NCBI GenBank assembly: GCA_024711025.1
Contig: JANJTP010000030.1
Location: 1 to 60,408, forward strand
From: Solirubrobacteraceae bacterium
Lineage (GTDB): Bacteria > Actinomycetota > Thermoleophilia > Solirubrobacterales > Solirubrobacteraceae
Reading direction: 5' to 3'
Length of the DNA: 60,408 bases
Part shown: positions 1-60,408 of the stretch, piece by piece
Layout: the number at the start of each line of letters is the position of its first letter
How positions within the stretch are numbered: position 1 is the first letter of the stretch
The notes under the pieces: model-generated
Database searches by the model: none
The model's input: the letters and a program-made list of their open reading frames with translations, nothing else
Told to the model about the DNA's origin: nothing
Position numbers and translations under genes: made by a program

Positions 1-117
1 GCCTTGCTCCTGCAGCCGCTGCCAGAACTGCATCGACTCGTTGAAGACGTCGAGGCTCTTCGCCTCGCGCCCCCGGACCGGCTGCCCCCAACCGATGAAC
101 AGCCCCATATCGGCCAT
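1..117 (-). CDS. Partial conserved hypothetical protein (N-terminus only)
   Basis: Only the first 39 codons lie in the window; the 3' end is outside. The reading begins MADMGLFIGWGQ and continues with a Gln/Glu-rich helix-like stretch. The ATG at 117-115 follows a G-rich patch (GGGGGCG) that could serve as a ribosome binding site; a second in-frame ATG lies at 108-106. I recognise no function. It may be a small ferredoxin-fold actinobacterial protein, but that is a guess. The tRNA-Asn gene lies upstream on the same strand. Confidence 0.6.
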   Translation of the reverse strand, partial: MADMGLFIGWGQPVRGREAKSLDVFNESMQFWQRLQEQG

Positions 118-314
118 CTTCGCCCCCGATCGATCGACGCACGCGATGCTATGGACGACGGGGGTCGGTGGTCGGCGCGTCTATACGTACGTACAGGGGC
201 CTCCCGCGCCGTGAATCGGCGCGCCCCGGCCGGAGCCGTGCCGCCGACGCCTCCGACATGCAGCCGCGTGAAACGTGGAAACTCCTCGAGCGACGAGCGA
301 GGGGGTTTTCGAAG

Positions 315-387
315 CTCCGGGGGTGGGACTCGAACCCACAACCTAACGGTTAACAGCCGTTCGCTCTGCCGATTGAGCTACCCCGGA
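315..387 (-). tRNA. tRNA-Asn (anticodon GTT)
   Basis: The minus strand folds as a 73-nt tRNA. A 7-bp acceptor stem (TCCGGGG / CCCCGGA) is followed by discriminator G at 315, a D-arm with AGCTCAATCGGCAGAGC, an anticodon loop CTGTTAACC and a T-arm GTGGGTTCGAGTCCCAC. The anticodon is GTT, so it decodes Asn codons AAC/AAU. CCA is not encoded. The 3' end of the upstream HNH gene overlaps the 5' half of this tRNA by 38 bases. Confidence 0.97.
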
Positions 388-973
388 ACGGCCTCCAGCC
401 TTCTGGAGGAGCCGTCATGGTAGCCGGGATCGCACGTAGCCCGTTTTCCACCTCCGCGTGACAGTTGGCGCACAGCAGCACGCATTTCGCGGCCTCCGCA
501 CGGACGACGTCGAGTGCGCGTGCCAAGCCTCGGCTCGACAGGCCGAAGCTCTTCGTCGCCGGATCGACGTGATGGAATTCGAGTGCGGCGATGCACCTGT
601 CATAGCCACAGAGGACGCACGCACCTCCGGCCTCGTCGACGAGTAGGCGCTTGGTCCTCCGGCGCCAACTCGTCACCCACTGTGTACGACACCGCACGCA
701 GACCTCGCTCCCGTCGGCGCGAGCGACCATCTCGCTCTCGCCATGCTTCGCGCAGCGCCCCATCCGCCGCTCGGCAGGACGCCGGTCGGATCGGCGACGT
801 GCGGCAGCCGTCGTCGCCATGCCGTGACGGCGAAGCCAGTAGCGGACCGTCGTCGGACTTCGATCGACATGTTCGGCGATCTGCCGAACGCTGAGATCCC
901 GCGAGACGAGGTCGGCAAGCTCATCCGCACTCAGCGCGCCTCGTGCTGCCCGATGACCGCGGTCCGACACCAC
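350..973 (-). CDS. HTH plus HNH endonuclease-like protein overlapping tRNA-Asn
   Basis: 207 aa. Residues about 15-50 look like a helix-turn-helix (LSVRQIAEHVDRSPTTVRYW), as in site-specific DNA-binding proteins. Residues 90-175 hold a zinc-binding HNH core: CVRC at 92-95, CVLC at 119-122, FHHVDP at 133-138 and CANCH at 168-172. This is the layout of small actinobacterial HNH nucleases. GTG at 973 is the first start after an in-frame stop; the next codon is also GTG. The gene starts 39 bp after dnaG. The last 13 codons are read from the tRNA-Asn sequence, and the TAA stop is formed at the anticodon loop. It could be a homing-type nuclease or an orphan restriction-like protein. Function is inferred from the domain only. 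Confidence 0.75.
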   Translation of the reverse strand: MVSDRGHRAARGALSADELADLVSRDLSVRQIAEHVDRSPTTVRYWLRRHGMATTAAARRRSDRRPAERRMGRCAKHGESEMVARADGSEVCVRCRTQWVTSWRRRTKRLLVDEAGGACVLCGYDRCIAALEFHHVDPATKSFGLSSRGLARALDVVRAEAAKCVLLCANCHAEVENGLRAIPATMTAPPEGWRPFRGSSIGRANGC

Positions 974-1012
974 ACGAACACTAGTTCGCCTCCCGGACGG
1001 ATACCGCGCCGG

Positions 1013-2869
1013 CTACCCCTCGACCGATTTCGTCTGGTCGAGGGCCGCCCCGAGCTGGCGCTCGAGCGCCGCGCGCAGCTCGTCGCGGCGGTGCACGAGC
1101 TCGACGAGCCCCGCGCCCCCGGCCGCCTTCGCCGCGACGATCTCGCGGTCGGCGCGGGCGACGCGCATCCGCAGCCGCTCGGCTTCCAGGGCCGCGCGCG
1201 TCGCGTCCGCCTGCGCGGCGCGAACCTGGAGCTCGGCGACGATGCGCGTCAGCTCCTCGTCGCCCGGCGGCGCCTGGAGCGGCCGCCCGGGCCACTCGAG
1301 CAGCATCGCGGCGACGCGCCGATGCGCCGGTACGGTGATGTCTTGCTCGATGTCGAAGCCGGCGAGCGCCGCGGCTCCGTCTTCCGGCAGCGCCAGGCAC
1401 TGCGCCAGGAATGCGCGCTCGATCCGGCCGGCCTGGTCGAGGGTCGCCGTCATCCGCGACCGCCGGTCGTCGGCGGGCCGCACTCCCACCATCGGCCGGT
1501 TCCCGGGCTCGCCGCCGGGTGTCGAGGGCCTCCGCCCCGGCGTGGCGTGTCGCTCCTCCGCCCGCCCTCCCGGGAAGAGCCACTCGCGAAGCTTTGCCGG
1601 CGAGGCGCCGAGTCGGTCCGCCGCGAGCTCGAGCAGCTCGTCGCGCAGCGCGCTGGCCGGCAGGTCGGCGAAGACCGGCTGCAACGCCGAGACGGCCTCG
1701 TCCTTGCCCTCGGCATCGGCCAGGTCGTCGCGATCGAGCGCGCGCTCGACGCGGAAGCGCACGAACGGGACCGACGCGCGAACGCGCTCGAGCATGCCCT
1801 CTGCGCCCTCGGACAGCAGTAGGTCGGCCGGGTCCTGGCCGCGTGGAAGCGGCACGACCCGCAGCTCCAGCCGGCGTCCGGCGGCGACGCGCGCGGCGCG
1901 CATCATCGCCTGCTGACCGGCGCTGTCGGCGTCGAGCGCGAGCAGGACGACCGGCGCAAGCCGCGTCAGCTCGCCGACCTGGTCGTCGGTGAGCGCCGTC
2001 CCCATGAGCCCGACGACGTTGCGCAGCCCCGCCTGGTGCAGCGCGATGACGTCCGTGTAGCCCTCGCAGAGCACCACGTGGCCCGCCTTCGCGGCGGCGG
2101 TACGCGCGAGGTCGGCGCCGAACAGGTGGCGGCCCTTGTGGAAGACATCGTTGTCGGTCGAGTTGACGTACTTCGGCTGCTGCGTCGGGCCCACGGCCCT
2201 GCCGCCGAAGCCGAGCACCCGGCCGCGGGCGTCGCACAGCGGGAACTGGATCCGCCGACGGAAGAAGTCGAACAGGCGGCCGTTGCGACCGCGGCGAACG
2301 AGCCCGGCATCCCACAGCTCGCGGGCGCTGAAGCCGCCGCGCCGGGACGCGAGCAGGAGGCCGTCCCACTGGCTGGGTGCGTAGCCGACGCGGAACGCCC
2401 GCAGCGCCTGCTCCTCGAGCCCGCGCTCGGCGAGATAGCGCCTTGGGCCGGCCGCCTCGTCCGACTCCCAGAGCGTCCGCACGTACCACGCGGCCGTTCG
2501 CTCGAGCAGCTCGAGCAGCCGCTCGCGCTTCCTGCGGCTCTCCGCCGCGCGGGGGTCCTCGTCGGCGACGTCGAGCGTGACGCCGTAGCGGTCGGCAAGA
2601 TGCTCGACCGCCTCGCGGAAGCCGAGCCCCTCGGTCAGCTCGACGAACCGGAACAGGTCGCCGCCCTCGCCGCAGCCGAAGCAGTGGAACACCTTGCTCT
2701 CGGCATCGACGCTGAAAGACGGCGTGCGCTCGTCATGGAACGGGCACGCTCCCATCCACTGCTGGCCGGCGCGCCGCAGCTCGGTCCGCGCGCCGACGAG
2801 GTCGAGCATGTCCACGGCCTGGCGGACGCGCTCGATCGACTCCTCGCTGTAGCGAGCCACGCCGCTCAA
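1013..2869 (-). CDS. dnaG: DNA primase DnaG
   Basis: 618 aa, typical length. It makes RNA primers at the replication fork and works with the DnaB helicase. The N-terminal CHC2 zinc ribbon is intact (C42, H45, C63, C66). The catalytic core contains a TOPRIM domain with the acidic motif CEGYTDVIALHQAG and LDADSAGQQA. The C-terminal third is the helicase-binding region, with a low-conservation Arg/Pro-rich linker before it. It follows dgt with a 22-bp gap on the same strand, a common actinobacterial arrangement (dgt-dnaG). The ATG start gives MSGVARYSEESIERV, matching the family N-terminus. Confidence 0.98.
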   Translation of the reverse strand: MSGVARYSEESIERVRQAVDMLDLVGARTELRRAGQQWMGACPFHDERTPSFSVDAESKVFHCFGCGEGGDLFRFVELTEGLGFREAVEHLADRYGVTLDVADEDPRAAESRRKRERLLELLERTAAWYVRTLWESDEAAGPRRYLAERGLEEQALRAFRVGYAPSQWDGLLLASRRGGFSARELWDAGLVRRGRNGRLFDFFRRRIQFPLCDARGRVLGFGGRAVGPTQQPKYVNSTDNDVFHKGRHLFGADLARTAAAKAGHVVLCEGYTDVIALHQAGLRNVVGLMGTALTDDQVGELTRLAPVVLLALDADSAGQQAMMRAARVAAGRRLELRVVPLPRGQDPADLLLSEGAEGMLERVRASVPFVRFRVERALDRDDLADAEGKDEAVSALQPVFADLPASALRDELLELAADRLGASPAKLREWLFPGGRAEERHATPGRRPSTPGGEPGNRPMVGVRPADDRRSRMTATLDQAGRIERAFLAQCLALPEDGAAALAGFDIEQDITVPAHRRVAAMLLEWPGRPLQAPPGDEELTRIVAELQVRAAQADATRAALEAERLRMRVARADREIVAAKAAGGAGLVELVHRRDELRAALERQLGAALDQTKSVEG

Positions 2870-2891
2870 CCTAGAGGATCTGCCGCGCGCG

Positions 2892-3935
2892 TCAGGCGGC
2901 GAACGACTCGGGCACCGTGAGCTGCTCGAATGCCCTGACGCAGTAGCGATCGGTCATCCCGGCGATGTAGTCGGTGACGCGCCGGCCAAGATCGGCGTCG
3001 GGCGCGCCGCCGCCGTCGGGTATCCGCTCGGGGGCGCCGGCGTAGTGGTCGAACAGCGTGCGTATGACGCGCTCGATGCGCTCGTGCTCCGCTCGGGCCG
3101 GCGGCCCGAGGTAGACGTGCTCGAACATCCACGAACGCAGATCGTCCATCGCCGCGCCCGCCTCGTCGCCCTGGGCGATGTCGCCCGCCTGCGCCGAGCG
3201 CTCGACGAGGTCGTGGACGAGCGCGTCGATCCGCCTGGGCCCGCTGCGCCCGAGGACCGCGATCGCCGCCCGGGGCAGGTCGCCCTCGGATATCGCGCCG
3301 GCGCGCAGGGCGTCGTCGATGTCGTGGTTCACGTACGCGATGCGGTCGACGATCCGCACGATCCGGCCTTCGAGGGTCCTCGGCATCGGCGCCCGCCCCG
3401 AGTGGCGCGCGATGCCGTCGCGAACGTCGTCGCCGAGGTTGAGCCCCGCTCCGTCCCGCTCGAGCACGTCGACGACCCGCAGCGAGTGCTCGTAGTGGCG
3501 GAATCCGTCGGCGCCGAAGCGCTCGCGCAGGCAGGCGTCGAGCACCCCCTCGCCGATGTGCCCGAACGGCGGGTGGCCGAGGTCGTGGCCCAGGCCGATG
3601 GCCTCGGTCAGGTCCTCGTTGAGCCTCAGCGCGCGGGCCACCGTTCGAGCGATCTGCGTGACCTCGAGCGTGTGCGTGAGGCGTGTGCGGTAGTGGTCGC
3701 CCTCGGGCGAGACGAAGACCTGCGTCTTGTGCTTCAGGCGCCGGAACGCCTTCGAGTGCACGATCCGGTCGCGGTCGCGCTGCAGCGGCGAGCGCAGCGG
3801 GCAGTCTGGCTCGGCCACGCGCCGTCGCGCCGGCCAGGAGCGCGCCGCGAGCGGCGAGAGCATCGCCCGCTCGAGCGCCGCGCGCTGCTCGGCGAAGGCG
3901 CCGGCGACCGGACCGGGCTGGGCATGCGGATCCAC
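2892..3935 (-). CDS. dgt: Deoxyguanosinetriphosphate triphosphohydrolase-like protein
   Basis: About 347 aa. It hydrolyses dNTPs, classically dGTP, to deoxynucleoside and triphosphate, and so shapes the dNTP pool. HD-superfamily metal motifs are visible: RLTHTLEVTQIAR followed by GHDLGHPPFGHIGE, plus a later HSLRVVDVLE and an aspartate in VDRIAYVNHDIDDA. The open frame extends upstream to 4133. I place the start at GTG 3935 because GAGGA lies 5 bases before it and the longer N-terminus is Arg/Pro-rich, low-complexity sequence. It lies 106 bp downstream of recO and 22 bp upstream of dnaG, suggesting one transcript. Confidence 0.93.
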   Translation of the reverse strand: MDPHAQPGPVAGAFAEQRAALERAMLSPLAARSWPARRRVAEPDCPLRSPLQRDRDRIVHSKAFRRLKHKTQVFVSPEGDHYRTRLTHTLEVTQIARTVARALRLNEDLTEAIGLGHDLGHPPFGHIGEGVLDACLRERFGADGFRHYEHSLRVVDVLERDGAGLNLGDDVRDGIARHSGRAPMPRTLEGRIVRIVDRIAYVNHDIDDALRAGAISEGDLPRAAIAVLGRSGPRRIDALVHDLVERSAQAGDIAQGDEAGAAMDDLRSWMFEHVYLGPPARAEHERIERVIRTLFDHYAGAPERIPDGGGAPDADLGRRVTDYIAGMTDRYCVRAFEQLTVPESFAA

Positions 3936-4041
3936 ACGTCGATCCTCGCACAGCGGGTGGCGCCCGCCCCGCATCGCGGCCGGCGCCCAGCCGTGAGGCG
4001 GCCGGCCCGCCCAACGACCACGGAGGGGCTCCGCCGGGGCC

Positions 4042-4758
4042 CTACGGCACGGGCCGCAGCCGCACGTGCCCGTGATGGGCGGCGGTCTCGACCACGACGC
4101 GATCGGCGACGAGCACGACCCGCCTCGGCACACGGGGGGCCTGCGCGAGCGGCGCTCCGAGAGCGCCGACGAGGAACCCGTGCGTCGGAGCGTCCACCGC
4201 GAACGAGCCGGCCTCGCACGAGGCGCACACGACCCCGCCGGCCGCGGGGCTGAAGCCCGCCAGGTGCTCGGCCTCCCCGCACGTCGCGCAGGAGGAGAGC
4301 TGCGGCGCGAGCCCGGCCGCGAGCAGCAGCTTCATCCGGAATGCGACGAGCAGCTCGGACGACGCCGTCCCCGGGGAGTCGTCGAGCAGGGCGAGCAGGG
4401 CGCCGAGCAGGTTGAAGACCTCCGGATGGGGCTCGCCGGAGTCGAACAGGCGTCCGACCGCGTCGCAGCCGCGAGCCGCCAGGTCGAGCGCGTCGGGGTC
4501 CTCGCGCAGCCGCGCGTGCGGGCGGATCGTCTCGGCACTGGTCACCGTCAGCAGGTCGCTGCGCCCCTCGTGCAACCCGAGCCGCAGCGTGAAGAACGGC
4601 TCCAGCCTCCCGCCGAAGCGACTGCGGGTGCGGCGTACGCCCTTGGCGATCGCGCTCACCCGCCCGCGCATCGGCGTGTAGAGGTGCAGGATCCGGTCGG
4701 CCTCGCCGTAGCGCATCGAGCGCAGCACGACGGCGTCGGTGCTCAGCGGGCCGGCCAC
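4042..4758 (-). CDS. recO: DNA repair protein RecO
   Basis: 238 aa. RecO loads RecA on SSB-coated single-stranded DNA in the RecFOR pathway. The N-terminal OB-fold begins TDAVVLRSMRYGEADRILH, the family signature. The C-terminal domain carries a zinc site, CATCG and CASCE. It is the first gene of a minus-strand run toward dgt and dnaG, and is divergent from the glutaredoxin gene across about 40 bp, so the two promoters must lie close together or overlap. Confidence 0.95.
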   Translation of the reverse strand: MAGPLSTDAVVLRSMRYGEADRILHLYTPMRGRVSAIAKGVRRTRSRFGGRLEPFFTLRLGLHEGRSDLLTVTSAETIRPHARLREDPDALDLAARGCDAVGRLFDSGEPHPEVFNLLGALLALLDDSPGTASSELLVAFRMKLLLAAGLAPQLSSCATCGEAEHLAGFSPAAGGVVCASCEAGSFAVDAPTHGFLVGALGAPLAQAPRVPRRVVLVADRVVVETAAHHGHVRLRPVP

Positions 4759-4797
4759 GGCTCCCCCCGTGGCCGACCTGCTTCAATGAATGAAGCG

Positions 4798-5058
4798 ATG
4801 GCCAGCGTGATCATGTACTCGACGGACCCCTGCTCGTTCTGCGCTCGCGCGAAGGAGCTCCTGACGAAGCGCGGGATCGACTTCGAGGAGGTCAGCCTCG
4901 CCCGCGATCCGGGGGGTCGCGCCGCGCTGCACGAGAGGACCGGGATGCTCAGCTTCCCGCAGATCGTGATCGACGGCGAGGTGCTCGGCGGCTTCAGGGA
5001 GCTGGTCATGGCCGACCAGAGCGGCCGGCTCGAGGAGCTCGCGGGCCAGGTCGCCTGA
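4798..5058 (+). CDS. Glutaredoxin
   Basis: 86 aa, complete thioredoxin-fold glutaredoxin. The active site is CSFC at about residues 12-15, preceded by YSTDP. The cis-proline region SFPQIVIDGEVLGGF binds glutathione in the family. It probably reduces disulfides or coordinates redox partners in the cytosol; the exact partner cannot be deduced. An alternative in-frame ATG lies at 4786 and neither has a strong Shine-Dalgarno. Its 3' end overlaps the convergent fpg gene by about 50 bp. Confidence 0.9.
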   Translation: MASVIMYSTDPCSFCARAKELLTKRGIDFEEVSLARDPGGRAALHERTGMLSFPQIVIDGEVLGGFRELVMADQSGRLEELAGQVA

Positions 5059-5893
5059 CGCGGGCCCCGCGCGGCGGGCGCTGGCAGCGCTCGCAGAGGT
5101 ACGTGCCGCGCCCGCCGACGACCGTCTTGACGATCTCCGTGCCGCAGCGCGGGCACGGCTCGCCCGCGCGGCGGTGGACGAGGAACTCGTTCTGGAAGGC
5201 GCCATGTACGCCGTCCGGGTGGCGGAAGTCGTCGATCGTCGCGCCGCCCGCGTCGAGCCCTGCGCGCAACGCCGCCACGACCGCCGCGGCGAGCGCGTCG
5301 CACTGGGTGCGGCTCAGCGAGCCGGCCGGCCGCAGCGGATGGACCCCGGCACGGAACAGCGCCTCGTCGGCATAGATGTTGCCGATGCCCGCGATTCGCC
5401 GCTGGTCGAGCAGGAACGGCTTGACGGGCCCGCGCCGTCCCCGTGCCAGCGCCCGCAGCGCGGCGCCGTCGAGATCGCCGTCGAGCGGCTCGAGCCCCAC
5501 GCGCGCGGCGAGGAACGACTCGCACGCCGCCGCACCGATCGCCAGCTCGCCGGTGCCGAAGCGCCGCGGGTCGCAGAAGCGCAGCTCGTGCCCGTCGTCG
5601 AGCCGCGCGACGACCCGGACGTAGCGCTGCGAGCGATCTGGGTCGTAGAGCAGCGTGCCGGTCATCCGCAGGTGCATCAGCAGGTGGACGTCGTCCTCGA
5701 GCTCCACGACGAGGTACTTGCCGCGCCGCGACAGCCGCTCGATCAGCCGCCCTTCGACGGCGGCGCTGAGATCTGCCGCCGCCAGCGGCGCGCACCAGCG
5801 CGGGTCGACGATCTCGAGCGTCGACAGCCGGCGCCCCTCGACGAGCGGCGCCAGGTGGCGGCGGATCGTCTCGACCTCGGGCAGCTCCGGCAT
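5006..5893 (-). CDS. mutM: Formamidopyrimidine-DNA glycosylase (Fpg/MutM)
   Basis: 295 aa. It excises 8-oxoguanine and other oxidised purines. The start is set at ATG 5893 because the catalytic N-terminal proline must follow the initiator Met (MPELPEVETIRR), although the frame stays open to 5980. Further hallmarks are the H2TH region with GNIYADEALFRAGVHP and a C-terminal zinc finger (CPRCG...CERC). After the zinc finger is an Arg/Pro-rich tail of about 25 residues whose coding sequence overlaps the convergent glutaredoxin gene. Confidence 0.96.
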   Translation of the reverse strand: MPELPEVETIRRHLAPLVEGRRLSTLEIVDPRWCAPLAAADLSAAVEGRLIERLSRRGKYLVVELEDDVHLLMHLRMTGTLLYDPDRSQRYVRVVARLDDGHELRFCDPRRFGTGELAIGAAACESFLAARVGLEPLDGDLDGAALRALARGRRGPVKPFLLDQRRIAGIGNIYADEALFRAGVHPLRPAGSLSRTQCDALAAAVVAALRAGLDAGGATIDDFRHPDGVHGAFQNEFLVHRRAGEPCPRCGTEIVKTVVGGRGTYLCERCQRPPRGARVRRPGPRAPRAGRSGRP

Positions 5894-6008
5894 CCTCCGG
5901 CCGAGGATAGGCCCGCGAGCGGCGCACCCACGACGGCGACGGCCGGCCGGCCTTTCGCCTGCGACCTGTCGCGGCCACACGCGTCGAGCGCTCGCGCCGC
6001 GATCGCGC

Positions 6009-6930
6009 TCAGGCGAACGGCTCGCCCGGCAGCTCCGGGTCGCGCTGCCCCGCCGTCCAGCTCAGGACGCTGGCGCCGACGTCGGCCATCGGGCCCTCGT
6101 GGCGCCGTCCGCCGTGACCGGCGAAGCTCGCCAGCAGGGGCACGCGCTCGCGGGTGTGGTCGGCGTGCGCCATCGCGGGATCGACGCCGTGGTCGGCCGT
6201 CACGATCAGCATGTCGGCGGGGCGCAGCACCGCCAGCCACCGGCCGATCGCGGCGTCGATCTCGCGCAGCGCGGCGTGGAAGCCCTCGACGTCCTTGCGG
6301 TGGCCGTAGAGCTCGTCGGTCTCGACGAGGTTCGCGATGACCACGCCCCGGTCCAGCCCCTCGACCAGCCCCTCGATCGACGCAAGGGCCGCGGCATTCG
6401 TCGCGCCCGGGTGGACGGCGTCGATGCCGTGGCCGGTGAACAGGTCGCCGACCTTCCCGACGGCGTGGACCGGGACGCCGACCTCGCCCAGCGCGTCGAG
6501 ATGGGAGCGCTCGGGCGGCGCCACCGCGAAGTCGCGGCGCCCCGCGGTGCGCTCGAACGCGCCGGGGGCGCCGCGGAACGGACGCGCGATGACCCGCCCG
6601 ACGGCCTCGTCGCCGGTCAGCGCGCCGCGGGCGGCGGCACAGGCATCCTCGAGCTCGGCTCGACTGACGACGTCCTCGTGCGCGGCCAGCTGGACGACCG
6701 AGTCCACCGACGTGTAGGCGATGAGCTCGCCGGTGCGCAGGTGGCGCTCGCCGAGCTGCGCGATCGCCGCGAGCCCGTCGATCGCCGCGCCGCCGCAGAC
6801 GCCACGGCCGGTCGCATGCTCGAGGCGCGCCACGAGCTCTCGCGGCGCCGAGCGCGTCGATGACCACGACGAAGGCGCGACGTGCCGCCGGCTCGAGCCG
6901 CTCGCCGCCGCCGGGTCCCGATGATCGCAC
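6009..6930 (-). pseudogene. Phosphopentomutase (DeoB-like), broken: N-terminal frameshift and large internal deletion
   Basis: The 3' part (6833-6009) clearly belongs to phosphopentomutase: LRTGELIAYTSVDSVVQL, AVGRVIARPFRGAPGAF, VTADHGVDP and DHTRERVPLL. The family N-terminus, RAFVVVIDALGA, is present at about 6890-6848, but in a different frame that opens at GTG 6930. Between them about 100 residues of a normal protein are missing, including the phosphate-acceptor Thr region (usually GKDSTTGHW). The block normally reading GNKPASGT is also altered. The 3' open frame has no start before GTG 6833. The gene follows xerD by 29 bp. It may be a true pseudogene, a divergent alkaline-phosphatase-superfamily paralogue or an assembly fault. 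Catalysis as a phosphopentomutase looks impossible as written. Confidence 0.7.
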
Positions 6931-6959
6931 GGGCGCAGCCCGCCTCGGCGCCGCTGGGC

Positions 6960-7901
6960 TCAGCGCGTGGCCCGCGGATGGGCGTTGAAGTACTGGTCCT
7001 TGAGCCGCTCGGTCGAAAGGTGCGTGTAGAGCTGCGTGGTGGCGATGTCGGCGTGGCCGAGCATCTCCTGGAGCGCTCGCAGGTCGCAGCCACCGGCGAG
7101 GAGGTGCGTCGCGAACGTGTGGCGCAGCGTGTGCGGGCTCATCCTGCCGGCGAGCCCGGCACTCGCCGCGTGCCGCTGGACGATCTTGTAGAGGCCCTGG
7201 CGAGTCAGGCCGCTGCCGCGCTGGTTGACGAAGAGGTGCGGCTCCTCGCCGCCGCCGACCAGCCGCGGCCGACCGTCGCACAGGTAGGCGCGCACGGCCC
7301 GCGCCGCCTCGCGGCCGACCGGGACCAGACGCTCCTTCGAGCCCTTGCCCCGCGCGCGCAGCACGCCGCCCTCGAGGTCGAGGTCCGCGACGAGCAGCCC
7401 CGTGGCCTCCGAGGCGCGCAGCCCGCAGGCGTACATCAGCTCGAGCAGCGCACGGTCGCGCAGCGCCGCCGCGTCAGTCCCCTGGGGCGCGCCCAGCAGG
7501 CGGACGACCTCGTCGCGGCTGAGGACGTGCGGCAGCCGCTGGCGGCGCTTCGGTGCGCGCAGCTCCGCGGTCGGGTCGTGGTCGATGATCTGCTCGCGAC
7601 GCAGGTGGCGGTAGAAGGAGCGCAGGCATGCCGCCTTGCGCTGCAGCGTCGCCGGAGCGACCGCCGCCCGCTCCGCGCTGCCGACGGCGAGCACGTCGAG
7701 AAAGCCCGTCACCTCGCCGTGGCGGGCGTCGAGCAGATCCGTCCCCCGTCGCTCGAGGTAGGCGCCGTACTGCAGCAGGTCCGAGCGGTACGCCTCGAGC
7801 GTGTTGCGCGACAGCCCCCGCTCGAACTCCAGATAGGCGAGGAAGTCGAGCATGTGCTGCTCGAACGCGCGCGCAGGGGCCACGCCGGTGACGGTCACCA
7901 T
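6960..7901 (-). CDS. xerD: Tyrosine recombinase XerD
   Basis: 313 aa. It resolves chromosome dimers at dif with XerC and FtsK. The N-terminal SAM-like DNA-binding domain (FLAYLEFERGLSRNTLEAYR) is followed by the catalytic domain. Catalytic residues are visible: Arg in ACGLRASE, Lys in RGKGSKER, HxxR in HTLRHTFATHLL, His in LGHADIATTQ and the nucleophile Tyr in LYTHLS. The length fits XerC/D. It lies 57 bp downstream of the Nudix gene in a pyrG-to-xerD run. Confidence 0.93.
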   Translation of the reverse strand: MVTVTGVAPARAFEQHMLDFLAYLEFERGLSRNTLEAYRSDLLQYGAYLERRGTDLLDARHGEVTGFLDVLAVGSAERAAVAPATLQRKAACLRSFYRHLRREQIIDHDPTAELRAPKRRQRLPHVLSRDEVVRLLGAPQGTDAAALRDRALLELMYACGLRASEATGLLVADLDLEGGVLRARGKGSKERLVPVGREAARAVRAYLCDGRPRLVGGGEEPHLFVNQRGSGLTRQGLYKIVQRHAASAGLAGRMSPHTLRHTFATHLLAGGCDLRALQEMLGHADIATTQLYTHLSTERLKDQYFNAHPRATR

Positions 7902-7958
7902 GATTGGGTCTTCGCGACCGGCGGTGCGGGTTCCTCGCTCTGCAACGAGGGCTGCGAC

Positions 7959-8537
7959 TCAGGCGATGCCCGCCGGCACGTCCGAGCCGCGAAGGCGCAG
8001 CCGCTCCTTGAGCCACTGCAGGCCGATGATCGTCTTCGCGTCGATGGTCGCCGCGATCGCGCCGTCGAGATCGTCGAGCGGCCAGGCGACGACCTCGATC
8101 CGCTCGCTCGGGTCGCGCTCGGCACCCGACTCGCGCAGGCCGGTCGCGTGGAAGAGGTGCACGATCTCGTCCATCACGCCGATGCTGGTGCAGTAGCGCA
8201 GGATCGGCTCCCACGTGGCCGCCGCCTTGCCGATCTCCTCGCCGAGCTCGCGTTGCGCGCAGTCCAGCGGCGACTCGTCCGGGCCGTCGAGCTTGCCGGC
8301 CGGGATCTCGAGGACGTCGGGATCGCCGACGGTCTCACGCGGCTGACGGACCAGCCAGACGTGGAGGTCGTCGTGGGCGACGACTGCGGCCGCCCCCGGG
8401 TGGTGGACGATCTCGCGGGTGACCTCCTCCCCGTCCGGGAAGCGGAAGCGCTCCCGGCTGACGCTGACGATCCGCCCCTCATAGACCGTCTCGCCGCCGA
8501 TCCGTTCGAACGTCCTGCCCTCGGGATCCTCGCTCAA
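7959..8537 (-). CDS. Nudix hydrolase, ADP-ribose pyrophosphatase-like
   Basis: 192 aa. The Nudix fold is probably specific for ADP-ribose, judging from the N-terminal pattern (VYEGRIVSVSRERFRFPDG) and LEIPAGK before the box. The Nudix box reads GKLDGPDESPLDCAQRELGE plus E and has one extra residue between the leading Gly and the first Glu compared with the G-x5-E consensus. The ATG overlaps the stop of the DUF3866 gene by 4 bases (ATGA), implying translational coupling. It would act in the cytosol on nucleotide-sugar damage products. Confidence 0.88.
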   Translation of the reverse strand: MSEDPEGRTFERIGGETVYEGRIVSVSRERFRFPDGEEVTREIVHHPGAAAVVAHDDLHVWLVRQPRETVGDPDVLEIPAGKLDGPDESPLDCAQRELGEEIGKAAATWEPILRYCTSIGVMDEIVHLFHATGLRESGAERDPSERIEVVAWPLDDLDGAIAATIDAKTIIGLQWLKERLRLRGSDVPAGIA

Positions 8538-9559
8538 TCTGCCTCTCCGATCATCTCTCCCAGCACCGTCCCGGCCGCGAGCGCCGCGGCGAAGAACAGC
8601 GGATCCTCTCCGATCTCACGACCCATCGTGCGCGCCGGCAGCCCACTCGCCGCGTAGCCGGCGAGGTCGGCCGCCGTCTCGCGGACGCGGTGACCGGCCG
8701 CTCCACCCGGGATCGCCGCGCCCTCGCCGCAGGGCGCCGCCACCGTCACCGCGGCCAGCAGCAGGTCGAGCACGGTCCGCGTGTGGTGCGAGAGGCCCCG
8801 GTGGCGAGCACGCGGGTCGCCGCTCGACATCCGCGGGCAGACGACGACCTCGCAGCCGAGCGCCAGGGCGGTGTGGGCGGCGTCGAGCGCGCCCATGCCG
8901 CCGTGACCGAGCGCCGACGCCGAGCCGAGGATCCCGGGACCGGGACCGCAGACGGCGGCGTCCCAGTCGAGCTCCGCGAGCCCGTGTTGGATCGCCCCCG
9001 CGGTCGTGACCGCCTCCAGCTCCCCGCCGTACGCGGGGCCGGCGGTGATGAACCCGGCGAGCAGCCCGCGCTCGCGCAGCTCCCGCACGACACGCGAATG
9101 GCCGCCCGGAAGCGCGCCGCCCGCGGCCTGCACGTAGCCGAGCCGCGCCGCGGGTCGGGCGGCCGCGAGCGCCCAGGCCAGCGGCGCGAGCTGGCCGTGC
9201 AGCGAGATGACGGCGACCGGGCGCCGCAGGGGCGCCGCGAGCGCCCGGCCCTCGACCGGCAGGACGGCATGCTGCAGCGAGCTGTAGTTCAGCTTCATGA
9301 CGTGCGCGCCCGGCACACCCTCGCCGTCGAGTCCGCGCGTCAGGTTGACGTGGACGATGTCGAACCCTCCGGACCCGAGCGCCAGGTCGGCGGCCTGCGT
9401 GTTGACGACCACCTCGTCGCCGGCCCGGCATTCGCCGACGAGCGCGACGTCGGCGACAGCGGCGCGCCGGCCCCGGCCCGCAACGTCGACGACGAGGCTC
9501 TGCTCCGGTCCCCCGCCCGGCCCCGCCTCGACGACCGTCCCCCGCCGCAGGACCAGCAC
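8534..9559 (-). CDS. DUF3866 family protein
   Basis: 341 aa. It is recognised as DUF3866 by its genomic place next to Nudix and xerD and by conserved stretches such as VHVNLTRGLDGEGVPGAHVM, MKLNYSSLQHAVLPVE and GPGILGSASALGHGGM. It has no signal peptide and no clear membrane helix. The biochemical role of the family is unknown. It is rich in Gly/Ala with repeated beta-alpha patterns, suggesting a Rossmann-like fold (inference). It sits 1 bp after the M20 peptidase stop and overlaps the Nudix start, so it belongs to a tight operon. Confidence 0.85.
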   Translation of the reverse strand: MLVLRRGTVVEAGPGGGPEQSLVVDVAGRGRRAAVADVALVGECRAGDEVVVNTQAADLALGSGGFDIVHVNLTRGLDGEGVPGAHVMKLNYSSLQHAVLPVEGRALAAPLRRPVAVISLHGQLAPLAWALAAARPAARLGYVQAAGGALPGGHSRVVRELRERGLLAGFITAGPAYGGELEAVTTAGAIQHGLAELDWDAAVCGPGPGILGSASALGHGGMGALDAAHTALALGCEVVVCPRMSSGDPRARHRGLSHHTRTVLDLLLAAVTVAAPCGEGAAIPGGAAGHRVRETAADLAGYAASGLPARTMGREIGEDPLFFAAALAAGTVLGEMIGEAD

Positions 9560-9560
9560 G

Positions 9561-10697
9561 TCAGCCTTCCCCCAGCAGGTCGAGCAGGGCGAACGTGACG
9601 TCGAGCATCCCCTCCAGCGCGGCCTGGCTGACGCGCTCGCTCGACTCGTGGCTGCGCTCGGTCCCGTTGGCGAGGTTGACGCACGGCAGACCGGCGGCGA
9701 TCAGCGCGTTGGCGTCCGAGCCGCCGCCGCTGAGGACTCGCCGCGGTGCGTAGCCGCACTCGCCGAGCGCCGCCTCCGCCGCCTGCACGAGCGGATCGGA
9801 GGCGCGCAGGCGGTAGCCCTCGAAGAGCCGCTCGACGACGAGGTCGAGGTCGCACGAGCAGGACGGGTCGTTGGCGGCCTCGTGCAGCTGCTGCACGATC
9901 TCGCCGACGACGCCGTCAAGCGCGTCGTCGGCCAGCGAGCGGGCCTCGCCGACGATCCGGCAGCGCTCGGGCACGATGTTCGTCCCGTCTTGCCCGCCGT
10001 GGACCTGGGCGATGTTGACGGTCGTCTGCGGGTCTATCCGCCCGCTCGGCAGGGCGGCGATCGCCTTGGCCGCCGCCAGGATCGCGCTGCTCCCGTCCTC
10101 GGGGCGGATCCCGGCGTGGGCGGCGCGCCCGACCAGCTCGGCCTCCCAGCGCACGTAGCTCGGCGAGCCGATGACGATCTCGCCGATCGGCGAGGCGTGG
10201 TCGAAGACGAAGCCCGCGGGCGCGCGCAGACGGCCGGGGTCGAGCGCCTTGGCCCCCCCGAGCGCGCGCTCCTCGCAGACGGTGAACAGGAGCTCCAGCC
10301 CGACCGGCGAGCCCTCGACCGCCGTCCTTCGCGCGACCTCGATCAGCATCGCCACCGCGGCCTTGTTGTCGGCGCCGAGGATCGTCTCCCCCGCGCTCTC
10401 CCAGCCGCCGTCGACGAGGACCGGCTCGATCGGCTCGACCCCGCCGACCGTGTCGAGGTGCGCGCAGAGAAGCACCGTCTGCTCGCCGCGGCCCGGGATC
10501 CGGACGAGCAGGTTGCCGCGTTCGCCCACGACCTGCGCCGCGGCGTCGTCCTCCTCGACCTGCAGCCCGAGCGCCCGCAGCTCGCGCTCGACCCGGGCCG
10601 CGACGGCGCCCGCGCGGCCCGACGGGCTGGGGATCGAGCAGAGCGCCGCGAACGTCTCGTTCAGCCGCCGGCGCTCGAGCTCGGACGCCGGTCGCAC
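9561..10697 (-). CDS. M20 family metallopeptidase (PepT-like)
   Basis: About 378 aa, a zinc-dependent amino- or dipeptidase of the M20/M28 clan. Metal ligands are visible in LLCAHLDTV, in LGADNKAAVA, in the catalytic Glu pair of FTVCEERALGG and in the C-terminal histidine of GTERSHESSE. The lid domain contains RAAHAGIRPEDG. The start is placed at GTG 10697, one base after the pyrG stop; the frame is open further into pyrG but that part is Ala/Pro junk. Its substrate is unknown; PepT family members act on tripeptides. Confidence 0.88.
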   Translation of the reverse strand: MRPASELERRRLNETFAALCSIPSPSGRAGAVAARVERELRALGLQVEEDDAAAQVVGERGNLLVRIPGRGEQTVLLCAHLDTVGGVEPIEPVLVDGGWESAGETILGADNKAAVAMLIEVARRTAVEGSPVGLELLFTVCEERALGGAKALDPGRLRAPAGFVFDHASPIGEIVIGSPSYVRWEAELVGRAAHAGIRPEDGSSAILAAAKAIAALPSGRIDPQTTVNIAQVHGGQDGTNIVPERCRIVGEARSLADDALDGVVGEIVQQLHEAANDPSCSCDLDLVVERLFEGYRLRASDPLVQAAEAALGECGYAPRRVLSGGGSDANALIAAGLPCVNLANGTERSHESSERVSQAALEGMLDVTFALLDLLGEG

Positions 10698-10698
10698 G

Positions 10699-13195
<2,497 letters not shown>

Positions 13196-13280
13196 CAGGG
13201 CAACCTAGCGATCCCGGTCGATGGAACCGCTCGCCGGCCACCGGCGTATCCTCGACGCGTACCCGGACGTGGAGGCCTCG

Positions 13281-13694
13281 ATGAGCGATTCCCGGCAGTC
13301 CTCGCAGGTCGTCAGGAGCGACGAGCAGTGGCGGGCCGAGCTTCCGCCCGATGCCTATGCGGTGCTGCGTCGCGGCGCGACCGAGCCGCCCTTCACGGGC
13401 GCCTACCTCGACACGAAGGCCGGCGGGACCTACCGCTGCCGCGGCTGCGGAGCCCCCCTCTTCTCGTCGCGGGCCAAGTTCGACTCGGGCAGCGGCTGGC
13501 CGAGCTTCACCGACCCGGTGATCGCCGACGCGGTCGAGCTGCGCGAGGACCGCTCGCATGGCATGGCGCGCACCGAGGCGCTCTGTGCGCGCTGCGGCGG
13601 CCATCTCGGACACGTCTTCGACGACGGGCCGGGAGACAGCGGTCAGCGCTGGTGCATCAACTCGGCGGCGCTGGCACTCGACGACGAGGGCTGA
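13281..13694 (+). CDS. msrB: Peptide-methionine (R)-S-oxide reductase MsrB
   Basis: 137 aa. It repairs methionine-R-sulfoxide with thioredoxin. The zinc tetrad is complete (C53, C56, C102, C105), the substrate region GSGWPSFT is present, and the catalytic cysteine is C125 in RWCINSAAL. ATG 13281 has GGAGG six bases upstream. It is the only plus-strand gene in this stretch, divergent from the MraY-like gene and abutting the mctB-like gene stop to stop. Confidence 0.96.
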   Translation: MSDSRQSSQVVRSDEQWRAELPPDAYAVLRRGATEPPFTGAYLDTKAGGTYRCRGCGAPLFSSRAKFDSGSGWPSFTDPVIADAVELREDRSHGMARTEALCARCGGHLGHVFDDGPGDSGQRWCINSAALALDDEG

Positions 13695-14555
13695 TCAGCG
13701 GATGCTCTCGGCGCCCGGCAGCAGCGCCTGCGCCTCCGGCCCCAGGCCGAAGCTGCCTCGCGTGCCGGCGAGCGCGAAGACGAGCGCGGCCCGCCCCGCG
13801 ACCTGGTCGACGTTGTCGACGGTCGAGAGCTCTCGCTCGCGCATCCAGCCGATCTGGGAGGGCTTGCTGGACGTCCGCTGCACTCCGACGACGGAGAGCG
13901 GGTTGGCTGTGAGCCCGTCGATGATCCCGTCCTCGAGCGCGGCGCTGTGGCGCGCGTCGTCGCCCTCGAGCTTCGGCGGGTCGCGCAGGACCACGATCGC
14001 ATCGAACGGTCCCAGCGTGCCGGAGCGCGCGGTGAGCAGCGCCTCGGCGACGTCCCGCAGCAGCTGCCCGCCCTGGGCGAGCTGGATCCCCAGGCGCCGG
14101 CCGAGCTCGTCGAGCAGCGCCGGGTCGCTCTCGATCCCGGCATAGCGGCTCATCCCCGCGTCGGCCGCGATCTTCCGCAGGTCCGGGGGCATGCGCAGCG
14201 AGAGGGTGCCGGTCAGCCGCCCGCCGGTGCCGGTGAGCGCCTGCCGCACCTCGCCGGCGACCGATTCGTCGGGCTCGCCGAGGAACAGCAGGCCGACGCG
14301 CATCCCGGTGAGCCGCCCGGAGACGAGCAGCGGATAGGCGCTGCGCGAGTAGCGCTGCTCGGTGGCAAGTGCGCCACGGGCGTCGGCCGCCTCGCGGCGC
14401 GCGGACTGCACGTCGCCGCGCAGTGAGTCGCGGACCGAGTCGCGCGCCGACGAGACGAGCCCGGCGTCGCCGATCGCGACGCCGAGCAGCAGCCCGAGGA
14501 CGAGCGCGACGAGCACAGCGACGAGCGAGACGGCGTGGTAGCGGAAGTCGAACAC
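13695..14555 (-). CDS. MctB/SteB-like membrane-anchored protein (copper transporter MctB family)
   Basis: 286 aa. It begins with FDFRYHAVSLVAVLVALVLG, the MctB-family N-terminus: one membrane helix, then an extracytoplasmic coiled-coil and alpha/beta domain. Family annotation is copper transport in mycobacteria, but in corynebacteria the homologue SteB partners SteA at the division site. The steA gene immediately upstream (36 bp) favours the SteAB role here. It is convergent and adjacent to msrB. Confidence 0.85.
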   Translation of the reverse strand: MFDFRYHAVSLVAVLVALVLGLLLGVAIGDAGLVSSARDSVRDSLRGDVQSARREAADARGALATEQRYSRSAYPLLVSGRLTGMRVGLLFLGEPDESVAGEVRQALTGTGGRLTGTLSLRMPPDLRKIAADAGMSRYAGIESDPALLDELGRRLGIQLAQGGQLLRDVAEALLTARSGTLGPFDAIVVLRDPPKLEGDDARHSAALEDGIIDGLTANPLSVVGVQRTSSKPSQIGWMRERELSTVDNVDQVAGRAALVFALAGTRGSFGLGPEAQALLPGAESIR

Positions 14556-14591
14556 GGGCGAAGCGCGGCGCCCGAGCCTAGCGGGGGGCCC

Positions 14592-15743
14592 TCATGCCTG
14601 ACCGCCGAGCAGGACGCGAAGCTTGAGCCAGAGCAGCTCGGCGACGTCACGCAGGCCCGGCGTCGCGAGCACGACCGCGGCCAGCGCCACGACGCCGACG
14701 AGCAGTACGAGCGCGACCGGCGCGACGCCGGGGCTCGGGCGGTACAGGCGGCTGACGCCCTTGGCATCGACGATCCGCTCGCCGAGCCGCAACCGCGTCA
14801 GGAAGGTCGAGGACATGCCGCGGCGGTTCTTGTCGAGGAACTCGACGAGGTTGAACTGCGAGCCGACCGAGACGATGAGCTGCGCGCCCTTCTCACCGGC
14901 GATCAGCATCGCGACGTCCTGGCTGGTGCCCGGCGCGGGGACCACCTTGTGCGCGAGGCCGAGACGCTCGAGCAGGTCGCGCCCGGGCGCGCGCCCGTCC
15001 GGATAGGCGTGGACGACGAGCTCGGCGCCGCAGCGCAACGTGGGCTCCGACGCCGAGTCCATGTCGCCGACGATCATGTCCGGCTCGAAGCCCGACTCGA
15101 GGATCGCGTTCGCGCCGCCGTCGACGCCGACGAGGACGGGGCGCACGTCGCGGATGTAGGGTCGCAGCGCCTGCAGGTCGGCTTGGTGGTCCACGCCGCG
15201 CACGACGACCAGCACCGGACGGTCGCGGAAGTCGGTGTCGAACCGCGGCAGCTCGATCTTGCCCGACAGCAGGTCCTGCTCCTCGAGCATGTGCTCGACG
15301 GTGTTGCGAGCGAACGCCTCGAGCGCCCCGCCGATCTCGCGCCGGCGCCGCTCCGTCGCGGCCAGCACGTCGGCGGGATCCTGCGCCTCGCCGCTCGCCA
15401 CGAGCCGACCGCGCGACCAGACCTCGCCGCCGCGCAGCTCGACCGCATCGCCCTCCTTGAGGCTCCTGAACGGCTCGTCGCCGGCGAGGTCGACGAGCGG
15501 GATGCCGGCCTGGACGAGCAGCAGGGGGCCCATGTTCGGGTAGTCGCCGGATGACGAGGGCCGACAGTTGAGCACCGCGCTGACGCCCGCCGCGATGAGG
15601 TCCTCCGCCGAGACCCGGTCCAGGTTTCGATGGTCGATGACCGCGATGTCGCCCGGGCGCAGGCGCTTGACCAGCAGCTTCGTCTTGCGGCCCAGGCGCA
15701 CCGGCCCGCAGACGGCCCTCCCGTTGAGCGCCGCGCGTTCCAC
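14592..15743 (-). CDS. steA: SteA-like putative cytokinetic ring protein
   Basis: About 383 aa. The N-terminal part (RPGDIAVIDHRNLDRVSAED) and the thiamin-pyrophosphokinase-like catalytic fold (VGVDGGANAILESGFEPD, IVGDMDSAS) match SteA, which supports septum assembly with SteB. One C-terminal membrane helix (VALVLLVGVVALAAVVLA) is present. The start is GTG 15743, 11 bases after the recN stop; upstream open frame is only antisense-type sequence across recN. Its neighbours recN and mctB-like are the typical context. Confidence 0.9.
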   Translation of the reverse strand: MERAALNGRAVCGPVRLGRKTKLLVKRLRPGDIAVIDHRNLDRVSAEDLIAAGVSAVLNCRPSSSGDYPNMGPLLLVQAGIPLVDLAGDEPFRSLKEGDAVELRGGEVWSRGRLVASGEAQDPADVLAATERRRREIGGALEAFARNTVEHMLEEQDLLSGKIELPRFDTDFRDRPVLVVVRGVDHQADLQALRPYIRDVRPVLVGVDGGANAILESGFEPDMIVGDMDSASEPTLRCGAELVVHAYPDGRAPGRDLLERLGLAHKVVPAPGTSQDVAMLIAGEKGAQLIVSVGSQFNLVEFLDKNRRGMSSTFLTRLRLGERIVDAKGVSRLYRPSPGVAPVALVLLVGVVALAAVVLATPGLRDVAELLWLKLRVLLGGQA

Positions 15744-15754
15744 GGGCCGCGATG

Positions 15755-17410
15755 TTACGCGGCCTTGAGCAGCTCGCGCGCGTGGCGCCGGGCGGCGACG
15801 TCGCCGGCGTCCGCGCCGAGCATCCTCACGAGCTCGCCGACGACCTCTCCCGGCGCCAGCTCGGCGACGGTCGCGAGAGCGGGCTCGCGGGCCGGATCCT
15901 TGGCGATCGAGAAGTGGCGCTCGGCCAGCGAGGCGATCTGCGGCAGATGCGTGATGCAGAGCACCTGACGGCCCGCGGCGAGCCCGCGCAGGCGGGCCCC
16001 GACCGCCCGGGCCGTCTTGCCGCCGATTCCCGCGTCGATCTCGTCGAAGACGAGCGTCGCTCGCGAGCCGTCGCTGGCCACGCTCAGCAGCGCGAGCATG
16101 ACCCGCGACAGCTCTCCGCCGGAGGCGCTCTCGCGGATCGGCGCCGCACGCACGCCGCTGTTGGGTGCCAGGAGCAGCTCGACGGCGTCGGCGCCGGTAG
16201 GGCCGGGCTCGCGCTCGGCGAGCTCGACCGCGAAGCTCGCACCCTCCATCGCCAGCTCGGCGAGCTCGGCCTCGACGGCCTCCGCGAGCGCCGGGGCCGC
16301 CGCGGTGCGTGCCGCCCGTAGCCGTGCGGCGAGCTCGTCGCGCTCGGCGAGCGCGACGTCCAGCACACCGCGAGCGCGCTCCAGCGATGCCTCCGCGTCT
16401 CCGAGCTCCGCGAGCCGCGTGCGGCAGTGCTCGGCGTGGGCGAGCACCGCGGCGATCGAGCCGCCGTGCTTGCGCTCCAGCCGGTCGAGCACCGTCAGGC
16501 GCTCCTCGACGCGATCGAGCTCGCCGGGGTCGCCGTCGAGGCCCTCGGCGTAGCGGCGCAGGTCGGCCGAGATGTCCGCGGCCTCGAGCGCGAGCGCTCG
16601 CCATCGCTCGGCGACCACGTCGAGCTCCTCGTCGAGCCCCGCCGCGCCGTCGAGCTCCCGCCCCCCGGCGGCCAGCAGCCCGACGGCGCCGAGCCCGTCG
16701 TCCGGAGCGAGAGCCTCGCCGGCGCCGAGTGCCGCGGCGCGCAGCGCGTCCAGGTGACGCAGGCGCTCGCGCGCGGCGCGAAGTCGGCGCTGCTCGTCCT
16801 CGTCGGGCTCCGCCGCCTCGATCTCGTGCAGCTCGTACGCCAGCAGGTCGAGCTCGCGATCTCGCGCCCCCGCCCGCCCGGTGAGCTCGTCGAGCTCCCG
16901 CCGGGCGGCGCGAGCCCGGAAGTGAGCGGCCGCGCACGCCTCCAGCAGCGCGTCCTGAGCGGGGCCGCAGGCCGCATCGAGGATCGCGAGCTGCGAGGAC
17001 GCGACGGTCAGCCGCCGATGTTCGTGCTGCCCGTAGAACGAGAGCAGCGCCCCGGCGGTCGCGCGGAGGTCGGCGGCGGTTGCGCTCCGCCCGCAGATGA
17101 GTGCCCTGGAGCGCCCCTCGGCGCTCACCCGCCGTGCGAGCACGAGATCCTCGGCGTCCGCCGGGATCCGCTCCCCGAGCGTCTCGCGCAGATCGTCGGG
17201 CAGGTCGAAGACGCCCTCCACGTAGGCCTCGGCCGCTCCGGGCCGGACGATCGCGCCGCGCGGGCGCCCCCCGAGCAGCAGGTCGAGAGCGTGGGCGAGC
17301 ACCGTCTTGCCCGCACCGGTCTCACCCGTGAGGACGTTCAGCCCGGGCGCGAGGCGCAGCTCGGCGCGCTCGATCAGCAGGAGGTTCTCGACGCGCAGCT
17401 CGTGCAGCAC
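15755..17410 (-). CDS. recN: DNA repair ATPase RecN
   Basis: 551 aa, an SMC-like protein for double-strand break repair. Walker A is GETGAGKTVLA near the N-terminus, followed by long coiled-coil arms rich in Glu/Arg/Leu. The signature is SGGELSRVMLALL and Walker B is LVFDEIDAGIGG. The length is standard. It is upstream of steA by 11 bp. A 207-bp gap separates it from nadK, in which I saw no SOS-box palindrome. Confidence 0.96.
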   Translation of the reverse strand: MLHELRVENLLLIERAELRLAPGLNVLTGETGAGKTVLAHALDLLLGGRPRGAIVRPGAAEAYVEGVFDLPDDLRETLGERIPADAEDLVLARRVSAEGRSRALICGRSATAADLRATAGALLSFYGQHEHRRLTVASSQLAILDAACGPAQDALLEACAAAHFRARAARRELDELTGRAGARDRELDLLAYELHEIEAAEPDEDEQRRLRAARERLRHLDALRAAALGAGEALAPDDGLGAVGLLAAGGRELDGAAGLDEELDVVAERWRALALEAADISADLRRYAEGLDGDPGELDRVEERLTVLDRLERKHGGSIAAVLAHAEHCRTRLAELGDAEASLERARGVLDVALAERDELAARLRAARTAAAPALAEAVEAELAELAMEGASFAVELAEREPGPTGADAVELLLAPNSGVRAAPIRESASGGELSRVMLALLSVASDGSRATLVFDEIDAGIGGKTARAVGARLRGLAAGRQVLCITHLPQIASLAERHFSIAKDPAREPALATVAELAPGEVVGELVRMLGADAGDVAARRHARELLKAA

Positions 17411-17617
17411 GACTGGGGTCTACCAGCACGACCCGACGGACCGGCCGCTCGCGAGCCCCTTCCAAGCCTCCCCGACGCTCGCGCGGCGCACGATCGGCGC
17501 AGTCCCCGGTTGTCGCCGCACGAAGCCGGCGAAGCCGGGCCCGCGGCGGCCACGCCCCGTGCGAGCAGCCCGAGCCGGCGCCGCATTCGGTCCCTGCCGG
17601 GCCACGGCGGTCGCGGA

Positions 17618-18481
17618 TCAGGAGACGGCGAGCCGACCGAACTTCTCGCGCAGGCGCCGATAGAACGTCGACCCGGGCATCAACGCGAGCGTCGTCGCCT
17701 CGCGCAGGAAGCCGCAGGTGATGCTCTCGTCGGGCCCGACCTCACCGGTGGGCCGTCCGTCGACCGACACGTCGACCGCGCCGACCGACCGGTTGTGCAC
17801 GGTGAGCAGATCGCCGGGCGCGACGACCAGCGAGCGCGCAGTCAGGGAATGCGGCGCGATGAACGAGACGACGAAGCCCTCCACGCCCCAGGCCAGGACC
17901 GGTCCGCCGTTGGCGAGGTTGTAGCCCGTCGAGCCTGCCGGCGTCGCCACGACCAGGCCGTCGCAGCGCACGCTGCCGACCTCCTCGCCGCCGATCGCGT
18001 ACGACAGGTTCGCGACGCGCTCGCCCGGCTTGCGCGTGATCGCCACGTCGTTCACCGCGGGACGGCCGTCGTCGCCGTCGTGGTCGACGGTGAGCGCCGA
18101 GAGCGTCAGCGTCTCGAAGTCGCCTCCGAGCGCGCGTTCGAAGCCGCCGATCAGCTCGTCGCGGTCGATCGTCGCCAGGAACCCGATCTCGCCGAAGTTG
18201 ACTCCGAAGACCGGCACGCCGGTCCCCGCGAAGCGCCGCAGCGCGCGCAGGATCGTCCCGTCGCCGCCGAGCGCGATCGCGAGCCGCGGCAGCTCGCCGG
18301 AGGTGTCGTCCAGCTCGACGCCCGGACCGGGAGCTATCGCCGGGTGCTTGCGCGTCTCGTCGCGGTCCAGCTGGACGACGCAGCCGTGGGCACCGGCCAG
18401 CGCGACGAGGTGGCGTAGCGCGTCATCGGTCTCCCCGGGCCGGGCATGGGAGAGCACCGCGATCGTCTCCGACCCGCTCAT
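17618..18481 (-). CDS. nadK: NAD kinase
   Basis: About 287 aa. It phosphorylates NAD to NADP. It has the GGDGTILRALR motif, FGVNFGEIGFLA, the VNDVAI NAD-binding stretch and TPAGSTGYNLANGGPV. ATG 18481 overlaps the tlyA stop by 4 bases (ATGA), so the long upstream extension of the frame was discarded. The tlyA-nadK-recN order is common in actinobacteria and many firmicutes. Confidence 0.96.
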   Translation of the reverse strand: MSGSETIAVLSHARPGETDDALRHLVALAGAHGCVVQLDRDETRKHPAIAPGPGVELDDTSGELPRLAIALGGDGTILRALRRFAGTGVPVFGVNFGEIGFLATIDRDELIGGFERALGGDFETLTLSALTVDHDGDDGRPAVNDVAITRKPGERVANLSYAIGGEEVGSVRCDGLVVATPAGSTGYNLANGGPVLAWGVEGFVVSFIAPHSLTARSLVVAPGDLLTVHNRSVGAVDVSVDGRPTGEVGPDESITCGFLREATTLALMPGSTFYRRLREKFGRLAVS

Positions 18482-19275
18482 GCGGCCACCTTCGCCAGCG
18501 CTGCCCCCGGATCCTCCAGGGCGCCGGAGCGCGTTCCCTCGGCCAGCCACGCGAACGTCTCGACATTGCCCTTGGGCCCCGGCAGCCCCGACGACGCGAA
18601 CCCCATCACCGCCGCTCCGCACGCCGACCGGGCGAAGTCGGCGACCGTCAGAACGGCCGCGCGGCGAATCTCCGGATCGCGCACCACCCCTCCCTTGCCG
18701 ACGTGCTCGCGCCCCGCCTCGAACTGCGGCTTGACCATGACGAGCGCGTCCCAGGCGGGCGCGCAGCAGGCGAGCACGGCGGGCAGCACCTTCGTCAGCG
18801 AGATGAAGGCGACGTCCGCGACGACCAGGTCCGGCGCGTAGGGCAGGTCGCCCGGCAGCAGGCTGCGAGCGTTGCGGCGCTCCAGGACCGTGACGCGCGG
18901 GTCTCCCCGCAGCCGCCAGTCGAGCTCGCCGTAGGCGACGTCGAGCGCGACGACGTGCTCGGCCGCTCGCTGCAGGAGGCAGTCGGTGAAGCCGCCGGTC
19001 GAGGCGCCGACGTCGAGCGCACGGCGGTCGGCGACGTCGACCGCCAGCGCGTCGAGCGCGTTGGCCAGCTTGAGCCCGCCGCGCGAGGCGAAGCGCGGGG
19101 CCTCGTCGACCGCGAGGGGCACGTCCTCGCCGACGAGCTGCCCGGGCTTGGCCGCCCGCTCGCCGTGATCACCGATCCGGACCTCGCCGGCCATGACGGA
19201 GGCGGCCGCCCTGGCGCGCGAGGGGAAGAGCCCGCGCCGGGCGAGCAGGGTGTCGATACGAACCTTCGTGGCCAT
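18478..19275 (-). CDS. tlyA: TlyA family rRNA 2'-O-methyltransferase / hemolysin homologue
   Basis: 265 aa. The N-terminal S4 RNA-binding domain (VRIDTLLARRGLFPSR) is followed by a Rossmann methyltransferase domain with LDVGASTGGFTDCLL, ADVAFISL, VKPQFEAG and the Glu of NVETF, giving the K-D-K-E tetrad of 2'-O-methyltransferases. TlyA methylates C1409 of 16S and C1920 of 23S rRNA in mycobacteria; substrate identity here is inference. It is the first gene of the nadK-recN-steA run. Two CRP-type palindromes lie 33 and 61 bp upstream of its ATG. Confidence 0.95.
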   Translation of the reverse strand: MATKVRIDTLLARRGLFPSRARAAASVMAGEVRIGDHGERAAKPGQLVGEDVPLAVDEAPRFASRGGLKLANALDALAVDVADRRALDVGASTGGFTDCLLQRAAEHVVALDVAYGELDWRLRGDPRVTVLERRNARSLLPGDLPYAPDLVVADVAFISLTKVLPAVLACCAPAWDALVMVKPQFEAGREHVGKGGVVRDPEIRRAAVLTVADFARSACGAAVMGFASSGLPGPKGNVETFAWLAEGTRSGALEDPGAALAKVAA

Positions 19276-19307
19276 CGGCGCACGGAACGGTACCTACCCG
19301 ACCGGAG

Positions 19308-19323
19308 TGTGACGTCGCTCACA
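19308..19323. promoter_or_regulatory. Perfect CRP/GlxR-type site, TGTGA-N6-TCACA (site 1)
   Basis: TGTGA at 19308-19312, six bases, then TCACA at 19319-19323. This is the exact consensus of the CRP/GlxR family known from enterobacteria and actinobacteria. Its centre is about 40 bp upstream of the tlyA start codon. Which side it controls is not known. Confidence 0.75.
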
Positions 19324-19335
19324 GACGGCATGTTG

Positions 19336-19351
19336 TGTGATACGCGTCACA
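19336..19351. promoter_or_regulatory. Perfect CRP/GlxR-type site, TGTGA-N6-TCACA (site 2)
   Basis: TGTGA at 19336-19340 and TCACA at 19347-19351. The centre is 28 bp from site 1, so both face nearly the same side of the helix less a fraction of a turn. A second exact match so near the first makes chance very unlikely. AT-richer sequence follows toward 19370. Confidence 0.75.
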
Positions 19352-19505
19352 AAAGAAATGGTCGGAATATCGCACCATGCTTCTTGCGCCCCACGGAAAG
19401 CGCTCCGACGGGGCAAAGACTTCCCTCAGTGATCACATAGCTGGACCCAAATAGCAGTATCTCTCCTCCCCTGAGACGGCCCGCTTCGGCGGGCCGTTTC
19501 TCTTC
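19352..19505 (+). ncRNA. Candidate small RNA or leader between the CRP-type sites and a terminator
   Basis: No convincing gene lies on the plus strand between tlyA and the terminator at 19473-19505, yet the terminator is oriented for plus-strand transcription. The stretch is AT-richer than its surroundings and carries a CU-rich block (CTCTCCTCCCC at about 19461-19471) just before the terminator stem, complementary to Shine-Dalgarno sequences. A 36-codon ATG frame from about 19330 exists but looks fortuitous. The 5' end is not determined. I could not match it to a known riboswitch or RNA family. Confidence 0.4.
19473..19505 (+). terminator. Intrinsic terminator, 12-bp stem with UUCG loop
   Basis: The stem has arms 19473-19484 and 19489-19500 (core ACGGCCCGC / GCGGGCCGT, outer G-T wobble then A-T and G-C) closed by a C(TTCG)G tetraloop. 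The last bases of the 3' arm and what follows form a T-rich tail, TTTCTCTTCC. The tail exists only on the plus strand. Confidence 0.8.
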
Positions 19506-19646
19506 CTGGACCGGGTCGCTCGCGCGCCCGCGACGCCGCGCCGCGTCCGAGCCGGATGGCGCACACGGGCCGCCCCCGGTGCCTGCGCGACGTCGCCGGC
19601 GCGCCTCGGGTGCCCACGGCGCCCGGTGCCCCGCGCCGTGCGGAGG

Positions 19647-21593
19647 TCAGGCGCCCGCGACGATCTCGCCGCTGACGCCCAGCGCCACGCGGATGCGCTC
19701 GGCGATCGCCTCGCCCGTGAAGCCGACCTCGGCGTGCAGCAACGCCGGCTTGCCGTGCGTCACGAAGCGATCGGGCAGGCCGACGCGGATGATCCGCGGC
19801 GTCGGGATCCCCCGCTCGTTGCAGTGCTCCCAGACCGCGCTGCCGAAGCCCCCCTGCAGCACGCTCTCCTCGACCGTCACGAGCAGCTCGTGCTCGGCGC
19901 ACAGCTGCGCGATCAGGGCGCCGTCGAGCGGCTTGGCGAAGCGTGCGTCGGCGACCGTCGGCCGGACCCCGCGGCGCGAGAGCAGCTCCGCTGCCTCCAG
20001 GGCCCGCTGGACGCCCGTCCCGTAGCCGAGCAGTGCGACGTCGCGGCCCTCGCTCAGGATCTCGCCGGTGCCGACCTCGATCGCCGGCGGCTCCTCGGGG
20101 AGCGGCGCTCCGACGCCCTCGCCGCGCGGGTAGCGCAGCGCGACCGGCCCGTCGTCGATCAGCAGCGCGGTGCGCAGCATCCGCACGAGCATCGCCTCGT
20201 CGCGGGGCGCCATCAGCGTCATGTTCGGCAGCGCGCGCAGGTACGAGACGTCGAATGCGCCGTGATGGGTCGGCCCGTCGTCGCCGACGAGCCCGGCGCG
20301 GTCCATCGCGAAGACGACGTTGAGCCCCTGCAGCGCGACGTCGTGCACGATCTGGTCGAACGCCCGCTGGAGGAAGGTCGAGTAGATGGCGCAGACCGGC
20401 TTGGCGCCCTCCAGCGCGAGCCCGGCAGCGAACAGCACCGCCTGCTGCTCGGCGATCCCGACGTCGAAGTAGTGGTCGGGCTCGGCATTCTGGAGGATGC
20501 TCAGGCCGGTGCCCGAGTTCATCGCCGCGGTGATGCCCACGACCCGGCGGTCGCGACGCACCTCGGCAACCATGGCATCGCCGAAGACCTCGGTGTACGT
20601 CGGCGGCTTGGCAGCGGCGCTCGCCGGCGCCGGACGCGAGGGCACAGGCGCGCCGTCGGCGATCGAGTTGGGCTTGGCCGCGTGCCAGCGCTCCATCCCC
20701 TCCAGACCGCCCTCCTCGGCGGGGGCGAAGCCCTTGCCCTTGACCGTGGCGACGTGGACGACGACCGGCCGCGCGGCGGCGAACGCGGCGCGCAGCGCCT
20801 GGCGCAGCGCTGCGACGTCGTGGCCGTCGACGACGCCGACGTAGGCCCAGTCGAGCTCCTCCCAGAAGAGCCCCGGCGCCCAGAACGCCTTGATCGACTC
20901 CTTGAGCTGCGGGCCGAGCCGCTCGAAGCGGGCGCCGATCCCGCCGGGCAGCTGGGCGAGCCGGCCCTCGACGCCCTCTCGCGCGTGCCAGAAGCGAGGG
21001 TTGAGCCGCACGCGGTTGAAGTAGCGCGAGAGCGCGCCGACGTTCGGCGCGATCGACATGCCGTTGTCGTTGAGCACGACGACCATCGGCGTGCCGAGCC
21101 CGCCCGCCTGGTGGATCGCCTCGAACGCGACGCCGCCGGTCATCGCACCGTCGCCGATCACCGCCACGACCTTGCCGGCGTCGGGCCGGCCGAGCAGCCG
21201 CATGCCCTCCTTGAGGCCGACGCCGTAGCCGATCGACGTGGAGGCGTGGCCGGCGCCCATGATGTCGTGGACGCTCTCGGAGGGTGCGCAGAACGGGGCA
21301 AGCCCGCCGTACTGGCGGATCGTGCCGAGCTGGTCGCGGCGCCCGGTCAGCACCTTGTGCGGGTACGCCTGATGGCCGACGTCCCAGAGGATCTTGTCGC
21401 GCGGCGAGTCGAGCAGCGAGTGCAGCGCGACCGCGAGCTCGCAGGTCCCCAGGTTCGCCCCGAAGTGCCCGCCGATCTCGCCGACGGTGTCGATGATGTG
21501 CTCGCGGACCTGCTGCGCGACCGTCTGGAGCTCCTCGTCGCTCAGACCGTGGAGATCCTGCGGTCGGTCGATCCTGTCGAGGAGGCGCGTCAT
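19647..21593 (-). CDS. dxs: 1-deoxy-D-xylulose-5-phosphate synthase
   Basis: About 648 aa. This thiamin-diphosphate enzyme opens the MEP isoprenoid pathway (pyruvate plus glyceraldehyde 3-phosphate). It shows WDVGHQAYPHK, FGAGH-type GAGHASTSIGYG, the TPP motif GDGAMTGG...LNDNGMSI, VKGKGF, and the C-terminal transketolase part with DVGIAEQQAV, GDDGPTHHGAFD and RYPRG. The start is ATG 21593, preceded by GGAG at 8 bases; the frame runs further upstream into the prenyl synthase gene. It lies 4 bp after that gene, so precursor supply and chain elongation are co-transcribed. Confidence 0.97.
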   Translation of the reverse strand: MTRLLDRIDRPQDLHGLSDEELQTVAQQVREHIIDTVGEIGGHFGANLGTCELAVALHSLLDSPRDKILWDVGHQAYPHKVLTGRRDQLGTIRQYGGLAPFCAPSESVHDIMGAGHASTSIGYGVGLKEGMRLLGRPDAGKVVAVIGDGAMTGGVAFEAIHQAGGLGTPMVVVLNDNGMSIAPNVGALSRYFNRVRLNPRFWHAREGVEGRLAQLPGGIGARFERLGPQLKESIKAFWAPGLFWEELDWAYVGVVDGHDVAALRQALRAAFAAARPVVVHVATVKGKGFAPAEEGGLEGMERWHAAKPNSIADGAPVPSRPAPASAAAKPPTYTEVFGDAMVAEVRRDRRVVGITAAMNSGTGLSILQNAEPDHYFDVGIAEQQAVLFAAGLALEGAKPVCAIYSTFLQRAFDQIVHDVALQGLNVVFAMDRAGLVGDDGPTHHGAFDVSYLRALPNMTLMAPRDEAMLVRMLRTALLIDDGPVALRYPRGEGVGAPLPEEPPAIEVGTGEILSEGRDVALLGYGTGVQRALEAAELLSRRGVRPTVADARFAKPLDGALIAQLCAEHELLVTVEESVLQGGFGSAVWEHCNERGIPTPRIIRVGLPDRFVTHGKPALLHAEVGFTGEAIAERIRVALGVSGEIVAGA

Positions 21594-21597
21594 CTGG

Positions 21598-22488
21598 TCA
21601 GCTCCGGCGCGTGGCGATGAAGTCGGTGATCTGCTCGAGCTCGGGGGCGCCGGCGGGCGCCGCGAGCGCGAGGGCGCCACGCGCCTTGCGTTGTGAGGCT
21701 AGCGCCAGCTCACGTGCGCCGGCGAGCCCGAACTCGCTCACGTACGTGTGCTTGCCGTGCCGCTCGTCGGTGCCCGGGGCCTTCCCGAGCGCCGCCCCCG
21801 TGCCGGTGACGTCGAGGATGTCGTCGACGATCTGGAAGAGGACGCCGAGCTCGCGGGAGAACTCACGGAACGGGCCGATCTGCGGCTCGCGCATCCCGTG
21901 GACGAGGCACACACACTCGACGCTCGCGCCGATCAGCCGCCCGGTCTTCATCTCGTGCAGGTGGCGCAGCCCCTCGGCCCCGCCGGGCCCGGAGCCGGCG
22001 ACGTCGATGTACTGCCCGCCCACCATCCCGCCGACCCCGGTCGCCGCGGCCAGCTCGGCCACGGCGGCGAGCACGTCGCTCGGCTCGCCGGGCTGCTCCG
22101 TCAGGATCAGCCTGAAGGCCTCGGCGTAGAGCCCGTCGCCCGCGAGGATCGCGACGTCCTCGCCGAACGCCACGTGGCACGTGGGACGCCCGCGGCGCAG
22201 CTCGTCGTCGTCCATCGCCGGAAGGTCGTCGTGGATCAGCGAGTAGGTGTGGATCAGCTCGATCGCCCCGGCGAGCGCCAGCACGGAGTCCGCCTCGCGG
22301 CCCAGGGCGCGGGCGGTCGCCAGCGCCAGCACCGGGCGGATGCGCTTGCCGCCGGCGAGCAGCGAGTAGCGCATCGCCTCCTCGAGGCCGGCTGTCGCCT
22401 CGTCGCGAGCGAAGCGCAGGCCCTCGAGGTAGCGTTCGACGCACCGTCGCAGCACGTCCGGGTAGCCGACGGCCGGCTCAGCGAGCAC
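21598..22488 (-). CDS. Trans-polyprenyl diphosphate synthase (IspA/geranylgeranyl type)
   Basis: 296 aa. It condenses IPP with allylic diphosphates. The first aspartate-rich motif is HDDLPAMDDDELRRG and the second is FQIVDDILDVTG. GGKRIRP and the KTGRLIGAS region match IspA/CrtE. The product length (C15 or C20) cannot be set from sequence by eye. GTG 22488 follows the xseB stop by 6 bp. The gene order xseB-ispA-dxs is widespread. Confidence 0.93.
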   Translation of the reverse strand: MLAEPAVGYPDVLRRCVERYLEGLRFARDEATAGLEEAMRYSLLAGGKRIRPVLALATARALGREADSVLALAGAIELIHTYSLIHDDLPAMDDDELRRGRPTCHVAFGEDVAILAGDGLYAEAFRLILTEQPGEPSDVLAAVAELAAATGVGGMVGGQYIDVAGSGPGGAEGLRHLHEMKTGRLIGASVECVCLVHGMREPQIGPFREFSRELGVLFQIVDDILDVTGTGAALGKAPGTDERHGKHTYVSEFGLAGARELALASQRKARGALALAAPAGAPELEQITDFIATRRS

Positions 22489-22494
22489 GGGGCT

Positions 22495-22707
22495 TCACAG
22501 CAGGCTGTCCTGGCCGGGGATCGGCTCGGCAGCACTGGCTCGGGCCATCCGCTCGAGCTCGGCCGAGGCGAGCCCGGCCGTCGTGGCGCAGTCCTCGACG
22601 AGCGCGGCTGCCGCGTCGGCCGACAGCTCGCCGCTGCGAAGCTGCTCCGCGGCGCGCTCGAGGCGCAGCACCAGGTCGTCGAGGGCGGTCGTGTCGAGGT
22701 CGCTCAT
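22495..22707 (-). CDS. xseB: Exodeoxyribonuclease VII small subunit
   Basis: 70 aa, the expected small helical subunit (LVLRLERAAEQLRSGEL). It forms a complex with the large subunit XseA to degrade single-stranded DNA. xseA, usually adjacent upstream, is not here; nusB lies upstream instead with a gap of about 100 bp. The C-terminus PGQDSLL is slightly atypical. Confidence 0.85.
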   Translation of the reverse strand: MSDLDTTALDDLVLRLERAAEQLRSGELSADAAAALVEDCATTAGLASAELERMARASAAEPIPGQDSLL

Positions 22708-22809
22708 CGCGGAGTGATTCTCCCCGATCGGCCGCTTCGGCGCGGCGCGCGGGGGCGACCGCCCGCCGGCGGGCGCGACGAGCGCCTCGCGAGCGTGCGC
22801 TCCACCCGC

Positions 22810-23211
22810 TCAGGCGGCCTGCATCTCGTGCAGCGCCGCCGCGAGGATCCCGTTGACGAAGCCCGGCGCCTCCGCGCCGCAGTAGGCCTTGGCCGTCTCG
22901 ACGGCCTCGTCGATCGCGCCCGCCGCGGGAATCGGCCGCTCGGCCGGCGCGGCATCCGGGTGCAGCATCTCGATGAGCGCGATGCGCATGATCGAGCGCT
23001 CCAGAGGCGCGATCCGCTCGACGCTCCAGCCCTTCGCGTGGCGCGAGATCACCGCGTCGAGCTCGTCGCTGCGGTCGTCCGCGGCATACGCGAGCGCACG
23101 CGTGAAAAGCGTCGCCTCGCGGGGAATCAGCTCGTCGAGCTCGCGTCCCGTGACGTCGTGCTGGTAGAGGGCGAACACGGCCTCGCGACGCTGGTCGCTG
23201 CGACGGGACAT
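22810..23211 (-). CDS. nusB: Transcription antitermination factor NusB
   Basis: About 133 aa, all-helical. It begins SRRSDQRREAVFALYQHD and contains RIAPLERSIMRIALIEMLH and AVETAKAYCGAEAPGFVNGIL, the family hallmarks. NusB binds boxA RNA with NusE/S10 for rRNA antitermination. ATG 23211 is chosen over the longer open frame that runs into efp. It is 19 bp downstream of efp, a common pair. Confidence 0.95.
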   Translation of the reverse strand: MSRRSDQRREAVFALYQHDVTGRELDELIPREATLFTRALAYAADDRSDELDAVISRHAKGWSVERIAPLERSIMRIALIEMLHPDAAPAERPIPAAGAIDEAVETAKAYCGAEAPGFVNGILAAALHEMQAA

Positions 23212-23230
23212 CGGCAGGCGCCGGCGCGCG

Positions 23231-23791
23231 CTAGGCGCGCGACATGTAGTCGCCGGTCTCGGTCTGCACCTTGACGCGATCGCCGACGTTGACGAACAGC
23301 GGCACCTGGATCGTCGTGCCGGTCTCGAGCGTCGCCGGCTTGGACCCGCCTCCGGATGCGGTGTCGCCGCGCAGCCCCGGCTCGGTCTGCGTGACCTCCA
23401 GCTCGACCGAAGCCGGGAGCTGCAGCGTCGCGGGCTCGCCGTCGATGAACAGGACGTCGACCTCGGCGTTCGGCGTGGTCCACCGCAGCTCACCCTCGAC
23501 CGCGCTCTGCGGCATCGCGATCTGCTCGAACGACTCGCTGTCCATGAAGTGCGCGTCGACGCCGTCGGCGTAGAGGAACTGCATCTTGCGCGCTTCGGTG
23601 CGCACCGACCGGAACTTCTCGCCGGCGCGGAACGTCCGGTCGATCACGTTCCCGTCGGATGCCCGGCGCAGCTTCGTGCGCACGAACGCACCGCCCTTGC
23701 CGGGCTTGACGTGCTGGAAGTCGAGGACCTTGAAGATCGTCCCCTCGACCTCGATGTGGTTGCCGTTCTTGAGCTGGTTGGTGGAGATCAT
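23231..23791 (-). CDS. efp: Elongation factor P
   Basis: 186 aa, three-domain EF-P that rescues ribosomes stalled at polyproline. [17 protein letters not shown] starts the KOW-like domain. The loop KPGKGGAFV carries the tip residue, a lysine (KPGKGG), and the C-terminal OB domains end in [17 protein letters not shown]. The length is exact for the family. Confidence 0.98.
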
Positions 23792-23903
23792 CGCCGTCAG
23801 GGAGCGTAGCGACGCGCGTCCGGCGACCGGCTCCGTCGGCGACCTGGCCGGTCGTCGACGGCCGTCGCGCCCACCGGCTCGCTCCGGCCGCGCCGACCGG
23901 CGA

Positions 23904-24104
23904 TCAGCCGGGCTTCTTGACCGCGTCGGCGGCGCGCTTGGCCTTCTCGCTCAGCTTGCCCGGGCCCTTGAACGCCCCCGCGACCTGCGTTGCGTCCTTC
24001 TTGAGTCCCTCCGTCCCACCGCGCTTCTCGACGGCCTGCTCGGCCATCTTCCGCGCCTCGTCGGCCTTCTTCTTCGCCTGCTCGGCGAGCTTCTTGAGGT
24101 TCAT
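23904..24104 (-). CDS. Small Lys/Ala-rich helical protein (MT0933-like antitoxin type)
   Basis: 66 aa, highly charged. The N-terminal helix ([20 protein letters not shown]) resembles small actinobacterial proteins labelled MT0933-like antitoxins, but no partner toxin is adjacent. The strong Lys content in a GC-rich genome argues for real coding. It stands alone between efp and the M24 peptidase. The Shine-Dalgarno is weak. Function unknown. Confidence 0.6.
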
Positions 24105-24178
24105 GGCCCGATCGTAGCCCGCCGGAGCCGACCGCCTGCTTCGACGGTCGCGGCCCGGGGCCGGCGACGCGACGTGGG

Positions 24179-25288
24179 TCAGTCGACGACCTGCAGGCCC
24201 TTCGGCAGCGTGCCGAGGACGTCGGCGCCGTCCTCGGTGACGACGACGAGGTCCTCGATCCGCACCCCGCAGCGTCCCGGCAGGTAGATGCCCGGCTCGT
24301 CGGTGACGACCATGCCCGCCATCAGGGGCTGCTCGCCGTGGCGGGAGAGGCGCGGACCCTCGTGGACCGCCAGGCCGACGCCGTGTCCCAGGCCGTGGCC
24401 GAAGTGCTCGCCGTAGCCGGCCCGCTCGATGACCTCGCGGGCCACGGCGTCGACCTCACGCCCCTCGAGCCCCGGCCGGATCGCGGCGAGGGCGGCCTCC
24501 TGGGCGCGCAGGACGACGGCGTAGACCTCGCGCTCCAGGTCACCCGGCTCGCCGACCGCGTACGTCCGCGTGCAGTCCGAGCAGTAGCCCTCGAGCCGCG
24601 CGCCCCAGTCGATCGTGACGAGCACGCCGGGCTCGATGACGATCGCCCGGGGCTCGGCGTGCGGCAGCGCGCCGTGCTCGCCCGAGGCGACGATCGGGGG
24701 GAAGGCGAGCGCCTCGGCTCCATGGCGGCGCATCGCGATCTCGAGGTCGAGCGCGACCTCCGCCTCGGTGCGTCCGGCCAGCCCCCGCTCGAGCACCTCG
24801 CGCAGCGCGCGGTCGGCGAGGTGCGCCGCCTCGCGGATCCGGCTGACCTCCCCGGCGTCCTTGACCTCGCGCAGCTCCTCGACGAGGCCGCCCGCGGGCG
24901 CCAGCTCGCAGCGCTCGCCGATCGCCTCGCGGACCCGCCCGAGCTGGGCGACGGTCACGTGGCGCTCGTCGAAGCCGACGCGCGGACGCCCCTCCCCCGC
25001 CCACTCCGGCATGTGCTCGGAGAGCGCGGGCCCGAGCAGCTCGAGCGAAGCCTCGCGGCGGTCCCAGAGCGGCGGCACCTGCTCGGCGACCTGGCCGACG
25101 TAGCGAAAGTCGGTGATGAAGAGGCCCTGCGGCCCGGAGTGGGCGGTTCCCAGAACCGCCAGCCCGTTTGAGCCGGTGAAGCCGGTGAGCCAGCGAAGGT
25201 TGAGCGGCTCGGAGACGAGCAGCAGGTCGATCTCGCGCTCCCGCGCCAGCGCCGCGAGCCGATCCGCTCGCTCGACGAGCGGGCTCAT
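24179..25288 (-). CDS. M24 family Xaa-Pro peptidase
   Basis: 369 aa. A creatinase-like N-terminal domain (RWLTGFTGSNG) precedes the pita-bread catalytic domain. The five dinuclear-metal ligands are visible: Asp in TIDWGARL, Asp in SDCTRTYA, His in GHGLGHGVG, Glu in TDEPGIYLP and Glu in VRIEDLVVV. It cleaves peptides before proline. Its start overlaps the aroQ stop by 4 bases. The aroQ-pepP-efp order is frequent in bacteria. Confidence 0.94.
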   Translation of the reverse strand: MSPLVERADRLAALAREREIDLLLVSEPLNLRWLTGFTGSNGLAVLGTAHSGPQGLFITDFRYVGQVAEQVPPLWDRREASLELLGPALSEHMPEWAGEGRPRVGFDERHVTVAQLGRVREAIGERCELAPAGGLVEELREVKDAGEVSRIREAAHLADRALREVLERGLAGRTEAEVALDLEIAMRRHGAEALAFPPIVASGEHGALPHAEPRAIVIEPGVLVTIDWGARLEGYCSDCTRTYAVGEPGDLEREVYAVVLRAQEAALAAIRPGLEGREVDAVAREVIERAGYGEHFGHGLGHGVGLAVHEGPRLSRHGEQPLMAGMVVTDEPGIYLPGRCGVRIEDLVVVTEDGADVLGTLPKGLQVVD

Positions 25289-25746
25289 CGCTCGACCGCC
25301 TCCTCGGCCAGCTCGTCGCGCAGTCGCTCGAGCGCGACGCGGTAGCCGTCCGGCCCCAGGCCGCTGACGGTCGTCAGGCAGAGGTCGCGGATCACCGAGA
25401 CGCGCCTGAACTCCTCACGGGAGCCGACGTCGGAGAGATGGACCTCGACCGCCGGCAGCGCGGCGATCTCCAGCGCGTCGCGGATCGCGTACGAGTAGTG
25501 GGTCCAGGCGCCCGGGTTGAGCAGGATCCCGTCGGCCTGCTCCTGGAGGTTGTGCAGGTGCTCGACGAGCTCGCCCTCGTGGTTGGTCTGGAAGAAGCGC
25601 GCCTTCAGGTCGAGCTCGCGCGCCTGCTCGTCGACGAGCCGCTCCAGCTCGTCGAACGTCAACGGGCCGTAGTGCGTCGGATCGCGCCGGCCGAGCTGGT
25701 CGAGGTTCACGCCGTGGACGACCTCGATGCGGTTGCGGGCGAGCAC
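25285..25746 (-). CDS. aroQ: Type II 3-dehydroquinate dehydratase
   Basis: 153 aa, a little divergent. It is the third enzyme of the shikimate pathway. It keeps HGVNLDQLGRRDPTHYG (normally GPNLNLLG...YG), QTNHEGELVEHLH, LLNPGAWTHYSYAIRDAL and VEVHLSDVGSREEFRR, including the catalytic Tyr and His positions. It forms a dodecamer in the family. It is coupled to the M24 gene by an ATGA overlap and follows aroKB by 39 bp. Confidence 0.93.
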   Translation of the reverse strand: MLARNRIEVVHGVNLDQLGRRDPTHYGPLTFDELERLVDEQARELDLKARFFQTNHEGELVEHLHNLQEQADGILLNPGAWTHYSYAIRDALEIAALPAVEVHLSDVGSREEFRRVSVIRDLCLTTVSGLGPDGYRVALERLRDELAEEAVER

Positions 25747-25785
25747 GGGGCGAGTCTGCCACGTCGTGGCGCCCCGCGCCCGCCG

Positions 25786-27324
25786 CTAGGCGGTCAGCTC
25801 GCTGATCGCCGCGAGCACATCCTCGTCGCCGACCCGAGCCCCGTGGCGCACGTCGCCGGGTGCCTGGCAGAGCACGAACGGCACGTCGCCGAGGGTGCGC
25901 TTCTTGTCGCGGCGCGTCGCCTCGAGCACGGCAGCCGGCTCTATCCCGTCGATGCTGACGGGCAGGCCGGCGCGCGCCAGCAGGTCGCGCACCTGCTCGC
26001 GCAGGTCGTCCCGACCGGAGAGCCGCAGCGTCGCGAGCAGGCCGAGGCCGACCGCTTCGCCGTGGCGCAGCCGCGCGTAGCCGGTCACGGTCTCGATCGC
26101 GTGGCCGATCGTGTGGCCGAGGTTGAGCACCTGCCGCAGGCCGTCGTCGCGCTCGTCGGCCGCGACGACGGCGAGCTTGGTGCGCGCGCAGTCGAGGATC
26201 GCGCGCTGGTCGACGGGCTCTCCGGCGCCGATCCGGCTCCACAACGGCCCGCCGGCGATCAGCGCCGTCTTGACGACCTCCGCGTAGCCGGCGGCGAGCT
26301 CGGGTGCGGGCAGCGTCTCGAGCGTGGTCGGGTCGACGATCACACCGGCGGGCTGGTGGTAGGCGCCGACGTAGTTCTTCGCCTCGGGTAGGTCGACGCC
26401 GGTCTTCCCGCCGTAGGCGGAGTCGACCTGGGCGACGAGCGTGGTCGGCACCTGGACCACCGCGATGCCGCGCTGGTATGTCGCGGCGCAGAAGCCCGCG
26501 AGGTCACCGACGACGCCGCCGCCGATCGCGACGACGTGGTCGGCGCGGCTCGCTCCCTGCCGCACGAGCGCATGCCACACGCGCTCCGCCGTGGCGAGCG
26601 TCTTGTGCCGCTCGCCGGGCGGGATCTCGATCATGCCGGCGAGCCCGGGGACACGGCCCGCGTGCAGCCCGGCGACCGTCTCGTCGGTCACCGCGAGCCG
26701 CCTCGACTCGACGGCGAGCGGCCATGGAGCACGATGGAGGGCGCCCTCGCCGACCCACACCGGGTAGTCGCGGCTGGCGCTCGTCGCCCAGAGCAGCCGC
26801 AGGCCGTGGGCCTCGCCGGAGGCGAGCGCTCGCAGGCTGGGCAGCGCGCGGCGCAGCAGGTTGCGATCCCAGCGCGGCAGCGTCCCATCGGCCGCCTCCC
26901 GGTACACCGGCAGCCGCTCGGCGTGCAGGGCGTCGAACCGCGCGCGGTCGCGAGCGAGCGGACGCCCGCTGCCCGCCACGCGCGACCAGGCGATCTCCGG
27001 CTCCACCTCCAGCAGCACGACGGCGTGAGCGCGCAGCGCCTCGCGCACGCGCGCAGAGCCGAGCGCGCCGCCGCCCAGCGCCACGACGGCCGGAGGCTGC
27101 GCCAGCAGGCGCAGCACGAGCTCCTCCTCGCGCTCGCGGAAGGCAGCCTCGCCATCGCGGGCGAAGAGCGCCTCGATCGCCAGCCCGAGCTCCGCCTCGA
27201 GCAGCTCGTCGGCGTCGTGGCAGGGCACGCCGAGCAGCGTGGCGAGCTCGCGGGCGGCGCTCGTCTTGCCTGCCCCCATGAAGCCCACGAGGACGAGCGA
27301 GCGGGTCAGCGGTGCGGCGTCCAC
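25786..27324 (-). CDS. aroKB: Bifunctional shikimate kinase / 3-dehydroquinate synthase
   Basis: 512 aa. Residues 1-165 are shikimate kinase: Walker A GFMGAGKT at 14-21, HDADELLEAELG and the VALGGGAL substrate loop. From about residue 180 the protein is 3-dehydroquinate synthase: IGGGVVGDLAGF, QVPTTLVAQVDSAYGGKTG, NLGHTIGHAIE and RHGEAVGLG. The two activities catalyse steps 5 and 2 of the shikimate pathway. Separate genes are usual in many actinobacteria. The GTG start lies inside a duplicated copy of the aroC 3' end (see findings). Neighbours aroC and aroQ complete the cluster. Confidence 0.95.
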   Translation of the reverse strand: MDAAPLTRSLVLVGFMGAGKTSAARELATLLGVPCHDADELLEAELGLAIEALFARDGEAAFREREEELVLRLLAQPPAVVALGGGALGSARVREALRAHAVVLLEVEPEIAWSRVAGSGRPLARDRARFDALHAERLPVYREAADGTLPRWDRNLLRRALPSLRALASGEAHGLRLLWATSASRDYPVWVGEGALHRAPWPLAVESRRLAVTDETVAGLHAGRVPGLAGMIEIPPGERHKTLATAERVWHALVRQGASRADHVVAIGGGVVGDLAGFCAATYQRGIAVVQVPTTLVAQVDSAYGGKTGVDLPEAKNYVGAYHQPAGVIVDPTTLETLPAPELAAGYAEVVKTALIAGGPLWSRIGAGEPVDQRAILDCARTKLAVVAADERDDGLRQVLNLGHTIGHAIETVTGYARLRHGEAVGLGLLATLRLSGRDDLREQVRDLLARAGLPVSIDGIEPAAVLEATRRDKKRTLGDVPFVLCQAPGDVRHGARVGDEDVLAAISELTA

Positions 27325-27339
27325 CCGATCCGCTCGCAG
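27321..27339. repeat. 19-bp direct repeat, copy 1 (aroKB start)
   Basis: CCACCCGATCCGCTCGCAG on the plus strand, identical to 27380-27398. It covers the first codon of aroKB. Confidence 0.9.
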
Positions 27340-27370
27340 CGACAGCGCGTCGCAACTCGACGCGAGCGGG

Positions 27371-28537
27371 TCATCTCCGCCACCCGATCCGCTCGCAGTA
27401 CCTCTCGAGCGCCTGGCGGGCGTCGTCGACGTTGTCGCCGCCGAGCTTCTCGCGATACGCGTCGGCGAGGACGTACGCGACCATCGCCTCGGCCACGACG
27501 CCTGCCGCCGGAACGGTGCTCGAGTCGGTGCGCTCGCGCAGCGCCTGCGCCGGCTCGCGCGTCGCGATGTCGACCGACCGCAGCGGCTTGGTCAGCGTCG
27601 GCAGCGGCTTCATCGCGCCCCGCACGAGCAGCGGCTCGCCGTTCGTCATCCCGCCCTCGAGGCCGCCGGCGCGGTTCGTCTCGCGGTGGTAGCCGCGGCT
27701 CTCGTCGTAGAAGATCTCGTCGTGCGCCTGCGAGCCGGGCGAGGCCGCGACGTCGAACGCCTCGCCGAGCGTCACGCCCTTCACGGCCTGGATCGAGCAG
27801 ACGGCGCCGGCCAGGCGCCCGTCGAGCCGCGCCTCCCAGGAGGTGTGCGAGCCGAGTCCGGGGACGAGGCCGAACGCGACGACCTCGAAGACGCCGCCGA
27901 TCGACTCGTTCGCCTTGCGCTGCACGTTGATGTGCTCGACCATCGCGCGGCTCGCCTCGCGGTCCAGGCAGCGCACCGGATCCTCGTCGACGCCTTCGAA
28001 GTCCTCGACCCGCAGCGGCTCGGCGCGCGGCGGCGCCGTCACCGTGCCGATGCTCACGACGTGCGAGCGGATTTCGACGCCGAGCGCCCGGAGGAACGCC
28101 TTGCAGACCGCTCCGCCGGCGACGCGCGCGGCGGTCTCGCGTGCGCTGGCACGCTCGAGGATGTCGCGAACGTCGCCGGTGCCGTACTTCCACACCCCGA
28201 CCAGGTCGGCGTGGCCGGGGCGCGGCAGGTGCACCTCCGGCACCTGCGCGTCGACCGGCCACGGGTTCATCCGCTCCTCCCAGTTGGCGTAGTCGCGGTT
28301 CGCGACCTGGAGCGCGATCGGCCCGCCGAGCGTGCGGCCATGGCGCACTCCCGCGGTGACGAGCGCGCGGTCGGTCTCGATCTTCATCCGGCCGCCGCGA
28401 CCGTGCCCGAGCTGGCGGCGGGCCATGTCGCGGTCGATCGCCTCGCGGTCGAGCTCGAGCCCGGCGGGCAGGCCCTCGACGATGCAGGTGAGGCCGGGGC
28501 CGTGGGACTCGCCCGCGGTGATCAGCTTGAGCGCCAT
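27371..28537 (-). CDS. aroC: Chorismate synthase
   Basis: 388 aa. This FMN-dependent enzyme converts EPSP to chorismate. Signatures are GESHGPGLTCIVEGLPAG, RPGHADLVGVWKYG, RASARETAARVAGGA and MTNGEPLLVRGAMKPLPT. The C-terminus reads ERYCERIGWRR. It starts at ATG 28537, after the pilus genes upstream (17-bp gap), so transcription may continue from the pil operon into the aro genes. Confidence 0.97.
   Translation of the reverse strand: MALKLITAGESHGPGLTCIVEGLPAGLELDREAIDRDMARRQLGHGRGGRMKIETDRALVTAGVRHGRTLGGPIALQVANRDYANWEERMNPWPVDAQVPEVHLPRPGHADLVGVWKYGTGDVRDILERASARETAARVAGGAVCKAFLRALGVEIRSHVVSIGTVTAPPRAEPLRVEDFEGVDEDPVRCLDREASRAMVEHINVQRKANESIGGVFEVVAFGLVPGLGSHTSWEARLDGRLAGAVCSIQAVKGVTLGEAFDVAASPGSQAHDEIFYDESRGYHRETNRAGGLEGGMTNGEPLLVRGAMKPLPTLTKPLRSVDIATREPAQALRERTDSSTVPAAGVVAEAMVAYVLADAYREKLGGDNVDDARQALERYCERIGWRR
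27380..27398. repeat. 19-bp direct repeat, copy 2 (aroC 3' end)
   Basis: Identical to 27321-27339. It encodes the CERIGW part of the AroC C-terminus. A flanking block (gcgggtca, with the aroC stop) is also repeated. Confidence 0.9.
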
Positions 28538-28553
28538 CTGTCGGGCGCTCAGG

Positions 28554-29240
28554 CTAGCCGTTCAGCTTCGTGATCGACAGCAGGTCGAGCTGATACTGCA
28601 CGATGCTGCCGCCGTCGCGGGTCAGGTCGAAGAACTCGGTGTCCCCCACCTGCATCTCGACCGTTGAGCACACGGACGGCCGCGGCCGACACTTGCCGTC
28701 GCCCGTGCCCTTCGCGTCGGACGAGACGAGGAAGACCGCCGTCTTGCCGTCAGACCTCACCCCGAGGAAGACGAAGAACGGGTCGCTTCGCGAGGGCAGC
28801 GGGGCAAGGCGCTCCAGATCGTGGATCCGGCGCAGCTTGCCGGGGGTGCCGAAGCGCAGTCCGATCCGGTAGGCGGAGGAGCGCGTGGCGCCGGAGTCGC
28901 CCGGGTCGGCTCCCGGGGAGGCGTCCGTCGTCGGGGCTGCGCCGGAGGGCGCCTCCGCCGTGTCGGAGGTGCCGTCGTCGGCCGGCTTGGGGACGTGGAG
29001 CTGCTTGAACGGGTTGCGTCCCTTCAGGCGATGCTCGCCGGCGGCCCCGGCGGTGTCGAGTGCCAGCGCCTGGGCGGCGGTGGCCTTCGCGGTCTGGGAT
29101 GCGGGGGGGGTCGCCCCGGAGGGCTCGGCGGTCCTCGTGAGCATCAGCGGGACGGCGACGAGCGCGGCGACGAGCAGGATCACGAGCGGCCACAGGCGCT
29201 TCTCGACCAGATCGGCCCAGACGTTTCGCAGGAGGCTCAT
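28554..29240 (-). CDS. Type IV pilus-associated membrane protein (PilP-like position)
   Basis: About 228 aa. A short cytosolic N-terminus (SLLRNVWADLVEKRLWP) precedes one membrane helix at about 18-35. A Pro/Ala/Ser-rich linker follows, then LKGRNPFKQLHVPKP, reminiscent of the NPF-type segment in PilP-like proteins, and a C-terminal beta-rich domain. ATG 29240 overlaps the pilO stop by 4 bases. It is the last gene of the pil operon before aroC. No secretin is expected in a monoderm, so a PilP role would have to differ; the name is by position only. Confidence 0.65.
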   Translation of the reverse strand: MSLLRNVWADLVEKRLWPLVILLVAALVAVPLMLTRTAEPSGATPPASQTAKATAAQALALDTAGAAGEHRLKGRNPFKQLHVPKPADDGTSDTAEAPSGAAPTTDASPGADPGDSGATRSSAYRIGLRFGTPGKLRRIHDLERLAPLPSRSDPFFVFLGVRSDGKTAVFLVSSDAKGTGDGKCRPRPSVCSTVEMQVGDTEFFDLTRDGGSIVQYQLDLLSITKLNG

Positions 29241-30109
29241 CGCCCGCTCCCGATCAGCGGCGTCGCGACGGCGGGGGCCGCCGGGCCCGCGGAGCCGCCG
29301 GCGGCGCCGCGCGAGGCGATCGACGTCGGCCCCTGGGCCGTCGCCCCGTTGGTCAGCCCCTCGCCGGGCGGCAGCACGTAGGCCGTCGCGTCGATGTCCG
29401 CCTTGACGTCCGGGAAGCCGTCGCGCCCCGCGGTGATCCTGAAGGCGTCGATCGCGAGCAGGCGGCCCCGAACGTCGACCTGGCCGCGCCGCACGCGGGT
29501 GAACCGGTCGAGGCGCACGAAGAAGCGCTGCATGTCGAAGAAGCTGCCGTCGAACGTGAACGCGAACGGCATCGTCGGGAAGCCGGCGGGTCCGACGCTG
29601 GCACCCGGGGGAAGGCTTGCGGCCGCGGCCTGCGTGGCGGGCGCCGGCGAGGGCGGGGCGGCCGGCGGCTGCGCGGGCGTCTGCGATCCCGCCTTCTGCT
29701 CCGAGCCCTGTGCCGGTGCGGCCTGCTGTGCCGGGGCGGGCGGCGTGGTCGCGGCGGGCGGGCGCCCGGTGTTGCCCGTCGCCTCGCCGAGCTTCAGCGA
29801 GCGGAAGTCGACCTTGGCGCTGCGCGCCGCGTGGTCGAGCTGGTAGACGAGCGAGGACACGTCGTCGTCCGCCGGGACGGCCTGTCCGAGCTCGGCGACG
29901 GCCGCGTAGTCGCGCTCGTAGCGGCGCTTGGCCTGGAGCGCGGCGCCGGCACCGGCGCGTGCGGCGTCCAGGCGCTGCTCCTGCGCGGCAATCTGCTCCG
30001 CGAGCGAGCCGGCCTCCTCGCGCTTGGGCCCGAGCACCAGGAACCAGAACGCGGCGAGCAGCCCTGCCGCCAGCACCGCGAGCACGACGAGCCGGTCGCG
30101 GCGGGTCAC
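29237..30109 (-). CDS. pilO: Type IV pilus assembly protein PilO-like
   Basis: About 290 aa. An N-terminal membrane helix (LVVLAVLAAGLLAAFWFLVL) is followed by a coiled coil (EEAGSLAEQIAAQEQRLDAAR). A long Pro/Ala/Gln-rich low-complexity insert of about 60 residues comes next, then the ferredoxin-like domain with FPTMPFAFTFDGSFFDMQRF. PilO forms the inner-membrane alignment complex with PilN and PilM. GTG 30109 overlaps the pilMN stop (GTGA). The low-complexity insert is unusual in size. Confidence 0.85.
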   Translation of the reverse strand: MTRRDRLVVLAVLAAGLLAAFWFLVLGPKREEAGSLAEQIAAQEQRLDAARAGAGAALQAKRRYERDYAAVAELGQAVPADDDVSSLVYQLDHAARSAKVDFRSLKLGEATGNTGRPPAATTPPAPAQQAAPAQGSEQKAGSQTPAQPPAAPPSPAPATQAAAASLPPGASVGPAGFPTMPFAFTFDGSFFDMQRFFVRLDRFTRVRRGQVDVRGRLLAIDAFRITAGRDGFPDVKADIDATAYVLPPGEGLTNGATAQGPTSIASRGAAGGSAGPAAPAVATPLIGSGR

Positions 30110-31905
30110 TGGGCACCTCCCTGCGCTGCGCCGTCGCCCGCCGGGCCGGTCGTCCCCGCACCGGCGGCCGGGGCGCCGGACGCGGGCGCCGTCGAGGGCG
30201 CCGCGGAGGGCGTGGCCGGCAGCGGCATCGCCGCGAAGAAGATCGTCAGGTCGAACTGCGGATAGCGATCGCTGCCGTTGCGGCAGTCGTTGGCATTGCC
30301 CGAGCCCCCGCCGCCACCGCCGTCGCCGCCGCTGGGTGCGTCGGCCTTCTCCGACGAGCTGAGCGAGACGCGCTCGACGCCGTCGATGCGGCGCATCGCG
30401 GACATCATCGTCGCCACCCGCGCCTGGCTCGTCGTGCAGCCGACGACCTGGATCGCCGGCCCGGGCATCGCCGCGCGCAGGCCGGACCCGCCGTCGGCCG
30501 GCGTGACGCTGCCGTCGAGCGAGACGAGCCAGACGTCGTCGGGGATCGTCCGCGAGACCTCGGCCAGTGCGTGCGCCCAGTCGAAGCGGCTCTCGGCCAG
30601 GCTCCTCACGGTCTGGAGCCGTCGCTCGCGCAGAGCGGCGAAGTCGGTGTACGGGGCGAGGGCATCCCGCTCGCGCTCGGCGGCGATCGCCTGCTGGGTG
30701 ACGTCGGCCAGCTGCGCGCGGTGGTCGGCGACGGTGTTCGACGCGAGGATCGCGGCGGTCAGCGCGAGGAGCGCGATGGTCAGCGCCCCGAGCAAGGCGT
30801 AGGCGGCACCGCCGCTGCGACCGGCGGCGCCGGCGGCGCGGCGCTCGTCCGCGGGCACGAGATCGACGCCCGGCGCACCCGAGAGGGCGAGCCCGGTGGC
30901 GATCGTGAGGTCGCCGGGCGCGATCCCCTCGACCGACGATGGCGGCGCGCCGGCCGCGACCGGCAGGCCGAGCTCGACGCCGACGGCGTCGGCGAAGCCG
31001 GGGATGGCGAGCGCCGGCCCGCTGAGGACGACCCGCGAGACGGACGCGCCGTCCGACTGCATGTGATGGAAGTCGAGCGACTGGCGGATCTCGGCGGCGA
31101 TCCTGCGCGTGCCCTCCTCCAGGACGCGGCGCGTCTCGGCGACGATCTCCGCGTTGCCCTCGACGATCGACACGGGGTCGACGAGGCCGACGTGCCGCAG
31201 CCAGCCACGAGCGTGCTCGAGCGTCAGGCCCTGCCGCTCGGCCAGCTCGACGGCGAGGCCCTCGGCACCTGCGCCGGACGCGCGGGTGAAGAGGCACTGT
31301 GCCCCGTGAGCGACGGCCACGTTCGTGATCCCCGCGACCTGGGCGTAGAGGACCACCTGGTCCTCGCCGGCCTCGGGCCCGAGCGCGCGGATCATCGCGA
31401 ATGCCGAGAGGTCGATCCCCTCCAGCCGCAGGCCGGCGGCACGGATGGCCGCGACGACCCGCTCGACGACGTCGCGGCGCACGGCCGCGAGCAGCACACG
31501 CTGGCGCGGTCCCGCATCGGTCTCGGAGACCTCGAGCGCCTGCCAGTCGAGCACCGCGTGATCGAGCGGCATCGGGATCGCGTCCTGCGCCTGGAAGCGG
31601 ACGGCCGCCGCGAGCTCCTTGGGGTCCTCGATCCGCGGCAGCTCGATCGTGCGCACGACGACCCGCTGGTTCGCCAGGCCGACGCGCACGCGCTTGCCAA
31701 GTCCCTTGTTGGCCGCGAACAGCGACCGCAGCGCCTGGGCGAGCGCATCGACGTCCGCGATCTCGCCGTCGCGCACGACGCCCGGCTCGAGCGCCGCGAC
31801 GGCCGCCGCCGCGACGGCCGGCCGGTCGCCGGCGGAGGCACGGACGGCCGTGATCCCGACGGGATCGATGTCGAGACCGACGATGGGAGTCTGTCGCTGA
31901 GCCAT
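30106..31905 (-). CDS. PilM-PilN fusion protein of the type IV pilus platform
   Basis: 599 aa. Residues 1-348 are an actin-like PilM: VGLDIDPVGITAVRAS, GKRVRVGLANQRVVVR and VVLSGPALAIPGFADAV. At 347 the chain passes into VDLVPADERR, which corresponds to the INLLP start of PilN. A membrane helix (about 367-390), a coiled coil and the PilN ferredoxin-like domain (about 440-560) follow. The end is a Gly-run and an Ala/Pro/Ser tail. In most species PilM binds the N-terminus of a separate PilN; here the contact is covalent. ATG 31905 has no good Shine-Dalgarno. The frame stays open into repeat DNA upstream, which I did not include. Confidence 0.85.
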   Translation of the reverse strand: MAQRQTPIVGLDIDPVGITAVRASAGDRPAVAAAAVAALEPGVVRDGEIADVDALAQALRSLFAANKGLGKRVRVGLANQRVVVRTIELPRIEDPKELAAAVRFQAQDAIPMPLDHAVLDWQALEVSETDAGPRQRVLLAAVRRDVVERVVAAIRAAGLRLEGIDLSAFAMIRALGPEAGEDQVVLYAQVAGITNVAVAHGAQCLFTRASGAGAEGLAVELAERQGLTLEHARGWLRHVGLVDPVSIVEGNAEIVAETRRVLEEGTRRIAAEIRQSLDFHHMQSDGASVSRVVLSGPALAIPGFADAVGVELGLPVAAGAPPSSVEGIAPGDLTIATGLALSGAPGVDLVPADERRAAGAAGRSGGAAYALLGALTIALLALTAAILASNTVADHRAQLADVTQQAIAAERERDALAPYTDFAALRERRLQTVRSLAESRFDWAHALAEVSRTIPDDVWLVSLDGSVTPADGGSGLRAAMPGPAIQVVGCTTSQARVATMMSAMRRIDGVERVSLSSSEKADAPSGGDGGGGGGSGNANDCRNGSDRYPQFDLTIFFAAMPLPATPSAAPSTAPASGAPAAGAGTTGPAGDGAAQGGAQ

Positions 31906-32021
31906 GGTGGGGATCGCGAAGGTCGTCGACGACCGTTCGCCCCTCAATCGGCAGTTCGCCGCGGCGGCTGTAGCGCCTGCACGGGAATTGCCTCGGGCGC
32001 CGGCGGTGCCGGGACGCGCGC

Positions 32022-32074
32022 GCCGGCGGTCGCGCGCCGGCGGTCGGGTGCCGGCGGTCGGGTGCCGGCGGTCG
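32022..32074. repeat. 14-bp tandem repeat, four copies
   Basis: Copies of GCCGGCGGTCG start at 32022, 32036, 32050 and 32064, with 3-base spacers CGC/GGT. The period is exactly 14. Confidence 0.9.
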
Positions 32075-32153
32075 GGCGGCGAGGGCCCCGTCACCCGGCA
32101 GGCGCTACCTGCCCACACGCGGTCGCGGTCGCGGTCGCCCCAAGGGGGCCGGG

Positions 32154-32234
32154 CTACGTGCATGGGTGCGCAGGCGCGGACTACGTGCGTGGGTGCGGAG
32201 GCGCGGGCTACGTGCGTGGTTGCGGAGGCGCGGG
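32154..32234. repeat. 27-bp tandem repeat, three copies
   Basis: Copies start at 32154, 32181 and 32208. Each begins CTACGTGC and ends GGCGCGG plus one base, with four or fewer mismatches between neighbours. Confidence 0.9.
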
Positions 32235-32339
32235 CGAGCGAGCGAGGTGTGGTCAATGTCGAGATGGCGGATAGCCGCCGGTACCGGTTGACGTTGGCCA
32301 CACCAGGATGAGGTCAAGGCCAACCCGTGCACGGCGAAC

Positions 32340-32444
32340 GCGACGAGCTCGACATAGACCACACGTGCGCCACCCGCGCCCACCCAGGGGCGCGCGACCA
32401 CCCTGTCACGACGCGACGAGCTCGACGCAGACCACACACGTGCG
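32340..32444. repeat. Imperfect 30-32-bp direct repeat, period about 73
   Basis: GCGACGAGCTCGAC begins at 32340 and again at 32413. Both copies continue to a CACACGTGCG end with two mismatches and a 2-base insertion. Confidence 0.85.
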
Positions 32445-32484
32445 CGGCCGGAGACGCCCGACGGCACGGGCACCGCCCGCGCCC

Positions 32485-33240
32485 TCAGAGCCGGTCTGTG
32501 TACGCGTCGACGAGCCCGTCGCCGACGAGCAGCGCGGCGACGGCGCCGAGCGCGAGGAATGGGCCGAACGGCACGGCGGTCCGCCGACCGCGAGCGGCGC
32601 CGAGACGCACTATGACGGCGATCCCGGCGAGCACGCCGGCGATCAGGGCGAAGAAGATCGCGGGGGCGGCCGCCCGGCCGAGGCACAGCCCCAGCACGCC
32701 GGCGAGCTTCACGTCGCCCATGCCCATGCCGCGCGGATGCAGCCACGCCGCGAGGAAGAAGAAGGCGAACGCCGCCGCGCCGGCGACGAGCTGCTCGGGG
32801 ACGAAGCCGGCGTCGAGCGCGAGACCGGCCGCCAGCGCGGCCGCGGCGGCCGGCAGCGTGATCCGGTTGGGGATCAGGCGGTGGTCGAGGTCGATCAGGG
32901 TGATCGGCACGAGCGCCGTGACGAGAACGAGCCCGAGCGCGATCGCCAGCGCGTCGTCCTGCGTGGCGACGACGAGCGCGTAGAGCGCGCCGGTCGCCAG
33001 CTCGACGGCCGGATAGCGCCGGGAGATCGGCTCGCCGCAGTCGCGGCAGCGCCCGCGCAGCGCCAGCCAGCCGAGGACGGGAACGTTGTCGCGGGCGCGA
33101 ACGGGCGCACCGCAGCGCGGGCAGCGCGAGCGCGGGCGGATCAGCGACTCACCGCGCGGCAGGCGGTGCGCGACGACGTTGAGGAACGAGCCGACGAGCA
33201 GCCCGACGACGGCGGCGAGGGTGACGATGGCGGCCGGCAC
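32485..33240 (-). CDS. pilD: Prepilin peptidase / N-methyltransferase
   Basis: 251 aa membrane protease that cleaves and N-methylates prepilins. After the first helix it has the cytosolic CPRCG...CRDCG zinc motif, and then the two catalytic aspartates in LIDLDHRLIPN and GMGMGDVKL. Seven or eight hydrophobic segments are visible. GTG 33240 is the start. It lies downstream of pilA across a strong hairpin, so it may depend on read-through. Confidence 0.96.
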   Translation of the reverse strand: MPAAIVTLAAVVGLLVGSFLNVVAHRLPRGESLIRPRSRCPRCGAPVRARDNVPVLGWLALRGRCRDCGEPISRRYPAVELATGALYALVVATQDDALAIALGLVLVTALVPITLIDLDHRLIPNRITLPAAAAALAAGLALDAGFVPEQLVAGAAAFAFFFLAAWLHPRGMGMGDVKLAGVLGLCLGRAAAPAIFFALIAGVLAGIAVIVRLGAARGRRTAVPFGPFLALGAVAALLVGDGLVDAYTDRL

Positions 33241-33273
33241 GGCGACTGGGACGGTAGAAGGGCCTCAGGACGA

Positions 33274-33303
33274 GACGAGGCGGGCCCGGAGGCCCGCCTC
33301 GTC
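33274..33303 (-). terminator. Strong hairpin after pilA (probable terminator or attenuator)
   Basis: A perfect 12-bp stem, GACGAGGCGGGC paired with GCCCGCCTCGTC, closes a 6-base loop. It starts 25 bp after the pilA stop on the minus strand. No real T-tract follows, so partial termination that sets a high pilA to low pilD ratio is likely (inference). Confidence 0.65.
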
Positions 33304-33328
33304 GGTCGGAGAACTGGGGGGTCCGCTG

Positions 33329-33772
33329 CTACCAGAGGCCGCCGGTCTTGCAGCCGCCGTCGCCGGCCGTGCCACACGTGCGGGTGTAGCCGCCCGCGGC
33401 GACGCGGTTGATCCGGAACTTGTTGCCGCTCTTCGAGAGGGCCTCGACGGTGAACGTGTTGGTCCCGGCGGCACCGGCGGCGGTCACGGACACCTGCCCG
33501 ATCGCGGTGCCGTACTCGAGCCCGGTCGCCCCTGCTCCGCCGAGCTCAGCCTCGGTGTCGCACAGCGAGTAGTCCTGGTTGTCCGCGAAGCACGACTCGA
33601 CGTGCGAGACGAGGTTGCGCGCGTCGGACTTCGCCGAGGCGTCCTGGCCCTTCTTCTGCTGGCCGAGGAACGTCGGCAGGGCGATCGCGGCGAGGATGCC
33701 GATGATCAGGATGACGACGAGGAGCTCGATGAGCGTGAAGCCCTCTTCGCTCTTGCGCACGTTGCGCAGCAT
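33329..33772 (-). CDS. pilA: Type IV major pilin-like protein (class III signal peptide)
   Basis: 147 aa. The leader MLRNVRKSEEG is cleaved before FTLIELLVVILIIGILAAIALP; Glu5 of the mature protein is present. The mature part has four cysteines, two forming a likely C-terminal disulfide (CGTAGDGGC). ATG 33772 has a perfect AGGAGG ribosome binding site, the strongest in the window, fitting an abundant structural protein. pilD lies downstream; pilC lies 26 kb away. Confidence 0.95.
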   Translation of the reverse strand: MLRNVRKSEEGFTLIELLVVILIIGILAAIALPTFLGQQKKGQDASAKSDARNLVSHVESCFADNQDYSLCDTEAELGGAGATGLEYGTAIGQVSVTAAGAAGTNTFTVEALSKSGNKFRINRVAAGGYTRTCGTAGDGGCKTGGLW

Positions 33773-33860
33773 TTGATCCTCCTAGGATCGGGTTGACTCT
33801 CACCAGACCCCGAGCCATCCGGTGGCGCTGGCACCTCTTCGTTCTTCCGGTGCCGTATCG
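33773..33860 (-). promoter_or_regulatory. pilA leader with strong ribosome binding site and dyads
   Basis: AGGAGGATC precedes the pilA ATG by about 3 bases. Further upstream are a near-palindrome (GCCATCCGGTGGC, 33814-33826) and a 6-bp stem (GGCACC 33830-33835 / GGTGCC 33849-33854). They may form a structured 5' UTR. I could not fit the c-di-GMP-I riboswitch consensus. Confidence 0.45.
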
Positions 33861-33989
33861 GCCGAGCCCCCACTCGCCTGAAGCGGATGGACGGCTGTTC
33901 TAGGGGGCGCACCCCAATTTGCGCAGGTAGGGGCCGACACGCCGCGCAGTCCCGCTCGCCTCCCAAGGGCCGTACGCCATCATGGCCCC

Positions 33990-34409
33990 GTGCGCCCACG
34001 CCAGCTCATCGTGCTGATCCTCGCCGGCATGCTGCTGCTGATCGGGGCGATGAGCGCCGCCGAGCGCGACCTGCGCAGCCGCGAAGCCCTCACACCGACG
34101 ACCCGGAGCACCATGGCGACGCCCTCGGCCCCGGTCCGGGAGCCCGCCACGATCCGCGCGACGATGCCGGACGAGCGCACGGTGAAGGCACAGGTGGGCG
34201 ACACGGTCGAGCTGAGCGTGCGCAGCGACACGCCTGACGTCGCGAAGATCCTCGCGCTGGGCGTGAAGGTTGCCGTCGGACCGGGGATCCCCGGCCAGGC
34301 GACCTTCCAGGCGCTCGCGGCGGGCCGCTACGCGGTGCAGCTCGAGCTGGCGGACCGCGATGCGGGCGTGATCGTCGTCCGCGAGCCGGACGGTGATCGG
34401 TCCGGCTAG
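33990..34409 (+). CDS. Membrane-anchored protein with cupredoxin-like domain
   Basis: 139 aa. Residues 6-22 form a signal anchor (LIVLILAGMLLLIGAMS). After a Thr/Ser/Pro linker, residues 60-135 look like a small beta-sandwich (KAQVGDTVELSVRSDTPD ... GRYAVQLELADRDAGVIVV) similar to the cupredoxin-like domain of EfeO-type proteins. The typical copper ligands are not evident, so it may not bind metal. GTG 33990 is divergent from pilA and convergent with the PKD gene. Role unknown. Confidence 0.7.
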   Translation: MRPRQLIVLILAGMLLLIGAMSAAERDLRSREALTPTTRSTMATPSAPVREPATIRATMPDERTVKAQVGDTVELSVRSDTPDVAKILALGVKVAVGPGIPGQATFQALAAGRYAVQLELADRDAGVIVVREPDGDRSG

Positions 34410-34422
34410 ACGGCCACCCATA

Positions 34423-36819
34423 TCAGCGAAGCAGGACCGCGCGCGACAGCGTCACGCGCCGGCCGCCTGGCCCCGTCGCGCTGCCGCGCACGACGAGCAC
34501 GACGCCGCGGGCACGCCGCAGCGCGCGCCGTGCCTTGCGGGTCAGCCGCAGACGCCTGACCGCGGTGCCCGCACCGGACAGACGGATCTTGGCGTGCGCG
34601 ACGCGCACCGGCCGGCGCGCCTTCGCGCCCCTCGCCAGCCCCAGGCGACGCGCATCGCGTGCTCCGACGAGCACTTCGAGCGAGCACGTCGCGCCGGCGC
34701 TCGCCCGGCAGCTCACGCTGACGCCGCGGCGCAGCGCCGTCCGCAGCGGCTGGATCGGCGTGCCGAGCAGGCTTGCCGAGAACGCTGCCGAGCCCGCCCC
34801 GCCGCCGGACGAGGAGCCTGCGCCGCCGGCGCCGCCGGGGGTCCCGCCCGTCCCAGATCCGCCGTCGTGCCCGCTCTCCGCCGGCGGGTCCACGGCCAGC
34901 GCCAGGCTCGCCACGGCGTGGGCCCCGTCGGCGTCGGTCACGCGCACGCGGATCGTCGCGCGCAGGCGGTTCGGATAGCTGCGAGACACGGTCGCGGTCG
35001 TGCCGGTCGAGGTCTCGAAGCCGCCGTCGCCGTCGAGGTCCCAGGCGAACGTGACGCCGCTCCCATCCGGGTCGTACGAGCCGGCGGCCGAGAAGCGCAC
35101 GACCTCCCCCGTCGCGGCCGGCGACGGGGTCGCCGCGATCCGCGCGACCGGGAGCTTGTTCGCGACGCTGATCGCGAACTGCTTGACGGCGGTCGCGCCG
35201 CGGTCGTCGACGACGGTGAGCTTCGCCGTCACGGCGCCGAACGCCGGGTACGCGTGGCCGACCGGGTCCGGGGTCGCGCTGTCGTGATCGACGACGCCGT
35301 CGCCGTCGAAGTCCCATCGGTAGGCGACGATCGAGCCGTCCGGATCGTACGAGCCGCCTGGGTCGAACGTCACCGTCTCCCCCGGCCGCACATCGCTCGG
35401 CGTGGCGGTGCCGTCGGCGATCGGGGCGCTCGTCGCGCTGACCGTCACCGTGTCGACCGCCGTCGCGCCGAGGTTGTCCGTGACCCGCACGCCGACCGTG
35501 TGCGGGGCCCCGTCGGCGAACGTCTTCGCGATCGTCGCCACCGTGCCGCCCGCGGTCTCGTAGGTCCCGTTCCCGTCCAGGTCCCAGTCGTGGGAGGCGA
35601 TCGTGCCGTCGGCGTCCTGTGAGCCGCTCGCGTCGAGCGTCGCGGCAACCCCGATCACCGCGGGCTGGTCGACCAGGACGACGTCGGCGATCGGCGGACG
35701 GTTCTGCACGTCCACCGACGCCGACGCGACGCTCGTCGCGCCCACGTCGTCGGTGACTCGCAGGCGCACCGTGCGCTGCCCGGAGGTCGCGAACCGGACC
35801 GTGCTCGCGGCCTGCGCGCCGACGTCCAGCTCATAGGTGCCGTCGCCGTCGAGATCCCACTCGTAGCGCACCAGCGCGCCGGCCGGGTCGCTGGTCGACG
35901 CGCTCGCGTCGACGACCGCATCGTCGAGCGACAACGGCGAGGGCGGCGGGACGAAGCTCGCGACCGGCGGGTCGGTCACGGCGATCGCGGTCGTGCGCTC
36001 GTCGGTCGCTCCGGTCCCGTCCGTGACGCGCAGGCCGACGGCGATCGTGCGCCGCGGGCCGGCGAACGTCGGGGCGATCGTGGCGCCGGCGCCGCCGTCC
36101 GTCTCGTACGTGCCGTCGCCGTCGAGGTCCCATTCGTAGCGGGTGATCGCGGCCCCGCTCGTGCCGGTCGATTCGGAGGCGTCGAACGCCAGCGAGCCGC
36201 CCGGCGTCACCCAGCGCACGTCGGGGGAGATCGAGAAGGCCGCCGTGGGCGCCGGGCCGCAGGGATGGCGCCGGACCTGGAGCGTCCAGGAGACGATCCG
36301 GCCGCTTGCGCCGCCGGAGGCGTCGGCCACCTCGAGGCGCCACTCGCCCTGGATCGGATGCTCGTAGAGCCCGCCGAGCGGCTCCTGCGGCGCGAAGCTG
36401 CCGCTGTACGGCGCGCTCGCGCCGGGCGAGAGGATGCTCGTTGCGTCGTCGCGGAAGACCGTCGCCACGTAGCTCGCGCCCGGCCGGGCCTCGGCGAGCT
36501 TCACGCGCGTGCCGTCCGGGGCGCGCAGCGTCAGGCGCAGCTCGCCGTCGTCGGCATGGTCGAGCTCGGTGACCTCCACCCGAACCCAGCGAACGAGCCC
36601 GTCAGCGGAGATCGACGCCGGGCTGAACGCGGTCTGGCCGTCCTGCGTGGCGACCTCGCCCGTCGACGTGGCGGTGAAGACGTCGTCCGAGCCGGAGAGC
36701 GTCTGCGGACGGATGTCGGGATCGGTGCACGTCCCGCCGGCGGCGGGGGCGGTGGCCGGCGCGGCGAGGATGATGCCGATCGCCAGCGCGAATGCGGCCA
36801 GGCGCGATCGGCGACTCAC
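34423..36819 (-). CDS. Secreted multi-PKD-domain protein with P-domain-like region
   Basis: 798 aa. Signal peptide 1-26 ends at AAG. Residues about 30-190 resemble a proprotein-convertase P domain (GELRLTLRAPDGTRV ... GEWRLEVAD). Five PKD repeats follow (about 193-640), each with WDLDGDG-type loops and RVTD strands; the WDxDGDG loops suggest calcium binding. A Gly/Ser linker leads to a basic C-terminal beta module ending near VTLSRAVLLR. There is no sortase motif. It is probably a cell-surface or matrix protein. The C-terminal module recurs in the protein at 49622-50722. Confidence 0.88.
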   Translation of the reverse strand: MSRRSRLAAFALAIGIILAAPATAPAAGGTCTDPDIRPQTLSGSDDVFTATSTGEVATQDGQTAFSPASISADGLVRWVRVEVTELDHADDGELRLTLRAPDGTRVKLAEARPGASYVATVFRDDATSILSPGASAPYSGSFAPQEPLGGLYEHPIQGEWRLEVADASGGASGRIVSWTLQVRRHPCGPAPTAAFSISPDVRWVTPGGSLAFDASESTGTSGAAITRYEWDLDGDGTYETDGGAGATIAPTFAGPRRTIAVGLRVTDGTGATDERTTAIAVTDPPVASFVPPPSPLSLDDAVVDASASTSDPAGALVRYEWDLDGDGTYELDVGAQAASTVRFATSGQRTVRLRVTDDVGATSVASASVDVQNRPPIADVVLVDQPAVIGVAATLDASGSQDADGTIASHDWDLDGNGTYETAGGTVATIAKTFADGAPHTVGVRVTDNLGATAVDTVTVSATSAPIADGTATPSDVRPGETVTFDPGGSYDPDGSIVAYRWDFDGDGVVDHDSATPDPVGHAYPAFGAVTAKLTVVDDRGATAVKQFAISVANKLPVARIAATPSPAATGEVVRFSAAGSYDPDGSGVTFAWDLDGDGGFETSTGTTATVSRSYPNRLRATIRVRVTDADGAHAVASLALAVDPPAESGHDGGSGTGGTPGGAGGAGSSSGGGAGSAAFSASLLGTPIQPLRTALRRGVSVSCRASAGATCSLEVLVGARDARRLGLARGAKARRPVRVAHAKIRLSGAGTAVRRLRLTRKARRALRRARGVVLVVRGSATGPGGRRVTLSRAVLLR

Positions 36820-36918
36820 CCGGCGTCCATCGGCAGTCGATCGGCCGACCTGAGCGTGGCCCCCGCGTCGTCGGCCGTTCGTCCAGCCGGGCTCGCGGCC
36901 GACGCGACGTGCTCGCGG

Positions 36919-37125
36919 CTACTCGTCCGCCGTGCTGCCCGACGTGGCGGCGCGCAGCGCGGCGCCGGCCTCCTGGGCGTCGTGGCCGGCGATCGTCAGC
37001 CCGCCCCCATCGCACCAGGGGCACGTCACCTCGTGCTCGGTCCCCCCGATCTTCGAGACCAGCCGGCCGGTCCCGCGGCATGGCGAGCAGGGCTGGGGTG
37101 CGGTCGGCTCGGTCGGCTCTGTCAT
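36919..37125 (-). CDS. Small DnaJ-type zinc finger protein
   Basis: 68 aa. It carries two CxxCxGxG-like motifs, CSPCRGTG and CPWCDGGG, separated by a short hairpin (VSKIGGTEHEVT), as in isolated DnaJ zinc-finger domains. Acidic Ala-rich flanks follow. Single-domain versions are common in actinobacteria and their partners are unknown. It is divergent from gluQ by about 50 bp. Confidence 0.75.
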   Translation of the reverse strand: MTEPTEPTAPQPCSPCRGTGRLVSKIGGTEHEVTCPWCDGGGLTIAGHDAQEAGAALRAATSGSTADE

Positions 37126-37178
37126 CGCGGCGGCAGGGTAGACGATCGCGCCCCGGGCACCCTTATCCTCGCTCCCAG

Positions 37179-38111
37179 ATGGTCGCCGGCCTGAACCTCC
37201 ACGGCCCCCCGCCCGCCGTCGCCGACGGACGCTTCGCGCCGAGCCCCACCGGCGGCCTGCACCTCGGGAACCTGCGCACGGCGCTCCTCGCCTGGCTCTT
37301 CGCCCGGGCGCAGGGTGCCGGCTACCTCGTACGCGTCGAGGATCTCGACCGCGGCCGCGTCCGCGAGCGGTTCGTCGCCGAGCAGCTCGCCGACCTCGCG
37401 GCCCTGGGCATCGACTGGGACGGCCCGGTCGTGCGCCAGTCCCAGCGGACGGAGCTCTACGAGGACGCCCTGGCGACCCTGCGCGCGCAGGACCTCGTCT
37501 ACGAGTGCTGGTGCACCCGCGCGGAGATCCGCGAAGCCGCATCGGCGCCGCACATGGAGGGTCTCCCGGAGGGGGCATACCCCGGCACCTGTCGCGAGCT
37601 CAGCGCCCGCGAGCGCTCCGTCCGGGCGGTCGCCGGCCGCCCCCCGGCGCTGCGCGTGCGGGCCGACGACGCGCGGATCGAGTTCGTCGACCGCCTCTGC
37701 GGAGCGTTCTCGGGCATCGTCGACGACATGGTCGTCCGGCGCGGCGATGGCGTTTTCGCGTACAACCTCGGTGTCGTGGTCGACGATTACCAGCAGCAGA
37801 TCGGCGAGATAGTGCGCGGCGCGGACCTGCTCGACAGCACTCCGCGGCAGCTCTGGCTGCAGCAACGGCTCGGGCTCGCGCACCCCGGCTATGCGCACGT
37901 CCCGCTCATGCTGGGCGCCGACGGCGCGCGACTCGCCAAGCGCCACGGCGCGGTGACGCTCGCTGACCGCGCGGCACTCGGCGAGACGCCGGAGCGCGTG
38001 CGCTCCGATCTCGCGGCCTCCGTCGGCCTGGCCGCGACGGGCGAACGCCCGGCGCCCTCCGAGCTGGTCGAGCGCATGCGCTCCATGATCGCCTCGGGGG
38101 TCCCCGCATGA
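37179..38111 (+). CDS. gluQ: Glutamyl-Q tRNA(Asp) synthetase
   Basis: About 310 aa, the truncated GluRS paralogue lacking the anticodon-binding domain. HIGH-type motif: FAPSPTGGLHLGNLRTAL. Putative zinc site residues lie around CWCTRAE, and the KMSKS-like motif is ARLAKRHGAV. GluQ charges glutamate onto queuosine of tRNA-Asp. A sequence TTATCCT about 11 bp upstream of ATG 37179 resembles a -10 box, so the mRNA may be leaderless. It overlaps the next small membrane gene. Confidence 0.92.
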   Translation: MVAGLNLHGPPPAVADGRFAPSPTGGLHLGNLRTALLAWLFARAQGAGYLVRVEDLDRGRVRERFVAEQLADLAALGIDWDGPVVRQSQRTELYEDALATLRAQDLVYECWCTRAEIREAASAPHMEGLPEGAYPGTCRELSARERSVRAVAGRPPALRVRADDARIEFVDRLCGAFSGIVDDMVVRRGDGVFAYNLGVVVDDYQQQIGEIVRGADLLDSTPRQLWLQQRLGLAHPGYAHVPLMLGADGARLAKRHGAVTLADRAALGETPERVRSDLAASVGLAATGERPAPSELVERMRSMIASGVPA

Positions 38112-38422
38112 CCGGCGAGCCGACGCCCGCCGAGAAGAGGAAGGCCGGGCCGCTGATGGCCTTCGTGCGCGTCTGGCTGCCGATCCTGATCTGCCTGTCG
38201 GGGATCGCGATCGCCGGGCTGATCCGTACCGACGCCGCCTATGAGGGCGGCGCGCTGCTCGTCAGCGCCGGCGTCTCCGTCTTCCTGCTGAACGTGCTCT
38301 TCCGCCTGGGCGTGCGCGGCGACAGGGAGCGCGGCCGCGAGCGCGCGGCACGCGACTACTTCGAGCGCCACGGCCACTGGCCAGACGAGGACGCCGGCGA
38401 CCCGGGAGCCCACGGACGTTGA
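38108..38422 (+). CDS. Small two-helix membrane protein
   Basis: 104 aa. Two hydrophobic segments (VWLPILICLSGIAIAGLI and ALLVSAGVSVFLLNVLF) are followed by a basic Arg-rich helix and the motif YFERHGHWPDE. It overlaps gluQ (4 bases) and the RNase D start (TTGA), so it is translated within this operon. Function unknown. Confidence 0.8.
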   Translation: MTGEPTPAEKRKAGPLMAFVRVWLPILICLSGIAIAGLIRTDAAYEGGALLVSAGVSVFLLNVLFRLGVRGDRERGRERAARDYFERHGHWPDEDAGDPGAHGR

Positions 38423-39591
38423 GCGCTCCCGGTGCGTCGCTCGCGGAGCTCGCCGAGCTCGCCGGTCGCAGCGGCGAGCTGGCGATCGACACCGAGTTCG
38501 TCGGCGAGGGCCGCTACCGGCCGCTGCTCTGCCTGGTCCAGGTCGCGGTGGCGAACGGGCCCGGCGCACCGAGCATCGCCCTGCACGATCCGCTCGCGCA
38601 CGACGCGGAGGATCCCGGCCCGCTCGCCCGCGCTCTCGCGGACCCCGCGGTCGGCGTGGTCCTGCATGCCGGCCGCCAGGACGTCGCGCTGCTGCGGCGC
38701 TGCTGGCGGACCGAGGTGCGCGGGGTCTTCGACACGCAGGTCGCGGCCGGCTTCGCCGGGCTGCGCGCCCAGCTCGGCTACGAGGCGCTGCTCCAGGAGC
38801 TGCTCGGCGAGCGCCTGCGCAAGAGCGCGAGCTTCACGCGCTGGGATCGCCGGCCGCTGAGCGACGAGCAGGTCGGATATGCGCGCGAGGACGTCCTGCA
38901 CCTGCTCGACGCGGCTGCCGCGCTGCGTGAGCGCCTGAGCGACCTGGGTCGGCTCGCCTGGGCGCAGGAGGAATGCCGCGGGCTGGAGGAGTCCAGCGAC
39001 GAGCGCTCGATCGACCTTGTCTTCGGGCGGCTGCCGCGGGTCAACAGCCTCGGCGGCGAGCAGCGCGCCGTGGCCCACGCGCTCGCCCAGTGGCGTGAGG
39101 ACGCCGCAGCCCAGGAGGACCGTCCGGTCCAGCAGGTGCTGAGCGACGCGGGCCTCGTCGAGATCGCCAAGCGCCGTCCGCGCGACCTCGACCGTCTGCG
39201 CCAGATCCGCGGCCTGCACGAGGGCACGGTGCGCCGGCGCGGAAACGCGATCCTCGACGAGGTCGCGCGCGGCCTCGCGTTGCCGCCGATCCCCGTCGAC
39301 GGCGAGCGCCCGCCTCCGACCCACGCCGGCGACGCGGCGCTCATCGTGCTCGCCGAGGCGCTCGTGCGCACACGCGCCGACGAGGCCCGCCTGGCCTACG
39401 AGCTGCTCGCCGCACGCGCAGACCTGCAGCGAATCGTGACCGCCGTGCGACTGCGCCATGACGAGCCGGATGTGCGGACGCTGCGCGGCTGGCGACGTGA
39501 GCTGGTCGGCGCGGAGCTCCTCGAGCTGCTCGCGGGTCGGCGCGCGCTGAGCGTCGACGCGCACCTCGGGATCGCCGTCGACGAGCGCTGA
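38419..39591 (+). CDS. rnd: Ribonuclease D
   Basis: 390 aa. DEDDy exonuclease that matures tRNA 3' ends. Motifs: ExoI IDTEFVGE, ExoII LHAGRQDVALL and ExoIII YAREDVLHL. One HRDC domain (VQQVLSDAGLVEIAKRRP) is clear, and a second divergent one follows. The start is TTG 38419, overlapping the preceding stop. It sits with gluQ, both tRNA-related. Confidence 0.93.
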   Translation: MSAPGASLAELAELAGRSGELAIDTEFVGEGRYRPLLCLVQVAVANGPGAPSIALHDPLAHDAEDPGPLARALADPAVGVVLHAGRQDVALLRRCWRTEVRGVFDTQVAAGFAGLRAQLGYEALLQELLGERLRKSASFTRWDRRPLSDEQVGYAREDVLHLLDAAAALRERLSDLGRLAWAQEECRGLEESSDERSIDLVFGRLPRVNSLGGEQRAVAHALAQWREDAAAQEDRPVQQVLSDAGLVEIAKRRPRDLDRLRQIRGLHEGTVRRRGNAILDEVARGLALPPIPVDGERPPPTHAGDAALIVLAEALVRTRADEARLAYELLAARADLQRIVTAVRLRHDEPDVRTLRGWRRELVGAELLELLAGRRALSVDAHLGIAVDER

Positions 39592-39664
39592 GCTCGGGGT
39601 CGACGCCACTCGACGGGCTTCCCGTGGGCACGCGCCGGCCGGGCGCAGCGATGCCGCGGGCCCC

Positions 39665-40603
39665 TCAGGCGCCGAGCGCCTCGCGCACGACGCGCTCGCC
39701 GGCCGCGATCGCCGCGCGCACGCGCCGCCGATCGACGTCCAGCCGGCCGACGAGCGGGGTGCCCGCGGGCGGCGCGAGCTGCGTCACGCGCCCGGCGAGC
39801 GCGCCTGCGCCGCCGGCGGCGCGGGCCAGCTCCTCGGCCTGCGCGTCGTAGCGCGCGGGGCGCTCACGGATGAGCTGCGGGACGCGGCCGGGCAGCGTCC
39901 GTGAGACGAGGTCCTCGGCGAGGCCGTAGACGCGCCCGCGCCGGCCCTTGCGGTACCCGGCGTCGCGCGAGCGCAGCGCAAGGACGTGCTCGTGTCCCTC
40001 GGCCAGCGGCGTCGCCACGGGAATCGACTCGACCAGCCCGCCGTCGGAGAGCAGCTCGTCGCCGTAGCGAACCGCCGGTCCCGACCAGAACGGGATCGCC
40101 ATCGCCGCGCGAACGCCGGCGACGGTCTCCTCGACGTCCGAGAAGCCGCGAAGCGTGCGCAGCCGCCCGTCGTGCACGCCGACCGCCAGCATCCGCAGGT
40201 CGGGCCGCCGGCCCTCCCGCGGGAGCGGCGGGCGATCGCGGACCAGGTCGAGCAGATGCTCGACGTCCACGACGGCCCGGCGACCGATCCGGCCGAAGCT
40301 GACGAACTCGCGCGAGCAGGTCGCGACCAGCACCTCGACGCCCTCCTCCATCCGGCCTGCCGCCGCGTACGCCGCGACGATCGAGCCCGACGAGGCGCCG
40401 TAGATCGCGTCGAGGCCCGCCGTCAGCCCGAGGCGCTCGAGCGCCAGCGCCATCCCGGCGCACATCGACACCGCGAGCCCGCCGCCCTCGATGCCCAGCG
40501 CCACCGAGGCCGCGCCCGGCTCGCCGCGCGCCCGTGCCAACAGCGCCCGCAGGACGGGGTCGGAGGTCGCGAGCGTGTGGGCCGGCACTGTCACCGGCCG
40601 CAC
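39665..40603 (-). CDS. Patatin-like phospholipase
   Basis: About 312 aa. The oxyanion loop GIEGGGLAVSM, the nucleophile elbow GASSGS and the catalytic Asp in SDGGLVESIP form the Ser-Asp dyad of patatins. It probably hydrolyses acyl lipids in the cytosol or at the membrane. Three clustered GTG codons (40603, 40594, 40588) could start it and none has a clear Shine-Dalgarno. It is divergent from the MFS-like gene. Confidence 0.88.
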   Translation of the reverse strand: MRPVTVPAHTLATSDPVLRALLARARGEPGAASVALGIEGGGLAVSMCAGMALALERLGLTAGLDAIYGASSGSIVAAYAAAGRMEEGVEVLVATCSREFVSFGRIGRRAVVDVEHLLDLVRDRPPLPREGRRPDLRMLAVGVHDGRLRTLRGFSDVEETVAGVRAAMAIPFWSGPAVRYGDELLSDGGLVESIPVATPLAEGHEHVLALRSRDAGYRKGRRGRVYGLAEDLVSRTLPGRVPQLIRERPARYDAQAEELARAAGGAGALAGRVTQLAPPAGTPLVGRLDVDRRRVRAAIAAGERVVREALGA

Positions 40604-40665
40604 GCTAACGGGGCCGGCAGGGGCGGCGCCACCGTGGGCTCCGGCGGCGGCGGCGGCTCCCTGCG

Positions 40666-41475
40666 ATGATCCGCCGGCCGCCGGCGAGGTGCCGGCCGGC
40701 AGACCGCCGCGGGTTGCCTGCCACCGAGATACGAGACGACGAGTGCCTTCCGCCCGCCGGCGGGGGTCGGCCCCTACCCGGCGAGCCGACCGGCCGCTGG
40801 CTGACGCCCGGCGTCGGCGCGATCGGCGGCGCCTCGCTGCTGGCCGACCTCGGCCACGAGGTCCCGACCTCCCTCCTGCCGAGCCTGCTGACGAGCACGC
40901 TCGGAGCGCCCGCATCGGTGCTCGGGATCATCGAGGGGGTCTCCGACGGCCTCGCCGGCGTCGCACGGCTCGGCGGCGGCGCGCTCGCCGACGATCCCCA
41001 TCGCCGTCGTGACGCCGCCGTCGCGGGCTACGCGGCGACCGCGGTCCTATCGGGCCTCATCGGCGCGGCCGGCTCCACCTTGCAGGTCGCCGTGCTGCGC
41101 GCCGGGGCGTGGACCGCGCGCGGTCTGCGCGTTCCCTCGCGCAATGCGCTGCTCGCCGACGTCTTTGCGGCCAGCGGGGCGGCGGTCGTCGTCCTCGCGG
41201 GCTGCTTCGTGCTGGCCGGCGCCGCGATCGGCTTCGTGGAGACGGCCGAGCACGCGGCGGTCGCGGCGCTCGCCCCCGGAGAGATCCGCGGCTCGGCGTT
41301 CGGCGTCCTGGCCGGCGCGCAGAGCATCGGGAACCTGGTTGCCAGCGCGGTCGCGGGGATCCTCTGGACCGCGATCTCGCCGGGCGCGGGCCTCGCGTTC
41401 GCGGCCGCGCTGATGGGCGCCTCGCTGCTCGTGCTGGCGGTTCCCGTGGCTCACGAGGCTGCCGTCCGGCGATAG
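40666..41475 (+). CDS. Shortened MFS transporter-like protein
   Basis: 269 aa instead of about 400. The N-terminal helices (SLLADLGHEVPTSLLPSLLT, SDGLAGVARLGGGALAD, RGLRVPSRNALLADVF) match a bacterial MFS subfamily. The chain then jumps to what look like the last helices (GFVETAEHAAVAALAPGEIR, GAQSIGNLVASAVAGIL). The middle helices and central loop are missing, with no frameshift. It may be inactive or a half-size carrier. The start is uncertain because the first 35 residues are Arg/Pro-rich. Confidence 0.65.
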   Translation: MIRRPPARCRPADRRGLPATEIRDDECLPPAGGGRPLPGEPTGRWLTPGVGAIGGASLLADLGHEVPTSLLPSLLTSTLGAPASVLGIIEGVSDGLAGVARLGGGALADDPHRRRDAAVAGYAATAVLSGLIGAAGSTLQVAVLRAGAWTARGLRVPSRNALLADVFAASGAAVVVLAGCFVLAGAAIGFVETAEHAAVAALAPGEIRGSAFGVLAGAQSIGNLVASAVAGILWTAISPGAGLAFAAALMGASLLVLAVPVAHEAAVRR

Positions 41476-41536
41476 GTCGACCGCGAGTGTCCCCACAGTC
41501 GCCATCCTCACGGCAGGTCGTCGACGGGCGTGATCG

Positions 41537-41935
41537 ATGAGGGGCGCGGACCGACGCGAGCTCGCCGCGATCTTCGCCGGCGGCGCGACCGGAGCGCTGC
41601 TGCGCCTGGCCGTCGGCGAGGCACTGCCACACGATCCGGCGACCTGGCCGTGGAGCACGTTCCTGGTCAACGTCGCGGGAGCGTTCATGCTCGGCTACGC
41701 CGTCACCCGCCTTCAGGAGCGTCTGCCGATCTCGGCCTACCGCCGCCCGTTCCTCGGAACCGGGCTGTGCGGCGCGCTGACGACTTTCTCGACGATGCAG
41801 GTCGAGCTGCTCGACATGCTCGACTCGGGATCGATCGCGCTCGCCGCCGGGTACGCCGTCGCGAGCGTCGGTGCGGGCTTCACGGCGCTGACGCTCGCGA
41901 CGAACCTCGTCCGACGGGTCCGGGTGCGCTCGTGA
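41537..41935 (+). CDS. crcB: Fluoride channel CrcB/Fluc, first subunit
   Basis: 132 aa, four helices. It has the family features [29 protein letters not shown] (pore Asn) and [17 protein letters not shown]. Fluc subunits form antiparallel dimers that export F-. Paired genes as here usually make heterodimers. The stop overlaps the second crcB (GTGA). Confidence 0.94.
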
Positions 41936-42297
41936 GCGCCCTGACGGCGCTTGCCGTTGCGGTGCTCGGCGGCGCCGGAGCGCTGGCGCGCTTCGCGCTC
42001 GACGGAGCGATCTCGCGCCGCTCGCGCGGGCCCTTCCCCTGGGGAACGCTGGTGGTGAACCTCAGCGGCTCGTTCGCTCTCGGGGTTCTCGTCGGCGTCG
42101 CGCTCGGCGGCGAGGCGCACCGCCTGCTCGCGACCGGGCTGCTCGGTGCCTACACGACGTTCAGCACGTGGATGCTCGAGGCCGAGCGACTCGGCGAGGA
42201 CGGTCGCCTCGCGCTCGGGCTGACGAGCTTCGCCGCGAGTCTCCTCGCCGGCGTGCTGGTTGCCTGGCTCGGCCGCGAGCTGGGGGTCGCCCTGTGA
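41932..42297 (+). CDS. crcB: Fluoride channel CrcB/Fluc, second subunit
   Basis: 121 aa. [30 protein letters not shown] and [15 protein letters not shown] mark the second half of the pair. GTG 41932 overlaps crcB1 and its stop overlaps the DUF190 start at 42294 (GTGA). So three genes are translationally coupled. No fluoride riboswitch was recognised upstream. Confidence 0.94.
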
Positions 42298-43505
42298 CGC
42301 GGGAGGCACTCAAGCTGACCGTTTACGCGGGCGAGCGCGATCGGGTCGCAGGCCGCTTTGCGGCCGACGCGATCGCGGACGTGTTCGCCGCCCGGCGGCT
42401 GCGGACGAGCATCGTGCTGCGCGGCGCACTGGGCTTCGGGCTCGGGTCGGTCCTGAGGACCGACCGGCTCCTGACCGCTTCGGAGGATCTGCCGGTCGTG
42501 AGCGTCGCCGTCGACAAGCCGGCGCGCATCGAACCCGCGCTGGACGATCTGCGGCGGTTGGATCTCGACGGCCTGGTGACGCTCGAGCGAGCGCGGCTGC
42601 TGGAGCCCGGCGATCTTGCTCCGGCACGGGCTCGGTCGCTCGATCCACGCGACCTCGCGGCGCCGGTGTGGGCACGGCCGCTTGATCCCGACGACCTCGC
42701 GACGCCGCAGCGAGCGCGGCCACGGAACGGCGCAAGCGACCGGCCGTCCTCGCCGGGGGCCCCCGAGCCGGGTGAGGCGACGAAGCTCACGGTCTATGTC
42801 GGTCGCGCCCGACGGATCGCCGGCCGCCCGGCGCACGAGGCGCTCGTCCAGGCGCTGCACGATGCCGGCGTCGCCGGCGCATCGGTGCTCGCCGGCGTCG
42901 ACGGCACGCTCTTGGGCCGTCGTCGAAGAGCCCGCTTCTTCGCCGCCAACGTCGACGTGCCGGCGATGGTCGTCGCCGTCGGGGAGCGCCCGGCGATCTC
43001 GGCCGCGCTGCCGAGGATCGGCGCGCTGGTCGAGAGCCCGACGACGACCCTCGAGCGGGTGCGTGTCTGCAAGCGCGACGGGCGCCTGCTGGCGCAGCCG
43101 CACGACCTCCCCGACCGCGACGCGGCCGGCCTGGCCGTGTGGCAGAAGCTGATGGTCTACGCCTCCGAGCAGTCGCGTCACGACGGGCGCCCGCTGCACG
43201 AGCAGCTCGTCCGCCGCCTGCACGAGCGTGGCGCGTCCGGCGCGACGTGCCTGCGCGGCGTCTGGGGCTACCACGGCGCGCACCGGCCGCACGGCGACGG
43301 CTTCTGGCAGCTCCGCCGCCGCGTGCCGGTGCTGACGATCGTCGTCGACGAGCCCGATCGGGCGCAGCGCTGGTTCGAGGTGATCGACGAGCTGACCGAC
43401 GAGACGGGGCTCGTCACCAGCGAGATGGTCCCCGCGCTGCGGGCCACGCGACGCGGCGCGAGGCCGCGCGGCGGCCTGCGGCTGGCCGGGCACGTGACGG
43501 GTTGA
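42294..43505 (+). CDS. Triple DUF190 protein linked to fluoride channels
   Basis: 403 aa with three DUF190 (GlnB-like ferredoxin fold) domains: about 5-100 (LKLTVYAGERDRVAGR), 163-260 (TKLTVYVGRARRIAGRP) and 284-375 (KLMVYASEQSRHDGRP). Each has the RGxxGxG-type loop and a VVxVAVD strand. A linker at 99-144 is built of 13-14-residue repeats (ARSLDPRDLAAPVW-like). DUF190 proteins often neighbour crcB, usually as single domains. A PII-like regulatory or trimer-mimicking role is inference. Confidence 0.9.
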   Translation: MTREALKLTVYAGERDRVAGRFAADAIADVFAARRLRTSIVLRGALGFGLGSVLRTDRLLTASEDLPVVSVAVDKPARIEPALDDLRRLDLDGLVTLERARLLEPGDLAPARARSLDPRDLAAPVWARPLDPDDLATPQRARPRNGASDRPSSPGAPEPGEATKLTVYVGRARRIAGRPAHEALVQALHDAGVAGASVLAGVDGTLLGRRRRARFFAANVDVPAMVVAVGERPAISAALPRIGALVESPTTTLERVRVCKRDGRLLAQPHDLPDRDAAGLAVWQKLMVYASEQSRHDGRPLHEQLVRRLHERGASGATCLRGVWGYHGAHRPHGDGFWQLRRRVPVLTIVVDEPDRAQRWFEVIDELTDETGLVTSEMVPALRATRRGARPRGGLRLAGHVTG

Positions 43506-43598
43506 GGCCGCCGGCGCTTGCGCCGGGCCCCGCGGACTCGCTCGCTAGCATCGAGAAGGCCGGGCGCGCGCCGCTGCGGGACCGGCACTCGCCGACGC

Positions 43599-44564
43599 AT
43601 GGCTCCCTCCCGAAAGCGCACTCCCGACGCCGACCGCCGGGTCCGAATCGCGCTCTCACGCGCCGAGCATCACCGCCGACGGCGGCGCCTCGCCGCCGGA
43701 GCTCTCGCCGGGACTCTGCTGGTCGCCATCGCCATCGCCGCGGTGAGCTTCGGCTCCCCGGGAGCCTGGGATCCCGCGGGCCTGCGCGACGAGGCGGCCG
43801 GCGAGGCGCCCAAGCTGCGCCTCGCCGAGCAGGCAAGCCGCGCCGCGGCCGTGATCGAACGCCAGAAGGCGCAGCGCGTGCGCGAGCGCGCGGCGGTCGA
43901 GCGCACGCTCGCCCAGACGCCGTTCATCTCGCGTGCCGGCGAGCAGACAAAGAGCGTCGCGCTGACGTTCGACGACGGGCCGAGCGCCTACACCGACGGC
44001 ATCCTCGACACCCTGCGGCGCTACCGCGCCAAGGCGACGTTCTTCACCCTCGGGAGCCAGCTCGGGAAGTTCCCGCTGCAGCTCCAGCGGATCGTCGCCG
44101 ACGGGCACGAGGTCGCCAACCACTCCTACAGCCACGCGGACCTTGCCAAGCTCTCGGCGCGCGACGCCGCCGCCGAGCTCGACGGCGACTCCAACGGCCT
44201 CGTCGCTGCGGGACTCCCCCGACCGACGCTCTTCCGCCCGCCCTACGGCGCCTACACGGCCCGCACGCTGAGCCTCGCCGCCAAGCGCAAGATGCTGACG
44301 GTGCTGTGGACGATCGACACCGGCGACTACGAGGCGAGCGACCCGAACGCGATCGCCCAGCAGGTGCTCGAGCAGATCAGGCCCGGCGCGATCGTCCTGA
44401 TGCACGACGGCGGCGGCAACAGGACGGTCACGAGCCAGGCACTGCCGATCATGGTGCGCGGACTGCGTAAGAGCGGATACGAGATGGTGACGCTGCCGCA
44501 GCTCTTGATCCGCAACCCGCCGGCCGCCGAGCAGGGCTCGGTCGGCCGGTCGGAAGTGGCCTAG
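43599..44564 (+). CDS. Membrane-anchored polysaccharide deacetylase (NodB domain)
   Basis: 321 aa. A basic N-terminus and one membrane helix at 31-51 are followed by a coiled-coil stretch (about 70-105) and the NodB domain. Motif 1 is TFDDGPS (123-129), motif 2 is NHSYSH (174-179, metal His pair), motif 3 is RPPYG (213-217) and the C-terminal LMHDGGG carries the catalytic His. It likely deacetylates peptidoglycan or another wall glycan outside the cell. ATG 43599 is chosen over upstream starts. Confidence 0.92.
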   Translation: MAPSRKRTPDADRRVRIALSRAEHHRRRRRLAAGALAGTLLVAIAIAAVSFGSPGAWDPAGLRDEAAGEAPKLRLAEQASRAAAVIERQKAQRVRERAAVERTLAQTPFISRAGEQTKSVALTFDDGPSAYTDGILDTLRRYRAKATFFTLGSQLGKFPLQLQRIVADGHEVANHSYSHADLAKLSARDAAAELDGDSNGLVAAGLPRPTLFRPPYGAYTARTLSLAAKRKMLTVLWTIDTGDYEASDPNAIAQQVLEQIRPGAIVLMHDGGGNRTVTSQALPIMVRGLRKSGYEMVTLPQLLIRNPPAAEQGSVGRSEVA

Positions 44565-44613
44565 GGGGTAGTGCGATACGCCCCGAGCTGAAAGCGGTGC
44601 GCCTGCGGGGGTT

Positions 44614-44656
44614 GTGGCTGCAGAAGCTCAGGTATGGGTCGTGTTTCTGCAGCCAC
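44614..44656. repeat. 12-bp perfect inverted repeat
   Basis: GTGGCTGCAGAA (44614-44625) and TTCTGCAGCCAC (44645-44656) flank a 19-base spacer, about 50 bp after the deacetylase stop. No T-tract follows, so a standard terminator is doubtful; it could be an operator or an element end. Confidence 0.85.
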
Positions 44657-44756
44657 GTTCCCGGGGCGGCGGCGACGGCACGAAGGCGGCGCGGTTCTGT
44701 CGCAGAGCGTGCGCGATCCGCGGGCGTAGCGGACCGCCGCCGCGCAGGTCCGGACG

Positions 44757-45230
44757 ATGCAGGAGCCGGTCTCCAACCCGAGCGGCGAGCGTTTCGGCAT
44801 CGCCCGCCTGCCGCAGGGCGTGCGCCAGCTCTCTCGCGCGGTGCTCGCCGAGGAGTGGTGGCGTGAGCTGCTCACACCGTGGAAGCGCTGGGCCGGCTAC
44901 GCCTTCGCGACGCTGTTCGCGGCCGCGACGATCGCCGGCGTCGTGTACGCCGGGCGCCGCGTCCGCGCGCGACTGCTGGCCGTGCTCGCGCTGCCGGCTC
45001 TGACGACGCTCGGCTGGATGCTCTATGCGCTGCTTGTCGGCAACTGGGACTTCTTCCTCCCCCGCTACCTCTACCCGGAGATCGCCGGCGCCGGCCTGCT
45101 CGCAGCCCTCGGAGCACGAGCGCTCCTCGGAGGCGTCGAGCGGCGCGTCGTCTGGGCGGGCGCCGCGCTGACGGGCGCCCTGTGCCTCGTCTGGCTGCGC
45201 CTGGCGTTCGTCGCCCCGTTCACCGGGTAG
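44757..45230 (+). CDS. C-terminal fragment of a polytopic membrane protein (glycosyltransferase/DUF2142-like)
   Basis: 157 aa with four hydrophobic helices. The order (EEWWRELLTPWKRW, helix, RRVRARLLAVLALPALTTLG, FFLPRYLYPEIAGAGLLAALG) resembles the end of large membrane glycosyltransferase-like proteins, where RYLYP precedes the last helices. The usual first 300 or more residues are absent and no upstream frame supplies them. I think it is a remnant, although it retains a plausible ATG. Confidence 0.5.
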   Translation: MQEPVSNPSGERFGIARLPQGVRQLSRAVLAEEWWRELLTPWKRWAGYAFATLFAAATIAGVVYAGRRVRARLLAVLALPALTTLGWMLYALLVGNWDFFLPRYLYPEIAGAGLLAALGARALLGGVERRVVWAGAALTGALCLVWLRLAFVAPFTG

Positions 45231-45288
45231 GCGCCGGTCGCAAACGAGCCGCGCGCCCACCACGGCGCAGTCCGCGGAACGAGCCCCC

Positions 45289-45582
45289 TCAGCGCACCTG
45301 ACCGGTCGCCGCGGTCGCCGAGCGCGCGTCCTGGATCGTCACGACGACGACCCGGTCCTCGTCCTCGATGAAGACGTAGACGAGCAACAGCCAGCGCCAC
45401 GGGCCGAGCAAGAACCGCAAGCCTTCCCATCGCCCGCCGAGTGGGGAGCCGATCAGTGGGAAGCGATCGAGCGCCAGCAGCGAGCGGGCAACGCGTGCCC
45501 TCGTGTCGGCGGGCAGGCTGTGCGTGAGGACGAGCCAGTCGAGGTCCTCGACAGCCGCGGCGGACAGTTCGACCCGTGCCAT
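45289..45582 (-). CDS. RelE/ParE-family toxin
   Basis: 97 aa. It begins with VELSAAAVEDLDWLVL and carries RFPLIGSPLGGRWEGLRFLL and WRWLLLVYVFIEDEDRVVVV, typical of the ParE/RelE fold, with the C-terminal strand VTIQDAR. It lies 9 bp after the antitoxin gene on the same strand. The target (gyrase or mRNA) cannot be set from sequence. Confidence 0.88.
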   Translation of the reverse strand: MARVELSAAAVEDLDWLVLTHSLPADTRARVARSLLALDRFPLIGSPLGGRWEGLRFLLGPWRWLLLVYVFIEDEDRVVVVTIQDARSATAATGQVR

Positions 45583-45591
45583 GAGCGCGTG

Positions 45592-45837
45592 CTACAACTC
45601 GTCGAGCGGGATCGTCCGCCCCGCCCCGGCCTGCCGAAGACCCAGTTGCGCGCGCTCGAACGCGCCGGGGACGCCGTCGAGCAGCTCGACAACGTTCCGC
45701 GGATCGGGCTCCGCGTCGTCGAGTGCGCTCGACAGCAGAGAGCGCGCGACAGTTCCCGGCTGCAGGTGCATGCGCTCCGCGAGACGCTCGAGCTTCTCGG
45801 CGTGCTCGTCGTCGAGCGTGATGTTGAGTCGCTCCAC
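45592..45837 (-). CDS. Ribbon-helix-helix antitoxin
   Basis: 81 aa. The N-terminal ribbon (ERLNITLDDEHAEKLERLA) and helices (LQPGTVARSLLSSAL) form a CopG/RHH DNA-binding domain. The acidic C-terminal tail (PRNVVELLDGVPGAFERA) would wrap the toxin. Antitoxin-first order fits autoregulated type II modules. Confidence 0.88.
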   Translation of the reverse strand: MERLNITLDDEHAEKLERLAERMHLQPGTVARSLLSSALDDAEPDPRNVVELLDGVPGAFERAQLGLRQAGAGRTIPLDEL

Positions 45838-46000
45838 GTCAGGGAATGATACACGGGCCGATACGCCTCGTGCACAGTCAGGGCGACCACCGGACGACGG
45901 CCCTCCAGCTTCCGAGCAGTGCGACTATCCGCCTGTCGCCCCCGAGACGCATTAGGCTCACCCGAGCGGACGTGCAGGGACCCCGACATGGAGGCGAGCT

Positions 46001-46189
46001 GTGACGTTCATCTGGTTCGTGATCTGGCTGATCGCCAACAACGTCGGCGGCAACGAGCCGCTGGCGCTGGACCCGGTCAACGCGTGGACGGCGACGCTGA
46101 TCCTCGCGGTCGCGCTCGACCTGGGCGCCGGGCACCGGCAGAGCACGTGGGCGCCGAGCGGCGGCAAGCGGGCGGCCGCGGACTCCTAG
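46001..46189 (+). CDS. Small membrane protein
   Basis: 62 aa with two hydrophobic segments (TFIWFVIWLIANNVG and WTATLILAVALDLGAGH). GTG 46001 has GGAGG six bases upstream, which supports translation. The C-terminus is basic (SGGKRAAADS). It stands alone. Function unknown. Confidence 0.7.
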   Translation: MTFIWFVIWLIANNVGGNEPLALDPVNAWTATLILAVALDLGAGHRQSTWAPSGGKRAAADS

Positions 46190-46292
46190 GGCCGCCGCAA
46201 CCCGCGAACAGCGAGCAGCGAGCAGATCGGCGGCCAGACCTACGTGCCCCAGATGCACGCTCGCTACATCACGGAGTAGAAGTGACGCCCGG

Positions 46293-46592
46293 TCAGGGCG
46301 CGCCGGCCACGGCTCCGAGCCCCTCTCGAAGATCGTCGGCGTTCATCGCCGGGGTCAGCTCGACGCTAGCGCCGAGGCTGATGAAGAACGGCTCCGCGAC
46401 GGCCGGGATTCCGGAAGGCCGCTCGAGGTCGAAGAACATCAGCGCTGTGCGCTTCCCGCCGTCGGCGATGAAGTACGTCGCTTCGGGCTTCAGCTCCTCG
46501 ATCGCCCGCTCCACCGTCGCGGCCAACGAGCCGTCCTTTATGGCGCGGTTCCCGGCATCGACGTCCATCTGGACCTTCAGCATCATCCGCAT
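46293..46592 (-). CDS. Conserved hypothetical protein (ferredoxin-fold type)
   Basis: 99 aa. MRMMLKVQMDVDAGNRAIKD is a conserved start seen in actinobacterial small proteins. Alternating beta and alpha segments (KPEATYFIADGGKRTALMFF, EPFFISLGASVELTPAMN) suggest a dimeric ferredoxin-like barrel. No catalytic residues are evident. ATG 46592 is preferred over the Arg-rich extension to 46688. Confidence 0.75.
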   Translation of the reverse strand: MRMMLKVQMDVDAGNRAIKDGSLAATVERAIEELKPEATYFIADGGKRTALMFFDLERPSGIPAVAEPFFISLGASVELTPAMNADDLREGLGAVAGAP

Positions 46593-46713
46593 GGCGCTGC
46601 CCCCAGCTCGTCGGGCCCTGCCTGCGATCGAAGGTAGCCGCACGGCGGCGCGGACGCAAGTGCCACGGCCAGCCGGCACAAGAGCCACGCCCGCGACGGC
46701 ATCGCGCCCCCAC

Positions 46714-46748
46714 CGGCGATCGGCGGCGATCGGCGGCGATAGCCGCCG
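46714..46748. repeat. 10-bp tandem repeat ending in a hairpin after icd
   Basis: GGCGAT(CGGCGGCGAT)x2 followed by AGCCGCCG gives a 6-7-bp stem around GATA at 46731-46748. It lies about 55 bp after the icd stop; no T-tract. Confidence 0.6.
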
Positions 46749-46801
46749 CCCCCGCGGGGCGCCTTGACGGCCTGTGGGGGCGACGGCGACGGATCAGGCG
46801 C

Positions 46802-48031
46802 TCACGCCACCGACAGCAGGCTCATGCGCTGCTGCAGGTTCTCGTCGATCGCCGCGAGGAACTCCTGCGTCGTCAGGTAGGGCTGATCGGGCCCGACGAG
46901 TAGCGCCAGGTCCTTCGTCATGCGCCCGGACTCGACCGTCTCCACGCAGACCCGCTCGAGCGTCTCGGCGAACGCCGTCACCTCGGGCGTGCCGTCCAGG
47001 CGCCCGCGATGGGCGATCCCGCGCGTCCAGGCGAAGATCGAGGCGATCGGGTTGGTCGACGTGGGCTTGCCCTGCTGGTGCTGGCGGAAGTGGCGCGTGA
47101 CGGTGCCGTGCGCGGCTTCGGCCTCGACGGTCTTGCCGTCGGGCGTGCTGAGGACGCTCGTCATCAGGCCCAGCGAGCCGAAGCCCTGGGCGACGGTGTC
47201 GGACTGGACGTCGCCGTCGTAGTTCTTGCAGGCCCACACGTAGCCCCCCTCCCACTTCATGGCCGCAGCGACCATGTCGTCGATGAGCCGGTGCTCGTAC
47301 GTGATGCCGGCCTTGGCGAAGTCCTCCTTGAACTCGGCTTCGAAGACCTCGGCGAAGATGTCCTTGAAGCGCCCGTCGTAGCCCTTGAGGATCGTGTTCT
47401 TCGTCGATAGGTACACGGGGAAGCCGCGGTCCAGGCCATAGCGCATCGACGCCCGTGCGAAGTCGCGGATCGAGTCGTCGAGGTTGTACATCGCCATCGC
47501 GACGCCGCTGCCGGGGAAGTCGTAGACCTCGACCTCGATCGGCTCGTCGCCGCTCTGCGGGGTGTACGTCAGGGTCAGCTTACCGGGCCCGGGGATCTTG
47601 AGGTCGGTGGCGCGGTACTGGTCGCCGAAGGCGTGGCGGCCGATGACGATCGGCTTCGTCCAGCCGGGCACGAGCCGCGGGATGTTGGAGATGACGATCG
47701 GCTCGCGGAAGATCACACCGCCGAGGATGTTGCGGATCGTGCCGTTCGGCGAGCGGTACATCCGCTTGAGGCCGAACTCCTTTACGCGTGCCTCGTCCGG
47801 CGTGATCGTCGCGCACTTGACGCCGACGCCGTGCCGCTTGATCGCGTTGGCCGCGTCGACGGTGATCTGGTCGTCGGTCGCGTCACGCTGCTCGATGCCG
47901 AGGTCGAAGTACTTCAGCTCGACGTCGAGGTACGGGAGGATCAGCTGGTCCTTGATGAACTGCCAGATGATCCGGGTCATCTCATCGCCGTCCAGCTCGA
48001 CGATGGGGTTGGTCACCTTGATCTTCGACAT
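46802..48031 (-). CDS. icd: NADP-dependent isocitrate dehydrogenase (homodimeric, eukaryote-like subfamily)
   Basis: 409 aa. It oxidises isocitrate to 2-oxoglutarate in the TCA cycle, yielding NADPH. The N-terminal [13 protein letters not shown], the substrate loop [39 protein letters not shown] and AAHGTVTRH match the subfamily that includes eukaryotic cytosolic and mitochondrial enzymes. Many actinobacteria use the unrelated monomeric IDH. It is a single gene with its own promoter region upstream (48032-48193). Confidence 0.97.
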
Positions 48032-48193
48032 TTGGGTTCCTTCGGTCTCATGGGGTCAGGCGAGCCGAGGCCGCGAACGACCGTCGCCCCCGGCTCGCGC
48101 GAGGGCTGATGCTACGCGGACCGGTGCGCGGCGGCCGACATCGTCGTGGCTGAAGAAGCGGCCGCAGCGGCCGATGACTGCGGCCGACTACTG

Positions 48194-49603
48194 ATGTCTA
48201 TCCGTAGGAACTCCTCAGCCATGAGCCGCCCGAAAGCCGCCCCCGTCGATCGCGCCGCGCCGTTCGCCCTCGACGAGATGTTCTTCTCGATGACCGACCA
48301 CAAGGCGCACATCCGGTCGGGGAACGAGGTGTTTGCGCGCGTCTCGGGCCTCGAGCTGGAGGAGCTCCTCGGCGCGGCGCACAACATCGTGCGCCATCCG
48401 GACATGCCGCGCGGCGTCTTCGAGGTCTTCTGGCGGCTGCTGAACGCCGGTCGGCCGGTGGCCGCCTACGTCAAGAACCTCTCGACGGACGGCTCCTACT
48501 ACTGGGTGATGGCGGTCGTAGTCCCGACCACGGACGGCTTCCTGTCGGTCCGCATCAAGCCGTCCACCGAGCTGTTCGGCACGATCCGGGAGCTGTACGG
48601 GGAGCTCCACGCGCTCGAACGGGAGGTGGAGGCCGGCGACCCGCGCAACCGCAAGGCGGCGATCGAGGCCTCCTCCCGGCGGCTCGACGAGCGGCTCGGA
48701 GCGCTCGGCTTCCCGGGCTACGAGGCGTTCATGCGCGCCGCGTTCCCCGCCGAGGTGCTTGCACGGCAGGCCGGCCTGCACGAGCCCGCGTCCAGCCGGA
48801 TCGTGGCCGAAGGGAGCGATCCGGGGCTGCGGGCGGTGCTGGGCGCATGCGCGGAGACCGACCGCTTCCTCGACGTGCTCGTCGCGACGCTCGGCGAGCA
48901 CACCCGGATCGGCGAGACCCTCTCGGGCAAGTCGGAGTTCGTCCTCGACCTGGCCGACAACGTGCGCCTCTTCTCGCTCAACGCGCTCCTGGCTGCCTCC
49001 CGGCTCGGACGCGACGGAGCGGCGCTCGGGGCCGTCGCACAGCTCATGCGCCAGCGCTCCGACCAGGCGGCACCGGTCATCCAGTCGGCGTCGTCGGAGA
49101 TCGCGGCCACGGTCGAGCTGCTCTCGGACGTCGGGTTTCGGATCGCCTCCGCGAAGCTCCTGACCGAGATGACGATGGTCTTCGTCGCCGAGCTCCTCGA
49201 GCAGGACGAGCGAAGCGACGGCGCCGTCCACGATCTGGGGGCGCTCGTCGACTGCATGCGGCGGGAGATCGACGGCGTGCTCGACGCGCTCGTCGCCCTC
49301 GACCGGCGGCTCGTCGCGCTGATGGGCCACGTCACGACGATCGACCGCGACCTCGCGGTGCTCTCGACGCTCGAGGTCAACGGCCGCGTCGAGGCCGCTC
49401 GCCACCCGGACGCGCGCCACGTGGAGACGCTGTTCAAGACGATCAGCGAGCAGGTCCGCTCCGCCCGCGGCCAGATGACCGAGTTCCACGCCGTCGACCA
49501 GCTGCGCCGGGCGCAGACCCATCAGCACGAGGCGCCGGCGATCCGCAGGCACGTCGCGCAGATCGAGCGGCAGATCGGTGAGATGGTGCCGGTGGCGGCG
49601 TGA
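48194..49603 (+). CDS. Aer-like PAS sensor with soluble receptor-like helical domain
   Basis: About 469 aa. Residues 28-125 form an Aer-type PAS domain (GNEVFARVSGLELEELLGAA, HNIVRHPDMPRGVFEVFWR, VKNLSTDGSYYWVMA), which in Aer binds FAD and senses redox. The rest is long helices with chemoreceptor-like heptads (LADNVRLFSLNALLAASRLG) but no membrane helix, no HAMP and no clear CheW hairpin. No che genes lie nearby. The start is uncertain (48146 GTG, 48194 or 48221 ATG). It may signal to a pilus or chemosensory system encoded elsewhere. Confidence 0.8.
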   Translation: MSIRRNSSAMSRPKAAPVDRAAPFALDEMFFSMTDHKAHIRSGNEVFARVSGLELEELLGAAHNIVRHPDMPRGVFEVFWRLLNAGRPVAAYVKNLSTDGSYYWVMAVVVPTTDGFLSVRIKPSTELFGTIRELYGELHALEREVEAGDPRNRKAAIEASSRRLDERLGALGFPGYEAFMRAAFPAEVLARQAGLHEPASSRIVAEGSDPGLRAVLGACAETDRFLDVLVATLGEHTRIGETLSGKSEFVLDLADNVRLFSLNALLAASRLGRDGAALGAVAQLMRQRSDQAAPVIQSASSEIAATVELLSDVGFRIASAKLLTEMTMVFVAELLEQDERSDGAVHDLGALVDCMRREIDGVLDALVALDRRLVALMGHVTTIDRDLAVLSTLEVNGRVEAARHPDARHVETLFKTISEQVRSARGQMTEFHAVDQLRRAQTHQHEAPAIRRHVAQIERQIGEMVPVAA

Positions 49604-49621
49604 GGAGCCGGCGAGGCGCGG

Positions 49622-50722
49622 TCAGCGGCGCGCGGCCTTGAGCGTGATCGTCTGGGTGCGCGTCACGGTGCGACGAGCGTCCTTGACGGTGGTGCGGAGC
49701 GTCACCTTGACGTCGTGGCGGACGCGACGCAAGGCCTTGCGCGCCTTGGCGCGCAGCTTGACGCGCAGCTTGCCGGTGCCCGCGCTCGGGAAGCGGCCGG
49801 TGCCCTTGGCAACCTCAACGCTGCGTGCGGAGCGGGTCATCATCGCGTAGAGCGAAGCGCTGATGCCGCGCATCGTCGCCGCCGTGGTGATCCGGCAGGT
49901 CAGCGAGCAGCGGATCGGCTGGCTGAAGCCGCGCATGACCGCGTCGTAGAGGTTGGCGCGCCTCGGCAGGCGCTTGATGGTCGCCGCGCGGTAGACGGCG
50001 ATCGACTCGGCGTGGAACTCCTCGATCGTCGCGGCCCCGCCGCCTCGGGAGTCCCCGCTGCCGCCGTCGCCCGCGCCCGGGCAGGCGGCGGGCCCCGCCC
50101 CGGTCAGGCAGCCGTCCTGGCTCTCGTCGCCGTAGCCGTCACGGTCGACGTCGGGCTCGATGACGGCCTGGAGCAGCAGCGATCCCGCGACCGGCCCGTA
50201 GGTCAGCGCGCCGCCAGCGTGGCTACCGAGCACGAAGCCCACTTCGCCGGCGGCGGCGGCCGCGACGGGCAACGCAGCGTCGTTTACGTACACGCCGATG
50301 CGCTCGCCCTGCGCGATCGGCATGCCACGCGGACGGTTGAAGTCGTCGCTGAAGGCGAAGCTGTCGACGCCGGCACGCTCGGAAAGCAGCGAGACCTGCG
50401 CAGCGGCGCGCCGGGCGGCGAACGTGCGTGCCGCGCCGCCGGAGCTGAGGATCCTCAGCTCCGCGGCGGGGATCGTCGCACCCAGCTCGGCACCGTGCTT
50501 GATGCGCCAGCCGGTGATGACACCGGTGAGCGGCGCTGCGTAACCGGTGGATTCGAGCTGCGTGAGCGTGCACTCGTTGAACGCGTTCGCTCCGCCGGTG
50601 ACACAGGAGACGCTGGGCGTGCCGCTCAGATCCGAGCCGACAACGGTCGCCGCCGTCGCCGACGCCGGAAGGGCCAGTGCGACGATCACGACGGGCAGGG
50701 CGCGAGTGGACCGGCTGAGCAT
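49622..50722 (-). CDS. Secreted protein with calcium-loop and basic C-terminal module
   Basis: 366 aa. Signal peptide 1-24 (VVIVALALPASATAA). A beta-rich domain to about 190 is followed by a thrombospondin-3-like loop (EPDVDRDGYGDESQDGC), probably calcium-binding, and a Gly/Ser linker. The C-terminus has a Lys/Arg-rich pair of strands (RVKLRAKARKALRRVRHDVK ... TRTQTITLKAARR) like the end of the PKD protein at 34423-36819. Function unknown; surface or matrix role is likely. Confidence 0.8.
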   Translation of the reverse strand: MLSRSTRALPVVIVALALPASATAATVVGSDLSGTPSVSCVTGGANAFNECTLTQLESTGYAAPLTGVITGWRIKHGAELGATIPAAELRILSSGGAARTFAARRAAAQVSLLSERAGVDSFAFSDDFNRPRGMPIAQGERIGVYVNDAALPVAAAAAGEVGFVLGSHAGGALTYGPVAGSLLLQAVIEPDVDRDGYGDESQDGCLTGAGPAACPGAGDGGSGDSRGGGAATIEEFHAESIAVYRAATIKRLPRRANLYDAVMRGFSQPIRCSLTCRITTAATMRGISASLYAMMTRSARSVEVAKGTGRFPSAGTGKLRVKLRAKARKALRRVRHDVKVTLRTTVKDARRTVTRTQTITLKAARR

Positions 50723-50964
50723 GCGGGGAAACGTCCTCGAGGTCGGGAACCTGACCGCGGTGACAATAGGCGAGCGTGATCACTCACAAGGCTCACGCTC
50801 GCCGGCGACTCATCCCTTCGTCCGCGGTGTCGTCGGCGCGCTGACCGCCGGGTTTCACGAGGCATGCTCGCGACGACTCATCCCTTCACCAGAGGCGTGT
50901 GGCGTGATCTGCCGGCTGCCCGCGTCGCAGAAGAGCCTCAGGGAGGGGGCTCGCCGGCCCCCGG

Positions 50965-52098
50965 TCAAGTGCCGAACCAGCGCGCCCGGCGACTCGAGCC
51001 GAAGAGCTCCTTCTCGGCGACCAGGGCGGCGGACGGCGCGTTGAAGCTCCCGGTCCGCGTGGGACCCGACAGGAAGTCGATGTCCACCCGCCCGACCCGC
51101 CCGCGACCGAACTCGATGTAGCAGGAGCCGCGCCCGTCATAGGGACCCGGCCGCTCGCCGCCCCGCAGCTCGGCGATCAGGTGCTTCGCGACCACACGCG
51201 CGGCGCCCTCGGCGAACACTCCCGCTTTCGGCACCCCGGCCGTGGCGACGTCGCCGACCGCGTACACGCCGGGGAAGCGCGTTCGCAGCGTGGCCGAGTC
51301 GACGGGAACGTAGCCCTCCTCCGTCATTCCGCTGGCGATGACCACGTCGGGAGCGCGGTGCTTCGGCACGCCGAGGAAGAGGTCGAACGCAAGCTCGGTG
51401 CCGTCGTCGAGCGCCGCGACGCTGCGCTCGGGATCGATCGAGCTGACGCGGCGCCCGGGGACGAACGCGATGTCGCGCTCGGCGAGCTCCGCCATGAGCG
51501 CGGCGGATGTCTCCGGCGAGGGCGGCACCGGCGTGCCGAACGGGATGACGAACGAGATCCGGCAGGCGTCGCGGACACCGCGCGCGCGAAGCTCGTCGTC
51601 CAGCAGCAGCGCGCACTCGGTCGGCGCCGGCGGGCACTTGAACGGCGCGCCGCAGACGCCGACGATCGCGTGGCCCTCGGAGAACGTCGGGATGATCCGG
51701 GCGAGCCGCTCCGCGCCGGCGACGGAGTAGAACTCGTTCCCACCCTCGGCGAGGCCCGGCGTCGCATCCATGTCGTAGTCGGCGCCGAGCGCGATCACGA
51801 GCACGTCGGCATCGTGGACACCTGCGTCGGTTGTCACCCGCCGCGCATCGGGATCGATCGCGGTGATCGTCTCCCGCAGGACCCGAACGCCGGGCTTCGC
51901 GATGTCGCGGTACTCCAGGCGGACCGCCTGCGGCGTCGTGCGCCCGAACATCACGTCGAGCTTCGAGTACCCGAAGACGAACGCGTCGCTCTTGTCGATC
52001 AGCGTCACGTCGACCTCGCCGCCGACCGCCTCCGAGAGCATCGTGCTGAACTCCAGGCCGCCGAACCCGGCGCCGAGGATGACGACGCGACTGGTCAT
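50965..52098 (-). CDS. FAD-dependent pyridine nucleotide-disulphide oxidoreductase, sulfide:quinone reductase-like
   Basis: 377 aa. FAD motif VVILGAGFGGLEFS at the start, the second ATG-type motif near LVIALGADYD, and GVYAVGDVA near the C-terminus. The segment GVCGAPFKCPPAPTECALL carries cysteines placed as in SQR and flavocytochrome c sulfide dehydrogenase. It could oxidise sulfide or act as a type II NADH dehydrogenase-like enzyme; the cysteines favour SQR. It is divergent from the methyltransferase gene. Confidence 0.85.
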   Translation of the reverse strand: MTSRVVILGAGFGGLEFSTMLSEAVGGEVDVTLIDKSDAFVFGYSKLDVMFGRTTPQAVRLEYRDIAKPGVRVLRETITAIDPDARRVTTDAGVHDADVLVIALGADYDMDATPGLAEGGNEFYSVAGAERLARIIPTFSEGHAIVGVCGAPFKCPPAPTECALLLDDELRARGVRDACRISFVIPFGTPVPPSPETSAALMAELAERDIAFVPGRRVSSIDPERSVAALDDGTELAFDLFLGVPKHRAPDVVIASGMTEEGYVPVDSATLRTRFPGVYAVGDVATAGVPKAGVFAEGAARVVAKHLIAELRGGERPGPYDGRGSCYIEFGRGRVGRVDIDFLSGPTRTGSFNAPSAALVAEKELFGSSRRARWFGT

Positions 52099-52175
52099 CC
52101 GGCGACACTATCCGGCACGCTCTCCTGGTCAAGCGAAGGCTTCGAGCGCCGGTCCCGGTCTAGACTCGCAGCAGA

Positions 52176-52790
52176 GTGACCGAGCGTGGGACGGACGAGC
52201 GGATGTGTGCGGACTTCGACCAGCGCGCGCCCGATTACGACGACTGGTGGCTCGGTTCCGGGTCGTTCGCAGGGCGCGACCGACCCGGTTGGTCTGCGGA
52301 GGTCGAGCGGCTCATTGACGTGGTGCGGGGCTTGCCGCCGGCACGGGTGCTCGATGTCGCGTGCGGCACCGGCTTCCTCACCCGGCATCTGCGCGGCGAG
52401 GTGGTCGCGCTCGACCAGAGCGCTCGGATGGTCGAGATTGCCGCGGCCCGCTTGCCGCACGCGCGTGTGGTCCAGGGGGACGCCCTTCCGCTGCCGTTCA
52501 GCGACGGCGAGTTCGAAAGGATCTTCACCAGTCATTTCTTCCATCACCTGCCGCCCGGCGAACGCGCAGCGTTCATGGCCGACGCTCGTCGCGTAGGGCG
52601 CGAGCTTGTCGTCGTCGAGGACGCGCGCCGGCCGGACGCCCCCGCGGAGCAATGGCATGAGCGCGTTCTGGGCGATGGCTCACGCCATCGCATATATAGG
52701 CGCTCCTTCACGGCCGCCGACCTCGCCGACGAGCTCGGCGGCGGTGAAGTGCTTCACGAGGGCCGCTGGTTCGTGGTCATCGCGAGCTGA
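52176..52790 (+). CDS. Class I SAM-dependent methyltransferase
   Basis: 204 aa. FDQRAPDYDDWW is a common lead-in, and motif I is VLDVACGTGFLTRHL. The acidic residue of motif II is in VALDQSARM, and post-II GDALPLPFSDGEFERI is present. SHFFHHLPPGERAAF resembles UbiE-type enzymes. The substrate is unknown. GTG 52176 is the start. The 3' end overlaps a doubtful convergent ORF. Confidence 0.9.
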   Translation: MTERGTDERMCADFDQRAPDYDDWWLGSGSFAGRDRPGWSAEVERLIDVVRGLPPARVLDVACGTGFLTRHLRGEVVALDQSARMVEIAAARLPHARVVQGDALPLPFSDGEFERIFTSHFFHHLPPGERAAFMADARRVGRELVVVEDARRPDAPAEQWHERVLGDGSRHRIYRRSFTAADLADELGGGEVLHEGRWFVVIAS

Positions 52791-53134
52791 CGCGACGCCG
52801 ACGCCTCGTCGGCCGAGGCGATCCCCTCAGCGGCCGCGCCGCGCGCTTCGCCGGCGACGGTCCGCCCGGAACTGCTCCTGGGCTCGAAGGACCGGAGTGC
52901 CCTGTGGTACCGCGACGGTGCTCTGGTCCTCCGGGTGACCTCCAAGAACGTGGCGGGTTCATCGTGGTCAAGCCCCGAGAGGTCAGCAGCGACGCCGTCG
53001 AACCCGGCCAGCAACATGCCCACGATGGCGCGGTCATCTAGTCCGGTGGCTCGCGTGACGGCGTCCCGGTGCTCGGTGGAAAGCAAGGTGCAGTAGCCGA
53101 CCCGGCGCGGTCGGCCTATGGGCGTGTCGGTCAT
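52754..53134 (-). CDS. Doubtful hypothetical protein
   Basis: 126 aa from ATG 53134. The first half (RVGYCTLLSTEHRDAVTRAT, DDRAIVGMLLAGFDGVAADL) reads like a natural helical protein, and its codons are mostly G/C-ending. The second half is Arg/Ala/Ser-rich and overlaps the methyltransferase 3' end. It may be the head of a decayed gene, as its neighbours are broken. No family recognised. Otherwise 52791-53226 holds nothing I can name. Confidence 0.3.
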   Translation of the reverse strand: MTDTPIGRPRRVGYCTLLSTEHRDAVTRATGLDDRAIVGMLLAGFDGVAADLSGLDHDEPATFLEVTRRTRAPSRYHRALRSFEPRSSSGRTVAGEARGAAAEGIASADEASASRQLAMTTNQRPS

Positions 53135-53226
53135 CCCAAGCGCATAGGCGTTCGAGCCCTTCCGTTCGACGAACGTTGGAGCGTGCCTGGGCCTCCGGCG
53201 GCCGGGCGACGCCGGTCAACCTGCAG

Positions 53227-53965
53227 TCAGCAAACCATGCGCATGACCAGACCGACGGAGTCGGCCTCGCCGCCGAGTTGCTCGTAGTCGTCGGCGCGTA
53301 GGTGCAGCGCGGTGTCAAGCGCGGCCAGCGCGTCAAGTGCATCAGCCAGCTCTGCGCCTCCGCTGCCTGTCTGGAAGCCGGCCGGCGCGTCGAGCACCGA
53401 CGGTAAGCGGCAGCCGAGCGGGCGCAGCCGCTCAGCTTGCCCGCCGACGCTCTTCTTGTCGCGCAACACCTGCCCCTCGGCCAGCCTTCGGAACGACAGC
53501 TCGGGATGGCATTCGTACAGCCAGTCCTGCGCGCCCGGATGCGAGCGCATATACAGGTCAGCCTCGCGCATCTTCGGCGCAATGCCGAACGCCTGCGCGC
53601 TGAGGCCCTTGGTCGTCGGCGCCTCGGCTTTGGCGGCCGCGATGAGCTCGCGCGCGTGCACGTAATTGGTAGCTTCGAGCACGGGCGCCGCCATGGCGGA
53701 GCGAAGACCGTGCTCGCCCGTTCACGCCCCAGCAGCTTGCGCGCCTGGCGGTCACCCGACCGCAGGTCAACGCTGCCCAGCAATCCCATGAGGACGTCGA
53801 CCGCCAACGGCGCGGTCTCGGCATCGCGCAGCGAGACCAGTTCGTCGAAGTCCCGTCGAGCCTCGGCTCGACGCGGTCGATGTGACTATCGCGATGGCCG
53901 AAACCGAGCGCTGCCAGCCACCCTCCGCGGGCGCCATCGCCACCAAGGGCCAAGAGTTCGCTCAT
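53227..53965 (-). pseudogene. DUF429 family gene broken by two frameshifts
   Basis: Three consecutive frames must be joined. Fragment 1 starts at ATG 53965 (MSELLALGGDGARGGWLAA). Fragment 2 reads DFDELVSLRDAETAPLAVDV and LLGRERASTVFAPP (about 53830-53700). Fragment 3 begins near VLEATNYVHARELIAAAK, includes KGLSAQAFGIAPKMREAD and HPELSFRRL, and ends at 53227. The joined product has the DUF429 (predicted RNase H-like) layout. Either the gene has decayed or the sequence contains indels. Confidence 0.8.
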
Positions 53966-53997
53966 TGGGCCGCACGCTACGCCAGCCCGCCGCGGCG

Positions 53998-54795
53998 ATG
54001 AATCGTCCGCTCGTATCGCCAGCATCGTCGGTCGTGCCCAACCATCTCGACTTCCTGGCCGCGCTTGACGACGCCACACGCGCAGCGGACCGCGCGTACG
54101 TGATGTCCGGACAAGCGATGGTGGAGGTCGCTCGGCACGCGCGCCTGAGCACGGACTGGGACGAGGTCGCGCGCTGGACCGGTGAGCTGGTCGCCGAGGG
54201 ATACGTTCTTCACGGTCCTAAGTCAGATACTCGACCCTTGCCGCCGCCCGGGGTGTCCTGGATGTCCCACGACCTCAGTCGCGTGGCCGATTACCGGCTG
54301 ACCGGCAATGGCCGGCAGGAGGCACAACGCACCCGCGAGCATGCCCGGCGAGAGCGGACCGACACCGCACTCGGTCTGCGCTACCCGCAGCTCGCTCGTC
54401 CCTGGATGAGCGATGCCCAAGCGCGCGCGATCGCCGAGCCACTAGACCGCCTTCGTGACGCGCTGGACGCCGGCCGGCCGGTGCCGGCCATCGGCGCCGC
54501 CAAGGACCTCGTGGAGGCTGCCTGCAAGGTCGCCATGCACCACGGCGGGAAGGAGCCCGCCAGCGGCGAGTCGCTGACCAGCCTGTTCAAGGCCGCCGCG
54601 GCTGTGCTGCCCGATACGGGCCACGACGAACAGCTCGGCCGTCGGCTCGCCTCAGTGGTCCACCAGCTTGGGGAGCTTCGCAATGCCACTGGCGCTGGCC
54701 ACGGCCAGGCAACCCTGACCGACGTCCCCGCAGGCGACGCGCGGCTGGCGGCGGCTGCCGCCGTGGCACTCGCGGACTTCGTACTTGGCGAGTAG
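53998..54795 (+). CDS. Abi_C (abortive infection C-terminal) domain protein
   Basis: 265 aa. Residues about 30-110 look like a winged helix (VEVARHARLSTDWDEVARWT ... ADYRLTGNGRQEA). Residues 165-245 match the Abi_C domain: AAKDLVEAACKVAMHH, SLTSLFKAAAAVL and LASVVHQLGELRNATGAGHG. Such domains occur in phage-exclusion proteins and may sense or bind nucleic acid. ATG 53998 is 32 bp from the divergent DUF429 remnant. The frame is intact, unlike its neighbours. Confidence 0.82.
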   Translation: MNRPLVSPASSVVPNHLDFLAALDDATRAADRAYVMSGQAMVEVARHARLSTDWDEVARWTGELVAEGYVLHGPKSDTRPLPPPGVSWMSHDLSRVADYRLTGNGRQEAQRTREHARRERTDTALGLRYPQLARPWMSDAQARAIAEPLDRLRDALDAGRPVPAIGAAKDLVEAACKVAMHHGGKEPASGESLTSLFKAAAAVLPDTGHDEQLGRRLASVVHQLGELRNATGAGHGQATLTDVPAGDARLAAAAAVALADFVLGE

Positions 54796-54806
54796 CCGCC
54801 GGTCGC

Positions 54807-55405
54807 TCAGGCGTCTGGCGGCGCTGGCGCTCCGGTGGGCTCTTCGTCGAGCACGATGTAGTTGACCTCGCGGAGCGGGACATAATGCCAGCCCCGATTG
54901 AGTCCCGACCTCCGTCAACGTCCGGGACCTCCGGATAGACGAGGTAGAGCTCGTCGATGCCGTCGTCCTCGCTCTGCGGCCCACTTCGTGGGCAGCCCTA
55001 CAGGTGGCGGCCGTCCTTGAGCTCGATGCGGACCGTCGCCTCCTCGCTCATATGCTTGAGCATCTGGGCGTAGATGCTCCCGTCGGGCTCCAGGCGGTAA
55101 CCGAAGCGCGCGAGCAGCTGCTTTCCGCGTCGCGTGCCGCGCCTACGCGACGCGGTAGCCCAGGACGCCGGCCAACCCGAGCAGCAGCAGCACATAGCCA
55201 ACCTGCGTCGGCCGCTGCGCGCAGCGCGGCTTGCACCACGGCCACCAGCGGGAGGCTGATGACCACCGAGATGATGAACACCTCGCCCGCCGGGCATGAT
55301 GCTTGGATACCGGGCTCGGTGGCCGAGGTAGGCGAGGAAGCCGGGGGCAACGTACGCGATGACCTCGCCGACGGCGTTGGCGTCCAGCACGATGTGGGCC
55401 ATCAC
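54807..55405 (-). pseudogene. DUF6338-like membrane protein gene with about five frameshifts
   Basis: A coherent protein appears only when frames are switched: IVLDANAVGEVIAYVAPGFL, then EVFIISVVISLPLVAVVQAA, VGYVLLLLGLAGVLGYRVA, RRGKQLLARFGYRLEPDG, EATVRIELKDGRHL, DDGIDELYLVYPEVPDV and finally GWHYVPLREVNYIVLDEE with a stop at 54807. The order of two helices, an RFG stretch and a LKDG beta domain resembles DUF6338. The start is ATG 55402 or GTG 55405. Heavy decay or clustered sequencing indels. Confidence 0.7.
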
Positions 55406-55417
55406 CCGCTCGCGGTC

Positions 55418-55726
55418 CTAGCTGGACTTCTTGGGTGGGCAACCCGCCCGGCCGGCTGTCCTGGCTGGGCGGGCGTACGGGCTTCTGCCAACCCCCGCCG
55501 CCCTTGCGGAAGGGCTGGTCGGTGCGAGGCGGCCGCGGCGGGGGGTTAAGCGCCGTTTGTCAGCCATGGTTGGGCTTGGGAGTCGGCTTCGGCGCGGGCG
55601 GCAGGCCGGCCGGGCGGCTGTCTGCCTTGGGCGGGCGACGGCCTTCTGCCAGCCGCCTTCCTCCAAGCGGTCGGCCTCGGGGTAGCGGTCGACGGGAACT
55701 TCGCGCAGGCGGTGGTCGTCGGACAT
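55418..55726 (-). pseudogene. Pro-rich small gene with internal duplication, frame disrupted
   Basis: ATG 55726 has GAGG six bases upstream and reads MSDDHRLREVPVDRYPEADR. After EEGGWQKAVARP the natural-looking frame shifts to KADSRPAGLPPAPKPTPKP and meets a TGA. The same frame then continues with GGWQKPVRPPSQDSRPGGLP, a copy of the first block. Taken without a shift, the ORF is a 102-aa Arg-rich protein, which looks less natural. Together with the downstream DUF6338-like gene it may have formed a two-gene unit. Confidence 0.5.
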
Positions 55727-55777
55727 CGCGGACCTCGCTTTTCGAGGGCAGAAGAGATCATGGAGCGCGTCACGCCG

Positions 55778-56125
55778 TCAGGTGGGACCGGCGACCCGAC
55801 GGCCAGAGAGCATCGCGGCTCGCATGACCGCCGGCGCCGGGAAGGGGCCGGGGCCTGTCTCCGACGTCGCCCGGCGTGCGGCGTCCCGTCTTGGAGCTGC
55901 GACCCCGTCGGGGTCGCCAGCGCTGGGAGCAGCGGGGTGCACGCACACGACGGCCGGGCCGCCCCACGCGTCGACCACTCGGCGCACGGTGTCGATGGTC
56001 GCAGGGGTCTCGCCGCGCTCCCATCGCCCCACGGTGGCGCGCGAGACGCCAAGACGCACTGCGAGTTGAGCCTGGCTGAACCCGGCACCGCGACGCGCCT
56101 GGGCGATGACGGTCCGGGGGAGCAC
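55778..56125 (-). CDS. XRE-family helix-turn-helix regulator
   Basis: 115 aa. Residues 7-60 form a canonical HTH_3: IAQARRGAGFSQAQLAVRLG, VSRATVGRWERGETPATIDT. The C-terminal half is Ala/Pro/Arg-rich and may be disordered or altered. GTG 56125 is divergent from the DUF5677 gene, so it may control that gene or the surrounding accessory block (inference). Confidence 0.82.
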   Translation of the reverse strand: MLPRTVIAQARRGAGFSQAQLAVRLGVSRATVGRWERGETPATIDTVRRVVDAWGGPAVVCVHPAAPSAGDPDGVAAPRRDAARRATSETGPGPFPAPAVMRAAMLSGRRVAGPT

Positions 56126-56211
56126 GAGTCGACTCTACGCCGGTGAGCCGCGCGCCCGCCGCCGGTGATGTGTCACGCGTCGTTGTCCCGCGCCCGCCGT
56201 ATGGTTCCGAC

Positions 56212-57006
56212 ATGGCGAAGCTGGAGCTCACACGAGCTCATGCCCGGCGATGTCGGCGCGACCGTCGCAGCTACCGACGCGCACGTGCGTTGGTGCGGCT
56301 CGTTGAGCGGCGACTACCGATGGAGTTCGACGTCACCGGCGACGCCCAGGCCTGGCCGGCGGTCGGCGTCGCGCTGCTGAGCCGCTCGACGACGACGCTG
56401 CGCAAGGTCTTCGAAGCGCGCGGCGGTGGCCAGACACTCGACTCCGCAACGCTCGGGCGCAGCCTCTACGAGCATGTCGTCCACCTCGCTTGGTTGGCCG
56501 CGGACCCCTCTCCAGCGCGGCTCGGCGAGTGGCGCAAGGCTGACCTCGTCGACCGGCTGAAGGCCGATGCGGAGGCTCGCGCGCTCGGTGAGCCTCTGAT
56601 GGACGACCTGGCGCGGGCGCAGATGCAGGCTCAGGTGGACGCACTGGCCGGCAACAAGCTGGTGCTGGTCAACCTCGCCATCGCCGCCGACAAGCACTGG
56701 GCAGACAAGCTGCCGGCGATGGGACCTCACACGCAGACGCACTCGTTCAAGGGCCTCTACACGTTCCTGTACCGCTACTACAGCAAGACCGCCCACCCCA
56801 CCTTCATGGGGCTCAACCATGTTGTCGAGGACATCACGGCAGTCCGCAAGCGCGTGATTCTGGAAGGCACGCCCGAGGGCCGCGGGCCGTTCGGCCTGTC
56901 CACCGTCGTCTACGCGTTCGGCCTCTACGTCGCCTCGCATTCCCTGGGCTGGCCGGACGCCGACGACGTGAGTGCCGCCTTCGACCGCTACCCCGCCCTG
57001 CCATGA
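56212..57006 (+). CDS. DUF5677 domain protein
   Basis: 264 aa. It has SLYEHVVHLAWLAADPSPAR and the helical core with SFKGLYTFLYRYYSKTAHPT, which fit the DUF5677 family of helical, HEPN-like proteins found near defence genes. No catalytic motif is certain. The frame is open upstream to 56143; ATG 56212 gives a natural basic N-terminus. Its stop overlaps a 35-codon ORF. Confidence 0.75.
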   Translation: MAKLELTRAHARRCRRDRRSYRRARALVRLVERRLPMEFDVTGDAQAWPAVGVALLSRSTTTLRKVFEARGGGQTLDSATLGRSLYEHVVHLAWLAADPSPARLGEWRKADLVDRLKADAEARALGEPLMDDLARAQMQAQVDALAGNKLVLVNLAIAADKHWADKLPAMGPHTQTHSFKGLYTFLYRYYSKTAHPTFMGLNHVVEDITAVRKRVILEGTPEGRGPFGLSTVVYAFGLYVASHSLGWPDADDVSAAFDRYPALP

Positions 57007-57110
57007 GTTCATCCGTTCCGCCCGAGGGCTGGCTGGTGCCCGGGCCACCCCAACAGCCCGAACCCGACGACGTCTTCCTCGGGCTCGATGCCCGGGTCGT
57101 GGAGTGCTGA
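57003..57110 (+). CDS. Possible 35-aa protein coupled to the DUF5677 gene
   Basis: ATG 57003 overlaps the preceding TGA (ATGA). It reads MSSSVPPEGWLVPGPPQQPE and then DDVFLGLDARVVEC before a TGA. The acidic, Pro-rich composition is unlike the noncoding frames around it. It may be a genuine small protein or the head of a decayed gene. Confidence 0.4.
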   Translation: MSSSVPPEGWLVPGPPQQPEPDDVFLGLDARVVEC

Positions 57111-57488
57111 CGCTGGGCGTTCTCGGACCTGCTTGACAGCACGTGCTGGCGTGCTGGCGGAGTTCTTGGCCACTGCCGCCCTCGACCGTACGCGGACCCG
57201 CCGACGCACCCGCGAGCTAAGGAGCCGCCTGGAAGGTTCGAGTTCGTCGAACTTTTCGGTTCGGTCTAGCCGAACTCCCCGCCCACCGCCCCGGCGAGGC
57301 TACTCGTTGCCCCATGCCGGTCCGGCGGACTTGTCGGTGGTTTCCTGCCTTTGGCGGAGCTCGCCGCTGTCGTCTGCCGCTACGACGCGAGTCGAGAACA
57401 CGACGTATGACCGCGGATACAACGGCCGTCTTACCCGCGGTAAGACGCCGCGGCCCGTCGTGGTCAGCGGGCCGGGTACGCTGGCCCT
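57111..57488. other. 378-bp intergenic region with two adjacent palindromes
   Basis: No gene recognised. It includes AGTTCG-T-CGAACT (57241-57253) and GTTCGG-N5-CCGAAC (57259-57275), listed as a finding. A TACGCT about 10 bp before the ATG at 57489 could be a -10 box. Confidence 0.55.
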
Positions 57489-58100
57489 ATGGCCAGCGGC
57501 AGTGCTCGAACGGGTGCCGCGGGCGCCTTCTACACCGCGGCCTTGTTGGCCAGCACGGCTGGGATGCGAGCCTGACGGTCAGCAACGTGCCGCGCACCGA
57601 CATCGTCGCCCAGCACCACGAACACCAGACGCTCATCGCCGTTCAGTGCAAGGTTACGGCCGGGAGCCAGACGTTCCTGCTCAACACGGGGCCGAGCCGG
57701 CCGGGGCGCAACAAGTGGTTCATCCTGGTGGCGCTGCGCGGCGGCGTGCGGGCCGACTTCTTCATCATGCCGCGCAACGTGCCGCCGCGTACGTGTTCGT
57801 CGGCCACCGAGCCTGGCTGGCGGTGCCGGGCAAGACCGGCAAGCCGCATCAGCCCAACTCCATGCGCGAAATCGAACAGCCCGCCGCCAAGTACTCCAGG
57901 GAGCGCTGGGACCTTCTGGTGCACGCGGCCGACACGGTCCCGTGCTGGCTGCCCGATTGGGTCTTCGACTGGCTACGCGCACCGGGGTGCCCGCCGGCCA
58001 TCCCGGCCTCATCAAGCCGACGTACGGCGTGACGAGCGCCGACGACGCCGCGTGGGTGACCACCTGGCTTCCACCGGTCACACCGGCGCCTGTACGCTGA
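57489..58100 (+). pseudogene. PD-(D/E)XK nuclease-like (DUF4365-type) gene with three frameshifts
   Basis: The joined frames give about 203 aa. They read MASGSARTGAAGAFYTAALL, HGWDASLTVSNVPRTDIVAQ, LIAVQCKVTAGSQTFLLN, FILVALRGGVRADFFIMP, AYVFVGHRAWLAVPGKTGKP, LLVHAADTVPCWLPDWVFDW and IKPTYGVTSADDAAWVTTWL, with the stop at 58100. The TDIV ... QCK spacing is the PD-(D/E)XK core. Shifts fall near 57555, 57785 and 58010. It is convergent with the Mrr-like gene. Confidence 0.75.
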
Positions 58101-58189
58101 CGGCCGCCGCGACGCGGGTACGCCGGGAGTCCTCGACTCACACGCGCCGAGCCCCGGCCGCCGACCTTCGGCTGGTGTTCGTTGCCGGT

Positions 58190-60073
58190 CTACAGCCGGT
58201 AGAGGAGATGGGCCGGACCCTGCTGCGGCGTCCAGATGCGTGACGGCCTCGCTCTGGCCTCGGCGGCGCCGTTCTGGTCGTCGGTGACCAGCCGGAACGG
58301 GATGCTCGTGGCGTGGGTGCGCAGTCGCACCCGGGTCTTGCCCGGGACCGGGCTCTGCTCCTTGGTGAAGAACTCCGCTTGCGGCGTCTCAAACTCCGCG
58401 AGCCCGAGGAGCACCTGCTGGCCGAAGATGGGCACCCGTAGCGGGATGCGGCTGGGGTGACCGGCCGAGGCCTTGGTGAGGAAGTGGTCGACGCCGGCGT
58501 GGTCGATGTCCATGACGAGTTCGGTGATGGACACCGTCGCGCGGCCGGTCTTCAGCACGAGCGCCGCGGTGAGGACCTCGTCGAACTCGCCGCGGGTCAT
58601 CTCCTCCGGCACGTCGACTGGGCCGACGTGCTGCTCGATGACCGTGAGCGCCTCGTGCAGCTCGATGGAAAGGCGCAGATGGGTGACCGCCTCGGCGTCC
58701 ACGGCCGCCGTGGCGTCGCCGGCGACGGTCAGGCCACCATCAGGAAGCAGCCCCGGCGCCTCGCAGGCCACCGCCTCGGCCTGCAGGAACGCGAGCTGGA
58801 ACCTGGCCGCGGCCGCGTTGATGGCCGGGTTACGGGCCGGCCGCGTCGACAGCCCGAGGTTCAGATGCACCGCGAGGGTGCCCGGCTCGAAGTCGGCAAA
58901 GAGCGCCAGGCCATCCACGATGGCGCCGAAGGACAGGTGATGGCCAGGCCTAGGCGGGATGGGCCTGACGGCGAACGACCGGCTGAGGGCGTCTTCGCCC
59001 GTGCCCAGCGTCACCGTCATCATCGTCGGCTCGCCTGGCAGCATCCTCGTCGAGGTGTGGTCGAAGCCCTCCGCGGCGATGCTCTCGTACGCCTCCTTGA
59101 CGACCACCGGCGGGTTCTCGACCTGCAGCCAGACGCCGTCGGTCAGCTCGACCTCCTCACCGGCCGCGAGGCCCTCCCGCGCTCGCTCCCGCGCGCGGGC
59201 GCCAGCCTCGTCGTCGGTGAACCCGGCCGTCGCCGCGGCGTTTGCCTCGGGACGAAGGTGCGCCTCGGTCCGCAGCCGTTGTTTGCCGCGCAGTTCCTGG
59301 ATGACCATGAACGGCGGGTTGTCGGTCAGGACGGGGGCGTCGACCGACGCGCCAACCCTGATGACGTACTCGAAGCTCGGGTCGACCGTGTCGGCGAAGT
59401 CCGCCAAAGCGAACGCACGGTCGGCGAGGTCACGGGTCGTCTGCAGCTCCTTGCCGCCCTGAGCCACGGCGCGCAGCACCGCAGGCAGCACGTCGTCGAC
59501 CTTGTCGCCGAAGTACCTCTGTGCGATATCGGCGTTCGCCGCGAGGCGCTCCTGGATGTGCGTCAGACCCCAGTGGCGGACGTCCACGTCGGGATGGCGC
59601 GCAACCAGGCGCTGCTCGAAGTCGCGGCGGCGGCTGGCACTAAGGTTGCGCGGGAAGACGAACACGACCTTCTCCGGGTCATAATTCTTGACCGCGTCGT
59701 CGAGCGACTTCTCGCACTTCGACCACGAGATGGCGTCCGGGTAGTGCTTGACCTGCCAGATCCGAGCGGGCCACCCGCGCCGCGCTGGCACGAGGACGTC
59801 GGCGCCGCCGTCGGGCGCCGAGGGCTTCTCGGCGTCGGGTTCCTCAGCGAAGACTAGGCTCGCGACCAGCTGCTCGAAGCGCTCGTCGCCGAGGTCCGCC
59901 AAATCCCGAGCTGTGACCTCCCGTGGCACGGCTACACGGTAGGCCGGGCGGCGGCGGACCGCGTCGGGGAACAGACCTCCGACGAGATTCAGGGCAGGGA
60001 CAATCCAGTCTGCGTGCTCGGCGCTGAGGCGAACGGCGACCGCCCGCAGGAAGCACGGAACCAGGAGCACCAA
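58190..60073 (-). CDS. Large Mrr-like restriction endonuclease-domain protein
   Basis: 627 aa. Residues about 60-160 are an Mrr-type nuclease domain: DERFEQLVASLVF (Glu67), DGGADVLVP (Asp92), IWQVKHYP (Gln107, Lys109) and VVFVFPRNLSASRRRDFE. The remaining 450 residues are unrecognised, with several beta-rich blocks (LQVENPPVVVKEAYES, TMMTVTLGTGEDALSRSF, HLNLGLSTRPARNPAINAA). Possible starts are TTG 60073, GTG 60070 and GTG 59929; I keep the longest because its N-terminus looks natural. It is intact in an otherwise decayed block, and a role in anti-phage restriction is plausible. Confidence 0.78.
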   Translation of the reverse strand: MVLLVPCFLRAVAVRLSAEHADWIVPALNLVGGLFPDAVRRRPAYRVAVPREVTARDLADLGDERFEQLVASLVFAEEPDAEKPSAPDGGADVLVPARRGWPARIWQVKHYPDAISWSKCEKSLDDAVKNYDPEKVVFVFPRNLSASRRRDFEQRLVARHPDVDVRHWGLTHIQERLAANADIAQRYFGDKVDDVLPAVLRAVAQGGKELQTTRDLADRAFALADFADTVDPSFEYVIRVGASVDAPVLTDNPPFMVIQELRGKQRLRTEAHLRPEANAAATAGFTDDEAGARARERAREGLAAGEEVELTDGVWLQVENPPVVVKEAYESIAAEGFDHTSTRMLPGEPTMMTVTLGTGEDALSRSFAVRPIPPRPGHHLSFGAIVDGLALFADFEPGTLAVHLNLGLSTRPARNPAINAAAARFQLAFLQAEAVACEAPGLLPDGGLTVAGDATAAVDAEAVTHLRLSIELHEALTVIEQHVGPVDVPEEMTRGEFDEVLTAALVLKTGRATVSITELVMDIDHAGVDHFLTKASAGHPSRIPLRVPIFGQQVLLGLAEFETPQAEFFTKEQSPVPGKTRVRLRTHATSIPFRLVTDDQNGAAEARARPSRIWTPQQGPAHLLYRL

Positions 60074-60248
60074 CGCGCCGATGAGGAAGGTTTGATACGC
60101 GCCGACGAAAGCCCACCTTCCGAACGTCTAACGACCGCCAGGAAAGGGCGAAGGCCGCCCAGTCGACGACCTTCGATTCTCACTTTGCGTGAGCAGTTCT
60201 CAGAACGATTCGCAAGTCCGCCGTCAACTTTCACGTCGCTGAAACCCC

Positions 60249-60408
60249 CTACTTAATCTGGTCATACACCTTGAACAGCGGCAGGTACATCGAGATGACG
60301 ATGAACCCGACCATGCCGCCGACGACGACGAGCATCAGGGGCTCGAGGATCGAGGTGAGGGCCTTGACGGAGGCGTCGACCTGGTCCTCGTAGAAGTCGG
60401 CGATCTTG
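60249..60408 (-). CDS. pilC: Type IV pilus platform protein PilC/GspF, C-terminal end (partial)
   Basis: Only the last 52 codons are in the window. KIADFYEDQVDASVKALTS, then LEPLMLVVVGGMVGFIVISM and YLPLFKVYDQIK is the hallmark end of PilC/GspF, the inner-membrane platform that works with the pilus ATPases. It is on the same strand as pilA but 26 kb upstream of it. The start and pilB/pilT would lie beyond the right edge. Confidence 0.93.
   Translation of the reverse strand, partial: KIADFYEDQVDASVKALTSILEPLMLVVVGGMVGFIVISMYLPLFKVYDQIK

What the first reader, a model, noticed from the sequence alone, without database searches (positions are those of the whole stretch)
19352..19505. Candidate CRP-controlled small RNA with anti-Shine-Dalgarno block
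A strong intrinsic terminator with a UUCG loop and T-tail points to plus-strand transcription, but no plus-strand gene precedes it. Just before the stem is CTCTCCTCCCC, complementary to Shine-Dalgarno sequences, as in C-rich regulatory RNAs such as actinobacterial 6C. Tandem CRP-type sites lie upstream. Together this looks like an undescribed regulatory RNA.
Basis: partly seen in the sequence, partly recalled or inferred. Interest (0 to 1): 0.62.

Follow-up and report, generated by a model that had tools for sequence, protein, structure and literature searches.

The report
CRP-controlled anti-Shine-Dalgarno small RNA family
Between the tlyA and dxs genes of this soil-type actinobacterium lies what looks like a gene for a small regulatory RNA, switched on by the cAMP-type regulator CRP and carrying an exposed C-rich stretch that should block ribosome-binding sites; the same element is conserved across a bacterial order (Solirubrobacterales) and I found it in neither Rfam nor the open literature searched.

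Summary
The window (Solirubrobacterales) has two perfect TGTGA-N6-TCACA sites, a -10 hexamer, a C/U-rich block (CUCUCCUCCCC) and a strong terminator, all on the plus strand between divergent tlyA and convergent dxs. A covariance model built from relatives finds the element in four families of the order. In all 47 curated loci a CRP-type site lies exactly 21 bp before a NANNNT hexamer in the direction of the RNA, while no spacing stands out towards tlyA and the spacers are nearly random: the signature of a class II CRP promoter (centre about -41.5, start near 19385). The stem covaries (11 of 13 pairs) while the unpaired anti-SD block is almost invariant. Other lineages of the phylum lack it at tlyA (0 of 28). 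In about a third of loci the same promoter drives a small SPW-like membrane-protein gene and the element is its 3'UTR; in the window the RNA stands alone. Some genomes have tandem or dispersed copies. Rfam has no match. Most likely a CRP-activated, trans-acting sRNA that occludes Shine-Dalgarno sites, functionally like enterobacterial CyaR. Transcription and targets are inferred, not shown; target prediction was not discriminating.

The parts
19308..19323 (.). distal CRP-type site TGTGACGTCGCTCACA (centre about -69.5)
   Evidence: perfect TGTGA-N6-TCACA; a second site is also present in several same-genus relatives
19336..19351 (.). proximal CRP-type site TGTGATACGCGTCACA (centre 19343.5, about -41.5: class II position)
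   Evidence: 47 of 47 curated loci have such a site exactly 21 bp before the -10 hexamer
19373..19378 (+). -10 hexamer CACCAT (NANNNT)
   Evidence: in families f2-f4 the same place reads TANNNT
19385..19505 (+). inferred small RNA, about 120 nt; start inferred from the promoter, end from the terminator
19388..19414 (+). 5' hairpin GCCCC..GGGGC, variable among relatives
   Evidence: fold
19419..19428 (+). ACTTCCCTCA, a second C/U-rich block found in many relatives
   Evidence: sequences
19453..19459 (+). conserved AGCAGTA leading into the anti-SD block
19461..19471 (+). anti-Shine-Dalgarno block CTCTCCTCCCC, 3' part predicted unpaired (p 0.96-1.0 for the last seven bases)
   Evidence: invariant CTCTCCTCC in A1, near-invariant in 47 loci, unpaired probabilities
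19473..19500 (+). intrinsic terminator hairpin GAGACGGCCCGC-TTCG-GCGGGCCGTTTC, followed by T-rich tail to 19505
   Evidence: covariation
18478..19275 (-). tlyA, divergent neighbour, conserved synteny
19647..21680 (-). dxs, convergent neighbour in the window and many relatives

Best explanation
A stand-alone gene for a CRP-activated small RNA of about 120 nt. A CRP/GlxR-like regulator bound at -41.5 (19336-19351) recruits RNA polymerase to the -10 at 19373-19378 (class II activation; inferred from geometry). The transcript ends at the conserved terminator at 19473-19505 and exposes CUCUCCUCCCC, which pairs with G/A-rich Shine-Dalgarno regions of trans-encoded mRNAs and blocks ribosome binding (inferred). 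The element is linked to tlyA across the order and, in about a third of sampled relatives, is the 3'UTR of a CRP-driven small SPW-like membrane-protein gene; the coding part has apparently been lost repeatedly, leaving promoter plus 3' module as an sRNA, as in the window. Shown: sequence anatomy, conservation, fixed promoter geometry, covariation, synteny. Inferred: transcription, activation rather than repression, SD pairing, targets, direction of gene loss.
For: 47 of 47 loci with a CRP-type site exactly 21 bp upstream of NANNNT towards the RNA, next commonest spacing 11 of 47; towards tlyA none at 21 and at most 6 at any spacing; spacers only 33% identical (28% expected). Stem covariation: 11 of 13 pairs with changes on both sides, 96.7% of cells paired, 0 of 500 shuffles, slid controls 39-53%, against a near-invariant unpaired block. 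Synteny test starting from tlyA: CRP-21-NANNNT in 19 of 31 order members versus 1 of 28 outgroups; with anti-SD plus terminator 12 of 31 versus 0 of 28. Copies away from tlyA (L069-L072) and tandem copies (L074, L075) each have their own CRP-21-(-10). A CRP-like regulator with cNMP domain and Crp HTH is in the same genome. Hairpin-only hits elsewhere lack the anti-SD block (L023-L026). Gene-containing loci in f1, f2, f3 and label changes on the tlyA tree.
Against: No transcript data. Target prediction was not discriminating: duplex energies of candidates (-25 to -36) overlap other SD-led candidates in the window (median -28.7), and transport genes among exact-complement SD sites (about 11 of 44, read by eye) do not clearly exceed control SD sites (about 5-7 of 21). 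The direction of the gene/stand-alone change is not proven (3 to 11 changes; weak tree). The first base of the window -10 (C) is not canonical. The 47 loci share ancestry, so they are not 47 independent events, and they were found by similarity to the element.
Confidence: 0.72

Rival explanations
1. The CRP sites serve tlyA and the hairpin is just a (bidirectional) terminator for dxs; there is no small RNA.
For: tlyA and dxs are on the minus strand; the CRP sites lie in the tlyA upstream region; the stem is palindromic and the model also scores its reverse strand weakly.
Against: No fixed spacing to any hexamer on the tlyA side; the plus-strand tail is the T-rich one; the element is also found away from tlyA and where no dxs was detected in the fetched flank; ordinary terminators of the same genomes lack the anti-SD block.
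Confidence: 0.08
2. It is the leftover 3'UTR of a lost CRP-driven gene, kept by chance or only as a terminator, without trans activity.
For: Relatives carry an SPW-like gene between the same promoter and the same element.
Against: Promoter geometry and the unpaired block stay conserved where the gene is absent, in many lineages; stand-alone tandem copies exist (L074, L075); the block is conserved while spacers are not.
Confidence: 0.08
3. A CRP-controlled RNA that acts not on mRNA SD sites but as a sponge of another RNA or of an RNA-binding protein that prefers C/U-rich single strands.
For: The conserved stretch extends 5' of the anti-SD core (CACAUAGCAGUAU), more than SD pairing needs; other RNAs sharing GCAGUA/CUCUCCUCC exist, one class with complementary GAGGAGAGG; SD-target ranking was not discriminating.
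Against: The most invariant part is exactly the anti-SD core; no partner identified.
Confidence: 0.12

Closest known systems
CyaR (RyeE) of Enterobacteria
   Same: CRP-dependent stand-alone sRNA that pairs with an SD sequence (ompX) (PMC11795201)
   Different: no Rfam match here; CyaR is Hfq-dependent in Yersinia, Hfq was not searched for here; different phylum; here the seed lies just 5' of the terminator and the element can be a 3'UTR
alpha-r14 / NfeR1 and 'cuckoo' RNAs of alphaproteobacteria
   Same: ultraconserved CCUCCUCCC anti-SD motif in unpaired regions, stems variable in sequence, confirmed targets are ABC transporter components (PMC10746234)
   Different: three hairpins each with the motif there, one motif next to the terminator here; NfeR1 is regulated by LsrB and NtrC, not CRP
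6C RNA (B11) of actinobacteria
   Same: C-rich pairing segment, actinobacterial
   Different: 6C forms two stem-loops with six conserved cytosines (PMC8628891); no 6C match here even at E 10
VcdRP of Vibrio cholerae
   Same: CRP-controlled RNA with a small protein plus a cytosine-stretch base-pairing segment acting on carbon-transport mRNAs (PMC8672173); resembles the gene-containing loci
   Different: repressed, not (as inferred here) activated, by CRP; 29-aa ORF; no homology
Mcr11 of Mycobacterium tuberculosis
   Same: actinobacterial intergenic sRNA located between cAMP-linked genes, binds upstream of start codons
   Different: regulated by AbmR; different locus; no Rfam match here

Membership tests
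CRP-activated sRNA (functional kind, as CyaR) | CRP site in an activating position relative to the sRNA promoter | tested here: met
   distance from site to -10 fixed in 47/47 loci; activation itself not shown
CRP-activated sRNA (functional kind, as CyaR) | CRP-dependent transcript | not testable with these tools
   needs RNA from wild type and crp mutant
CyaR (Rfam family) | covariance-model match | tested here: not met
   no match
anti-SD trans-acting sRNA (functional kind) | conserved, unpaired CCUCC-type block | tested here: met
anti-SD trans-acting sRNA (functional kind) | pairs with SD of specific mRNAs | tested here: inconclusive
   candidates found but not above controls
alpha-r14 / cuckoo RNA | several hairpins each carrying CCUCCUCCC in unpaired regions | tested here: not met
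   single block 5' of the terminator
6C RNA | Rfam 6C match; two C-rich hairpin loops | tested here: not met
   no match at E up to 10; fold shows one unpaired block
rsmX/CsrB-type RNA | Rfam match above gathering score | tested here: not met
   18.9 bits versus gathering 56, with the best-aligned part at the terminator

The most novel reading that the evidence does not exclude
In Solirubrobacterales an anti-SD 'seed plus terminator' module is shared between the 3'UTR of a CRP-driven small membrane-protein mRNA, stand-alone CRP sRNAs born by repeated loss of that coding sequence, tandem and dispersed copies, and non-CRP sRNAs in the same genomes (including a second candidate in this genome), forming an order-wide riboregulatory network in which one mRNA's 3' end has repeatedly become an independent sRNA gene.
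Probability: 0.4. Interest if true: 0.75.

Novelty: new member of a known kind. Interest (0 to 1): 0.6.

Why it matters
If true it gives what would be the first described sRNA family for Solirubrobacterales (no earlier report found in the papers searched), a little-studied lineage, with a known upstream signal (CRP) and a defined seed. It would be a convergent counterpart of CyaR outside Proteobacteria, and its alternation between 3'UTR and stand-alone gene offers many parallel cases for watching an mRNA turn into an sRNA.

Tried and rejected
Rfam at gathering and permissive thresholds: only chance-level, mostly terminator matches. Target prediction: near-complement SD sites in the own genome include two amino-acid permeases, an ABC substrate-binding protein, an aldehyde dehydrogenase and hydantoinase B; family-wide GGAGGAGAGATG sites include SatP-like transporters, ABC binding proteins, rhamnose mutarotase and xylose isomerase, but control SD patterns gave a similar share of transport genes and duplex energies did not separate candidates from background. 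Gene names for these candidates are read by eye from the N-termini, not from Pfam. Model hits in other orders of the class: three inspected, one lacks the anti-SD block (L084), two have C/U-rich stretches but no CRP site (L364, L365); left unresolved.

Full report
Setting. The finding lies between tlyA (18478-19275, minus) and dxs (19647-21680, minus) in a 3.1 Mb, 72-contig genome; named records that carry the element are mostly Solirubrobacteraceae/Solirubrobacterales, including Svornostia abyssi. No plus-strand gene precedes the terminator.

The observation. The stretch carries two perfect TGTGA-N6-TCACA palindromes, a NANNNT hexamer, a C/U-rich block CTCTCCTCCCC at 19461-19471 and a 12-bp UUCG terminator with T-rich tail. 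The predicted RNA 19385-19505 folds better than shuffles (z -3.2) and leaves the 3' part of the block unpaired.

Conservation. A DNA search finds the 3' part in 22 of 61 relatives, a few of them hairpin only. Nineteen sequences gave an alignment with nine invariant consecutive bases, CTCTCCTCC, outside the stem and a covariance model. Over 399 genomes of the class, strong matches fill the family and reach other families of the order; weaker matches in other orders were mostly not followed, and one inspected is a bare terminator (L084). In 47 diverse loci 11 of 13 stem pairs show changes on both sides (shuffles 4.8 +/- 1.2) while the unpaired block is almost invariant.

Promoter. Choosing only by best CRP score, 47 of 47 loci have A and T at positions 2 and 6 of the hexamer exactly 21 bp downstream of the CRP site; the next best spacing has 11, and on the tlyA side nothing stands out. 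Spacers between the two are 33% identical against 28% by composition. In families f2, f3 and f4 the hexamer is mostly TANNNT. With a start 7 nt after the hexamer the site centre lies at -41.5, the class II position (from general knowledge of E. coli CRP promoters). The genome has a CRP-like protein (cNMP domain and Crp HTH; among solved structures it matches CRP/FNR-family regulators best over its full length) with a recognition-helix motif SSRESASR resembling that of CRP (comparison from memory). The loci share ancestry, so the count is not 47 independent events, but spacer divergence shows that the distance is under constraint.

Unbiased check. Starting from tlyA rather than from the element, 19 of 31 order members have the CRP-21-hexamer upstream against 1 of 28 genomes of other lineages, and 12 against 0 also have a strict anti-SD plus terminator (the pattern misses several true copies, for example L369 and L371).

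Gene or no gene. In 14 of 40 tlyA-linked loci about 400-475 bp separate promoter and element; in the loci translated, most of these hold a small membrane protein related to the SPW repeat domain (PF03779, below the curated cut-off). This arrangement occurs in f1, f2 and f3, so it is probably old, and the tlyA tree needs 3 to 11 changes. The simplest reading is repeated loss of the coding part, leaving a CRP-driven sRNA, but repeated gain or exchange is not excluded.

More copies. Genus g39 genomes have several copies away from tlyA, and two g14 genomes have tandem copies each with its own CRP-21-hexamer and inferred RNAs as short as about 70 nt. This genome holds a second candidate at G000:C33:53387-53469 with CACCUCCUCCC and a terminator but no CRP site; related loci and a third, more structured class were seen.

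Function. The block is complementary to GGGGAGGAGAGAU. In this genome near-perfect complements sit at the SD of two permease-like genes, a binding-protein gene, an aldehyde dehydrogenase and a hydantoinase. Family-wide, exact sites look catabolic, but controls are not clearly different and duplex energies do not discriminate. SD occlusion therefore rests on the anatomy and on precedents: CyaR (PMC11795201), NfeR1 (PMC10746234) and VcdR (PMC8672173).

Verdict. This is a new family of a known kind of regulator, with an unusual 3'UTR/stand-alone history; direct RNA evidence is missing.

Noticed in passing
G000:C33:53387-53469 (L339:1501-1583): A second anti-SD RNA candidate in the same genome (CACCUCCUCCC plus terminator, possible -35/-10, no CRP site); L360 and L361 look like relatives.
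   Followed up: partly
L347, L349-L352, L354, L357 (about 1480-1690): A third class: 5' region containing GGAGAG/GAGGAGAGG, complementary to the shared AGCAGUA(U/C)CUCUCCUCCC seed, then terminator; no CRP site.
   Followed up: partly
21-nt spacers of L003, L017, L019, L045, L050, L051, L061, L063: Perfect or near-perfect palindromes (for example TGACTGGCCAGTCA, GTTGCGTCCGCAAC) between CRP site and -10, suggesting a second regulator; in several f3 loci the spacer keeps CGCACATACGTTCG.
   Followed up: no
L074 (3100-3177 and 3381-3468, minus); L075 (2733-2806 and 3850-3937): Tandem sRNA copies, each with its own CRP-type site and -10.
   Followed up: partly
L364 (1536-1622), L365 (1552-1648): C/U-rich block plus terminator in another family of the class without a CRP site; may be distant members or chance.
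   Followed up: no
L003, L005, L007, L017, L019, L021, L045, L048, L050, L054, L061, L076-L078, L080: Small SPW-like membrane-protein gene downstream of the CRP-type promoter, possibly leaderless or with a very short leader.
   Followed up: partly

Follow-up and report, generated by a model that had tools for sequence, protein, structure and literature searches.

Does the reading frame at one end of a Solirubrobacteraceae contig (P0001), which an initial annotation had described as an Mrr-like nuclease with a large C-terminal region of no recognised fold, encode a defence system of a single gene? The window, i.e. the stretch of DNA analysed here, is the whole contig of 60,408 nucleotides. We favour, with a probability of roughly 0.55, the reading that P0001 is a solitary nuclease of a patchily distributed family, carries a C-terminal region that gates the nuclease, and most likely acts in defence against mobile elements. 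If this is right, an unnamed family of solitary nucleases joins the defence repertoire of the actinobacteria, a phylum not represented by the handful of model organisms used to test defence (PMC10482375).

The reading frame and its surroundings

The frame and its neighbours in the window are as follows.

58190..60073, minus strand: P0001, 627 aa with a TTG start at 60073
59929 and 59902, minus strand: alternative starts of P0001, GTG (579 aa) and TTG (570 aa, GGGAGG about 14 nt upstream), respectively
60249..60407, minus strand: end of pilC (T2SSF), which P0001 follows on the same strand
57314..58141, plus strand: overlapping frames (on both strands) without family match, between the DUF5677 gene and P0001
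56143..57006, plus strand: DUF5677 protein of 287 aa, no PADLOC match up to E 1
53437..54795, plus strand: Abi_C protein of 452 aa, PADLOC match to AbiJ (E 7e-4)
53227..53694, minus strand: partial DUF429 gene beside Abi_C, matching model positions 89-212 of 214

The P0001 frame is real and coding: it is open between these coordinates, and its stop-to-stop G+C content by codon position (0.73/0.47/0.89) is that of the coding frames in this contig of 73% G+C. Another frame (58457-59857, plus strand) lies antisense to it. The annotated length of 627 aa holds as an open frame but is probably an over-call, as homology to relatives starts near residue 57 and favours 579 or 570 aa. The alignment to the family profile described below begins at residue 60 and those to two relatives (L003 and L004) at residues 47-49, and the first ~46-48 residues find support from no relative aligned. 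GTG 59929 or TTG 59902 is thus the likelier true start over TTG 60073, GTG 59929 because of that onset of homology near residue 57; Lys109 in the 627-aa numbering is Lys61 in the 579-aa form.

The Abi_C and DUF5677 genes that had been reported nearby are both there, and the broken neighbour is borne out as well: the interval of 57.05-58.19 kb holds only overlapping or weak frames without family match, and 57314..58141 looks like a decayed gene. The overlapping frames at 57314-58032, which contain a VQCK motif, presumably resemble a small PD-(D/E)XK-like protein; one open piece of them had no match in the plasmids. Beyond the DUF5677 gene, the Abi_C gene and the DUF429 piece lie genes with housekeeping-type matches. 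The pilC residues of the window also stand at the start of another contig, C61, which holds the remainder of the gene as well as pilT and pilB frames (by eye). C61 would adjoin the contig of P0001, since the pilC residues overlap. What stands after pilC differs among related genomes of the order; by eye, the genes there include a transporter, an HTH protein accompanied by another small gene, and a pilin.

The N-terminal nuclease domain

P0001 was divided into three parts, given here in the 627-aa numbering.

59489..59905, minus strand: PD-(D/E)XK nuclease domain of the Mrr type, residues ~57-195, catalytic E67, D92, Q107 and K109
59042..59488, minus strand: middle region, residues ~196-344, predicted helices followed by beta strands, model confidence partly below 50
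58274..59041, minus strand: C-terminal module, residues ~345-600, also present in nuclease-less proteins, three of them in toxin-antitoxin-like operons

The motifs on which the nuclease had been called, DGGAD (residues 88-92) and QVK (residues 107-109), are present, and their catalytic residues are kept in an alignment of 62 rows that includes P0001. The lysine of QxK is found in all 62 rows, each time after Q or E, and position 67 is E or D in 47 of the 50 non-gap rows. D92 is kept in 61/61 non-gap rows, a conservation that is partly built in because the peptide pattern of the locus search contains this residue.

AlphaFold2 models were made of P0001 (pLDDT 74.6, pTM 0.50, thus of moderate confidence) and of a relative, L033 from Streptomyces shenzhenensis (pLDDT 90.3). 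Foldseek against the PDB returned no match reaching E 0.001 for either model; DnaK and PCNA rows with TM-scores near 0.1 were ignored. In a second look with VIA-align, the nuclease of Avs4 was the best match of both models over 136 residues (P0001: Z 13.2, 2.6 Å; L033: Z 13.0, 2.7 Å), AF1548 came second for both (Z 10.0 and 9.2), and AspBHI, FokI, EcoT38I and MspJI came next for P0001 (Z 9.7 to 8.6). These alignments are largely confined to the nuclease (residues ~1-142 in the models) and hardly reach the C-terminal fold. Among the matches listed from a viral structure library, restriction endonucleases come first. Based on its four catalytic residues and on fold matches with Z up to 13.2, the N-terminal part of P0001 is predicted to be an Mrr-type PD-(D/E)XK nuclease with its catalytic residues in place.

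The nuclease nearest to that of P0001 by BLASTp among 102 proteins compared belongs to L004 (42% identity over 126 aa; 44% in the genome search), an NB-ARC/TPR protein that has only the nuclease in common with P0001.

L004 locus, 1-1878 and 2372-3361, both minus strand: NB-ARC/TPR protein with an Mrr-type nuclease and a SIR2_2 domain gene upstream, likely a defence locus

As the closest nuclease sits in such a different protein, the similarity suggests that the nuclease has been exchanged between protein scaffolds.

P0001 as a distant member of a nuclease-module family

No match to P0001 was found in Pfam and NCBIfam up to E 10 or among PDB sequences, and a PADLOC scan gave one weak match, over the nuclease (PDC-S73, E 0.0071, residues 57-188). 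Queried with P0001 alone, the collections of genome contigs, plasmids and phages yielded no relatives. The family was entered through two full-length relatives from whole-genome searches, L002 (563 aa, from another class) and L003 (~600 aa, from the same family). L002 matched 18 plasmid records, all of actinomycete genera, and had no match in the phages; L003 had none in the plasmids, and the three-row alignment none in the viral contigs.

The locus search was performed with L002 and 13 plasmid relatives, leaving out P0001 and L003. It found 79 loci in genome contigs, 60 of them with frames of 500-650 aa, and one in a viral contig (L111). As the scan used one peptide pattern from the nuclease, the true number of loci is likely higher. 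Of all 80 frames, 61 measure 508-636 aa (median 572), and the 19 outside 500-650 aa were omitted from the alignments and the neighbour count. Weak single matches were set aside: the frames of seven showed no nuclease-module protein (L006, L008-L010, L012-L014), and two had stops inside the weak matches (L005, L007).

A profile of the 61 relatives, seeded by L002, without P0001 and with the database size set to 2007, matched P0001 with E 5.4e-38 over residues 60-574. Separate pieces gave E 4e-13 (residues 201-627) and E 1.6e-8 (residues 431-627), with a weak E 0.046 for residues 221-430 alone; the best of 1000 shuffled P0001 C-termini reached E 0.42. A smaller profile of 14 rows matched the C-terminus with E 1.3e-6. 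P0001 had found the seed L002 through residues 64-310, so the match of the nuclease is not independent of the profile, and that of the last ~300 residues is. Membership rests on the profile, as the C-terminus has no significant pairwise BLASTp match among the proteins compared (best E 0.097); the full-length relative nearest to P0001, L003, reaches no better than E 1.2e-7 against the 61-relative profile. Judged by profile, P0001 is securely placed in the family, but as a distant member.

The C-terminal ~430-450 residues had been described as having no recognised fold. By the homologue search with this part they are no orphan: the region is family-wide, and its module is held in common with toxin-antitoxin-like operons. 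A match to a known housekeeping family, named in the initial annotation as an argument against a defence role, was found for it in none of Pfam, NCBIfam and PADLOC. Over the C-termini of the 61 relatives, Pfam and NCBIfam gave no recurrent family, and the Pfam matches of the relatives beyond Mrr_cat comprise four families with one member each. A relation to the APAZ proteins that accompany short Argonautes was considered: Argonaute-associated PADLOC models were listed for a few relatives, and in one member with coordinates the Aga match lies within the nuclease; a SPARSA chain ranked fourth in Foldseek with the P0001 model (probability 0.08), with the C-terminal fold barely covered. Taken as chance were the six rows of the family profile against PDB sequences (best E 0.0056, haemoglobin) and the PADLOC matches to CARF6 (E 0.04) and SduA (E 0.01) at residues 165-203 of single members.

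Re-use of the module in nuclease-less proteins

In three genomes (G253, G379 and G394), the match to the family profile is confined to its last ~260 positions and lies in frames of 389-425 aa without nuclease match. A 10-row alignment of the module was then searched in the class of G379, which is not that of P0001, and matched 5/39 genomes, all in frames without nuclease match. Against the 61-row profile, the E values of these five proteins and that of G253 range from 4.6e-34 to 3.5e-9, with all matches inside positions ~268-540, and the best of 1600 shuffled sequences (1200 of module proteins, 400 from two toxins) scores 0.31. The middle region (residues ~196-344) is unmatched in all six. The last ~250 residues of P0001 thus qualify, by sequence comparison, as a portable module that is re-used without the nuclease.

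Three loci in the class of G379 have the appearance of toxin-antitoxin operons, with the module before an antitoxin-like tail or DUF433 in the first gene and a TumE- or DUF5615-type second gene.

L133, 1455-3080: toxin-antitoxin-like operon
L145, 846-2511: toxin-antitoxin-like operon
L143, 168-1926: toxin-antitoxin-like operon

The module gene of G379 is followed by a TumE toxin gene above the Pfam cut-off, and that of G130 by a gene 46% identical to this TumE. In G825 the module shares its frame with a DUF433 match, and the gene that follows matches DUF5615; both matches exceed the cut-off. DUF433 is an antitoxin and DUF5615 a toxin. The contigs of G394 and G387 end before any downstream gene. 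A TumE, a TumE relative or a DUF5615 gene therefore comes next in 3/3 loci of this class with downstream sequence. No TumE match was found in G394 and G253; the tail of the G253 protein and the gene after it presumably resemble DUF5678 and a retropepsin-like protein. TumE has been found to inhibit translation and is neutralised by its cognate partner, and the partner genes of TumE are diverse (PMC10584680).

A gene without recurrent partner in mobile settings

Neighbours of the relatives were clustered from 611 ORFs of the 61 loci, called with a home-made ORF caller. No recurrent partner gene emerged: the largest cluster spans 7/61 loci (a short-chain dehydrogenase by eye), followed by site-specific recombinases (6 loci) and integrases (4 loci). 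The P0001-family gene stands alone.

For a PADLOC scan, the nearest 150 of 344 ORFs within 3 kb were chosen and 149 scanned, one being dropped for size. At E 1e-5 they matched 173 PADLOC families, a raw count taken without a control set and of which the best 25 were listed. The strong matches listed include HamB, DrmMII, a CBASS cyclase, LmuA, type II and orphan methyltransferases, PDC-S53 and PDC-S68, with one or two proteins each, and an AbiEii gene above the Pfam cut-off lies ~1 kb from L003 with one gene between. The proposed analysis of neighbours for defence islands thus places some copies beside known defence genes, as raw counts without such a control.

By record title, 78 of the 79 genome loci belong to Actinomycetota, the taxonomy of the genera being background knowledge. 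Seventeen of the plasmid records were inspected, H17 being left aside. The annotation of 13 shows a gene of 1.6-1.8 kb, which is called a hypothetical protein in 12 records and a restriction endonuclease in one; two others have a short gene with an adjoining IS3-family transposase, and the remaining two lack an annotated gene at the matching position. Relaxase or coupling-protein genes are present in 5/17 plasmid stretches, and genes annotated as methylase, PIN, zeta or Fic in 6/17. In the viral, prophage-like contig L111 (1-6446), the family gene is located between a C5-methyltransferase with a further frame and a lysin frame (by eye). Other copies (L035, L062, L084, L098 and L099) reside on chromosomes or on contigs of several megabases.

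At E 1e-5, the family profile has matches in 13 genomes, that of P0001 included, out of 396 sampled from the phylum; several match only in part. This count is a lower bound, with three candidates scored per genome, and the profile used includes P0001. Five of the 13 (G161, G042, G195, G306 and G392) were not used, because their matches are limited to a small part of the profile's N-terminal third. Within the genus, 16 other genomes gave no match to the P0001 C-terminal query and 11 none to the whole protein, several of these genomes being incomplete. The family is scattered in the actinobacteria, patchily distributed and apparently unnamed: we recognised no description of it in literature on Mrr, Lamassu, Avs, TumE, actinobacterial defence and defence islands, a scope that mostly excludes subscription papers and preprints, and a literature search on the PADLOC candidate names gave no paper, including none that names PDC-M58A.

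Comparison with known systems

With Mrr_cat (PF04471), P0001 has in common the PD-(D/E)XK core with E...D...QxK. Eleven of the 61 relatives match this family at E 0.01 and L004 passes the cut-off, but P0001 itself has no match up to E 10. E. coli Mrr carries its nuclease behind a winged helix, whereas the nuclease of P0001 is N-terminal. The Avs4 nuclease is the best fold match, and PADLOC Avs2 matches fall over the nuclease in relatives; P0001 differs from the Avs (AVAST) and other STAND proteins in having no NTPase and no Pfam match, and a Walker A motif is absent from P0001 and all 61 relatives.

Lamassu LmuA likewise has an N-terminal nuclease followed by another region. One LmuA model is matched by 17/61 relatives at E 0.001. 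Ten members were also scanned at E 1, and eight of them have an LmuA match over the nuclease; one of the 149 scanned neighbours of relatives is itself an LmuA. The family differs from Lamassu in the lack of a recurrent partner in the 61 loci; beside P0001, no SMC-type match was found among the window neighbours scanned, and pilC, pilT and pilB (by eye) lie on the other side. The PADLOC candidate PDC-M58A is matched by 29/61 relatives at E 0.001, but its model of 154 positions covers the nuclease and stops there. The likeness to TumE-TumA lies in the module, which precedes TumE in G379 and a TumE relative in G130; those module proteins have no nuclease, however, and no TumE was found beside P0001 among the neighbours scanned.

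Gating, restriction or addiction

Any explanation has to account for the domain order, the catalytic residues, the missing recurrent partner, the frequent mobile setting and the re-use of the module, three times in toxin-antitoxin-like operons. The module is best explained as the controlling part of a killer, because it occurs in cis with a nuclease and elsewhere takes the place of the antitoxin beside toxins of two unrelated types. For P0001, this would amount to a one-protein sensor-effector. The C-terminal module would hold the nuclease silent in the healthy cell until it encounters a sign of phage or plasmid invasion; the released nuclease would then cut DNA, of the invader or of the host, leading to clearance or growth arrest and hence to anti-phage or anti-plasmid protection. 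We infer a gating role from domain company alone, in few genomes. The initial proposal of an undescribed single-gene defence system keeps its footing in the absence of a recurrent partner from 61 loci and in the plasmids, integrases and prophage-like contig, but has to accommodate the two-gene settings of the module elsewhere.

A wider version of this reading, which we put forward tentatively, makes the module a portable infection sensor or gate on unrelated killers: an Mrr-type nuclease in cis in actinomycetes, and in another class antitoxin-like parts that control TumE- or DUF5615-type toxins. One sensing domain would then trigger different lethal outputs. If our reading is right, a self-contained nuclease and toxin-antitoxin-like pairs make use of one module of ~250 residues, and the question of what this module recognises should be common to both.

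The strongest competitor, though in our judgement unlikely, is a modification-dependent restriction enzyme of type IV, in which the C-terminal region recognises modified bases and the nuclease cuts what is bound without an activation step. The Mrr type of the nuclease would suit such an enzyme, as would solitary genes without a recurrent methyltransferase partner. Among the structural neighbours, AspBHI (Z 9.7) is titled modification-dependent and MspJI (Z 8.6) is a modification-dependent enzyme too, but these matches cover the nuclease only. The occurrence of the module before TumE-type genes and fused to DUF433 beside DUF5615 is not simply explained by restriction; antitoxins often bind DNA, though, and a DNA-binding module would fit both restriction and autoregulating antitoxins.

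We consider it improbable that P0001 is an addiction element that serves the maintenance of its carrier rather than defence, with the nuclease as toxin and the C-terminal region as fused antitoxin. Plasmid and prophage-like homes and the company of toxin-antitoxin genes around the module speak for it. Nuclease and module form one chain, however, so that gene loss removes both and the usual killing of cured cells would not occur, and some copies are found on multi-megabase contigs or chromosomes. A housekeeping or repair nuclease is very hard to maintain: P0001 follows pilC on the same strand and PD-(D/E)XK nucleases also serve repair, but occurrence is patchy, with matches to the family profile, several only in part, in 13/396 genomes of the phylum (a lower bound, its own included), no match occurs in other genomes of the genus (16 searched with the C-terminal query, 11 with the whole protein), and the spot after pilC is variable between relatives.

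Single loci of the family add two observations. The only member titled outside Actinomycetota (L039) lies on a 6-kb contig of a Sphingomonas MAG and is possibly misbinned. In L015 and L018, from Rhodococcus and Hoyosella plasmids, the family gene lies between conjugation coupling-protein genes and mobF, which may be a spot for defence cargo.
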